Positions 1 through 41,321 of a stretch of 41,321 nucleotides of DNA are shown piece after piece. A program made the position numbers and the translations under genes. Within the stretch, counting starts at the first letter, position 1; the number at the start of each line of letters is the position of its first letter. Source of the stretch: Helicobacteraceae bacterium (lineage in GTDB: Bacteria > Campylobacterota > Campylobacteria > Campylobacterales > SZUA-545); contig JAIRKM010000033.1 in NCBI GenBank assembly GCA_031260125.1, positions 1 to 41,321 on the forward strand. The letters run 5' to 3'. The notes beneath the pieces were generated by a model that did no database searches, was not told the DNA's origin, and saw only the letters and a program-made list of their open reading frames with translations.

Positions 1-1224
1 AATAACAACCCCGCTGGTGGTATAGCGAAGCCTGCTGTCGTCAAAGGCAAGCAGATTCCAGCCCTCGGCAAGCTTGCCGTTGTAGAACTCCGCGCGCCCC
101 TCAATATTTTCCTGCAAAAGCAGACCGCCATCTACGCTGGTGTCTCCGCGAACATGCCGCGCCCAGTAGCCATAGCCGGGGGTAAGAAGGTTTAGGTTGG
201 ATGCGGAGGTGGTGCTTTCCGTTGTTCCATCGCCAGTAAATGTCTGAATCTCCCAAAGAGCCGGCGTATTGATCGCCGCATAGCGGTAGAGCGTCAGATT
301 GCCGTCCAAAGCGGTGCGGTTGATCTCGTAATCGTTCCGTATGGAGAAAGGACTGGCGAGATACTGCCCTATATCGTTTGTAAACGCGCAGTTATAGCTG
401 CCCGCTACCGCGTTCGCGCCCGTGCAGATCACCTGATTAAGAGCGCCCGCGTCAGCCGCCTGAGAGCCTGCCGTACTGACAAGAAGCGTCAGCTCGCTGT
501 TGATACGCGCCGGATTGGCGTAGGTCTTGGCGCGGTCAAGCGTCCCGATGTAGATGCGATCGGAACTCGGCGTTCCCCATAGCGCGGTCAAGCTGTTTTT
601 GAAGCTGATCTTAAACGGCTCGCCCTCATAGATCGCCTGATAGGTGATAAGCACGTCAGGAGCGCTGGCGTATGGAGAGACGACATACATCGTTCTCATC
701 GGAGATGTGTAGTCTTTCCCCACCAATTTGCAGCTTCCGCCGGCGTTGCTGCCTATACCCGTGCCGATAACGACGACCGCCTTGCGCGCGCCGTTTGCTC
801 CCGCGATAGCGCGGACGCCCAGCACCGAGTGATACGGCAAGCCGATACCGCTTGTATTGGTTTCATCGGTATTCAGCAGGTTTGCCGCTGCTGGTACAGT
901 GCCGGCGCCAAAGTTGTAGCCATCGCCCGAGGTGGAAGCTATAGTATTCTGGTTGCCACCCTGCGTGCTAAAGTCGCCATCCCAACTGATATGGTTTGCC
1001 AAATCGGCTATGTCCACCACGGCGATTGCGCTGCAACCGTTTGGTGAACTAAAATCTGGGTTTTGCGCCGCACTGCCTTCGCCGGCAAGTTGGAACAGCC
1101 CCCCAACGCCTATTAACTGCCAATAGCTATCTGAAAGCTTTACGGCGTATTTGTCCGCCGCGAAGCCAGATATTGGCAGCGCCAACAGAAAAGCGGCTAG
1201 TAAAGCCCGCGTTCCTCGTTTCAT
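1..1224 (-). CDS. large exported surface protein, N-terminal 408 residues (runs off left edge)
   Basis: The frame is open from an ATG at 1224 to the window edge with no stop. GGAGG lies 5 bases before the ATG. A Sec-type signal peptide (MKRGTRALLAAFLLALP, cleavage probably near GFAA-D) is followed by a mature start containing WQLIGVGGL. That matches WHLIGVNGL near the start of the protein at 27261-30494. Later blocks also match: a GYWARH / AYWVRV segment followed by GWNLLAFDDSRLR versus YWNMLSFNDSFLR. I therefore see the two as paralogues. Two bacterial N-glycosylation sequons are present, ETNTS (Asn codon 856-858) and DGNLT (298-300). Few cysteines, many Gly/Ser/Asn/Thr, as in secreted beta-rich proteins. 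No enzymatic motif is recognised; a surface or extracellular structural role is inferred. It lies downstream of two lipoproteins on the same strand, but a 143-base gap with its own promoter-like signal separates them. Confidence 0.8.
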   Translation of the reverse strand, partial: MKRGTRALLAAFLLALPISGFAADKYAVKLSDSYWQLIGVGGLFQLAGEGSAAQNPDFSSPNGCSAIAVVDIADLANHISWDGDFSTQGGNQNTIASTSGDGYNFGAGTVPAAANLLNTDETNTSGIGLPYHSVLGVRAIAGANGARKAVVVIGTGIGSNAGGSCKLVGKDYTSPMRTMYVVSPYASAPDVLITYQAIYEGEPFKISFKNSLTALWGTPSSDRIYIGTLDRAKTYANPARINSELTLLVSTAGSQAADAGALNQVICTGANAVAGSYNCAFTNDIGQYLASPFSIRNDYEINRTALDGNLTLYRYAAINTPALWEIQTFTGDGTTESTTSASNLNLLTPGYGYWARHVRGDTSVDGGLLLQENIEGRAEFYNGKLAEGWNLLAFDDSRLRYTTSGVVI

Positions 1225-1234
1225 AAAAACCTCC

Positions 1235-1255
1235 TTATTCGGTTTTATTCGGTTT
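1235..1255. repeat. two overlapping copies of an 11-base direct repeat in the leader of the left-edge gene
   Basis: TTATTCGGTTT occurs at 1235-1245 and again at 1245-1255, a period of exactly 10 bases, ending one base before the ribosome binding site of the gene starting at 1224. It lies within the predicted 5' untranslated region. One helical turn of spacing would suit a protein-binding site; it could also be chance or slippage. Confidence 0.5.
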
Positions 1256-1281
1256 AATTCTACAGAGTCCGAATCGTTGTT

Positions 1282-1308
1282 AGATCGGCATTTTCATTTT
1301 TTTCTTAA
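1282..1308 (-). promoter_or_regulatory. candidate sigma-28 (FliA) promoter for the left-edge exported protein
   Basis: On the minus strand TTAA (1308-1305) is followed by 15 bases and GCCGATCT (1289-1282), against the FliA consensus TAAA-N15-GCCGATAA. The spacing is exact; the -35 has one mismatch and the -10 two, at its least conserved end. Predicted transcription would start about 45-50 bases before the ATG at 1224. Moderate to weak call. Confidence 0.35.
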
Positions 1309-1367
1309 CCTCTTTGTTGCCCGTTAAAAGCCTGTTTTTATCATATAAACTCCTTCATTATGGTTGG

Positions 1368-2249
1368 TTACCCCGCCTCCGCCGGATTGGAGGTAACCCA
1401 CGTGAGCGACTTGCTCGGCGGGCTGAATACGCTGGTTGGTATCTGCCCGCGCACACACATGTCGTTGCTGTAAACGTAAAAGTTGCGCTTGCCTTCTGCC
1501 AAGCCGAAGAGGTGCTGCGCCATCTGTAGATCAAAATTGACCACCGCGCCATTGAGCGCCGTGAACGAGTACTGTCCAAAGTCCACAAAGGAGACCGTCG
1601 CGGGCTTTGTAACGACTGGATAGAAGAGGCGTATGTTGGAATCCCACGCGATGTTGGCGATGTTGGATCGCATATACGCCGATGAGTCCGGCCCGAAATG
1701 CCCCTCTACGTCCTGAAAGTTATCGTCAACGATATAAAAGCCATTCAAAACGCAGGCGTTTGGATCGTAAATCGGCTTATCGCCAATGTCGGGAGGTCCG
1801 GGCGGATCGGGGTCTGACGGATCGACGGGAGAGCCGCCAATCAGATCGCCGCTGACGCTGCCCGTTACGGTAACGATCGCCGTAACAGAACCGCCGCCAT
1901 AGAGCTGGGCGACTATTGTTTCTGTGCCCGGACGCGCGCCCGTCAGCCTAAGCACGGGTCGGACGGCGGGGGCGGCGTGGAGGATAGCGTAACGCACGAA
2001 ACTGCTGTTTGTCTCTTTCGCGTCGCCCGCCGCGAGTATCGCAAGCGATGAGGTGGTGGAGACGGCGTAGGGGGCGTCGTCTTGCCCTATGGGTAGCTCA
2101 ATGTTCTTATGCTCGCCCACGGCGATCGTAATGTAAACCGCATCCGAGCTTACGCCGGCGCTACCGCTAGTGCGGCTGTCCGCCCCGCAGGAGAGCAGGA
2201 GAGAGATCAAGGCCGTGAAGAGGATATATTTAAGGGACGCTATACGCAT
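1368..2249 (-). CDS. putative lipoprotein with Pro/Asp-rich linker
   Basis: A 293-residue protein. The signal peptide ends in a lipobox-like LLLSC at about residues 17-21, so an outer-membrane or surface lipoprotein is likely. Residues about 35-135 are Val/Thr-rich and resemble an Ig-like beta domain. A Pro/Asp/Gly-rich linker (DPSDPDPPGPP) then leads to a C-terminal domain of about 140 residues with two cysteines that I do not recognise. One Campylobacter-type sequon, ETNSS, is present (Asn codon 2007-2009). The ATG at 2249 has AGGAG upstream and lies inside the end of the preceding gene (20-base overlap), so the two lipoproteins are probably translationally coupled. Function unknown; association with the neighbouring surface proteins is inferred from position. 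Confidence 0.8.
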   Translation of the reverse strand: MRIASLKYILFTALISLLLSCGADSRTSGSAGVSSDAVYITIAVGEHKNIELPIGQDDAPYAVSTTSSLAILAAGDAKETNSSFVRYAILHAAPAVRPVLRLTGARPGTETIVAQLYGGGSVTAIVTVTGSVSGDLIGGSPVDPSDPDPPGPPDIGDKPIYDPNACVLNGFYIVDDNFQDVEGHFGPDSSAYMRSNIANIAWDSNIRLFYPVVTKPATVSFVDFGQYSFTALNGAVVNFDLQMAQHLFGLAEGKRNFYVYSNDMCVRGQIPTSVFSPPSKSLTWVTSNPAEAG

Positions 2250-4251
2250 TGACCGCTCCTGTGGAAATTATGTCCGCGCCGGTGTACTGCGCCGATGGAT
2301 AGGTGCGATAATCAAAGAAATTTGGCTCCGCCCAGTAGTTAAACCAGCGTTTGCTGTCCACGGCGTATACCAGATGGGCGCGGTTGGCACTGTCTACGGC
2401 GATCGCGTTGGACGCGCCGTGTTCGCCCGATTCGTTCGCGCCCGGCTCCTCGATCACCCAGCGCGATACCAGATTGCGGAATGGGGGTTTGCGAGCGTAG
2501 TGGATCTTGCTGCCGCCGGTTGTAACGGCGGCGTAAGCGACACGTGGTTCGTTGTAGGCATCCAGCGCGAAGCTGACGCCTGAAATATCCCCCTGAACCG
2601 GATCGATTCCGCCGACCGGCTCCATCTGCCATTTATACTTATCTCCGTAAGGCTCGCGGCTGTAGAGGCGCACGTAGCTTCCCTCTTTGACCGCCATGAT
2701 CGGCTTGTTTACGCGATCCAAAGAGAGCGAAACGGAGCCGATGTTGCCGCTGATCCCCTCAACCAGCTCCTTGTGAAAGCTGCCGCTTTGACGCGCCGCG
2801 TAGTAGAGCGCCTCCGGAATTTCCGTGTAGTTGCCGTCCGTGCCTAAGTGGTTATAGAGGGCGTTGGCGTAAGCGAAGCGCGGTTCGCCCGTTAAGCGGT
2901 TGTGCGAAATGGAGAGGCTGTGAATAGGGGCGTTCAGCGCGACGCATTGGTGCGTGGCGCTGTCAATGTCGATCGGGTTGTCTTTGAGAGAAGCGGCGCA
3001 GATTTTGTTGCTTACCGCGTCAAAGTAGGCGATATGCACCTGATCGGCAGCCGAAACGCGGTCGGGATCGCGAAACGCCGTAATGCCCAAAAGCAGCGAT
3101 CCCTGCGGATAGGTGTGGTTTGCGTCGATCACGGGCGCGCTACTTACCTTTATATCGTTCCATGCGTCGTTTGCGCTGTTTAGGTAGGGTTGGTAGCGCA
3201 GATAGACGTAGCCGTTTCGCAGATAGACGACGATGGGCTTGTCCCTATTGGAATCGTACGGCGAAGCGGCGATCTGCGCTGAAACGCCGGCGTCTGTCGA
3301 TGTGCCTTTACCGCCGTCGATCGTCGCATGCGCCCAACTGCTGTAGAAGTTGGAGTAAACAAGCCCTTTGGAGGTGGCATCGTATTGCGCCGCGTGGATC
3401 GTCTTGTAGCCGCTCGTTTCGCTGACGGCGATCGAGAGGTAGCGCCCCGCGTCAACGCCCGTCCAGCCGTTGGGGACTTGGGCTTCAACGGAGTCTTTTA
3501 CCTGCACGGTAAGCGGCGTTCCGGTGATGCGAATCAATTGGTTGTCGTTGGCGGAAAGCGTGTAGATGGGGGTGATGAAGGTAAAGCCCTTTTCCAGCCC
3601 GCGCAGCTTGATATCCACGCTGTAAGAGCCGGACGCGCCGGCGGTAACGTTCATCTCGCGCGGTTCGACGCTGACGTTGTTGTTGCTCGTCTCTATATAC
3701 AGGCTGCCGCCGGTAAGGGATGTCGCCGCGCCGCTGTGATCGACGGCGCTTACCTTGAAGACCCGTTCGCCGTTGATGTCGATAAACGCCTGCATGGGGT
3801 TGAAAAAAAGCTCAGAGACATCAAGGGAGTTACGCTCCACAACCTGAACGAGAATCGTATATGGGCTGCTGTAGCGCCCGTCTCTTTTCGCCCGCGCCGT
3901 GATCCGCGCGCTACCGATACTCTTGCCTACAACAAAGCCGCTGTCGCTCACTTGCGCAACGTTGGGGCTGGAGCTTGTCCACTCAACCGCTATAGGATTG
4001 GCGGCGGTGGATTCTAGCACCGTGCCGGCGCCGTTTGTAACGATCGCCGTCAAGCCGACGGAGCCGCCCTCTGCGAGAATGGGAGTGCGGGGAAAGACGG
4101 AGCTTATCTGAAGACTGCCGCCGCTTGCGAGCGTGTACCCGCCCGATCCGCCAGCGCCTTCGGGCAGTTCGCGATCTTCCACGCAACCGCCGATGAACAG
4201 CAGCGCGAACGGTAACAGAAATTTCAGCGCCTTCAAGCTTCTGCCTTTCAC
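2230..4251 (-). CDS. large lipoprotein with BIG2-like domain and propeller-like repeats
   Basis: Up to 673 residues. The hydrophobic N-terminus ends in FIGGC, a lipobox. Residues about 45-140 fit a bacterial Ig-like (BIG2) domain, with VEWTSSSPNVAQVS followed by a G.A.ITA pattern. From about 275 to the end, phrases such as KPIVVYL, VHIAYFD, PRVAYAA and AHLVYAV recur, each after a run like ALDAYNEP or AVDSANR. This resembles a beta-propeller made of BNR/Kelch-like blades, though no enzyme motif is visible. Three sequons, EMNVT, DANHT and DGNYT, have Asn codons at 3649-3651, 3118-3120 and 2830-2832. The start is uncertain: the GTG at 4251 lacks a clear ribosome site, and the TTG at 4236 has AAGG 7 bases upstream and gives a shorter signal peptide. 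It overlaps the next lipoprotein by 20 bases. Confidence 0.8.
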   Translation of the reverse strand: MKGRSLKALKFLLPFALLFIGGCVEDRELPEGAGGSGGYTLASGGSLQISSVFPRTPILAEGGSVGLTAIVTNGAGTVLESTAANPIAVEWTSSSPNVAQVSDSGFVVGKSIGSARITARAKRDGRYSSPYTILVQVVERNSLDVSELFFNPMQAFIDINGERVFKVSAVDHSGAATSLTGGSLYIETSNNNVSVEPREMNVTAGASGSYSVDIKLRGLEKGFTFITPIYTLSANDNQLIRITGTPLTVQVKDSVEAQVPNGWTGVDAGRYLSIAVSETSGYKTIHAAQYDATSKGLVYSNFYSSWAHATIDGGKGTSTDAGVSAQIAASPYDSNRDKPIVVYLRNGYVYLRYQPYLNSANDAWNDIKVSSAPVIDANHTYPQGSLLLGITAFRDPDRVSAADQVHIAYFDAVSNKICAASLKDNPIDIDSATHQCVALNAPIHSLSISHNRLTGEPRFAYANALYNHLGTDGNYTEIPEALYYAARQSGSFHKELVEGISGNIGSVSLSLDRVNKPIMAVKEGSYVRLYSREPYGDKYKWQMEPVGGIDPVQGDISGVSFALDAYNEPRVAYAAVTTGGSKIHYARKPPFRNLVSRWVIEEPGANESGEHGASNAIAVDSANRAHLVYAVDSKRWFNYWAEPNFFDYRTYPSAQYTGADIISTGAVNAYSVP

Positions 4252-4302
4252 CCAGAAATTTGAAGGCTTACAGCAAAAAGCATTCCGCCCGTACGAAAGG
4301 GG

Positions 4303-4665
4303 CTATCGGCGGCGCGATCTGTTTTTTTCAAACGCCTCGCGGCAGACGATGCAGTAGCGCGCGTGCGGTTTGATACGCATACGCTCAATGCCAATTGGCT
4401 CTCCGCACATTTCGCAGATGCCGTATGTACCGCCCGCCGCTTTGGAGAGCGCGTCTTCAATTTCGGCAAGTTCGTCTAGCTGCTGTTCTTTTATCGCGCA
4501 GTCTATCGTGGCGTCGGCGTTGAGCGCCGCAATGTCGCCATCGTCGTTTGCTTCCGCGTTTACCGCGTCTTCTAGTGCTTTTTCGGATTCTTGAACATTA
4601 TGAATAATCTGTGCTTTTCGCTTGTTGAGTGTTCTCACAAGGCGGTCAAACTCTCTTGAACGCAT
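4303..4665 (-). CDS. DksA/TraR-type C4 zinc-finger regulator
   Basis: A 120-residue protein. The N-terminal half is charged and helical, like the DksA coiled coil. The C-terminal half holds a C4 zinc finger, CEMC (Cys84, Cys87) and CIVC (Cys105, Cys108), separated by the spacing typical of the DksA/TraR family. Family members bind RNA polymerase through the secondary channel and modulate transcription, usually with ppGpp. The acidic coiled-coil tip of classical DksA would fall near NDDGD at residues 40-44. I chose ATG 4665 because AGAAGG lies just upstream and a TATAAT box lies 22 bases before it; the longer frame to 4701 would begin upstream of that box. Short DksA-like proteins of this size occur in Campylobacter. 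Confidence 0.88.
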   Translation of the reverse strand: MRSREFDRLVRTLNKRKAQIIHNVQESEKALEDAVNAEANDDGDIAALNADATIDCAIKEQQLDELAEIEDALSKAAGGTYGICEMCGEPIGIERMRIKPHARYCIVCREAFEKNRSRRR

Positions 4666-4686
4666 AACAATACCTTCTATAGAAAA

Positions 4687-4692
4687 ATTATA
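4687..4692 (-). promoter_or_regulatory. -10 box upstream of the DksA-like gene
   Basis: TATAAT on the minus strand (4692-4687), preceded by T-rich sequence. The start codon at 4665 is 21 bases downstream with a ribosome site between. No good -35 is seen, which is usual for Campylobacterota housekeeping promoters. It sits in the 64-base gap after glgA. Confidence 0.5.
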
Positions 4693-4729
4693 AAGGCGCA
4701 ATAATGGCAGAAAGTTCCTGAAAAAAAGA

Positions 4730-6208
4730 TTAAAAAAGTCCTTTTTTGGCGCGGCGAAGCGCCTCTTTGTAAAGCAGATCGTATGTTTTCGCCGACCGTT
4801 CCCACCCGTAATCGAGGTTCATAGCTCTTTTTTGCATAGCCTGAAAGTGATCTTTTCTGTTGTACCACGTGTGAACCGCCCAGCCAACGGTATTGACGAG
4901 ATTTTTCGCGTTCAGCCCGTAAAACTTAAACCCCGTTCCCTCGCCCGTTTTCTCGTCATAGCTCTGAACGCTGTCTTCCAGTCCGCCCGCGCCGTGGACG
5001 ATCGGAAGTGTCCCGTAAAGCTGGCTGTACATCTGATTGAGTCCGCATGGCTCAAAGCGCGAAGGCATCAAAAAGAGATCCGCTCCCGCCTCGATCCTGT
5101 GCGAAAGCGGCGCGTCAAAGCCGATACGGCAGGCAAACCGCTTGGGATACAGCCGCATAATGTCGCCAAAGTAAAAGTGCGTCCATACCTCGCCGCTGCC
5201 TAATAGAACGATCTGAATATCCATCTTGAGCAGATCGTGGATTGACTCAGCTATAACGTCGACTCCCTTTTGCCTGACGAGACGGCTTACAACCGCGATC
5301 AGCGGAACGTCGCGGCGCGGCAGCCCCATCTCCTTTTGCAGAGCGCGTTTGAGCTTCGCCTTGCCGGATAGATCGTCCGCGTCGTAATGCGCGCTCAGGT
5401 GCCGATCGGTTTTCGGATTCCACTCTAGCGTATCCACGCCGTTTAGTATGCCCCACAGATCGTTCGCGCGGGTTCGCATTGTCGCTTCCAACCCGTAGCC
5501 AAACTCGGGAGTCAGTATCTCCTGCGAGTATCTAGGGCTGACGGCGCTGATCATTGTCGCGTGTGTGATGCCCGCCTTGAGCAGATTTACCCTGTCGTCC
5601 ATCTCGACTTCGCGGAAGTTAAAATGCTCCCAGCCAACGTCAAGCACGTTCATCAGCCCGCTGTAAAACTCTCCTTGATACTGCATATTGTGAATGGTCA
5701 AAACTGACGCGCACCGCGCAAAATGCTCATCATTCGCGTAGATCGTGGTCAAAAACAGATTCGCCGCGCTCGTATGCCAATCGTGCGTATGGAGGATATG
5801 CGGGCGGAAATTCAGCGCCTTGCATAGCTGCATCGCGGCGCGGGAGAGGAAGACGAAGCGGTTGTCGTTGTCTATAAACCCTATGCCGCTTTCGTCGCTG
5901 TAGAGGCTTTCGCGCCCATAAAACAGCTCGTAATCGACGAAGTAGATCGGCACGTCCGAGTCTGGTAGCCGACCCTCGTAAACGCCGCACCACATCTCGC
6001 CGATGATCCCCATAGGAACGCCCAGCGGCGCGGGGAGCTTTTGGAGCTTTGTACGATCGATTCCGTAATAGCGCGGCATAACGACGCGAACGTCGTGTCC
6101 AAGCTCGCGCAGATATTTTGGCAATGCGCCGAGTACATCGGCAAGCCCGCCCGTTTTGGCGAAGGGGTGGCACTCGGAAGCGGCGAAAAGGATATTGAGT
6201 TTCTCCAT
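4730..6208 (-). CDS. glgA: glycogen (starch) synthase, GT5 family
   Basis: A 492-residue protein, the usual GlgA length. The N-terminal Rossmann domain has the KTGGLADV motif (from Lys18) that binds the glucosyl donor. The C-terminal domain has RFEPCGLNQM and GTLPIVHGAGGL, typical of GT5 synthases. It transfers glucose from ADP- or UDP-glucose to an alpha-1,4-glucan in the cytoplasm. ATG 6208 is chosen because MEKLNILFAASE is the normal family N-terminus and AGGGA precedes it; the frame upstream overlaps mntP. It lies 31 bases downstream of mntP on the same strand. No glgB, glgC, glgP or debranching enzyme lies in this window. Glycogen synthesis is uncommon in Campylobacter and Helicobacter, so the gene may mark a less studied lineage. 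Confidence 0.95.
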   Translation of the reverse strand: MEKLNILFAASECHPFAKTGGLADVLGALPKYLRELGHDVRVVMPRYYGIDRTKLQKLPAPLGVPMGIIGEMWCGVYEGRLPDSDVPIYFVDYELFYGRESLYSDESGIGFIDNDNRFVFLSRAAMQLCKALNFRPHILHTHDWHTSAANLFLTTIYANDEHFARCASVLTIHNMQYQGEFYSGLMNVLDVGWEHFNFREVEMDDRVNLLKAGITHATMISAVSPRYSQEILTPEFGYGLEATMRTRANDLWGILNGVDTLEWNPKTDRHLSAHYDADDLSGKAKLKRALQKEMGLPRRDVPLIAVVSRLVRQKGVDVIAESIHDLLKMDIQIVLLGSGEVWTHFYFGDIMRLYPKRFACRIGFDAPLSHRIEAGADLFLMPSRFEPCGLNQMYSQLYGTLPIVHGAGGLEDSVQSYDEKTGEGTGFKFYGLNAKNLVNTVGWAVHTWYNRKDHFQAMQKRAMNLDYGWERSAKTYDLLYKEALRRAKKGLF

Positions 6209-6239
6209 AGTTTTCCCTGATGTTTTGGGCGCTATTGTA

Positions 6240-6785
6240 CTACGCGGCGCGAAGATGTTCGATGAGGATATGCGTCCCAATCGCTATAAGCACGATTCCG
6301 CCCGCGATCTGCGCCCTCTTCTCAAACAGCGCGCCGATCGCCCTGCCAAGCCCGAACCCGACGACTGAAACGACAAAGCTCACCACGCCGAAAACGATAG
6401 CGGGCAGCCAGATTTGGCGATCGAGCATCTGAAATGAAGCGCCGACTGCCAGCGCGTCAAGGCTAGTGGCGAACGAAAGCATAAGGAGCGCCTTGAACCC
6501 TCTGACGTCCGCGCCGCCGCTCTCGTCAAACGCGCCGCGGATCATCTTCGCCCCCACAAAGGCAAGCAGGAAAAAGGCGATGAAGTGATCGAAACTCTCT
6601 ATGTAGCCGCTACAGGCTTCGCCGAGAAGATAGCCAAAAAGCGCCATTGCCCACTGAAAGATGCCGAAAAAAAGCGCGGCGCGGATGATGTAAAAGCGGC
6701 TCGCGCCCCCTTCGGTAGAGGCGGCGGCAGAAACGGCGAACACATCCATGGCGAGGCTGAAGGCGACTAGCAGAATCGATAACAT
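6240..6785 (-). CDS. mntP: manganese efflux pump MntP
   Basis: A 181-residue polytopic membrane protein with about six hydrophobic segments in two similar halves. Each half carries an acidic motif inside a helix, SLAMDVFAVS (Asp14) in the first and SLDALAVG in the second. This is the MntP/YebN (DUF204) pattern of Mn(II) exporters in the inner membrane. ATG 6785 gives the standard family N-terminus; a TTG 18 bases upstream is possible. I see no strong ribosome site. The gene is divergent from the HMA chaperone at 6850, with only 64 bases between them. That gap is too short for a yybP-ykoY manganese riboswitch, and none is seen. Confidence 0.92.
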   Translation of the reverse strand: MLSILLVAFSLAMDVFAVSAAASTEGGASRFYIIRAALFFGIFQWAMALFGYLLGEACSGYIESFDHFIAFFLLAFVGAKMIRGAFDESGGADVRGFKALLMLSFATSLDALAVGASFQMLDRQIWLPAIVFGVVSFVVSVVGFGLGRAIGALFEKRAQIAGGIVLIAIGTHILIEHLRAA

Positions 6786-6819
6786 CGGCGCATTGTACTT
6801 CAACCACGTTGAGTTTGTC

Positions 6820-6825
6820 TATAAT
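6820..6825 (+). promoter_or_regulatory. -10 box upstream of the HMA chaperone gene
   Basis: TATAAT at 6820-6825, 24 bases before the ATG at 6850. It is followed immediately by the inverted repeat CCTCT-CA-AGAGG (6826-6837), near the likely transcription start and just before the AGGAAAGGAAG ribosome site. The repeat could be an operator but matches no copper-regulator site I know. Confidence 0.45.
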
Positions 6826-6849
6826 CCTCTCAAGAGGAAAGGAAGATCG

Positions 6850-7059
6850 ATGAAAACGAGCGTGCTGTCGGTAGAGGGAATGAGTTGCGATCACTGCGTA
6901 AGCTCCATCAAAAAGGCGCTTGAGCCGCTTGTCGCAACCGCGGCGGTGGATCTGGCGGACAAGAGGGTAACTGTGGAGTTTAACGAACTAGAGACGGCGA
7001 TCGAGGATATAAAAACCGCGATCGACGAACAGGGCTTTGAGGTGGTTTCGTACACGTAA
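6850..7059 (+). CDS. small HMA-domain metal chaperone (CopZ-like)
   Basis: A 69-residue protein that is a single heavy-metal-associated domain. The metal-binding loop GMSCDHC holds Cys13 and Cys16, and the predicted beta-alpha-beta-beta-alpha-beta fold fills the whole length. Such proteins carry Cu(I) to P-type ATPases in the cytoplasm. The ATG at 6850 follows AGGAAAGGAAG. It is encoded 15 bases before larC on the same strand, while the copper ATPase lies about 15 kb away at 22095. Copper is the likeliest cargo, but the larC neighbour leaves open another metal. Confidence 0.9.
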   Translation: MKTSVLSVEGMSCDHCVSSIKKALEPLVATAAVDLADKRVTVEFNELETAIEDIKTAIDEQGFEVVSYT

Positions 7060-7074
7060 GGGGGAGAGCGTGCG

Positions 7075-8241
7075 TTGGGTAATTGGCGGCATCGATCGGC
7101 GGGCGGCTTGATACTCTACTATGACTGCTTCGGCGGGATTGGCGGCGATACACACTTGGGGGCGCTGGTGGACGTTGGAGCGGAGTTTGACCTGATAGCG
7201 CGGGATCTAAGCGCGCTTCCAAACAGCGGCGAGTTCGCGCTAAGCTGCGAAAAGCGCGTCAAAAACGGCATCAGCGGCACGAGGGTGGAGGTTCGGGAGA
7301 GCGCGGACAGAAGGAAGAGGAGCTTTGAGGAGATAAAAGGGCTGATCGCCGCCGCCGCGCTGAAGGAGAGCGTGAAGTCTATGTCGGTAAAAATTTTCAC
7401 CACCCTCGCCGAGGCGGACGCGAAGAGCGGAGGGTTGAGCGCGCCTCGCTTTTTGGGCGCGGCGGATTGCATAGCGGAGGTTGTGGGCGCGGCGATTGCG
7501 ATCGAGGCGCTTGGCCCGTCCGCTATATGCTGCGGCAAGGTGGAGCTTGGCGGGGGACACGTTGGACGCGGGGTTGTTCCCTCGCCCGTTACGATCGAGC
7601 TTCTGAAGAACGCGCCCGTAAGCGTTGGACACTCTGATGGTGAGCTTACCACGCCGATCGGCGCGGCGATTCTTGCCGCCGTAATCGATCGCTTCGCCGA
7701 TAGGTTCAGCTTCAAGCCGATCAAAATCGGTTACGGCTTGGGCGGGAAAGATCGTGAGCTTCCCCTGCGGGTAATAGCGGCGGAGGAGGACGACAGGGAG
7801 GAGAGCGATGAGGTGCTGATCGAGACCAATATCGACGATATGAGTCCGGAGGCGCTTGCGTTCGCGGAGGAGCGGCTTTTTGATCACGGCGCGCTGGACG
7901 TTCACAAAACGGCGATCTCTATGAAAAAAAACCGTCTGGGGGTGAAGCTGAGCGTGCTGATACCGCGATCGAAGGAGCGGGAGATTGCCGATCTGATCTT
8001 TACGGAAACAACCTCGACCGGCTACAAACGGATAGCGCTGACGAAGGTCGCGTTAAAGCGGGAGTTTGTAACGGCGGCGACGGAGTACGGCGCGGTAAGG
8101 GTAAAACGCGCGGTAAAAGATGGCGCGCCGATCAAGTATAAGGCGGAGTTTGAGGAGTGCCGCGCGCTCGCCTTGAAACACAAACTGCCCCTGAGCGAGA
8201 TTGCCGCGGCGGTGGAAAGGGCATTGCGCTCCCTTAGCTGA
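7075..8241 (+). CDS. larC: nickel-pincer cofactor biosynthesis protein LarC
   Basis: Up to 388 residues. The N-terminal motif YYDCFGGIGGDTHLGAL corresponds to the DCFSGISGDM..GAL signature of LarC. The C-terminal part has ETNIDDMSPE and a GALDV...MKKNR segment typical of the family. LarC is the CTP-dependent nickel insertase that completes the nickel-pincer nucleotide of lactate racemase and related enzymes. In Lactobacillus plantarum the protein is made by a ribosomal frameshift; here it is one continuous frame. The start may be TTG 7075 (GGGGGAG upstream) or TTG 7108, which would give the usual family N-terminus directly. No larA, larB or larE is present in the window. Confidence 0.88.
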   Translation: MGNWRHRSAGGLILYYDCFGGIGGDTHLGALVDVGAEFDLIARDLSALPNSGEFALSCEKRVKNGISGTRVEVRESADRRKRSFEEIKGLIAAAALKESVKSMSVKIFTTLAEADAKSGGLSAPRFLGAADCIAEVVGAAIAIEALGPSAICCGKVELGGGHVGRGVVPSPVTIELLKNAPVSVGHSDGELTTPIGAAILAAVIDRFADRFSFKPIKIGYGLGGKDRELPLRVIAAEEDDREESDEVLIETNIDDMSPEALAFAEERLFDHGALDVHKTAISMKKNRLGVKLSVLIPRSKEREIADLIFTETTSTGYKRIALTKVALKREFVTAATEYGAVRVKRAVKDGAPIKYKAEFEECRALALKHKLPLSEIAAAVERALRSLS

Positions 8242-8303
8242 CAGACAAGCGATACCAAATGCCGCGCGCTATAAAATAACGCAATATCAAGGAGGTGGTT
8301 GAG

Positions 8304-9062
8304 ATGACACGATCGCTGCCAATTGTCCTGCTGTTGGCGATGTTTGTCGGCGGTTGCTCCGTCTTGACGCAAAAAGCTCCCGTAACGGAACGAACGCAGC
8401 TTATGCTGATGAGCAAGGCAGAGGAGAATCGGCTCGGACTGGAAGCCGCCGACGAGATTCTAAAAACCTCAAAACAATCAACCGATGCGGCTTTGACCGC
8501 CCGCGTGGTCAATGTGGGCAAGAGAATCATCGCCGTTTCGCAGGAGGCAAAGGAGTACACGTGGAACTTTTACGTGCTGGAAGATGCCGTGATCAACGCC
8601 TTCGCGCTGCCGGGCGGCAAGGTGTTTTTCTACACGGGTATTTTGAAGCTGATGGACAACGACGATCAGATCGCCTGCGTTATGGGACACGAGATCGCGC
8701 ATGTCCTTGCGCGGCACGGAGCAGAGCGCGTCAGCCAGCAGCAGCTTACCGCGCTTGGCGGCGAACTTCTCTCCACCGCGCTTAAAATCCCCGCGAAGTA
8801 TCAGCAAACCTATCAGGCGGCGTACGGCGCGGCGTCCAATTTGGGCGTGATTTTGCCGTACAGCCGCAAGCACGAAAGCGAAGCCGACGCGATCGGCGTT
8901 GTGCTGATGTACAAGGCGGGCTACAACCCGAACGAGGCGGTGAAGTTCTGGCAGAAGATGGCGGCGCAGGGCGGCAAAAGCGCGCCGGAGTTTTTATCGA
9001 CACACCCCTCCGACGAGAGGCGGATTGAAGATATTCAAAAGAATATAAAGAGGCTTAAATGA
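8304..9062 (+). CDS. M48-family metalloprotease, lipoprotein
   Basis: A 252-residue protein. The N-terminal hydrophobic segment ends in FVGGC (Cys18), a lipobox, so a lipid-anchored periplasmic protease is likely. The zinc motif HEIAH (His129, Glu130, His133) and downstream HESEAD (Glu193 as third ligand) define peptidase family M48. Layout and size match LoiP/YcaL-like and BepA-core proteases that act on envelope proteins. ATG 8304 is preferred over an upstream GTG because AAGGAGG lies 8 bases before it. It overlaps the ATPase gene by four bases (ATGA), so the two are co-translated. No TPR domain follows the peptidase. Confidence 0.93.
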   Translation: MTRSLPIVLLLAMFVGGCSVLTQKAPVTERTQLMLMSKAEENRLGLEAADEILKTSKQSTDAALTARVVNVGKRIIAVSQEAKEYTWNFYVLEDAVINAFALPGGKVFFYTGILKLMDNDDQIACVMGHEIAHVLARHGAERVSQQQLTALGGELLSTALKIPAKYQQTYQAAYGAASNLGVILPYSRKHESEADAIGVVLMYKAGYNPNEAVKFWQKMAAQGGKSAPEFLSTHPSDERRIEDIQKNIKRLK

Positions 9063-10753
9063 GCGGGTTTTATCTGGGCAAAACGGCGGATGGCAATAGG
9101 CTGGAGTTGGATTCAAAAACCTTTTTGACGCACGCGGCGATCATCGGCATGACGGGTAGCGGCAAAACGGGGCTTGGAATTGCGCTTTTGGAGGAGGCTC
9201 TCTTGAGCGGGGTAAGCGTGATCGCGATCGACCCCAAAGGCGATCTCGCCAATATGCTTCTGACATTTCCAAGCCTTAGCGAGGGCGAATTTGCCCAATG
9301 GTCGGATCGCCCCGCGCAAACCGCCGCGGAGTGGAAGGAAGGGTTGGCGCAGTGGGGGCTGGACGGAGATCGCATCAGCGCGTTAAAACAGGGCGCGGAT
9401 TTCAAGCTCTTTACCCCCGGCGCTTCGCACGGCATTGCGGTAAATATGCTCGGATCGTTTGCCGCTCCCGTGCGGTCGGTAATAGAGGACGGCGATCTGT
9501 TCAATTCGCTGATCGTCTCCGCCGCCGAAAATCTGCTGGGGCTGATCGGGGCAAACTCCGAAACGGCGGGCAAAGAGGCGACGCTGCTTGCCGCGATCAT
9601 AGGCGGCGCGTGGGCAAAGGGCGAAAATTTGAGCTTGGAAACGATCATCAGGCAGATCGCCGCGCCTCCGTTTGATAAGATCGGCGTTTTCGCGCTGGAG
9701 AGCTTCTACCCCGAAGCCAAACGCTTTGAACTCGCCTCAAAATTCAACGCGCTGATCGCCTCTCCCGCTTTCGCCTCAAAGTTGAGCGGCGAACCGCTTG
9801 ATATTGGCTCGATCGTCGGCGGCAAAAAGCCCTGCGCGGCGATATTCTCTATCTCCCATCTTGGCGATCGGGAGCGGATGTTTTTCGTAACGCTGATCTT
9901 AAACGCGGTTTTGTCGTGGATGCGATCGCAGGACGGATCGTCCGCTTTACGCGCCCTGCTCTATATGGACGAGATTTTTGGCTACTTTCCGCCAAGCGCC
10001 AATCCGCCGAGCAAAACGCCGATGATGCTTCTGCTCAAACAGGCGCGGGCTTTTGGGTTGGGCGCGGTTCTTTCCACGCAAAATCCCGTCGATCTCGACT
10101 ACAAAGGACTGAGCAATATCGGCGCGTGGTTTATCGGCAGAATGCAAAGCGCGCAGGATTGCAACCGCGTAAGCGCGGGGCTGATCGGCGCGGGCGGCTC
10201 CAAAGCTCAGCTTGCCGCGGAGATCTCCGCTCTGGAAAAGCGCCGTTTCCTGCTCAAGACGGATCGGCTCATCACCTTTAACACCCGCTGGACGCTTAGC
10301 TATCTAAAAGGCCCTCTCTCCCGTGAGCAGATAAGGCTTCTTACGGGCGGATCGGCTTTTGCCGATGCTGGGGCGCAAAACGATCGGGGAGTCGTTTTGG
10401 ACGCGGGCGCTGGAAAAAAACGCGCCGCAATTGAGGCGAAGTACGAGCGTGAAAAGAAGCGGCTGACCGAAAAACGCTCTCGATTGCAGATCAAACTGGA
10501 CAAAGAGAAAGGCGACGTAACCCGTAAAACGATCGGCGTTGTTGCTACGATCGGCTCCGGACTGCTAAGCGCGCTTTTTGGCTCAAAGCGCGGCGCGGTT
10601 GGCAAAATTGGTAGCTCGGTTAAGAGCGCGGCAGATATGCAAAAGGAACGCGCTGATGTCTCTATGGCAGAGGAGGAGATTGCGCGCGTTGATCGTGAGT
10701 TGCAAGAGCTTGAAAGTAAGACGAAAGCCGATCTTGCCGCGCTTGAGGGCTGA
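9059..10753 (+). CDS. HerA/DUF87-type ATP-binding protein
   Basis: A 564-residue P-loop ATPase. Walker A is GMTGSGKT (residues 30-37), followed by IAIDPKGD. Walker B is LLYMDEIF (Asp304, Glu305). A conserved LSTQNP motif comes next, as in HerA/FtsK-like ATPases. After about residue 440 it becomes a basic, charged coiled coil interrupted by a Gly/Ala stretch (VVATIGSGLLSALFG). This family of stand-alone ATP-binding proteins is widespread and, as far as I recall, not functionally characterised; I remember many members being longer. Its start overlaps the M48 protease stop by four bases. A link between the ATPase and the envelope protease is an inference from that coupling only. Confidence 0.85.
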   Translation: MSGFYLGKTADGNRLELDSKTFLTHAAIIGMTGSGKTGLGIALLEEALLSGVSVIAIDPKGDLANMLLTFPSLSEGEFAQWSDRPAQTAAEWKEGLAQWGLDGDRISALKQGADFKLFTPGASHGIAVNMLGSFAAPVRSVIEDGDLFNSLIVSAAENLLGLIGANSETAGKEATLLAAIIGGAWAKGENLSLETIIRQIAAPPFDKIGVFALESFYPEAKRFELASKFNALIASPAFASKLSGEPLDIGSIVGGKKPCAAIFSISHLGDRERMFFVTLILNAVLSWMRSQDGSSALRALLYMDEIFGYFPPSANPPSKTPMMLLLKQARAFGLGAVLSTQNPVDLDYKGLSNIGAWFIGRMQSAQDCNRVSAGLIGAGGSKAQLAAEISALEKRRFLLKTDRLITFNTRWTLSYLKGPLSREQIRLLTGGSAFADAGAQNDRGVVLDAGAGKKRAAIEAKYEREKKRLTEKRSRLQIKLDKEKGDVTRKTIGVVATIGSGLLSALFGSKRGAVGKIGSSVKSAADMQKERADVSMAEEEIARVDRELQELESKTKADLAALEG

Positions 10754-10896
10754 TCGCGCCGTCTTTGGTTCTCCGCGCAAAGCGGCGGGGCGATCGCGCT
10801 ATTGCAAAAAGCGCGGGCTGACTCCACGCCTATAGATCGTTTGACTAAGGCGGCAGAACCCGCATAGCGGTTGAGCGCAGCTACTATAGACGCGAG

Positions 10897-10912
10897 AAAG
10901 CGGCGGCTTTTT
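10897..10912. terminator. weak candidate terminator between convergent genes
   Basis: AAAGC (10897-10901) and GCTTT (10906-10910) form a 5-base stem with a GGCG loop, followed by TT on the plus strand and by a short pyrimidine run on the minus strand. It lies between the ATPase gene (ends 10753) and the DUF4190 gene on the opposite strand (ends 10931). The rest of the 177-base gap shows no gene. Confidence 0.3.
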
Positions 10913-10930
10913 GACGTGCGAAAGGCGCGG

Positions 10931-11167
10931 TTAGAAGCGAATCTGTCCCGTCGCGGCCAGATAAGCGCCGATCGCAGAGTTTATCACGGTCAATGTCAAG
11001 CCGATAATACTGAGGACAAACCCCGCCGTCGCTAGGCTCCGCTCCTCTTGTACCTTTCTGCCTTTGACGCCCAAAACAAGCCCCGTAATGGTGATTGGAA
11101 AGCCAAACAGCGGAATGAACCACGCCAACAAACCCACAATGCCCAACACCAGCGACGCAACGCTCAT
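10931..11167 (-). CDS. small two-helix membrane protein, DUF4190-like
   Basis: A 78-residue protein with a hydrophobic region at residues 1-30 (MSVASLVLGIVGLLAWFIP), a short basic loop containing KGRKVQEE, and a second hydrophobic segment near 46-72. Repeated LG/IG.. turns in each half are typical of DUF4190/DUF4870-type small membrane proteins. The ATG at 11167 has GGAGG 7 bases upstream; the longer frame to 11197 adds only hydrophilic residues without a ribosome site. A 16-codon frame (11214-11164) ends on the start codon as ATGA. Function unknown. Confidence 0.75.
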   Translation of the reverse strand: MSVASLVLGIVGLLAWFIPLFGFPITITGLVLGVKGRKVQEERSLATAGFVLSIIGLTLTVINSAIGAYLAATGQIRF

Positions 11168-11313
11168 ACAGCCACCTCCGCGAGCCTCGTTTTCCAATTG
11201 AATCGTCTGTTCATACTGAACCTTTTATATTGGTTTGTGTATAGCCATAGGAAGCAAGCCGACTTGCCTTCAGCGCTGTCTCCGTCGCCCTTTGCCTCCA
11301 CTTGCGCGAATAT

Positions 11314-11325
11314 ATTAGCGCTAAT
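11314..11325. promoter_or_regulatory. 12-base perfect palindrome upstream of the U32 peptidase gene
   Basis: ATTAGCGCTAAT is a perfect inverted repeat, 64 bases before the ATG at 11390, in AT-rich sequence. Nearby GCAAG-CCGA-CTTGC (11254-11267) could form a hairpin. The palindrome could be an operator or chance; the 222-base region holds no other gene. Confidence 0.3.
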
Positions 11326-11389
11326 CTGATAAATCAAACGCTGTTTGAAGCGGCGGTCGTTTTCAGCCCAAATAAGATAACTTTCGCCG

Positions 11390-12652
11390 ATGACAAAACG
11401 AATGGAACTTCTCTCTCCCGCCGGCGATCCGACCAAACTTAAAATCGCGCTCGCCTTCGGCGCGGACGCGGTATATGGCGGCGTTAGCCATTTTTCGCTG
11501 CGCGCGCGTAGCTCCAAAGAGTTCTCGCCGCAGAGCTTCGGGGAGGCGATCGCCTACGCGCACGCGCTTGGCAAAAAGGTCTATGTAACGGCAAACGGCT
11601 TTCCGTTTAACTCGCAGATCAAACTATTTGAAAATCACTTAGCGCAAATGCGCGATCTCTCGCCCGACGCCTTTATCGTCTCAAGCGCGGGCGCAATTAG
11701 GCTTGCGAAAAAGATCGCGCCCGATGTTCCGATCCACCTCTCCACGCAGGCAAACGCGCTAAATACGCTTGACGCGGAGGTCTATTTCGATCTTGGCGTG
11801 AAGCGGATTATCGCCGCGCGTGAGGCGAGCCTTAGAGATATAGAGGCGATCAAAACCGCGCTGCCCAGCCTTGAGATCGAGGTTTTTGTTCACGGATCCA
11901 TGTGTTTTGCCTACAGCGGACGCTGTCTTATATCCAGCTTGCAGACGGGGCGCGTGGCAAATCGCGGAAGCTGCGCCAACGACTGCCGCTTTCCATACCG
12001 CCTCTTTGTGGAAAATCCCGAAACTAAAACGCTGATGCGAATCGACGAGGGCGAAGAGGGCAGCTTCGTTTTCAACGCCAAAGACCTCAATATGATCGCC
12101 CATCTAAAAACAATCGCGGATAGCGGCGCGATCGACAGCGTCAAAATCGAGGGGCGCACGAAAAGCGGCTATTACGCCGCCTGCGTGACTCGCGCTTATA
12201 AGATGGCGCTGGAGGATATTGAGCGCGGCTGTTTTGAGCCGTCGAAATATGGCGTAGAGTTGGCGACGACGAAAAATCGCGGCTTTTCGGACGGCTTTTT
12301 GATCAAGCGCCCATATAAGAAAAACGCCGATCAAAATCTTGAAACAAGCCAAAGCGACGGGACGCATCAAGTTACGGCGGCGATCGATCAAAGCGGCAAA
12401 ACGTTGCTTGCGCTTGGCAGGTTCAAGCTTGGCGAGGAGTTGGAGATTGTCGCGCCGCTTTATGCCGCTATCACGCTTGCGGATAACGATCTCGGACGGA
12501 TTTATAAGCGAGGCGAAGGTTACTATATAAGTTTTTCGCAAATCGTTACCGAAAACGGCAAATCGCTAAACGAGATTCACTCCGGCAACCAAAACGCCGT
12601 GCTACTCCCCGCACCTTTACCGCCATATTCGTTTTTAAGAAAACCGACATAA
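11390..12652 (+). CDS. peptidase U32 family protein
   Basis: A 420-residue protein. It opens with ELLSPAGDPTKLKIALAFGADAVYGG in family style and carries the U32 signature EVFVHGSMCFAYSGRC, followed by NRGSCANDCRFPY, where the clustered cysteines could bind a metal centre. Family members include collagenase-like PrtC proteins and RNA hydroxylation or ubiquinone-pathway factors (RlhA, TrhP, UbiU/V), so proteolysis should not be assumed. The start may be ATG 11390 or ATG 11402; the second gives the usual MELLSPAG beginning. It converges on the DUF3972/purE pair. I remember the same group (U32, purE, coiled-coil protein, glyQ) as Cj0701-Cj0704 in Campylobacter jejuni. Confidence 0.92.
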   Translation: MTKRMELLSPAGDPTKLKIALAFGADAVYGGVSHFSLRARSSKEFSPQSFGEAIAYAHALGKKVYVTANGFPFNSQIKLFENHLAQMRDLSPDAFIVSSAGAIRLAKKIAPDVPIHLSTQANALNTLDAEVYFDLGVKRIIAAREASLRDIEAIKTALPSLEIEVFVHGSMCFAYSGRCLISSLQTGRVANRGSCANDCRFPYRLFVENPETKTLMRIDEGEEGSFVFNAKDLNMIAHLKTIADSGAIDSVKIEGRTKSGYYAACVTRAYKMALEDIERGCFEPSKYGVELATTKNRGFSDGFLIKRPYKKNADQNLETSQSDGTHQVTAAIDQSGKTLLALGRFKLGEELEIVAPLYAAITLADNDLGRIYKRGEGYYISFSQIVTENGKSLNEIHSGNQNAVLLPAPLPPYSFLRKPT

Positions 12653-12718
12653 AAAATTTGGTTAGTGGGGGCAATACGTTATCGATACTGCGTATACCGT
12701 CGTCAATAACGGTTATTG

Positions 12719-13198
12719 TTACGTCTTTTTCTCGCCCGCGTACTCGATCGCTTTGCCCCACATTAGCTTATATTTGCGCTTGACAAACTCCAGCTCCTCC
12801 TGCGCGATCGACAACTGCTTGGTCAGCGCCTCCATCGACTTGCGATCCTCCTCATAAATCTCCTGCATAGCGACCAGTCCGTCTTTTAGAAATTGATTTT
12901 CGTTTTTCAGCGCGCCTAAGGTTTCATCTTTCGCGCCGATCACCTTTTCGTGCATCGACAAAATTGTGCCGACCGTCTTCTCTACAAAATCCATCGCGCT
13001 TGTATGTCCGTCGAAAACCAGCTCTGCGTCAATTTTTTTGGGCAGCATCACGCTCAAGCCGCTGGCGCTTTCTACCAAAATTTTTCCGTTTTCGATCTTG
13101 CTGGCTAGTTTATTTTCATCGCACAGCGCCTTAATATCGGCGGCGCTTTTACCTACAAGTTTTGCAAATTCTTCTACGCTTAACCATGTTTGCGCCAC
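12719..13198 (-). CDS. DUF3972 coiled-coil protein
   Basis: A 159-residue protein. The first 60 residues look like a small helix-turn-helix (WLSVEEFAKLVGKSAADIKALC). A long charged coiled coil runs from about 80 to 150. It ends in KKT, with no membrane segment. I recognise it as the Campylobacterota family DUF3972, whose function I do not know. GTG 13198 is chosen because AAGGAG lies 5 bases upstream, although a frame with no ribosome site extends to 13225. It starts one base after the purE stop, so it is the second gene of a purE operon. Confidence 0.82.
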   Translation of the reverse strand: MAQTWLSVEEFAKLVGKSAADIKALCDENKLASKIENGKILVESASGLSVMLPKKIDAELVFDGHTSAMDFVEKTVGTILSMHEKVIGAKDETLGALKNENQFLKDGLVAMQEIYEEDRKSMEALTKQLSIAQEELEFVKRKYKLMWGKAIEYAGEKKT

Positions 13199-13199
13199 A

Positions 13200-13700
13200 T
13201 TATCTCCTTGATAAACGAACCTCAAGCGGGCGTGAATCTATCTCCGCCTGCACTCTTACGCTCTGCCGATCGTCAAGCAATTTTCGCGCCAACTCGGGGT
13301 CGCTTAGCGCCAAAATCTGAACCGCTAGATAAGCCGCGTTGATTGCGCCGTTGATCGCCACGCACGCGACGGGGATTTTCGGCGGCATCTGCGCCGAGCT
13401 AAGCAGCGCGTCCACGCCGTTTAATGCGCCGTTTGCGATCGGAACAGCGATAACGGGCTTTGTCGTCCGCGCCGCGATTGCGCCAGCTAGGTGCGCCGCC
13501 ATTCCCGCCGCCGCGATAAACGCGCCCGCGCCCGCCGCCTCCGCCTCTTCAATATACGCCGCCACACGATCGGGCGTTCGATGCGCGCTGGCGATGATCA
13601 TTTCATAAGCCGCGCCGAAGCGCTCCAACGTTTCAATACACTCCTGCATAACGCCCACGTCGCTCTTGCTTCCCACGACGACGCCCACAAATGCGCCCAT
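13200..13700 (-). CDS. purE: N5-carboxyaminoimidazole ribonucleotide mutase (class I PurE)
   Basis: A 166-residue protein. It has the PurE signatures GSKSDVGVM at the N-terminus and SAHRTPDR containing the catalytic His, then AAGMAAHLAG and a VPIANGALNGVDALLS segment. It isomerises N5-CAIR to CAIR in purine synthesis in the cytoplasm. The ATG at 13700 follows AAAGGA. The following gene starts one base past its stop. A TAAAAT box lies 22-27 bases upstream of the start. Confidence 0.96.
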   Translation of the reverse strand: MGAFVGVVVGSKSDVGVMQECIETLERFGAAYEMIIASAHRTPDRVAAYIEEAEAAGAGAFIAAAGMAAHLAGAIAARTTKPVIAVPIANGALNGVDALLSSAQMPPKIPVACVAINGAINAAYLAVQILALSDPELARKLLDDRQSVRVQAEIDSRPLEVRLSRR

Positions 13701-13721
13701 ATGTTTCCTTTCGATACCAAG

Positions 13722-13727
13722 ATTTTA
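13722..13727 (-). promoter_or_regulatory. -10 box for purE
   Basis: TAAAAT on the minus strand (13727-13722). The predicted transcript would start near 13715 and contain the AAAGGA ribosome site. No clear -35. Confidence 0.4.
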
Positions 13728-13826
13728 GCAGATGCGGCAAAACCGCGCCGCGCCCTTAGGCGGCAGCTTAGCCGATTTACGCGGCGATCGCGCAGAAGCT
13801 AGGCAAAGCGCAAAGCGGCGTTTTTG

Positions 13827-13832
13827 TAAAAT
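13827..13832 (+). promoter_or_regulatory. -10 box for glyQ
   Basis: TAAAAT preceded by TTTTTG, 26 bases before the glyQ ATG at 13858, matching the box type used by the divergent purE gene. No clear -35. Confidence 0.4.
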
Positions 13833-13857
13833 CCCGACTTTAACGGAAAGCGGAAAT

Positions 13858-14751
13858 ATGATCTTCTTTAGCGATCTGCTCTTAAAGCTACAAACATTCT
13901 GGCAAGATCAAGGTTGCGCGATTGTTCAGCCCTACGATCTGCCCGCGGGCGCCGGCACATTCCACCCCGCCACGCTGCTTCGCAGTCTCGATGGCAAGCC
14001 GTGGAGCGTCGCGTACGTCGCCCCAAGCCGCCGCCCCACAGACGGGCGCTACGGTGAAAACCCTAATCGGCTCGGCGCGTATTACCAGTTTCAGGTCTTG
14101 ATCAAACCATCGCCCGATAATATCCAGACGCTCTACCTCAAAAGCCTCGAATATCTCGGTCTGAACCTCAAGAACCACGACATTCGCTTTGTCGAGGACA
14201 ATTGGGAATCGCCGACGCTGGGCGCGTGGGGGCTAGGCTGGGAGGTGTGGTTGGACGGCATGGAGGTAACGCAGTTTACCTACTTTCAACAAGTCGGCGG
14301 TCTGCCGTGCGATCCGGTAGCGGTCGAGATCACATACGGCGCGGAGCGGTTGGCGATGTATCTGCAAAAGGTCGATAACGTTTTTGATATTAGGTGGAAC
14401 GAGCGGTTTTCTTACGGCGATATTCACTTTGAAAACGAGTATGAGTTCAGTAAATACCACTTCGAGATCGCCGACACCGACGCGCTTTTTAGACAGTTTG
14501 AAGCCGCTTTTGCCGAGTGCGGCAGGATTCTCGCGGCAAAATTGCCGTTGCCGGCGTACGATCAGTGCCTGATCGCAAGCCATGCCTTCAACCAACTTGA
14601 CGCGCGCAAAGCGATCTCGCAAACCGAGCGGGCGCGGTTTATCCTGCGCGTGCGCGAGCTTGCCAAAGGCTGCGCCGCGCTATACAAAGAGCAAGAAAGC
14701 GAACGCGACGAACGAAGAAAAGGCGCGAACGCGATCTTACCTGCCGTTTGA
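13858..14751 (+). CDS. glyQ: glycyl-tRNA synthetase alpha subunit
   Basis: A 297-residue protein of standard GlyQ length. The sequence is highly conserved: [45 protein letters not shown], and [21 protein letters not shown]. It is the catalytic subunit of the alpha2beta2 bacterial glycyl-tRNA synthetase; the beta subunit glyS is not in the window. ATG 13858 gives the universal family start [12 protein letters not shown], with GGAAAGCGGA upstream; the open frame from 13732 is rejected as the start. The C-terminus has a charged tail after the last conserved segment. Confidence 0.97.
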
Positions 14752-14924
14752 CGCTCTCGATCGCCGGCGCGAAGGGCGGAGAATACGGAACATCGTGAAA
14801 AGAATCCGTGCGCCGTTTGCAACAGCGGGAGAAATAACCGTCGCGTATTTTCCATCCGCGCGGTTTTTAATGATAAAAATGGGAAAATGCGGCAGTTACG
14901 ACAATTAGGAAGCGGGGCGATGAA

Positions 14925-15782
14925 ATGCGTGGGTGGCGCGCTCTTTTGGTTTTTTTGGCTGCATGGGCGGTCGTGGAGGGCGCGCTGTTTGAGACCTATT
15001 ACGGCAATCCGGGCGACGCGCCGCAGCCGCCAAGGACGCCCCTGCCGCAACCTCAACAACCTCAACCCCAGAGGCAACAGCCACAGCAACCTCAACAGCC
15101 GCAGTCCCAGCCGCAGCAACTTCAGATCATACGGACATCTCCCGCTCCTTTCCGCGCGGAGAGCGCTCCGCCGACACGCCGTCCGGTCCGCGTCTTAAAC
15201 GCCGCTCCGCACGGTAACTTTGATTGGAAAACCGACTACATTATCCGTGTTACGACGGGATTTTGGCGTCTGGATCGCGATGTGAGCGTAAAAACATCGC
15301 CCACAGGCAGCGGCGTTTACTATCGCCCCACGCACTCCTATATGGGTATTGCCGATGGAAGCACGCTTACGCACAGCGCCGGCGAGACGGAATTTAGGGC
15401 GCAGGTGGGCGTAGGCGCGCAGTTGCCAAACGAGGGGAATTACTGGCTACTGGAATTTGGCTATGCAGGCAGCGAGATCAAAGAGCTGATCGCAAGCTAC
15501 GCGGTTACAATACCGAGCAGGCAATTTTTCAACACGATCCCATTTCTGAAGGCAGGGGCGCTGCTTGGATACGGCGACTCCGAGGGGCTTTCGCCAAGCT
15601 CTTTCGGCGTTTTGTTGGGCGCTGGCGGCTATAACTACATAGGGCAATCGCGCCGTTTGCGTCTGGAGTACGGGATCGATCTTGCGCGGACGGAATGGCT
15701 TACGATCAATAAGAGCTACGGAAGAGAGGAGTGGACGGACATCACATGGCACATTTACATCGGCGCGGCGTACAAGTTTTAA
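14925..15782 (+). CDS. predicted outer-membrane beta-barrel protein with Pro/Gln linker
   Basis: A 285-residue protein. A signal peptide (about 1-20, ending VVEGA) is followed by a Pro/Gln-rich linker at residues 33-67 built from PQQ and PQP units. Residues from about 75 show alternating hydrophobic/polar strands and end in AAYKF, a terminal Phe typical of outer-membrane barrels. The C-terminal third aligns with the protein at 17490-18284 (GAGGYNYI..LEYGIDLARTEW versus GAGASYPL..YAGLDYLKREW), so the two look like paralogues. The ATG lies after AGGAAGCGGGGCGATGAA, a loose ribosome site. No specific function can be assigned; an adhesin, porin-like or envelope-maintenance role is possible. The 173 bases upstream hold no gene. 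Confidence 0.78.
   Translation: MRGWRALLVFLAAWAVVEGALFETYYGNPGDAPQPPRTPLPQPQQPQPQRQQPQQPQQPQSQPQQLQIIRTSPAPFRAESAPPTRRPVRVLNAAPHGNFDWKTDYIIRVTTGFWRLDRDVSVKTSPTGSGVYYRPTHSYMGIADGSTLTHSAGETEFRAQVGVGAQLPNEGNYWLLEFGYAGSEIKELIASYAVTIPSRQFFNTIPFLKAGALLGYGDSEGLSPSSFGVLLGAGGYNYIGQSRRLRLEYGIDLARTEWLTINKSYGREEWTDITWHIYIGAAYKF
15021..15125 (+). repeat. Pro/Gln-coding degenerate repeat
   Basis: CAACCTCAA-type units recur imperfectly and encode the Pro/Gln linker of the predicted outer-membrane protein. Such tracts often vary in length between strains. The units are in frame multiples of three, so length changes would alter the linker rather than switch the gene off. Confidence 0.6.
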
Positions 15783-15837
15783 CCGCGCTGAAGGGGCGGT
15801 TTTGCGCCGATCGCGCCGTTGTGGGCAAGGAGTGCAA

Positions 15838-16371
15838 ATGCCTACGGTAATTACTCATGCCATCGTCCCGATCTCGATTGGTCTAGGGCTGGGCAGGAAG
15901 GCTGTCCCGATCAGGCTTATGGCGGCGGGCGCGATTTTTGCCATGTTGCCGGATGCGGATGTGATCGCATTTAAGTTTGGGATCGCTTACTCCGACGCGC
16001 TTGGACACAGAGGCGCAAGCCACTCTCTTCTCTTCGCCGCCGCCGCGCCCCTGCTGATGCTGCCGTTCAAGCGGTTTTTCGGCGTGAGCGCCGTGAAGCT
16101 ATGGGCGTTTCTTTTCGTAGCGCTACTCTCTCACTCTCTGCTGGACGCCTGCACCACCGGCGGCTTGGGAGTGGCGTGGCTTCTGCCGTTTAGCGACGAG
16201 CGGTTTTTTGCTCCGTTTCAGATGATCCGTGTGGCGCCATTTGGCATAAGCGCGTACCTAACCGATCGGGGGGTTGCGGTGATCCTATCCGAGCTTTTGT
16301 GGGTCTGGCTACCGATGTTCTGCATTGGAGCAATCCTCCGCGCGGCGCGGTACGCAAAGCTCAAAACTTAA
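15838..16371 (+). CDS. YdjM-like metal-dependent membrane hydrolase (DUF457)
   Basis: A 177-residue polytopic membrane protein. It has the YdjM/DUF457 histidine-aspartate pattern: THAIVP (His7), LPDADV (Asp39, Asp41), GHRGASHSL (His57, His62), and LLSHSLLDACTTGG (His99, Asp103). These residues would form a metal site at the membrane face, as in phospholipase-like and LexA-regulated YdjM proteins. Substrate unknown. ATG 15838 follows AAGGAG 6 bases upstream; the open frame upstream of it overlaps the previous gene. It ends convergently with the next gene, the two overlapping by 11 bases. Confidence 0.85.
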   Translation: MPTVITHAIVPISIGLGLGRKAVPIRLMAAGAIFAMLPDADVIAFKFGIAYSDALGHRGASHSLLFAAAAPLLMLPFKRFFGVSAVKLWAFLFVALLSHSLLDACTTGGLGVAWLLPFSDERFFAPFQMIRVAPFGISAYLTDRGVAVILSELLWVWLPMFCIGAILRAARYAKLKT

Positions 16372-16906
16372 CGTTAATGCCCGCGCTGAAGGCATCAATA
16401 TGCCCGTCATTGTCAAAAGCAGCGCCGATTGGGATACGCACTCCGCGCATCTGCCAGAACTCCCGCCGCGCCTCCGCCGTAACTTCAAAAAGCCTAAAAG
16501 CAATGGAAAGTCCAACTCCCACGCTCATTTCAGAGGCATTTTCAAAGTGGTCAAACCGCCCAACCGCCATGCCAATTGATATATAAGGAACGATCTCCTG
16601 CGTCAACAGAAGATCGAGGTTGTAGCCCACCGCGTATGAGATGCCGAGCAGCAATCCGTTGTCGCTCCCCTCGTTGAAAGAGAAGGTGCGCTCATCAAGC
16701 GTAAACTCCACCCGATATTTGGCATAGTACGGCGATTTGAAGTTGTAGTTCCAGCCAATCCTGCCCCCGTAGGCGGCGCCGTCGTTTTCCACCTCTGTTT
16801 CGGACAGCTCGCCATCGTATATTTCGCCGTAGGCGCCCATGTAAAAACTATCCTTATAGGCAAAGGAGATCGACAACAAACAGAAAACAATCATCAGTAT
16901 CCGCAC
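16361..16906 (-). CDS. predicted small outer-membrane beta-barrel protein
   Basis: A 181-residue protein. The N-terminal signal is hydrophobic (VRILMIVFCLLSISFA). Alternating strands with aromatic ends follow, and the protein ends in INVKF with a terminal Phe, consistent with an OmpA/OmpW-size 8-stranded barrel. GTG 16906 is preferred because AAGGGA precedes it; the frame continuing to 17131 runs through the lipoprotein gene and is not used. It is the last gene of a three-gene run with the LPP20-type lipoprotein and the barrel at 17490. Function unknown. Confidence 0.72.
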   Translation of the reverse strand: MRILMIVFCLLSISFAYKDSFYMGAYGEIYDGELSETEVENDGAAYGGRIGWNYNFKSPYYAKYRVEFTLDERTFSFNEGSDNGLLLGISYAVGYNLDLLLTQEIVPYISIGMAVGRFDHFENASEMSVGVGLSIAFRLFEVTAEARREFWQMRGVRIPIGAAFDNDGHIDAFSAGINVKF

Positions 16907-16929
16907 AAAAATCCCTTGTTTTGGCGTAA

Positions 16930-17496
16930 TTATCGTGAGCTTTTGCTTTGATCGGCGATCGCCTTTTGAGCGGCGGTTCTTATAGCCTCGATTCTCTTCG
17001 GATCGCTCAACAGACCCGCCATCTCTCGATCGGTGCTTATAATCAGCGAAATGCTCTCCATCACATTGGCTTCGACCCGCTCGCGATCGATCGTGTAGAG
17101 CGCGTAGTACTCCAGCGATGGCGACCACCAATTGTCGATTCTTTTGATGTCGTTGTTGGATTTTGTAGCGACAAAACGCGCGGCGTTTTCAATATGCGCG
17201 GCGATCCGATCCGCGTCAATTTCCGGAAAAACGCCCGCTAAGTCATCTTTCATTGTACGAACGGTTTGCTCCAAGGCGTTTCTCACCACTCTCTTTGCCG
17301 CCGCGTCCACTTCGATCTGCTGAAACTTCATGCCGCCCACAGAGGGAGCCGCGCCCGCAACCGCCTCAAACGGAGAACTCCTGTGGGTGATCCACTCCGG
17401 CGCGATCGACGGTATCGAGCCGATCTCCCTATTGACGCCTTCTGAAGCGCAGCCGGCGAAAAACAGCGCCAGCAAAAATGCCAGCCGCTTTACCAC
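16930..17496 (-). CDS. LPP20-like lipoprotein
   Basis: A 188-residue protein with a signal peptide ending in FFAGC, a lipobox. A PEWI motif lies soon after, then an alpha/beta domain with regular charged helices (AAKRVVRNALEQTV). This matches the LPP20 lipoprotein family of Helicobacter and relatives, which are outer-membrane lipoproteins of unknown role. The start is GTG 17496, inside the last codons of the upstream barrel gene (7-base overlap); no Shine-Dalgarno sequence is visible, so translation is probably coupled. Only the family resemblance, not a function, is supported. Confidence 0.7.
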   Translation of the reverse strand: MVKRLAFLLALFFAGCASEGVNREIGSIPSIAPEWITHRSSPFEAVAGAAPSVGGMKFQQIEVDAAAKRVVRNALEQTVRTMKDDLAGVFPEIDADRIAAHIENAARFVATKSNNDIKRIDNWWSPSLEYYALYTIDRERVEANVMESISLIISTDREMAGLLSDPKRIEAIRTAAQKAIADQSKSSR

Positions 17497-18284
17497 AAGA
17501 GGTAGCGCGCGCCTACGAACAGACGCATTTCAGTTTCGCTGCGCTCTTCGGAACCGTAGGTCGTCCCGCCTGCCTTCGCGGGGTTTTCGCTCCATTCGCG
17601 TTTGAGGTAATCCAGCCCGGCGTAGAGTTCAATGGCGTCGCTCAACGGATAGCTTGCTCCGGCGCCTAAAGAGTAGGCAAGAGCGTCGCCGCCGAAAAAG
17701 CCGTCTTCGCCTCCCGTAACGAGCGTTACGCGGATAAACGGCACGGCGCTCCCAAAAAATTTCAGCGAAGGAAACCCAAACTGGCCGGAGAGAAATATCT
17801 CGTTAATGTCGTCGCCCGTCGTCAAACCAACCGAGTAGGAGTGTTCGTTGAGGGTGTCCTTTATGCCGCCAGCGGCGCCAAAGCTCACGATCGATTCGCT
17901 TTCGTTGATGTTGTAAGAGCTGCCGTCGATTTTCAGCGTCTGAGTTTTGTCTCTTCCTTTCCAAATGACATCTGGAAAGGTAATGTTGTTCGTCTGCACC
18001 TTCCAGTCTCGATCGACCGATCGGTACGCGCCAAGCCCCTCTATGAACCAGACCCACCGCTGCGATCCGTCAACTGGCGCGGCGGCGCTTTGCGAAACCC
18101 GATGGCGGACGCGAAACTTGCCATCGTCAGCGCGAATTAGCTCGCTTCCAGCCGGAAGGCGTATCTGTCGTCCGTCCTGCATTCTGATGAGACGATCCCG
18201 ATCGGCGGGAGCAACCAGCACCTCCTCCGCGAAGAGCGAAGCGCACAGCGCGGCAAAAAGCGACAAACGAAGAAAAAGCGACAT
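17490..18284 (-). CDS. predicted outer-membrane beta-barrel protein
   Basis: A 264-residue protein. A signal peptide (1-19, ending SLFAE) is followed by a short N-terminal domain of about 60 residues with charged SH3-like strands (IRMQDGRQIRLPAGSEL). The barrel follows, ending in ARYLLW with a terminal aromatic. The last 90 residues align with the protein at 14925-15782 (PFIRV..GG, GAGASYPL, YLKREW, YGSEE), so the two are paralogues that differ in their N-terminal parts: Pro/Gln linker there, small domain here. It overlaps the LPP20-like gene by 7 bases. GGGTTTGGG precedes the ATG. Confidence 0.74.
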   Translation of the reverse strand: MSLFLRLSLFAALCASLFAEEVLVAPADRDRLIRMQDGRQIRLPAGSELIRADDGKFRVRHRVSQSAAAPVDGSQRWVWFIEGLGAYRSVDRDWKVQTNNITFPDVIWKGRDKTQTLKIDGSSYNINESESIVSFGAAGGIKDTLNEHSYSVGLTTGDDINEIFLSGQFGFPSLKFFGSAVPFIRVTLVTGGEDGFFGGDALAYSLGAGASYPLSDAIELYAGLDYLKREWSENPAKAGGTTYGSEERSETEMRLFVGARYLLW

Positions 18285-18421
18285 CCCAAACCCTTTTTAG
18301 CAAACTGCCAACGCAAAGCAACGATTATGCCAGATTCCGTTTAAGCCTCACCGTTTGGCTTACAAAGGGCTTTTTCCAGCATAGAGGCGCGTTTTGAGCA
18401 AACGCCCGCAATTTGCGTTTT

Positions 18422-19510
18422 CTACAGCGGGTTTTTGCGGGTATATGCGGTTTTTACGCGATCCAGAGTGCTTGAGAGGTTCAAAAGAAGCATATCGGCG
18501 ATAACAAGCGCGGTCATCGCCTCGCAAACGACCGCGCCGCGGATGCCCACGCAGACGTCGTGCCGCCCTTTGATCTCTATCACACGCTCGTTTCCGTGAA
18601 TATCGATCGTTCTTTGCGCTTTGCCAATGGAGGGCGTAGGCTTAAAATGCACCGTTAGATCGATTGGTTCGCCGGAGCTTACGCCGCCCAAAATCCCACC
18701 CGCGTTAGCGCTCAAAAAACCCTCCGCGCTCATCTCGTCGTTGTTCCCGCCGCCGCGCATAGACGCGGCGCGCACCCCCGCGCCGATCTCTACCGCTTTG
18801 ACAGCGTTGATGCCCATCAGAGCTTCGGCTAGTTTAGCGTCTAACTTGCCGTAGAGCGGTTCGCCCAGCCCTGCGGGAACGCCTTCGGCGCGGACTTTGA
18901 CGATCGCGCCGATCGAGTCGAGATCGCGCCGCGCCGCCTCGATCTCGGCGATCTGCTCGGCTTGCGTATGCACATCGAGCGAAAAGATAGGGCTGTTTTC
19001 GGCGCGCTCAAAATCGCATATACCGCTTTCCACGCCGCCGATGGCGGCGACGCCGCTCTTTACCGTAACGCCAATCTCTTTTAATATCAGCTTGGCTATC
19101 GCGCCCGCCGCGACTCTAGCGGCGCTCTCTCTGGCGCTCGATCGCCCGCCGCCTCTATGATCGCGGATGCCGTATTTCATAAACCACGAATAATCGGCGT
19201 GCGCGGGGCGGAAAACCTCGCGCAGATCGTCATAGTCGCCGCTTTTTGCGTTCTGATTGCGGATCAATATCGCAATCGGCGCGCCCGTCGATACCCCCTC
19301 AAAAACGCCGCTTAGAATCTCGGCGCGATCCTCTTCTGTTCTCTTCGTGCCGCCTGTGGTATAGCCCGGTCTGCGGCGATCTAGTTCACTTTGCATAAAC
19401 CCCTCGTCGATCTTCAGCCCCGACGGAACACCGTCGAGAACGCAACCTACGCCCGGTCCATGCGACTCGCCGAATGTGGTTAAACACAGATGCGATCCAA
19501 AGCTATTCAT
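18422..19510 (-). CDS. aroC: chorismate synthase
   Basis: A 362-residue protein of normal length. It has the three chorismate synthase signatures: GESHGPGVGCVLDGVP near the N-terminus, HRGGGRSSARESAARVAAG in the middle (FMN and substrate site), and GRHDVCVGIRGAVVCEAM near the C-terminus. It converts EPSP to chorismate, the last step of the shikimate pathway, and needs reduced FMN. The ATG at 19510 has GGAGG upstream and overlaps the end of rnc by 8 bases. The rnc-aroC order is known from Helicobacter and Campylobacter. Confidence 0.97.
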   Translation of the reverse strand: MNSFGSHLCLTTFGESHGPGVGCVLDGVPSGLKIDEGFMQSELDRRRPGYTTGGTKRTEEDRAEILSGVFEGVSTGAPIAILIRNQNAKSGDYDDLREVFRPAHADYSWFMKYGIRDHRGGGRSSARESAARVAAGAIAKLILKEIGVTVKSGVAAIGGVESGICDFERAENSPIFSLDVHTQAEQIAEIEAARRDLDSIGAIVKVRAEGVPAGLGEPLYGKLDAKLAEALMGINAVKAVEIGAGVRAASMRGGGNNDEMSAEGFLSANAGGILGGVSSGEPIDLTVHFKPTPSIGKAQRTIDIHGNERVIEIKGRHDVCVGIRGAVVCEAMTALVIADMLLLNLSSTLDRVKTAYTRKNPL

Positions 19511-20192
19511 CCATCTCCTCCAGTGCCGCTAGAGCCGTTTTTGCCGCCTCTTGCTCCGCGCTCTTTTTGCTCCCGCCTTTGCCGGTTGAGACTTCGGCGC
19601 CATTGATGTACAGCGCCATCTCAAACTGCCTTCTGTGCGCCGGACCCTCCGCTTTTGTAACCTTGTACTGCGGAATCGTGCCAAAACGCGCCTGCGTGAA
19701 CTCCTGAAGGCGCGTCTTGTGATCGCCAAGCATCAGATCGGCGGTGATCGGATCGAAACAGCTGTGCAGTATCTCTAACGCGCAGACTTTCGCGGGTGTC
19801 AGCCCGCCATCAAGGTAGATAGCGCCAAAAACCGCCTCAAACGCGTTGGAGAGGATCGAAGGCTTTGTCCGCCCACGGTTGCGCTCCTCTGAGTTTGACA
19901 GCAGCAAAACTTTGCCGATCTCGATGTGCTTTGCCATACGCGCCAAAGAGCTTTCGCTTACCAAAGAGGCGCGAAGTTTGGTCAAATCGCCTTCCGGACA
20001 GTCGGGAAAGAGAACGTAAAGCTCTTCCGCCACGATCAGATCGAGTAGCGCGTCGCCTAGAAACTCCAGCCGTTCGTTGTTGCTCCCTCCCCGCGCGCTT
20101 TTGTGCGTTACCGATGTTTGCAGCAATTCAAGATTCTTAAATTGGTATCCAAGCCGTTTTTGCAGTGCCTGTAATTCGTTAATATTGGGCAA
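19503..20192 (-). CDS. rnc: ribonuclease III
   Basis: A 229-residue protein. The catalytic domain has the RNase III signature NERLEFLGDALLDL with its acidic metal ligands, and THKSARGG upstream. A second acidic region (NAFEAVFGAIYLDGG) completes the active site. The C-terminal 70 residues are a double-stranded RNA-binding domain (GSKKSAEQEAAKTAL). It processes rRNA precursors and other structured RNAs. I place the start at TTG 20192, because AGAGG lies 5 bases before it and a TATAAT box at 20222-20217 would place upstream ATG codons outside the transcript. The start gives a normal family length. Confidence 0.95.
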   Translation of the reverse strand: MPNINELQALQKRLGYQFKNLELLQTSVTHKSARGGSNNERLEFLGDALLDLIVAEELYVLFPDCPEGDLTKLRASLVSESSLARMAKHIEIGKVLLLSNSEERNRGRTKPSILSNAFEAVFGAIYLDGGLTPAKVCALEILHSCFDPITADLMLGDHKTRLQEFTQARFGTIPQYKVTKAEGPAHRRQFEMALYINGAEVSTGKGGSKKSAEQEAAKTALAALEEMDE

Positions 20193-20209
20193 TATAGCCT
20201 CTTTCTTTT

Positions 20210-20237
20210 TTGTACAATTATAACCTTTCCGCATAAT
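20210..20237 (+). promoter_or_regulatory. candidate promoter of the copper operon
   Basis: TTGTAC (20210-20215) and CATAAT (20232-20237) are separated by 16 bases. The predicted transcript starts about 37 bases before GTG 20281. It overlaps the rnc promoter on the other strand. No CueR- or CopY-type operator is recognised; control by the operon's own two-component system is plausible. Confidence 0.4.
20217..20222 (-). promoter_or_regulatory. -10 box for rnc
   Basis: TATAAT on the minus strand (20222-20217), 25 bases before the TTG start at 20192. This box supports the TTG start over ATG 20234. Confidence 0.5.
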
Positions 20238-20280
20238 TTCCACACATTTAACCGCTAATCTTTCGCCAAAAGGAGGCACG

Positions 20281-21594
20281 GTGGCGACGCAATCCGTTAT
20301 CTGGCTCATTGATGGCATGAGCTGCGAGAGCTGCAAAAGAAGGATCGAAAAAAAGCTCAAAGCCGCAAATGGGGTGATCGAGGCATCGGTAAGCTATGAG
20401 CGAAACAGCGCGGCGATTACCTATGACGACGCGGCGGTCTCTTCCTCCGATCTGTCGGAGGCTATACGGCAGCTTGGCTACGGCGTGCGCTATCGATCGA
20501 ATTGGCTACAGATGGCGGGCGTTTTCGCGGCGCTTATAACGGTTTTTCTCATTCTGCGCGAGCTGGGCGTAACGGAGTGGCTCAATTTTTTTCCGGCAGC
20601 GGCGGCGGATATGGGGTATGCGGTTCTCTTTACGATCGGGCTACTAACATCGCTTCATTGCGTGGCGATGTGCGGCGGAATTTGCCTATCGCAGTGCCTG
20701 AACGCGCAGGCAAAAGGGGCGTGGCGCTCTAGCCTGATGTACAACGCGGGGCGTCTGATCTCGTACACGGCTGTGGGCGCGGCTGTGGGCGCGATTGGTA
20801 CCGCTATCGGCTTTAACGGCGCGGCAAAGGGGATCGTGCAGATTGCGGCGGGTGTATTTATGGTGGTTATCGGGCTGAATCTGCTGGGAATTTTGCCCTC
20901 TTTGCGGCGGTTTACCCCCCGTTTGCCGTCATCTTTGGCGGAGGCGATCCGCAAGAAGACAAGCGGGCGAGGTCCGCTCTTTGTAGGTTTGCTCAACGGC
21001 TTTATGCCGTGCGGTCCATTGCAGGCGATGCAGCTCTACGCCCTCTCCACCGCCAGCGCCGCGCAGGGAGCGATCTCAATGTTCTGCTTCGCGCTCGGCA
21101 CGCTGCCGCTGATGTTCTCTTTCGGCGCGTTAAGCGCTTTTTTAAGCGGCAGATTCACGCGCAATGCGATGACGGCGGGGGCGGCGCTCGTGGTGCTGAT
21201 GGGACTTACGATGTTTTCCAACGGATGGGCGCTTTCCGGTTTGACGCCCGTCATTGACGTTAAGCCGACCACGGCGAATCTGGACGGAGTAACGATCGAA
21301 AACGGCGTGCAGATCGTGCGAAGTACGCTTCTGCCGGGACGCTACCCGCCAATCGTGGTTCGCGAGGGAGTGCCGGTGCGCTGGATCATAGACGCGCCTA
21401 AGGGAAGCATAAACGGCTGCAACAACACGATGCAGATTCGAGAATACAAGATTAAACACCGCTTCAAAACGGGAGAAAATATCATAGAGTTCACCCCCTC
21501 GCGAAGCGGCAAGTTCACCTATAGTTGCTGGATGGGAATGATCAGAAGCACGATTGAGGTGGTTGGAGACGATGGCAACCGGCAAGACGGATAG
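20281..21594 (+). CDS. HMA - TauE/SafE (DsbD_2) - cupredoxin fusion membrane protein
   Basis: A 437-residue protein with three parts. Residues 5-68 are an HMA metal-binding domain with GMSCESC (Cys15, Cys18). Residues about 75-320 are a six-helix SafE/DsbD_2-type membrane domain with LHCVAMCGG (122-133) and GFMPCGP (240-246), where Cys and His could pass a metal across the membrane. Residues about 340-435 are a cupredoxin-like domain with NGCNNT (Cys380) and FTYSCWMGM (Cys416, Met418/420). This layout suggests capture of Cu(I) at one face and delivery to an extracytoplasmic cupredoxin site. GTG 20281 follows AAGGAGG. It is the first gene of a six-gene run with CopA and a two-component system. 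Transport direction is not shown by the sequence. Confidence 0.88.
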   Translation: MATQSVIWLIDGMSCESCKRRIEKKLKAANGVIEASVSYERNSAAITYDDAAVSSSDLSEAIRQLGYGVRYRSNWLQMAGVFAALITVFLILRELGVTEWLNFFPAAAADMGYAVLFTIGLLTSLHCVAMCGGICLSQCLNAQAKGAWRSSLMYNAGRLISYTAVGAAVGAIGTAIGFNGAAKGIVQIAAGVFMVVIGLNLLGILPSLRRFTPRLPSSLAEAIRKKTSGRGPLFVGLLNGFMPCGPLQAMQLYALSTASAAQGAISMFCFALGTLPLMFSFGALSAFLSGRFTRNAMTAGAALVVLMGLTMFSNGWALSGLTPVIDVKPTTANLDGVTIENGVQIVRSTLLPGRYPPIVVREGVPVRWIIDAPKGSINGCNNTMQIREYKIKHRFKTGENIIEFTPSRSGKFTYSCWMGMIRSTIEVVGDDGNRQDG

Positions 21595-21616
21595 CATAAC
21601 GATATGGGAGGAAAAT

Positions 21617-22084
21617 ATGAAAAAGAGGGCTAAATGGGTTGCGCTCGCCGCGTTCGCCGCCGCGTTTATGGCATTTGCCTTAAACGCAAACGGGCGGACG
21701 GCGGCTAACGATGGCGATCTGACGATTCAGATAAAAAACGTCAGCGAAAACGGCGGGTTTTATCAGGTAGATGTCGATGGGGCAAAGATGGAGGTGATCG
21801 CGATTCGCGCTTCGGACGGCACGGTGCGTACCGCCTTTAACGCTTGTCAAGTCTGTTACTCATCAGGACAGGGATACTATAAGATGGATCGAGGCGAGTT
21901 GGTTTGTCAAAATTGCGCAAACCGCTTCAAAGCGGAGAGCGTGGGGATACGATCGGGCGGCTGCAACCCTGTGCCGATACTCGGCGATGGCAAAAGGGTA
22001 ACGGACGATACGATCGTCATTTCACGCGACTATCTGCGCCGCGCGAAAATTCTCTTTGACGGCTGGAAAACGGAATACGAATAA
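21617..22084 (+). CDS. DUF2318 (FtrD-like) metal-binding exported protein
   Basis: A 155-residue protein. An N-terminal membrane anchor or signal (KKRAKWVALAAFAAAFMAFA) is followed by a soluble domain with NACQVCYSSGQGYY, LVCQNCANRF and RSGGCNP. These cysteine pairs are the hallmark of DUF2318, described as a membrane iron-sulfur or metal-binding domain and known from the FtrABCD iron-transport system as FtrD. Here no FTR1-type permease is present. The neighbours are copper genes, so the cysteines may serve copper or electron transfer. ATG 21617 has GGGAGG upstream, 22 bases after the previous stop. Confidence 0.85.
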   Translation: MKKRAKWVALAAFAAAFMAFALNANGRTAANDGDLTIQIKNVSENGGFYQVDVDGAKMEVIAIRASDGTVRTAFNACQVCYSSGQGYYKMDRGELVCQNCANRFKAESVGIRSGGCNPVPILGDGKRVTDDTIVISRDYLRRAKILFDGWKTEYE

Positions 22085-22094
22085 GGATTGAGAT

Positions 22095-24344
22095 ATGACG
22101 ACTAAAACGCTTAGCATCAAAGGCATGACCTGCGCCGCCTGCTCCGCGCGGATAGAGCGGATCGTGCAAAAGCTTGAGGGAGTGAGCAGAGTGGGCGTAA
22201 ATCTGGCGAGCGAAAAAGCCACCATCGTTTTCGATCCGCGTGCGATCGCGATCGGCGTTATAAAAAGCGCTATAGAAAAGGCGGGGTTTAAGGCGTTCGA
22301 TCTCGTTCCAAACGGCGGCGATAATCTGGCAAAGGAGCGGGAGATCAGGACGCTGTGGATCAAATTTACCGTTGCGGCGATCTTTGCCATCCCGCTTCTG
22401 TATATCGCCATGTCGCCGATGATCACCGTTGTGCGGCTGCCCACCCCGCTTGATCCCATGCAGTTTCCGCTGATCTACGCGCTGATCGAGCTTCTTCTGG
22501 TGATCCCAATCGTCGGCGTGGGATACCGCTTCTACACGGTCGGCTTCAAGCTGCTCTGGCGGCGAAGTCCCAATATGGACTCGCTCATCGCCATAGGAAC
22601 TTCGGCGGCGGTGCTGTTTGGCGTTTACAATATATGGCAGATAGCCACAGGAAAATTCATCGCGGTGGATCAGCTCTACTTTGAGACGGCGGGCGTGATC
22701 ATTACGCTGATTCTGCTCGGCAAGTCTCTGGAAGCGGTCTCCAAGGGGCGCACTGGCGAGGCGATCAAAAAACTTATGGGGCTTGCCCCAAAAACCGCGA
22801 TCGTGTCGCGCAACAAAGAGGAAGTGGAGATTGCGATCGACGAGGTGGCGATCGGCGATATCGTCGTCGTCAAGCCCGGCGGCAAAATTCCCGTGGACGG
22901 TGTGGTGCTGGAGGGGCGTAGCACGGTTGACGAATCGATGCTCACGGGCGAGAGTATGCCTGTTACGAAAACCGCCGGCAGCGCCGTTTACGCCGCGACG
23001 ATCAACGCTTCGGGGGTGATACGCTTTCGAGCGGAAAAGATAGGCGCAGAAACGGCGTTGGCGCAGATCGTCAGGCTGGTAGAAGAGGCGCAGGGGTCAA
23101 AAGCGCCGATCGCGAAGCTGGCGGACGTGGTTTCGGGCTACTTTGTGCCAATTGTGTGCGCGATTGCGTTCTTTTCGGGCGCGGCGTGGTTCGCGGCAAC
23201 CGCCGACGCGGAGTTTGCGCTTACGATCTTCATATCGGTGCTGGTGATTGCCTGCCCGTGCGCGCTTGGGCTTGCTACGCCGACAGCGATTATGGTGGCG
23301 ACAGGCAGGGGAGCGGAAAGAGGCATTCTCTTCAAGGGCGGCGAGGCGCTGGAGATGGCGCACAGGGCGAAGGTAGTGGCGCTGGATAAAACCGGCACGA
23401 TCACGGAGGGTCGTCCAAGCGTTACCGATCTGATCGCCGCGGAAGGGTTTGACGCTGACCGCTTACTGTCGATTGCCGCGGCGGCGGAGAGCGATTCGGA
23501 ACATCCGTTAGCAGCGGCGATCGTGGGCGAAGCGCGCAAGAGAGGAGTGCGGCTGGACAAGGCGGATCTATTTGACAGCGCGGCGGGGCGCGGCGTAGAA
23601 GCGAAGATCGGCGGCGAAACAGTCATAGTGGGAAGCGCGCGGTTTATGAGCGAGCGCGGGATCGATACGGCGAGTCTGCGCGCGCAGAGCGAACGACTCT
23701 CAGGAGAGGGCAAGACGGCGGTATTCACGGCGATCGGCGGCTCGCTTGCCGGTTTGATCGCGATTGCCGATCCGATCAAAGAGAGCAGCGCCGCCGCGAT
23801 TGCGCGGCTACGCGAACTGGGGCTGACGACGGTGATGATCACGGGCGATAACCGCAAAACCGCCGAATCGATCGCAAAGCAAATCGGCGTCGATCGGACG
23901 CTCAGCGAAGTGATGCCGCAGGATAAGGCCAACGAGGTAAAACGGCTTCAGGCGGAGGGGCTAAAGGTGGCGTTTGTGGGCGACGGGATCAACGACGCGC
24001 CCGCCCTTGCGCAGGCAGATGTCGGCATCGCTATTGGAAACGGCACCGACGTGGCGATCGAATCGGCGGACGTGGTGCTGATGCACAGCGATCTCTACGA
24101 TGTTCCCGCCGCGATCGAGCTTAGCAAAAGGACGATCGGCAACATCAGGCAGAATCTCTTTTGGGCGTTTGGCTACAACGTGATCGGCATACCAATCGCC
24201 GCCGGCGTTTTGTATCCGTTTTTTGGCATCCTGCTAAATCCCATATTTGCCGCCGCCGCTATGAGTCTAAGCTCCGTGTCGGTGCTGGCAAACGCGCTGC
24301 GCTTAAAAAAATTCAAGGCGGCGCGCTACGAAAGGAAAGGATAA
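22095..24344 (+). CDS. copA: copper-translocating P1B-type ATPase
   Basis: A 749-residue protein. It has an N-terminal HMA domain with GMTCAAC (Cys13, Cys16), eight predicted membrane helices, and the CPC metal motif (387-389) of Cu(I)/Ag(I) pumps. The phosphorylation motif DKTGT begins at Asp431, and actuator TGES and hinge GDGINDAPA are present. The substrate HP motif is in SEHPLAA. It exports Cu(I) from the cytoplasm or supplies it for cuproenzyme assembly. It starts 10 bases after the DUF2318 gene. P1B ATPases paired with SafE-like proteins often serve cbb3 oxidase assembly, so export and supply roles both remain open. Confidence 0.96.
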
Positions 24345-24345
24345 G

Positions 24346-25050
24346 ATGAAAGTTACAATAGTAAAAACGGCGGTTTTTTCCATCTTGGCGGCGATCCTCG
24401 CCGCATGCTCGCAGCCAAAGAGTCTGGACGTGGTGGGAAAGGACTCGGTTCGGGCGTTTGAGAGCGTCTTAAACGCCATTCCCGAAAACGTGAGTACGGA
24501 CAAGGCAAACGGCGGCTGGTCGCTCGTGTCGCCCGACAAAACGGCGCGTTTTATATGGAGCGAAAACTACGGCAAAAGCCCGCGTTACGACGTGATGCTG
24601 GAGTTTGACGCGGCGCCGTTTATCGACGCCGGACTTGACATCGGCAAGCTACCGGGAAATTACGCGGCGCGTGAGGGCGCGTTGATCGTCGGAAACAAGC
24701 TCGGTTATGACGATCTGCAATACGAAGGCGCTCCAACGCCGCTCTCCTCCTACGAGAAGATCGTGGATCGTTACCGCAAAGCGATTGGCTATCACGGCTC
24801 GCTCGATCACTACAACGTCGATCTGGGCGATGGAAATCTCTTTGAGTGGGCGAAGGATTTTGCCGTAAACGGCGCCACGAAGGAGAATCAGGACAAAGAC
24901 ATCGTGTTCGTGCTGAACCCCAAGCCGCTTATGGCGGCGGGTGTCGATCCTCAAAAGGTGGATGGCTGGCTCTACGCCGAGGTAACCGTCGATATTGACG
25001 GGAAGCCGACGCAGGTGTACAAGTTCTTGAAGCCCTTTAATCTGCGTTAG
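24346..25050 (+). CDS. putative lipoprotein of the copper operon
   Basis: A 234-residue protein. The signal peptide ends in ILAAC at about residue 21, a lipobox. The mature part is hydrophilic, with no cysteine or His/Met-rich copper motif, and ends in KFLKPFNLR. I do not recognise the family. It starts one base after the copA stop and has AAAGGAAAGGA before its ATG, so it is part of the operon. A periplasmic accessory or sensor-partner role would fit the context but is only inferred. Confidence 0.78.
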   Translation: MKVTIVKTAVFSILAAILAACSQPKSLDVVGKDSVRAFESVLNAIPENVSTDKANGGWSLVSPDKTARFIWSENYGKSPRYDVMLEFDAAPFIDAGLDIGKLPGNYAAREGALIVGNKLGYDDLQYEGAPTPLSSYEKIVDRYRKAIGYHGSLDHYNVDLGDGNLFEWAKDFAVNGATKENQDKDIVFVLNPKPLMAAGVDPQKVDGWLYAEVTVDIDGKPTQVYKFLKPFNLR

Positions 25051-25061
25051 AGCGCGATAGA

Positions 25062-25763
25062 ATGCCGCCCAAAAAAAGAAACATTCTCGCCGTGGACGAC
25101 GAGCCAAAGATACTAGAGGCGGTCTCCTCCTTTTTGGAGAGCAAAGGTTACGCTGTTTTCACCGCGGAAAACGGCAATGAGGCGTTAAAGACGCTTCGAG
25201 GCAGGGCGATCTCGCTGATCATACTCGATCTGATGCTGCCCGACATATCGGGCGAGGAGCTTTGCCGCCAAATCCGCAGGGAATCTAGAGTCCCGATCGT
25301 GATGCTTACGGCCAAAAGCGCGGAGGAGAATCTGCTAGAGGGGCTACAGATCGGCGCGGACGATTACGTGGTAAAGCCCTTTGGGTTAAAGGAGCTTCAT
25401 GCGCGGGTGGAGGCGGTGCTTCGCCGTGCGGATGGCGACGTGAGCGCGCTGAGCGCCAAAAGCGTCTTTAACGGCGGCGATCTGATCGTGGATTTTGAAA
25501 ATGAAGCGGTGTTCAAGCGAAGCGCTCAGGTGGCGCTGACGCCGAGCGAGATGAAGATTCTTTTCACGCTGGTCAAGTCTCCCAACCGCGTTTTTTCGCG
25601 CGCGGAACTGATCGATCGCGTCTTTGGAGACGACTTTGACGCCTTCGATCGCGCCATTGACAGCCATATAAAAAACATACGGCGCAAGATCGAGGACAAC
25701 CCAAAAACTCCGCTCTACATAGCCACCATTCACGGAATGGGCTATCGGTTCAACGGCAGATGA
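25062..25763 (+). CDS. OmpR/PhoB-type response regulator
   Basis: A 233-residue protein. The receiver domain has acidic pair Asp12/Asp13, phosphoacceptor Asp56 (LIILDLMLP), and the conserved Lys in VVKPF. The C-terminal winged helix (from about 135) has the TPSEMKILFTL and AIDSHIKNIRRKIE segments typical of OmpR-type DNA binding. It overlaps the histidine kinase gene by four bases (ATGA), so the pair is co-translated. Position at the end of a copper operon suggests a CopR/CusR-like role; the DNA target cannot be read from the sequence. Confidence 0.95.
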   Translation: MPPKKRNILAVDDEPKILEAVSSFLESKGYAVFTAENGNEALKTLRGRAISLIILDLMLPDISGEELCRQIRRESRVPIVMLTAKSAEENLLEGLQIGADDYVVKPFGLKELHARVEAVLRRADGDVSALSAKSVFNGGDLIVDFENEAVFKRSAQVALTPSEMKILFTLVKSPNRVFSRAELIDRVFGDDFDAFDRAIDSHIKNIRRKIEDNPKTPLYIATIHGMGYRFNGR

Positions 25764-27118
25764 GAAGCCTGTACTGGCAGCTTACGGCGGCAATCGCGCT
25801 TGCCGTTTTGCTGAGCCTCGCGGCGGCGCAGGCGCTTTCTAACCTGCTGTTAAACCGCCTCTTTGAGACCTATATGACGCAACAGCAGGAGGTGGTGGAG
25901 GAGAGCATTGTCGCCAACATCGCCGCGCAGTACGAAAACGGCGCGTGGAACGTTGACGGCGTTTACGCGATTGGCATGCTCTTCTTGTACGACGGGGTGA
26001 TCCTCCGGATAGAGGACGCAAAAGGCGGGGTCGTGTGGGACGCGCAAAATCACGATATGAGCCGCTGCAAGGCGATCATGGAGGAGATTCCAAGCCGAAT
26101 GGCGCGCTTGGGGCAGAACGGGGAGTTTAGCAGGCGGGTCTATCGGCTAAAACCGCACGGTGAAGAGATTGGGACGCTGACGATCGGTAGCTTCGCGCCC
26201 TACTCTCTGAGCGAAAGCGACTTCTCGTTTCTGCGCTACCTCAACGCTGTGCCGATCGCGGCTTTTCTTTTCGCGCTTGCCATCTCCGCCGCGATCGGGC
26301 TTTATATGGCACGGCGGATCGCCAAGCCGATCGCAAAGACGGCGCGCATCGCACGCGAGATCGCGGGCGGCGGGTATGGGGCGCGTTTTGGCGAAAAAAG
26401 CGGAACAAAAGAGATCGAGGAGCTTTCAACGGCGATCAACCATCTGGCCGGATCGCTCGGCGAACAGGAGCAGCTTCGCAGGCAGCTTACCGCCGATGTG
26501 GCGCATGAGATTCGCACGCCGCTCGCCGCGATTGGCTCACATCTCGAAGCGATGATCGAAGGGGTGTGGCAGCCGACAAAGAGGAGGCTCAAAAGCTGCC
26601 ATGAGGAAATTCTGCGACTCAACGCGATCGTCGCCGATCTGGAGAGCATAGAACGCGGCAGGTTAAACAGAACGCCTGCCGATCTTCTCGCGCTGGCAAA
26701 GATCGCGGGCGAAAGTTTTGGCGCGGAGCTTGCGCGCAAAAAGATAGCTTTGCGTGTGGAAGGCGTCAGCGCCGTTGCGCCGATCGACAGAGATCGCATG
26801 ATGGGCGTCGTCTCCAATCTGCTCTCTAACGCGATCAAGTATTCCAAAGAAGAAGGACGGGTTACCATAACGACAGCCGACTTCCCCGAACGCTGCGAAT
26901 TGAGGGTGGCGGACGACGGGATAGGGATCAAAGATGAGGACATTCCTTTTATTTTCGAGCGTTTTTACCGCGCCGATAAATCCCGCAGCCGCGGCACGGG
27001 CGGCGCCGGACTTGGACTTGCCATCGTCAAATCGGCGGTTGAGGCGCACGGCGGCGGCATATCGGTAACAAGCGCGATCGGCAAGGGCAGCGTGTTTGTC
27101 GTAACGCTGCCGAAATAA
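25760..27118 (+). CDS. membrane sensor histidine kinase
   Basis: A 452-residue protein. A first membrane helix (about 10-28), a periplasmic loop of about 125 residues, and a second helix (about 158-180) lead into a HAMP domain. The dimerisation motif AHEIRTPLAA contains His249. The ATPase domain has NLLSNAIKYS, DDGIGI, FERFYRADKSRS and GLGLAIVK boxes. The periplasmic loop contains a short HDMSRCKAIM stretch with His, Met and Cys that could bind a metal. It is not rich in such residues overall. It is the cognate partner of the preceding response regulator. Confidence 0.94.
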   Translation: MRSLYWQLTAAIALAVLLSLAAAQALSNLLLNRLFETYMTQQQEVVEESIVANIAAQYENGAWNVDGVYAIGMLFLYDGVILRIEDAKGGVVWDAQNHDMSRCKAIMEEIPSRMARLGQNGEFSRRVYRLKPHGEEIGTLTIGSFAPYSLSESDFSFLRYLNAVPIAAFLFALAISAAIGLYMARRIAKPIAKTARIAREIAGGGYGARFGEKSGTKEIEELSTAINHLAGSLGEQEQLRRQLTADVAHEIRTPLAAIGSHLEAMIEGVWQPTKRRLKSCHEEILRLNAIVADLESIERGRLNRTPADLLALAKIAGESFGAELARKKIALRVEGVSAVAPIDRDRMMGVVSNLLSNAIKYSKEEGRVTITTADFPERCELRVADDGIGIKDEDIPFIFERFYRADKSRSRGTGGAGLGLAIVKSAVEAHGGGISVTSAIGKGSVFVVTLPK

Positions 27119-27210
27119 TCACGGATCGATTAAGGCGCGGTGGACAAATGCCCGCCCGTTCATCGCAAAGGCGGATTTCGCCGGCGATCGCGGCGGTAGT
27201 TGGACATATA

Positions 27211-27226
27211 TGGAACGGCTGTTGCT
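27211..27226 (+). promoter_or_regulatory. sigma-54 (RpoN) promoter for the large exported protein
   Basis: TGGAACG (27211-27217), four bases, then TTGCT (27222-27226). This matches the RpoN consensus TGGCACG-N4-TTGCW with one mismatch, and the GG-GC spacing is exactly 10 bases. The predicted start is near 27237, 24 bases before ATG 27261. No housekeeping -10 box is evident in the 142-base gap. In Campylobacterota RpoN mainly drives flagellar rod, hook and basal-body genes. Confidence 0.65.
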
Positions 27227-27260
27227 GGGTGTTTAATAAATATCTTTGCGAGGCTGGGCT

Positions 27261-30200
27261 ATGCGAACGCTTGTATTTCTGTTTATCGCCGCGTTTTTGT
27301 ACGGAGCAAACACATATCAACTGCCATTAAAATCCGGCATCTGGCATCTGATCGGGGTCAATGGACTCCACCACAGAAGCGCCGAAACTTTTGAGATCGG
27401 CTGGGAGGTTCTGAAGGAGACAAACGATCCCGATGGCAATTTTACGTGGGAGTTTAACGCGGACGGGACGCCAAACGCCGGCAACGGCGGCGATGAAAAG
27501 CGCTCGGAGATCGGTATCAGAATCGTAAGCGGCGCAGAGATCGCCAACGCGCAGATCAGCTATCAGCGGCTTGCAAAAGATAGCGGCTCTTCAATGGCGG
27601 GAATGTACGTCTCAGGCAGAGAGGCGGGGGGAATGGCCGCTTTGCACATACGTTTTAAAGACAGCTATAAGGGCAAGCCATTTCACCTATCCTTTGACAA
27701 CGGCGTGGTGCTGCAAGGGGTGTTTGATCCCAAATACACGGAGGCGAATCCGGCGAATCTACCCGTAAAAAAGAGCAGCGCCTCGGCGGCGGTGTCGCGC
27801 ATTATTGACGCGGTTGATGCCAATCTGAGCGACAACAACATCTCGATGCTTGATTATCTTGACGTAAACTGCGAGGCGCTCTTTTGCACGGATTCCTCTT
27901 CGATCGTCGTGGGAGGGCGACAGAGGCTTAGCAGCTCGGAAAGCATCACCGTTTACTCGTGGGACGCGGCGCAGAGCAGGTGGCTCATCTACAACTCGGC
28001 AAGCTCCTCCGGCAGTTTTGAAAACTTTGAAGCGGGTAAGGCGTACTGGGTCAGGGTGAATACGGCGAGCGACGAGGCGGGGCTAATTCTCTCAAGGGGC
28101 GATCTAAAAGACGAGAGCTACGCCCAAAACGGCAATGTTAAACTTTATTGGAATATGCTCAGCTTCAACGACTCCTTCCTGCGCAAAACGCCAAGCGCCG
28201 TGTTTGTGAGCTATACGTCGGGAGATGTGATCAAGGTGCGCGATAACTTTGCCAAATTTACGGCGAAAATCGACACGAACAAACCGAAGGCAGATGCGGC
28301 GAAACTGTTTAATATGAACATGTACGCGGTCGATCTCGTCGGGATCAACAGCGCGAAAATACGCGCCTATCCCGCGAAAAACTCCGGCAGCGCGGAGGGG
28401 ATACTGATCGTCTCCGATGAGGATTTCGGCGTTCATCTTGGAGGAAACGCAGTTGCTAGTTCAATTGCCGGACGGAGCTTGACGGAGGGATATAACGAGG
28501 CGGAAATATACAAGTTTTCCCCGGTAGACGAGCATATACTGGCGCTTACAATCAACGAACATTTTCTCTCCTATGGCGGCGGCAAGAAAACGGCGTTTCA
28601 GGCGGGTTTCGTGGGAGGGACGATAAAGACGGTAGATCTCTCCGCGGCGCACAATCTCGACGACGTGATAGCGGCGCTTGCAACGATTAAAGCGGGTGGA
28701 AAGCAGGATTTTGTGATGATCGACATCGATTTTAACGGCGGTTACGAAACGGCGGTAATCGGATCGACATCCAGAGTCTACGCCCGCGATTCAACCTATA
28801 TGAAGCTCTTTGACTACAGCGGCGGCGCGGGAGACGAATTCGCGCTGATCGGCGACAGCGAGGTAAAGGTGGCGTACGGCGTCGATCGCGACGTGACGGT
28901 GCAGAATATAAACGACAAGAACGTATCCACCGGAATTGTCGCTTACCCCATCGGAACGGACTCGATCCTGATCTCGTCGATCACCGCCAGAAGTTTCGAC
29001 CTTAAAGAGCCAAAAACGCGTACGCGGTTTACCGATCGCTATCTATTTGACGAAAACGATCCGCTTACGCTAGGCGCAATAGGAGAGGCGTTTGCCGCCG
29101 AATCGCTCGCCGCCGCGCCGGTCGGACAAACGGGAGCGGTTAAAAAGGCGGTGCGGCTGACCGGCAATCTGACCTTCGCGGCGCAGTTTAGTCAGGACTT
29201 CCCCGTCTCCGGCCCGCTTTACGCGCTTCAAGGGGCGGCGGGCGGCGGTAGCAGTCCAGAGCTTTTATTAAGCGGCGTTACAAGAGACGATAGGACGATT
29301 ATGTGGCGTCAGGCGGACACAACCATACCGGCGGATCGCCAGCGGGTGGCAAATTCGCTCTTTAACCTCTACAAACTCCACAAGGAACGCGGATATTGGG
29401 TCTATATGCAACTGGCAAACGCGCAGAACTCGCTTTCCATCGCGTCGCAGGAGTTCGCAAGCAGCGTAACGCGCCACTACTCAAACATCTTTGACTCCAA
29501 CGGATCAAACGGCGTCGCTCCTACGCATAACCAGATCGCGCTCGATCTTACGGTGAACGCGAATGGTTTCAGCGGGCTGACAAGCAGCGCGTTTGAGATG
29601 CCGGAAAATATCTTTGCTCATATAGATGGCGCTCAGTACGCGCTACTGAAAAACGGCACGGCATACAGCTACAGCGCCCATTTCAACGATCGGGATATGG
29701 AAGCGCTACGTGAAAGAGATATAGATTCGCCAAAGATGAGAGTGGGGATCAACCTGACAAACGGGCTGGGTGCGGCGCGGATCGATGAGAGATATGAATT
29801 TGACAACAGAAAGCCTTCCGTTCCGCAATATCAGTTTGATAATTCCACGATCAACGGCGGCATTAAAATAGAATCAAAAGGAGCAAGCCGCCTTTATATA
29901 TATGATGGCAACCTTTCGGACAAAGGCAACGATGGATATCTGATATATTCTGCGGCGGCAAGCGGCGCTCAAGCCGGCTTCAATATCTACGAGCAACCAG
30001 AGATCGCCTTTGGCACAAAGGAGCATCCATATTACGATCTGCGCATCATCGGCGAGGGAGAGAATAAGCTGCAATCCGACACAAAGCGGCTCCTCTTCGC
30101 GCCCGTCTATAAGGCGGCGCATCTGCTTTCGACAATCAACGAAAATGAGTCTGTAGCGTTCGATCATTACGGGCAAAATCCGGCACCCTATCAGATCGGC

Positions 30201-30494
30201 GCATATAAAGACAGCGGCGTGCAGATCAGCTCTTCGGATCAAAATGTTACTATCATCACATACAAACCGCTTCCCATCAATCTTATCGATTGCTTGACGG
30301 TTACAAGCAACATATATCTATCGGGCAAGGAAATAGCGCGAATAACATATTGCCCCATATATAACGGAATGGTTTTTTACGCATATCACAAAGAGAGCGA
30401 TCGTCTTGCTTACGGTTTATTTCAAGGGGGCGACATCAATGTCAGCTTAAATGTGATAGACAGCAATCAAACCATTGACGATCCAAGAATTTAG
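27261..30494 (+). CDS. large exported, sequon-rich surface protein
   Basis: A 1077-residue protein from ATG 27261; a TTG at 27246 in frame would add five residues, but the ATG gives a better signal peptide (MRTLVFLFIAAFLYGA). The mature N-terminus has WHLIGVNGL, matching the left-edge paralogue. A block near residues 235-300 (WLIYNS, AYWVRV, YWNMLSF) also matches it. The protein is rich in Asn, Ser, Ala and Gly with few Cys, and shows no catalytic motif. Seven D-X-N-X-S/T sequons have Asn codons at 27822, 27837, 28920, 29499, 29910, 30243 and 30465. It is the gene directly upstream of pglB, though a separate promoter appears to drive pglB. Surface or extracellular structure, probably N-glycosylated, is the best inference. 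Confidence 0.85.
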   Translation: MRTLVFLFIAAFLYGANTYQLPLKSGIWHLIGVNGLHHRSAETFEIGWEVLKETNDPDGNFTWEFNADGTPNAGNGGDEKRSEIGIRIVSGAEIANAQISYQRLAKDSGSSMAGMYVSGREAGGMAALHIRFKDSYKGKPFHLSFDNGVVLQGVFDPKYTEANPANLPVKKSSASAAVSRIIDAVDANLSDNNISMLDYLDVNCEALFCTDSSSIVVGGRQRLSSSESITVYSWDAAQSRWLIYNSASSSGSFENFEAGKAYWVRVNTASDEAGLILSRGDLKDESYAQNGNVKLYWNMLSFNDSFLRKTPSAVFVSYTSGDVIKVRDNFAKFTAKIDTNKPKADAAKLFNMNMYAVDLVGINSAKIRAYPAKNSGSAEGILIVSDEDFGVHLGGNAVASSIAGRSLTEGYNEAEIYKFSPVDEHILALTINEHFLSYGGGKKTAFQAGFVGGTIKTVDLSAAHNLDDVIAALATIKAGGKQDFVMIDIDFNGGYETAVIGSTSRVYARDSTYMKLFDYSGGAGDEFALIGDSEVKVAYGVDRDVTVQNINDKNVSTGIVAYPIGTDSILISSITARSFDLKEPKTRTRFTDRYLFDENDPLTLGAIGEAFAAESLAAAPVGQTGAVKKAVRLTGNLTFAAQFSQDFPVSGPLYALQGAAGGGSSPELLLSGVTRDDRTIMWRQADTTIPADRQRVANSLFNLYKLHKERGYWVYMQLANAQNSLSIASQEFASSVTRHYSNIFDSNGSNGVAPTHNQIALDLTVNANGFSGLTSSAFEMPENIFAHIDGAQYALLKNGTAYSYSAHFNDRDMEALRERDIDSPKMRVGINLTNGLGAARIDERYEFDNRKPSVPQYQFDNSTINGGIKIESKGASRLYIYDGNLSDKGNDGYLIYSAAASGAQAGFNIYEQPEIAFGTKEHPYYDLRIIGEGENKLQSDTKRLLFAPVYKAAHLLSTINENESVAFDHYGQNPAPYQIGAYKDSGVQISSSDQNVTIITYKPLPINLIDCLTVTSNIYLSGKEIARITYCPIYNGMVFYAYHKESDRLAYGLFQGGDINVSLNVIDSNQTIDDPRI

Positions 30495-30511
30495 ACCGCT
30501 CCTTGCTAGGC

Positions 30512-30532
30512 GGGTCAAAATACTACAGACCC
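30512..30532 (+). terminator. hairpin after the large exported protein gene (weak terminator candidate)
   Basis: GGGTC (30512-30516) pairs with GACCC (30528-30532), extended by flanking GCG/CGC with a bulge. There is no U-run, so an intrinsic terminator is doubtful. Confidence 0.25.
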
Positions 30533-30557
30533 CCGCACGGTCAAATCGCGCTTCGTA

Positions 30558-30585
30558 TTGAGCGAAAGAGCAAAGTGGGTAAAAT
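30558..30585 (+). promoter_or_regulatory. candidate sigma-70 promoter of the pgl genes
   Basis: TTGAGC (30558-30563), 16 bases, TAAAAT (30580-30585). The predicted start is near 30592, 26 bases before ATG 30618, with AAAGG as ribosome site. This suggests pglB-pglA-galE can be expressed separately from the RpoN-type gene upstream. Confidence 0.5.
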
Positions 30586-30617
30586 CGCATCTTCTTTAAC
30601 AGCGGTAAAGGTATTTT

Positions 30618-32861
30618 ATGCAGTTGACCAAAAACTCTCCACTTTTTGATATGAAAGAGGATCGTGCGAGCTTGAAGACCGCCTGCCTTCTCATTGCGCT
30701 GGCGTTCATATTCAGCTTCGCCATTCGTATGATCTGGGTTTTTCAGATGCATGGAGGGGATATTTTCCCTCTGCTCAGTTGGAACGATCAGTTTATGATC
30801 AACACAAACGACGGCTACTATTGGGCGGAGGGCGCGAGGGATATTCTGGACGCGAACGAAACGAGATACCCAACCAGCCCTACGCATTACGGCGCGCCGA
30901 TCGTTACGGCGTTTATCGCCAAGCTGTTGCCGTTTGTCTCGTTTGAAACGCTGATCTTCTACCTGCCCGCCATCTTGAGCAGCCTCATTGTCATACCGCT
31001 GACGCTGATCGGCAGAGCGTTTAAGCAAACCTACGTGGGCTTTGCCGCCGCGCTTATCGCCTCGATCGCGCACAGCTACTACAACCGGACGATGATCGGC
31101 TATTACGACGACGATATGCTACTGATCGTCCTGCCCATGACAGCGCTGTACGCGCTTATTATGGGAATCTATACGCGCAAGAGTCCCTATCTGCTCCTCA
31201 CGCCCTTTTTCGTCTTCCTAAGCGTTTGGTACTACGCCAACAGCCAGATCATCATCTGGGCGATCGCCGTTTTGCTGCTGGCGTACACGCTGGTCTTCCA
31301 CAGGAGAGAGGTCTACTGCTATAAGATGCTGACCTTTCTCCTGCTCGCGCTTGCCTCCGTTCCCATTTGGTCGATGCTAGGGCGGCAAGAGGCGGCGCTG
31401 CTTGCGGTTTTTGCCGTATGGGCGGCGATCTTCGCGCTCTTTGAGCGTCTCGGCAAAAACGCCAGATTTGCCGTCTTTGCCCTTCTCCCGCTCACGGCGG
31501 TTCTGGCATTTTTTTGCAGCGGGATCGTGGAGCATGTATGGTGGCAGCTTTCCGGCTACGTGATCCGCGAAAGCGTCGACGTGGTGGGGGGCGATCTGAA
31601 ACTTCACTTCAAAAGCGTTGCGCAAACGGTAAGCGAAGCAAAATCCATCGACTTCTTCACCTTCGCCAACCGCATAAGCGGACATTGGATCGCCTTTCTG
31701 TTCGCCTGCGCCGGCACCGCTATGCTGATGATCCGCCACCGCGCTATGCTACTTGCCCTGCCGTTTGTTGGTATGGGATTTATGGCGTACGGCATTCCGT
31801 ATCTGATCAGCGGCGGCGGCTTGCGGTTTACCATTTACGCCGTTCCCGTTCTTGCGCTTGGCATAAGCTATCTTATCTTCTGGATCGCCGCGCGGCTGGC
31901 GGATGCGCATCTTCTCAAAACCGCCCTATCAAAAGCCGCCGTTATCGCCGTATGCGTCGCGGCGGTTTTGCTGCCCAACATCAACCATGTGATCGACTAC
32001 AAAATGACCCCGGTTTTTTATGCCCATGAGGTGAGCGCGATCGATCGTCTCGGGCAAATGATAAAGCAGCAGCAAGACTACGCCGTTACGTGGTGGGACT
32101 ACGGCTATCCGCTGCGCTTCTACTCACGCGTCTGGACGCTCGTTGATGGCGGCAGGCACACCGGCGACGCAAACTATATGCCCAGCTACATACTGACCAC
32201 GACAGATCAGCGGACAGCCGCCCGTCTCGCACGTATCGCGGTGGAGTACGATTACCGCCAGCTCAGCGGCGCAATACCCGCGAATAAGCCGCTTCTCGAG
32301 GAGGTTTTAGCCGACTACAACGCCTCTTCCGCAAAGAGTTTTTTAAACGACCTCTCCCGCCTTGAGGGGTTCAGCCTGCCTGAAAAAACGCGGGATATAT
32401 ACCTTGTTTTACCATTCAGAATGAGCGATATTTTCAATACGGTAATGTCTTTCAGCGCAATCGATCCGGACACCGGCGCGGAGTTTATGACCCCATTCTT
32501 TTTAAGCACAGACGCCATACCTGGATCACGAAGAGATACCACGATGGAACTAGCGTATCAACAGTATAGGTTTTTCGTCGATAAAACAAAAGGCACCATA
32601 TCGGGTCCCGCAAGAAATTGGACGATCAAATATATTTTTTCCGTTGGAATAAATGACGGCGTGCGCAAGTATCAGCAGATCAACAAAGACGGGCAAATCT
32701 CACTGTTGGATTTTGAAGAGGTAAGAAAGGTATGGATTGTGGACGATGCCGCAATGAACTCCACATTTGTCAGACTCTTTGCATTTGGACTTTACGATAA
32801 AAATCTGTTTGAGCTGGCGATCGTCGCGCCGCTTGTCAAGATATACCGACTCAAAATATAA
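30618..32861 (+). CDS. pglB: undecaprenyl-diphosphooligosaccharide-protein glycosyltransferase (STT3/PglB)
   Basis: A 747-residue protein with about 13 membrane helices and a C-terminal periplasmic domain. Catalytic features match C. jejuni PglB. They are NTNDGYYWAEGARD (Asp65), the D-X-D site GYYDDDML (Asp164, Asp166), Glu340 in TVSEAKSID of the external loop, and the sequon-binding WWDYG (492-496). The bacterial MI motif in RMSDIF is Met602 and Ile605. It transfers a lipid-linked glycan en bloc to Asn in D/E-X-N-X-S/T in the periplasm. The protein itself carries a DANET sequon (Asn80). It overlaps pglA by one base. Slightly longer than C. jejuni PglB (713 residues). Confidence 0.97.
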   Translation: MQLTKNSPLFDMKEDRASLKTACLLIALAFIFSFAIRMIWVFQMHGGDIFPLLSWNDQFMINTNDGYYWAEGARDILDANETRYPTSPTHYGAPIVTAFIAKLLPFVSFETLIFYLPAILSSLIVIPLTLIGRAFKQTYVGFAAALIASIAHSYYNRTMIGYYDDDMLLIVLPMTALYALIMGIYTRKSPYLLLTPFFVFLSVWYYANSQIIIWAIAVLLLAYTLVFHRREVYCYKMLTFLLLALASVPIWSMLGRQEAALLAVFAVWAAIFALFERLGKNARFAVFALLPLTAVLAFFCSGIVEHVWWQLSGYVIRESVDVVGGDLKLHFKSVAQTVSEAKSIDFFTFANRISGHWIAFLFACAGTAMLMIRHRAMLLALPFVGMGFMAYGIPYLISGGGLRFTIYAVPVLALGISYLIFWIAARLADAHLLKTALSKAAVIAVCVAAVLLPNINHVIDYKMTPVFYAHEVSAIDRLGQMIKQQQDYAVTWWDYGYPLRFYSRVWTLVDGGRHTGDANYMPSYILTTTDQRTAARLARIAVEYDYRQLSGAIPANKPLLEEVLADYNASSAKSFLNDLSRLEGFSLPEKTRDIYLVLPFRMSDIFNTVMSFSAIDPDTGAEFMTPFFLSTDAIPGSRRDTTMELAYQQYRFFVDKTKGTISGPARNWTIKYIFSVGINDGVRKYQQINKDGQISLLDFEEVRKVWIVDDAAMNSTFVRLFAFGLYDKNLFELAIVAPLVKIYRLKI

Positions 32862-34003
32862 TGAAAAGGGTCGTTTTTCTCAGCCACTTTGACGCAAACC
32901 TATATCTGTTTCGTCTGCCGGTTATGCGCGCCCTTGTCGAACAAGGCTGTAAGGTGATAGCCCTTGCGCCGCGCGGAAGTTATAGCGATCGCTTCAAAGA
33001 GTTTGGCATTGAGAGTCGATCGTACAGGATAAACCGCGCCGGACTTAACCCGTTTGATGCGCTAAGAACTATCCGTGAGCTAAAGAGAATTCTATCGGAG
33101 ATCAAGCCGGATATTTTGCATACGTTTACCGTCAAGCCAAACATATACGGTACGATCGCCGGCAGAGCCGCGAATGTTAAAACTATATTTAATCTTGTAG
33201 AAGGGCTTGGATCGTTTTACGTCGCAAACACCGTCAAGGCAAAACTTATAAGATTTATCATTGAAATGCTGGAGAAATGGGTATTTTCCCGTTCAAACGG
33301 CTGCGTATTCGTCAATAACGACGATCCGGACTATCTGATCGGCAAAAACATCATTAAACGCGAAAAGGCGATTTTAATAAAAAGCGTCGGTATCGACACG
33401 TCGCTCTACAGTATGGAGAGGTTTTCAAAGGAGGAGCTTAGGGCGGCGAGAGAGGAGATCGGCGTTGACGAAAACGTTGTGGTTTTGATGGTCGCGCGGG
33501 CGATATGGGACAAAGGCGTAAGAGAGTACTACGAGGCGGCGGCGATCGTTGCGAAACGGCTCAAAAATATACGGTTTGTTTACGTCGGCGAAACGGACAG
33601 CGGCAATCCAAGCTGCGTGGATAGGTCGTTTCTTGAACAGAGGCAAGTTCTCTATCTGGGGCATAGAGAAGATATAGCGCGGCTTACGGCGATTGCCGAT
33701 ATATACACGCTTCCGAGCTACAGAGAAGGGCTGCCGAGAACGCTTCTGGAGGCGGCGAGCATGCAAAAGCCGATCGTTACGACAAATACATCAGGGTGCA
33801 GAGATGTCGTCAAGGATGGAAAAAATGGATTTCTAGTGCCGATCAAAGAGGTAAAACCGCTTGCAAGAAAGATAGAGATTTTGGCTAAAGATAAAGAATT
33901 GCGGATATCGATGGGCAAAAAATCAAGAGAAATTGCGGTTAATGAGTTTGAGCTTCAAAAAGTCGTTGAAGCGTATATAGAACTGTATAAAGGATATTTA
34001 TGA
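32861..34003 (+). CDS. pglA: PglA-like GT4 glycosyltransferase
   Basis: A 380-residue GT4 (GT-B fold) enzyme. It closely follows C. jejuni PglA: FLSHFDANLYLFR at the start, LVEGLGSFY, IKSVGI, VARAIWDKGVREYYEAA, and LPSYREGLPRTLLEA carrying the E-X7-E nucleotide-binding motif. PglA adds the second sugar (GalNAc) to undecaprenyl-PP-linked bacillosamine on the cytoplasmic side; here the acceptor and donor are inferred from family. The ATG overlaps the pglB stop by one base, and galE overlaps its end by four. Base use in the second half is somewhat more AT-rich than the surrounding housekeeping genes. Confidence 0.9.
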   Translation: MKRVVFLSHFDANLYLFRLPVMRALVEQGCKVIALAPRGSYSDRFKEFGIESRSYRINRAGLNPFDALRTIRELKRILSEIKPDILHTFTVKPNIYGTIAGRAANVKTIFNLVEGLGSFYVANTVKAKLIRFIIEMLEKWVFSRSNGCVFVNNDDPDYLIGKNIIKREKAILIKSVGIDTSLYSMERFSKEELRAAREEIGVDENVVVLMVARAIWDKGVREYYEAAAIVAKRLKNIRFVYVGETDSGNPSCVDRSFLEQRQVLYLGHREDIARLTAIADIYTLPSYREGLPRTLLEAASMQKPIVTTNTSGCRDVVKDGKNGFLVPIKEVKPLARKIEILAKDKELRISMGKKSREIAVNEFELQKVVEAYIELYKGYL

Positions 34004-34983
34004 AAATATGCGTTGTTGGAGGCGCGGGCTATATAGGATCGCATACGGTTTGCGAACTTATAGACGCCGGACACAGGGTAATTATAATTGACGATCTTTC
34101 CAACGCAGCAAAGTCCGCAGTTCACAGCGAAGCGTCCTTTTATAACGTGGATATTACGGACAGCCGCGCGCTGGATACGGCGTTCAAAGTAGAATGCGCC
34201 GCCGAACCTTTTGACGCGGTTATGCATTTTGCCGCAAAAATAGTAGTGCCACAAAGCGTAGAAAATCCATCTCTGTATTACTACAACAATGTAGAAGGAA
34301 CGCGATCCCTGCTTGAGACTATGGTGAAAAATCGCTGCAAGAACATCATATTCTCCTCCACCGCGTCTGTCTATGGCGAGACAGAAACCGGAGTATGCGG
34401 CGAAGAGACTCCAACAAAGCCGACAAACCCATACGGTGAAACAAAACTCGCCGCCGAAAAGATGATCGCATGGTTTGCGAAAGCGCACAATATGAATTAC
34501 TGCATATTTAGATATTTCAACGTAGCGGGAGCGCACCGATCGCTAAAAATCGGTCTTTGGCATGAGAACATAACGCATATAATTCCCGCCACAATTGAAG
34601 CGGCAATAGGCATGCGGGAGCGGTTGATCGTCTTTGGCAACGACTACAACACGCCGGATGGCACTTGTGTGAGAGACTATGTCCATGTAAGCGACATTGC
34701 CCACGCGCACCTTTTGGCGATCGATCTGCTACAAAAAAACCGCAGCGAAATAATCAACTTGGGATCAAACAGGGGATTTTCCGTCAAAGAGGTGATTGAC
34801 GAGGTGTCAAAGCGCCGCCCCGTTAATTTTGAGTACGGCAACCGTCGTGCGGGCGACGCCGCGAAGATCGTCGCTTCTAACAAAAAGGCCAAAGAGCTTC
34901 TTGGATGGTCGCCCGAACGAGGTCTTGCGGAGATAATCGACAGCGACCTCGCCTTCCGTCAAAAGAAAGCGAAGATCGGCTGA
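34000..34983 (+). CDS. galE: UDP-glucose / UDP-N-acetylglucosamine 4-epimerase
   Basis: A 327-residue extended short-chain dehydrogenase. NAD binds at GGAGYIGSH (7-15). The catalytic STASVYGE segment is followed by NPYGETK with Tyr145 and Lys149. It interconverts UDP-Glc/UDP-Gal and, in Campylobacter (Gne), UDP-GlcNAc/UDP-GalNAc. Its position after pglA suggests it supplies the GalNAc donor for the N-glycan. Substrate range cannot be read with certainty. The start overlaps pglA by four bases (ATGA). It ends 8 bases before the convergent RRM gene. Confidence 0.94.
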   Translation: MKICVVGGAGYIGSHTVCELIDAGHRVIIIDDLSNAAKSAVHSEASFYNVDITDSRALDTAFKVECAAEPFDAVMHFAAKIVVPQSVENPSLYYYNNVEGTRSLLETMVKNRCKNIIFSSTASVYGETETGVCGEETPTKPTNPYGETKLAAEKMIAWFAKAHNMNYCIFRYFNVAGAHRSLKIGLWHENITHIIPATIEAAIGMRERLIVFGNDYNTPDGTCVRDYVHVSDIAHAHLLAIDLLQKNRSEIINLGSNRGFSVKEVIDEVSKRRPVNFEYGNRRAGDAAKIVASNKKAKELLGWSPERGLAEIIDSDLAFRQKKAKIG

Positions 34984-34991
34984 TCGTCCGA

Positions 34992-35267
34992 TTACCAGCG
35001 CTGCTCTCTGCGCGGCGGGCGGGCTTCCCGCTCTCTAGCTTCGTTGACGCGCAATTTTCTGCCGCCAAAATCCTGATCGTTAAGGGCGTCAATCGCCTTC
35101 TGCGCGCCGCTGTCTTCCATTTCGACAAAGCAAAAACCGCGGAAACGTCCCGTCTCGCGATCGTTCATCATCCTAACGGCGCTAACTTCGCCGTGCGCGG
35201 CAAATACCGCTTTTATTTCGTTTTCCGTCGCTTGATACGGCAGATTGCCTACATATAGCTGTTTCAT
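34992..35267 (-). CDS. RRM-type RNA-binding protein
   Basis: A 91-residue protein that is one RNA recognition motif with RNP2 LYVGNLPY at the start and RNP1 RGFCFVEM near residue 43-50. A short basic tail (AREREARPPRREQRW) follows. Small single-RRM proteins of this kind occur in Helicobacter, cyanobacteria and others and bind single-stranded RNA. The ATG at 35267 has AGGA 8 bases upstream. It converges with galE and is divergent from the universal stress protein across a 210-base region. Confidence 0.93.
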   Translation of the reverse strand: MKQLYVGNLPYQATENEIKAVFAAHGEVSAVRMMNDRETGRFRGFCFVEMEDSGAQKAIDALNDQDFGGRKLRVNEAREREARPPRREQRW

Positions 35268-35331
35268 TTTCGTGTCCTAATCAAAAAGTAAAAGGAAAAA
35301 TCCTTGTGGCAAAAGCAACTTAGGGATGCCT

Positions 35332-35344
35332 GCGTAATTTACGC
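35332..35344. promoter_or_regulatory. perfect palindrome in the RRM/Usp intergenic region
   Basis: GCGTAA-T-TTACGC is an exact inverted repeat of 6+1+6 bases. It lies between divergent genes, 65 bases from the RRM start and 134 from the Usp start. A second small hairpin AAGGA-AAAA-TCCTT lies at 35292-35305 inside the RRM leader. An operator is possible. The rest of this 210-base region shows only promoter signals. Confidence 0.35.
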
Positions 35345-35448
35345 GAACTCAAAAAACAATCGACCCTGCGCACCCCTTAAACAATGGTCAGTTTTAACTA
35401 ACCGAAAAATCTTTTGGCAATATAGCTAAATTAAACTTTACATTCAGT

Positions 35449-35454
35449 TATAAT
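35449..35454 (+). promoter_or_regulatory. -10 box for the universal stress protein gene
   Basis: TATAAT in AT-rich sequence, 24 bases before GTG 35478. T-rich patches upstream at about 10-base intervals fit Campylobacterota housekeeping promoters. Confidence 0.55.
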
Positions 35455-35477
35455 TCTTCAAATGTTGGGAGCGCTGT

Positions 35478-36305
35478 GTGGAAAAAAGAGTTATCGCGGC
35501 TGTTGATTTTTCGGAACAGAGCATCGTCGCCTACAAAAAAGCGGCGCATATAGCAAAGGCGATCGGCGGTAAATTGACCGTCGTTCACGCGGCGGGCGCT
35601 TCCCTTTTGGGGCGCTTTTTGAATACAGCGGCGGAAAGAGAGGCGATCCTCACGCAGGCAAAGGAGAAACTTGCCGACGAGCTTGAAAGCGGCGCGGCGG
35701 ATACCGTTGTGGAAATAGCCGACGCGTGCGATCTGATCACGCAGAGCGCCGTGGGCGCGGCTTTGATCGTCTTAGGCGATCACGGCGGCTTTACTGTGAT
35801 GGATCTGCTTGCGGGTACGACGGCAAGGCGCGTGATCGAGCGTACAAAAACGCCGCTTCTCGTGGTCAAAAACCAGCGCCCTTATGAAAAGGCGGTGATA
35901 GCGACCGACTTTTCTGAGGATTCAAAAGCCGCCGCCTCCGCCGCCTTAAATCTCTTCGATCAGACGCGGTTTATATTTTTCAGCGCCTTTCTCGTGCCAA
36001 GCGGCACGTCGAGCTACGGCATTGATGGCGCCAGCGCGACGGATGCGCTACAAAGAGAGCATAACGAAGCCGATGAAAAGCTGTGCGCCTTTGTGGAGGA
36101 GCTTGGCGTTAAAGACGCCGAACGCATCGTCCACGCTTCCGACTCGCCAAACGAGGAGATTCTGGCAATATGCGAAAAAAAGAACGCCGACCTGCTCGTA
36201 ATGGGCACGCGCGGGATCGACTCGCTCTTGCCAATGATGGTTGGAAGCACCGCCGAATCGCTACTTAGGCGCAGCACAATCGACCTGCTGCTGTTGAAAC
36301 TTTGA
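35478..36305 (+). CDS. tandem universal stress protein (UspA family)
   Basis: A 275-residue protein made of two UspA domains, about 1-135 and 138-275. Each has the N-terminal beta strand with acidic residue (AAVDFSEQS and IATDFSEDS). Each also has a C-terminal nucleotide loop, GDHGGFTVMDLLAGTTARR and GTRGIDSLLPMMVGSTAES, consistent with the ATP-binding G-2X-G-9X-G(S/T) pattern. Such proteins bind ATP and assist stress survival; partners are unknown. GTG 35478 follows GGGAG and a TATAAT box. Confidence 0.93.
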   Translation: MEKRVIAAVDFSEQSIVAYKKAAHIAKAIGGKLTVVHAAGASLLGRFLNTAAEREAILTQAKEKLADELESGAADTVVEIADACDLITQSAVGAALIVLGDHGGFTVMDLLAGTTARRVIERTKTPLLVVKNQRPYEKAVIATDFSEDSKAAASAALNLFDQTRFIFFSAFLVPSGTSSYGIDGASATDALQREHNEADEKLCAFVEELGVKDAERIVHASDSPNEEILAICEKKNADLLVMGTRGIDSLLPMMVGSTAESLLRRSTIDLLLLKL

Positions 36306-36466
36306 TCGCGGAGTTTGCCGCGCGGTTTATTGTAGAGGCGGCGATCTTTATCGTTGCCGCGCTTTTGATCTATCTGCGCGTCCGCCTCATAAAAGCGGAG
36401 GCAATGCGGCAGGAGGAGAGTGGGCGCGGCAAAGATGGCTCGGAGGGCAAGACAGAGGCAAAGTAG
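36302..36466 (+). CDS. small single-helix membrane protein (possible)
   Basis: A 54-residue frame starting at TTG 36302, overlapping the Usp stop as TTGA. It encodes a hydrophobic helix (FIVEAAIFIVAALLIYL) followed by a basic then Gly/Lys-rich hydrophilic tail, the layout of an N-out/C-in bitopic small protein. There is no ribosome site, so translation would rely on coupling to the Usp gene. The frame fills most of the otherwise empty 198-base gap. Coding status is unproven; conservation in relatives would settle it. Confidence 0.45.
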   Translation: MIAEFAARFIVEAAIFIVAALLIYLRVRLIKAEAMRQEESGRGKDGSEGKTEAK

Positions 36467-36503
36467 CCGCCGCGCTGAAACGGATCGTTGTTTTGAGGGC
36501 GGT

Positions 36504-36848
36504 TCAGCGGCTTTGCCGACCGCCGCTTTTGCCCAGCAAGTCTTTTATTATGCCGACCGCCGCCTCTGGGTCTTCTTCCGTTTTCTCGCGCAGCGCCTTT
36601 GCGTACGCTTCGTAGCGTAGCTTTTTCTTAATATCCGTTTCGGAAAGGTCTATCTGCTTTTTTATCAGTCTTTGTAGTTTAGCGTTGTCTCTCTGTTCTT
36701 CTATGTCCTCTTCCTCATCAAACAGCAGTTGTTTTATATCTTCTGTTTGTTCCTCTTTTGAAATCTCCATCATACGCCGCGCAAACGGCGCGATCACTTT
36801 TTTGTAAAAGATCAGCAGAATCAAAACAGCGGCGATCCACTTAATCAC
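36504..36848 (-). CDS. membrane-anchored protein resembling the FliF cytoplasmic tail
   Basis: A 114-residue protein. One N-terminal membrane helix (IKWIAAVLILLIFYKKVIAPF) is followed by a long charged, mostly helical region and a C-terminal EEDPEAAVGIIKDLL. The helix plus KKVIAPFARRMME and the final PE-AA-II segment resemble the last transmembrane helix and FliG-binding tail of the flagellar MS-ring protein FliF. No periplasmic ring domains are present. The start is GTG 36848, overlapping the glcD stop (GTGA). It ends the six-gene rplY-to-glcD run. Function not established; the FliF likeness is from pattern reading only. Confidence 0.75.
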   Translation of the reverse strand: MIKWIAAVLILLIFYKKVIAPFARRMMEISKEEQTEDIKQLLFDEEEDIEEQRDNAKLQRLIKKQIDLSETDIKKKLRYEAYAKALREKTEEDPEAAVGIIKDLLGKSGGRQSR

Positions 36849-38227
36849 AGCCCCATCTTATCCGGATTCAAAATGTTTTTTGGATCGATCGCTCTTTTGA
36901 TCGTACGAAACAACTCCAGTTCCGCCGTTGTGAACGCCATGCTCATAAAGGGTGCTTTGCTAAGTCCTATGCCGTGTTCTCCGCTAAGAGTCCCCTCCAA
37001 ATCGATCGCCGCCTCAAATATCTCCCTGATCGCCTTTTCCGCGTTGTGATACTTTACGGCATCCTGTTTGTTTGTCATCACGTTGACATGTACGTTGCCA
37101 TCGCCCGTATGTCCAAAACAAGGGATATTGTGATCGTATTTTTCGCCTATTTTTTTGATCCTTCTTAGCAGTTCCGGCAACGCGCTTCTTGGCACGGTAA
37201 TATCTTCATTCATCTTATCCGGTCCGTAAAACTTCATACTTTGGCTCGCGTTTCTGCGCGCAAACCAAATCGCGTCTCTTTCGGACTGGCTGCGCGCCCT
37301 GTAAAATGTGGTCGCTCCATTTTCCTTAAACACCTTCTCAATCTCTGAAAGCTGCCACTCTACGTCATCTTTTGTATTGCCATCCACATCGGTGATCAGC
37401 ATCGCGCCTGTATCAACGGAAAGCCCCTTTTTATACGCCGACTCCACCGCTCTGATCGTCAGATTGTCCAAAAACTCCATTGCCACCGGAACCGCGCCGC
37501 TTGCAAAGGTTTTGTAAGTGGCATTCATCGCGTCTTCCACGCTTTGAAACAGCCCCATAGCCGTTTCGGTAAAACGCGGCTTTGGCAGCAGCGTCAGCGT
37601 GATCTCCGTGATAACCGCCAGCGTCCCCTCAGAGGCTATAATAAGCCCCGCGATGTTGTAGCCCGCCACATCCTTAATGGTCTTTTTACCGGCGCGGATC
37701 ACGCTGCCGTCGGGAAGCACCGCTCTGAGCGCCAACACGTAATCCTTGGTGATGCCGTACTTTGCCGCCCGCATGCCGCCCGCATTTTCGCTCACGTTGC
37801 CGCCGATTGTGCAGTAGTCCTGACTTGCGGGATCGGGCGGGTAAAAAAGCCCCAACTCTTCGGCGGCGTTTTGAAGATCACGGTTGATCACCGCCGGCTG
37901 CACGCGGGCAAGCATATTTTCAAAATCAATCTCAAGAATCTGGTTCATGTGCTTCTCCATCGCCAGCACCACCCCGCCTTTGGCGCTCAGCGAGCCTCCC
38001 GTAAAGCCCGTCCCTGCGCCTCTTGGAACGACAGGCACCCCTTTGTCGTTGCAGTAGCGCAGAATCGCCGAGACATCGTTTTCGCCGCGTGGGAAAACCA
38101 CCGCGTCCGGCTCAAGACTCATCCGTGTCGCGTCATAGGCGTACGCGAGCCTGTGCGGTTTGTCGTCAAAGCAGTTATCCGCCCCCGCGATCTGCTTTAG
38201 CGCCCGTATATGATCAGCGCTTAACAT
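36845..38227 (-). CDS. glcD: FAD-linked oxidase, GlcD / D-lactate dehydrogenase family
   Basis: A 460-residue protein. The N-terminal FAD-binding PCMH domain has VVPRGAGTGFTGGS and DPASQDYCTIGGNVSENAGG. The C-terminal FAD-linked oxidase domain has CFGHTGDGNVHVN and GEHGIGLSKA. It ends LNPDKMGL, usual for GlcD. It oxidises a 2-hydroxy acid (glycolate or D-lactate) and passes electrons to quinone or a partner subunit. No glcE or glcF lies beside it. The ATG at 38227 follows AAGGAG and overlaps the upstream gene by 14 bases. Confidence 0.93.
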   Translation of the reverse strand: MLSADHIRALKQIAGADNCFDDKPHRLAYAYDATRMSLEPDAVVFPRGENDVSAILRYCNDKGVPVVPRGAGTGFTGGSLSAKGGVVLAMEKHMNQILEIDFENMLARVQPAVINRDLQNAAEELGLFYPPDPASQDYCTIGGNVSENAGGMRAAKYGITKDYVLALRAVLPDGSVIRAGKKTIKDVAGYNIAGLIIASEGTLAVITEITLTLLPKPRFTETAMGLFQSVEDAMNATYKTFASGAVPVAMEFLDNLTIRAVESAYKKGLSVDTGAMLITDVDGNTKDDVEWQLSEIEKVFKENGATTFYRARSQSERDAIWFARRNASQSMKFYGPDKMNEDITVPRSALPELLRRIKKIGEKYDHNIPCFGHTGDGNVHVNVMTNKQDAVKYHNAEKAIREIFEAAIDLEGTLSGEHGIGLSKAPFMSMAFTTAELELFRTIKRAIDPKNILNPDKMGL

Positions 38228-38927
38228 CGGTCTCCTTCATGAACATTTTTTTGTAATAGGCGTCAAACTCTCCCGTATTGACAACCTTCTTGCCGGAAAA
38301 CACGCCGCTTGTGATCGGATTGAGGCGGTGGAAAAACGGCATTTCGGCGGTAGAGCTTCTGTGGTTTGCCGCTTTGAATGAGAGCAGGCTGAAGGTGGCG
38401 CAATCGACGATGTAGTCGCCATCTTGCATCGCAAAAATGACGCTGCCTATCATCCACGCGCCGCAAAAATCGACAAACTCCTTGGCGCCCGGCGCTGGAT
38501 TGTTCTCCGTGCTCAATTCAACGGCGAACAGATCGGGGTGGATAAACCGCTTATCTTGATTTGCCGCCTGCGCCGACACAAAGCGATCGACATTCGGCGC
38601 GACGATCAGCGCGGTTTTATCAAGCGGCGCGAGTATTACCTGATCTCCCTTTCTAATCGGCAGAGTCAGCGATGGAACCGCGTCGCTGTCAAAAAGCTCA
38701 GATGGCTCGCAGCTCAGCTCGGCGGATTGCGGTTGAGCCTCAATGACGACGCATCTGTGCGATATGACCCTGCCGCCATCGTACGACCGCACGATCACCG
38801 CGCTCATGCCCTCCTTCGCGCCGGCGGCGTGCGTAAAAACTCTGCCGCCGTCCACCTCCTCCACATAACCCGCGGCGGACGCGAAAAGCATCAAGGCGCC
38901 CGCGCACACAAAGAAAACAATTTTCAT
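38214..38927 (-). CDS. PgbA N-terminal-domain exported protein
   Basis: A 237-residue protein. The signal peptide (MKIVFFVCAGALMLFASA) ends before GYVEEVDGG. The mature region matches my memory of the PGBA_N domain of Helicobacter PgbA/PgbB, and in H. pylori pgbA (HP0508) is next to glcD (HP0509) as here. H. pylori PgbA is about 450 residues and binds plasminogen through a C-terminal lysine; this protein lacks the extra C-terminal half and ends in VKR. A conserved envelope role older than host binding is therefore likely. ATG 38927 is chosen as it starts the signal peptide; the ribosome site is weak (GGGTTTGG). Confidence 0.78.
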   Translation of the reverse strand: MKIVFFVCAGALMLFASAAGYVEEVDGGRVFTHAAGAKEGMSAVIVRSYDGGRVISHRCVVIEAQPQSAELSCEPSELFDSDAVPSLTLPIRKGDQVILAPLDKTALIVAPNVDRFVSAQAANQDKRFIHPDLFAVELSTENNPAPGAKEFVDFCGAWMIGSVIFAMQDGDYIVDCATFSLLSFKAANHRSSTAEMPFFHRLNPITSGVFSGKKVVNTGEFDAYYKKMFMKETDVKR

Positions 38928-38973
38928 AGCCAAACCCAATGCTGTTTTCGCGCATTTTAGCAGGAATTGCTTC

Positions 38974-40029
38974 CTACGCGATCTTCTTTGCCATATAGAG
39001 GGCGATAGCGAACATAATGATAAAAGGCACCAAAAGGGCAAGTTCTGGTTGTACAGCCCCGCTTCGCGCCATTCGCGAGAGGGTAAAAAGCACGCCCCAG
39101 CCCACCAGCGTGAAAAGCATGGCGAAGGAGGAAAAGACGGCGACGTTAAAAAGACGCGGGCTGATCGGCACAAAGACGAAGATGATCACCGTAAAGAGCG
39201 GCGCAAAGAGCGGCAGAACAATTGTGGAGTAAAAAAAGGCGCGAATGCGATCCGTTCCGATCTTCTGACCGGAGAGGATCGCCCACGCGTTGTAGCTGTC
39301 GATCAGACTGTAGGAGCTTTTGGTTTCGTAGATTCGATCCATTATGTCGGGACGAAACCCTTTTAGCGCCAGCATTCCGCCGTAACTGCGGCGTTCTAGC
39401 GCCTGCTGCTGAATACCGCTGATCGCGGGCTTTGTCGTAACGGTAACGCCCTTTAGCGTCCATGCCCCGTTTTCAAAGAAGCCGTTTTCCGCATGGATTA
39501 GACGGGTTAAATCGCCGCTCTCCACTTCCAGTATATCGATGCCTTTCGCGCTGTTTGAGAGTGGGAAAAGCTCGCTGATATAGACGAAGCTGTTGTCGTA
39601 TTTGAAGAAGAGGTCTTTTGTGGCGGACGAAGGAGACCTGTTTTTGTAGATCGCGTACGCCCGATCGTCCAAATAGGCGAAATCGGTTGCCTGTAGCGCG
39701 ACATAGGCGCAGGATACAGCCAGCGATCCCAAGACAAACATCTTTAGCACGCCTAAGCGCGAAGCGCCCAAGCTGTAGGCGGCGGTAAGCTCGTTGGCGC
39801 GAATCAGGTGTATCTTCGCGACGATCGCGCCGAAAATGAGTGAGATTGGAAGCACGACCTCAAGCGACTTCGCGCCGCGGAAGAGAGCGTATAAAAATAC
39901 GAGGTTAGCAGAATCCGGCAGTTTAGCGATGATGCCGATCATATCAATGACGCTGAAAAACGCCGCCAGCGAAAAGATGATCAAAAACGAGTATTTCAAG
40001 TAGAGCGTCAAAACGTACCGCTCAAGCAT
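38974..40029 (-). CDS. YjgP/YjgQ (LptF/LptG) family permease
   Basis: A 351-residue protein. It has three N-terminal membrane helices, a periplasmic beta-rich domain of about 160 residues, and three C-terminal helices, the LptF/LptG layout. Family members form the permease pair of the LptB2FG exporter, which extracts lipopolysaccharide from the inner membrane. Only one subunit is encoded here. ATG 40029 gives the usual start MLERYVLTLYLKY. It overlaps pth by 8 bases, a neighbourhood I recall from Campylobacter (Cj0311-Cj0313). LptF versus LptG cannot be decided. Confidence 0.9.
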   Translation of the reverse strand: MLERYVLTLYLKYSFLIIFSLAAFFSVIDMIGIIAKLPDSANLVFLYALFRGAKSLEVVLPISLIFGAIVAKIHLIRANELTAAYSLGASRLGVLKMFVLGSLAVSCAYVALQATDFAYLDDRAYAIYKNRSPSSATKDLFFKYDNSFVYISELFPLSNSAKGIDILEVESGDLTRLIHAENGFFENGAWTLKGVTVTTKPAISGIQQQALERRSYGGMLALKGFRPDIMDRIYETKSSYSLIDSYNAWAILSGQKIGTDRIRAFFYSTIVLPLFAPLFTVIIFVFVPISPRLFNVAVFSSFAMLFTLVGWGVLFTLSRMARSGAVQPELALLVPFIIMFAIALYMAKKIA

Positions 40030-40579
40030 CAAAAACCCCTTTTTGCGTAAACTCCGACCGCACCCGTTCAAGCGGCTCGGTAAGAAGCGCCAGCGCGGCA
40101 TCCGCGGCGCGGGAGATCACCGCCTCAAGCCTCTCTCTCTCGCTTTGGCTCCATGCGGAGAGAACATAGCCGATCACGTCTGAATCCGCCGGTCTTCCTA
40201 TGCCGATTCGCACGCGCAGATAGTCCGTGCCGCACAGAGCGTCAATCGACTTTAGCCCGTTATGCCCTCCGTTTGCGCCGCCGCGCTTAAACCGCAGCGC
40301 GCCGAAGCTCAGATCGAGATCGTCGTGCGCCACGATCAGCGTGTCGATCCCGTAAAAACTCGCGACAGCGCAAACGCTCACGCCGGAGTTGTTCATATAG
40401 GTGAGCGGCTTCAATATAAGAAGATCGCCCGATCGGTAGAGACTGCCCTTGAAGGCGGGTTTGGAGATGTCTGAAGGATTTAGACGGCGGATCATCTCGT
40501 CCGCCGCCAGAAAGCCGGCGTTGTGGCGCGTATTTTCGTACTTTCCGGCGGGATTGCCCAGCCCCGTGAACAGTGTCAT
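40022..40579 (-). CDS. pth: peptidyl-tRNA hydrolase
   Basis: A 185-residue protein. It has the Pth signatures FTGLGNPAGKYENTRHNAG (catalytic His19), LILKPLTYMNNSG, VAHDDLDL and GGANGGHNGLKS. It frees tRNA from peptidyl-tRNA released early from ribosomes. It follows rplY after a 4-base gap; this pairing is common in bacteria. The start at 40579 gives the expected short N-terminus. Confidence 0.97.
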   Translation of the reverse strand: MTLFTGLGNPAGKYENTRHNAGFLAADEMIRRLNPSDISKPAFKGSLYRSGDLLILKPLTYMNNSGVSVCAVASFYGIDTLIVAHDDLDLSFGALRFKRGGANGGHNGLKSIDALCGTDYLRVRIGIGRPADSDVIGYVLSAWSQSERERLEAVISRAADAALALLTEPLERVRSEFTQKGVFDA

Positions 40580-40583
40580 TGGG

Positions 40584-41120
40584 CTATTTGGCTTTGATCA
40601 CCCCGGTTATAGCCACTCTGCTCTCAAGGAGAATTTTCACCCCTTTGGGCGAGGCTACGTCGCGCGCCAGCACCGTATCGCCAACGTCCAGATCGCTGAC
40701 ATCGATCGTGAAGCTATCCGGCAGGTCTTTTCCCAGACAAGAGACGGGCAGCCGCTTTTTCATAACGATAAACACTCCCTTGTTCTTTACCCCTTTGGGC
40801 GTTCCCGTTGTCTTGACGGGTACTAGATAGCGGGCGTATTTGTTCGCCTCGACAACGCGCAGATCGACGTGCAAAAGCTCGTCCGTAACGCTGTCCTGCT
40901 GATACTCCTCGATCACCACATTGCGGCTTTCCCCGCCGACTTTTACCTTAAAACTGAGCTTGTCCTTGCTCTTTACAAACCGCAAAAAGTCGTTTCGCTT
41001 AAACGCGGCGTTTACATTCGCCTGACCGCCGCCGTATATGTTGGCAATCAGATAACCATCGCGCCTGAGAGCCTTTGTCGCGCTCTTTGCGGTACTCTCT
41101 CTGATAATTCCTTCAAGCAC
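40584..41120 (-). CDS. rplY: 50S ribosomal protein L25 (CTC/TL5 type)
   Basis: A 178-residue protein. The N-terminal L25 domain binds 5S rRNA. The C-terminal TL5/CTC extension of about 85 residues (LPVSCLGKDLPDSFTIDVSDLDVGD) is present, as usual outside gammaproteobacteria. The start is GTG 41120, with GAGGAG 6 bases upstream. A TATAAT box lies 31 bases before the start. First gene of a six-gene minus-strand run. Confidence 0.97.
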   Translation of the reverse strand: MLEGIIRESTAKSATKALRRDGYLIANIYGGGQANVNAAFKRNDFLRFVKSKDKLSFKVKVGGESRNVVIEEYQQDSVTDELLHVDLRVVEANKYARYLVPVKTTGTPKGVKNKGVFIVMKKRLPVSCLGKDLPDSFTIDVSDLDVGDTVLARDVASPKGVKILLESRVAITGVIKAK

Positions 41121-41151
41121 TCGATACTCCTCGTTGAATTTTGAGTGGGCG

Positions 41152-41157
41152 ATTATA
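41152..41157 (-). promoter_or_regulatory. -10 box for the rplY operon
   Basis: TATAAT on the minus strand (41157-41152), 31 bases before GTG 41120. No strong -35. It is divergent from the flagellin promoter. Confidence 0.55.
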
Positions 41158-41203
41158 CACCGCTCATTCTTTGGCGTTTCTAAAACCGTTTGTCCGATCG
41201 GGC

Positions 41204-41230
41204 TACAACAAATCTCCCAACAGCCGATAT
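41204..41230 (+). promoter_or_regulatory. sigma-28 (FliA) promoter for flagellin
   Basis: TACA (41204-41207), 15 bases, GCCGATAT (41223-41230). Spacing equals the FliA consensus TAAA-N15-GCCGATAA, and CGATAT is the form seen at Campylobacter flagellin promoters. Transcription would begin near 41237, about 49 bases before the ATG. Confidence 0.65.
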
Positions 41231-41239
41231 AGGAACATG

Positions 41240-41258
41240 CTCTTATTTATATTAAGAG
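41240..41258 (+). promoter_or_regulatory. 5' UTR hairpin before flagellin
   Basis: CTCTTA (41240-41245) and TAAGAG (41253-41258) form a perfect 6-base stem with a 7-base AT loop. GGA trinucleotides flank it at 41232, 41258 and within the ribosome site. Structured, GGA-rich leaders bound by CsrA are known for Campylobacter flaA. Confidence 0.4.
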
Positions 41259-41285
41259 GAAAACAAATACAAAGGAGACGGAACA

Positions 41286-41321
41286 ATGCCGGGCTTTATC
41301 ATCAACACGAACGTGAAAGCG
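41286..41321 (+). CDS. flagellin, first 12 codons (cut by right edge)
   Basis: ATG 41286 follows AAGGAGACGGAACA and encodes MPGFIINTNVKA. The F-x-INTNV pattern at residues 4-10 is the conserved N-terminus of flagellins (for example MGFRINTNVAAL in Campylobacter), which forms the D0 coiled coil and export signal. The FliA-type promoter upstream supports the call. Only 12 residues are visible, so which flagellin paralogue it is cannot be told. Confidence 0.82.
   Translation, partial: MPGFIINTNVKA

Follow-up and report, generated by a model that had tools for sequence, protein, structure and literature searches.

Is the large exported protein encoded directly upstream of the oligosaccharyltransferase gene pglB a heavily N-glycosylated acceptor of that enzyme, and do the two genes belong together? 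This question is raised by the window, by which we mean the whole stretch of 41,321 nucleotides analysed here, one contig of a 1.64 Mb genome, and for which the original prediction was a dedicated, heavily glycosylated surface protein. The gene of the predicted acceptor occupies positions 27261-30494 on the forward strand, has an ATG start and encodes 1077 amino acids beginning with a hydrophobic, signal-like N-terminus (MRTLVFLFIAAFLYGANT). An N-terminus of this kind was found by a simple rule both in the window protein and in its complete orthologues, for all of which export is thus predicted. The protein is acidic, with a pI of 5.2 (4.3-5.3 in the orthologues), and S, G, D and N are abundant in it. 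Pfam, NCBIfam and PDB sequence searches gave no match to it, a literature search retrieved no description of its family, and a profile comparison of nine segments revealed no internal repeats, only overlaps between neighbouring segments.

The acceptor sequon rule of PglB, D/E-X-N-X-S/T with no proline at either X, is obeyed at nine sites of the protein, every one with Asp at -2, among 15 N-X-S/T sites in total. All seven sequons claimed initially are present and carry the Asp, but that count was too low, as Asn60 and Asn1060 had been missed. The sites are DGNFT at Asn60 (27432-27446, a sequon in 7 of the 11 orthologues), DANLS at Asn188 (27816-27830, 8 of 11), DNNIS at Asn193 (27831-27845, 10 of 11), DKNVS at Asn554 (28914-28928, 2 of 11), DSNGS at Asn747 (29493-29507, 4 of 11), DGNLS at Asn884 (29904-29918, 11 of 11, with exchange of D and E at -2), DQNVT at Asn995 (30237-30251, 9 of 11), DINVS at Asn1060 (30432-30446, 2 of 11) and DSNQT at Asn1069 (30459-30473, 7 of 11), all on the forward strand. 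Asn554 and Asn1060 are lineage-specific. When the mature chain was shuffled 20,000 times, sequons averaged 1.07 with a maximum of 7, and no shuffle reached nine, in agreement with the initial claim that the pattern is not mere composition. Moreover, the acid is placed specifically at -2 and not at other offsets relative to N-X-S/T, the binomial probability of an acid there in nine of the 15 sites being 9e-6; the contrast drawn originally with other exported proteins of the window, which mostly have no acid at -2, was true in direction.

The structure of the protein was predicted with AlphaFold2. With 11 sequences the model reached a pLDDT of only 65; it was superseded by one from 24 sequences (pLDDT 84, pTM 0.79), which is nearly all beta and places eight of the nine sequon asparagines in loops and Asn554 at the start of a short helix. 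Fold searches with the latter model gave no global match among solved or viral structures. They did return scattered pieces with low TM-scores, namely chains of Ig/FN3-like domains, adhesin-like pieces, including weak similarity to the calcium-binding adhesins SiiE and ice-binding adhesin, and flagellin D2/D3 pieces, FliC D2/D3 and FlaA being weakly listed. Flagellin_IN (PF07196) also appeared below threshold in 5 of 14 family members at about residues 526-607 (best E 0.0016, best score 19.0 against a gathering score of 22.7 bits), the window protein itself giving no match. We rejected a relation to flagellin, given that all of these matches are sub-threshold and that the protein does not otherwise resemble flagellin.

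As for the enzyme, the 747-residue PglB encoded at 30618-32861 on the forward strand aligned end to end with Campylobacter lari PglB (PDB 3RCE and 5OGL; E 8e-122). PF21436 (5e-40) and PF02516 (2e-27) scored above cut-off, and the WWDYG and MxxI motifs are present in the alignment, as expected for the STT3 fold, together with the equivalents of C. lari E319, R331 and R375, the numbering being derived from that alignment. R331 has been proposed to contact the acid at -2, although it does not by itself determine specificity (PMC4894442). With the expected residues (equivalents of R331 and E319, WWDYG, MxxI) kept, the neighbour is probably the oligosaccharyltransferase for the extended sequon, just as had been proposed. 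Judged by its score of 498 bits against a cut-off of 1300, it is a homologous PglB outside the curated NF050801 (ProtGlycPglB) equivalog group. It is the product of the one STT3 gene that the genome encodes, which has the R331 equivalent. Downstream of pglB follow genes for a GT4 family glycosyltransferase (32861-34003, forward strand) and for the UDP-glucose 4-epimerase GalE (34000-34983, forward strand; TIGR01179 above cut-off). Genes resembling those of the diNAcBac pathway lie elsewhere in the genome: one encodes a PglC-PglD-like fusion, and another joins a PglF-like dehydratase to a phosphomannomutase. The pgl genes of Helicobacter pullorum are likewise scattered (PMC6025236).

We then considered whether the genome has a general set of exported N-glycoproteins in which this one is ordinary but for its size. 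In a genome sample of 41 stretches (616 kb, 38% of the genome) with 544 ORFs, for which a simple ORF finder and a simple export rule were used, sequons occurred at 1.76 times the shuffle expectation in predicted exported proteins and at 0.88 times in cytosolic ones, as expected if PglB acts in the periplasm. Thus the exported class as a whole is enriched. However, the enrichment in the family of the 1077-residue protein is about 7-fold in the same sample and 8.3-fold over 35 homologues, and no other sampled protein has more than three sites. By number of sequons the protein ranked first of the 544 ORFs, with nine where the next have three. We therefore regard ordinary membership as improbable.

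Matches to the protein were found in 13 of the 15 genomes of the same GTDB family and in 26 of 399 genomes of the order Campylobacterales, and in a phylum-wide draw of genomes they were confined to this order. The members are about 1050-1340 residues long and carry 6-30 sequons each. Eleven full or near-full orthologues, 30-82% identical to the window protein, have from 6 (in a fragment) to 21, and up to 30 are found in a paralogous branch and in more distant relatives from other families of the order. The sequons are spread along the chain and are scarce around residues 700-800, which form a conserved block. Over 35 homologues, [DE]xNx[ST] was observed 462 times against 55 expected, in pooled counts from sequences that are related and hence not independent. 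By position, the enrichment was 5.1-fold for D and 5.1-fold for E at -2, 5.9-fold for N at 0, and 4.4-fold for T and 3.8-fold for S at +2, all remaining residues there being below 1.

These values bear on a second reading, that the motifs serve the structure of a beta-sandwich protein, for example as Asx-turns or as loops that bind calcium (DxNxS/T, DxDxDG-like), rather than glycosylation. The predicted chain of beta-sandwich-like domains and its weak likeness to calcium-binding adhesins would fit such motifs, as would a relative, G281, that keeps nine sequons while PglB was not detected in its fragmented assembly, although related genomes have PglB. In G007, G010 and G012, genomes within the family that have a homologue, PglB was likewise not detected, although related genomes have it; in fragmented assemblies such as these four, a true loss of pglB would look the same as missing sequence. 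However, a calcium or turn motif would enrich DxDx[ST] or DxNx[DE] too, and both stood at 0.98 times expectation. Furthermore, Glu is enriched as much as Asp at -2, with a D/E swap at Asn884, and Thr and Ser are nearly equal at +2 while all others are depleted. The remaining control motifs were likewise not enriched (mirror motif 0.64-fold, [KR]xNx[ST] 0.53-fold, Gln-, Ser- and Gly-centred versions 0.5-0.8-fold). With the control motifs against it, we disfavour the loop or turn reading and consider it very unlikely.

Because the homologues share descent, we also counted distinct alignment columns. Sequons occupy 53 distinct columns, whereas the mirror motif occupies 8 and the other control motifs 2-16 each; therefore, many sequon gains were independent. 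In 45% of comparisons between orthologues the sequon persisted, whereas N-X-S/T lacking the acid did so in 11%, motifs that share the sequon's ends around a different centre in 9%, and the mirror motif in 8%. The sister genome, of the same genus, encodes a protein that is 82% identical to that of the window, has 13 sequons and shares with it 8 of its 9 sequon columns. As far as the alignments tell, the enrichment in the family is selection for PglB acceptor sites, and this selection apparently acts on the PglB rule and on no other motif among those tested. Since few sites stay in place (Asn884, 193, 995 and 188) and many turn over, the total glycan load seems to count more than most individual sites.

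A further reading takes the glycoprotein gene and pglB as a dedicated acceptor-enzyme operon. The two genes lie on the same strand, pglB begins 123 bp downstream of the acceptor gene, and no terminator-like site was found between them, but the gap does contain a weak promoter-like match (30558-30585, forward strand). Importance for the enzyme-acceptor pair had been read into this adjacency, and comparison with relatives did not bear it out. In the sister genome the block of pglB, glycosyltransferase, galE and stress-protein genes is 80-86% identical, with 81-86% over the first three, and lies on another contig behind other genes, and the glycoprotein gene, which has the same upstream gene order as in the window, is followed by a different gene; the intergenic stretch at 30495-30617 thus holds the junction of two blocks that are on separate contigs there. 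In more distant relatives pglB adjoins other genes, and in the remaining family genomes where both genes were found they are always on different contigs, so that no other relative pairs them. An assembly error in the window genome or in the sister genome is a conceivable but improbable cause of the differing arrangement. The adjacency is a local coincidence, and with it not conserved we reject the operon link as very unlikely. The word "dedicated" is unsupported for the same reason, and it is also too strong, because the exported class shows a mild enrichment of its own and sequons also abound in a paralogue. Finally, chance in an Asn-, Asp- and Ser-rich protein, the composition of which would by itself favour such motifs, has practically no probability, being refuted by same-composition shuffles that never reached nine, by same-composition control motifs that were not enriched and by sequon retention five times that of the controls.

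We conclude that the protein very probably belongs to an exported Campylobacterales family under sustained selection for many PglB sites, and that PglB would glycosylate up to nine of its asparagines. According to this explanation, the signal peptide would export a large, acidic, beta-rich protein into the periplasm, where PglB would transfer a lipid-linked diNAcBac-type oligosaccharide to up to nine Asn residues in D-X-N-X-S/T, situated mostly in loops, and the resulting sugar coat may stabilise or shield the protein at the cell surface or in the envelope. Glycan attachment requires a sequon, but a sequon does not guarantee it; we infer the attachment, the kind of glycan and the surface or envelope location of the protein from its sequence and its relatives. 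Surface exposure is likely, as a reasonable guess only, because we found no surface anchor, lipobox or outer-membrane domain in the protein. As to the heavily glycosylated surface protein of the original prediction, the sequons are indeed non-compositional, follow the PglB rule and are conserved in number and partly in position, whereas the surface part is our surmise. The prediction as a whole is thus partly supported; its central idea, that the protein is built to be heavily glycosylated by PglB, has good evolutionary support and applies to a whole family. To the wider proposal, that these are hyper-N-glycosylated envelope proteins with up to 30 PglB sites per chain, whose glycan load is maintained while sites turn over and which serve Campylobacterales as a surface layer or adhesin coated with sugar, we give an even chance.

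The purpose of bacterial N-glycans is still debated. Our results point to a family of bacterial proteins with a heavy sugar coat that has so far drawn little notice. With its 6-30 selected sites, the family predicts which protein would be worst affected when pglB is removed and offers a natural multi-site acceptor for glycoengineering; moreover, sequon counting combined with mirror and retention controls can find PglB clients in uncultured genomes. The known PglB N-glycoproteins of Campylobacter and Helicobacter, such as C. jejuni CmeA and CmeC and H. pullorum HgpA, are also exported and PglB-modified at D/E-X-N-X-S/T (PMC7683400, PMC9816155, PMC6025236), but they are set apart by their published site counts, with 1-3 sites each in the published examples considered here. 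Two or more sites were reported for 9 of 33 glycoproteins of C. hepaticus, with examples of three (PMC9816155), and six sites over five proteins for H. pullorum (PMC6025236). Archaeal S-layer glycoproteins, for example that of Sulfolobus (PMC4287180), are likewise large and exported with many N-glycosylation sites and may be a functional analogy, although they have no sequence or fold match to the 1077-residue protein, which carries the bacterial extended sequon.

The paralogue mentioned above is encoded in the window itself, at 1-1224 on the reverse strand, where the gene runs into the contig end; this N-terminal part of 408 amino acids matches the 1077-residue protein and has three sequons, and a C-terminal part was found at the end of another contig, C74. 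Upstream of the paralogue, at 2233-4251 on the reverse strand, lies a gene for a lipoprotein-like protein with a Big_2 domain and also three sequons, and the two genes occur in the same order in two relatives.

The paralogue, a second sequon-rich member of the family of the exported main protein, appeared in two parts, each lying on the minus strand at a contig end, one at window positions 1-1224 and the other at 25823-27271 of contig C74 of the same genome, and apparently these constitute one gene interrupted by the contig ends. In relatives it was found unbroken, with about 1220-1340 amino acids and 14-20 sequons. Upstream of it lie two lipoprotein-like genes (1371-2249 and 2233-4251, both on the minus strand; compare loci L064 and L066), one of which encodes a Big_2 domain and several sequons, and a small protein with a PPVPD...CKxP motif is encoded after it. 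The order lipoprotein-like pair, paralogue, PPVPD...CKxP protein was also found in two relatives.

Among the long proteins seen, the highest sequon density was that of two distant relatives, L115 and L116 (genomes G037 and G018), with 29 and 30 sequons per about 1315 residues. Some orthologues (L056, L058) carry a long acidic C-terminal tail, which the window protein lacks.

PglB itself (30618-32861) contains two sequons, of which DYNAS, near residue 570, matched the position of DYNQT in the alignment with C. lari PglB, and this site may possibly be self-glycosylated. Elsewhere in the genome, sugar-pathway-like genes are fused: a PglF-like sugar dehydratase with a phosphomannomutase/phosphoglucomutase in a single 1032-residue frame (locus L162, 5926-9021, contig C53), and a PglC-like sugar transferase with a PglD-like acetyltransferase (locus L161, 7790-8824, contig C83).
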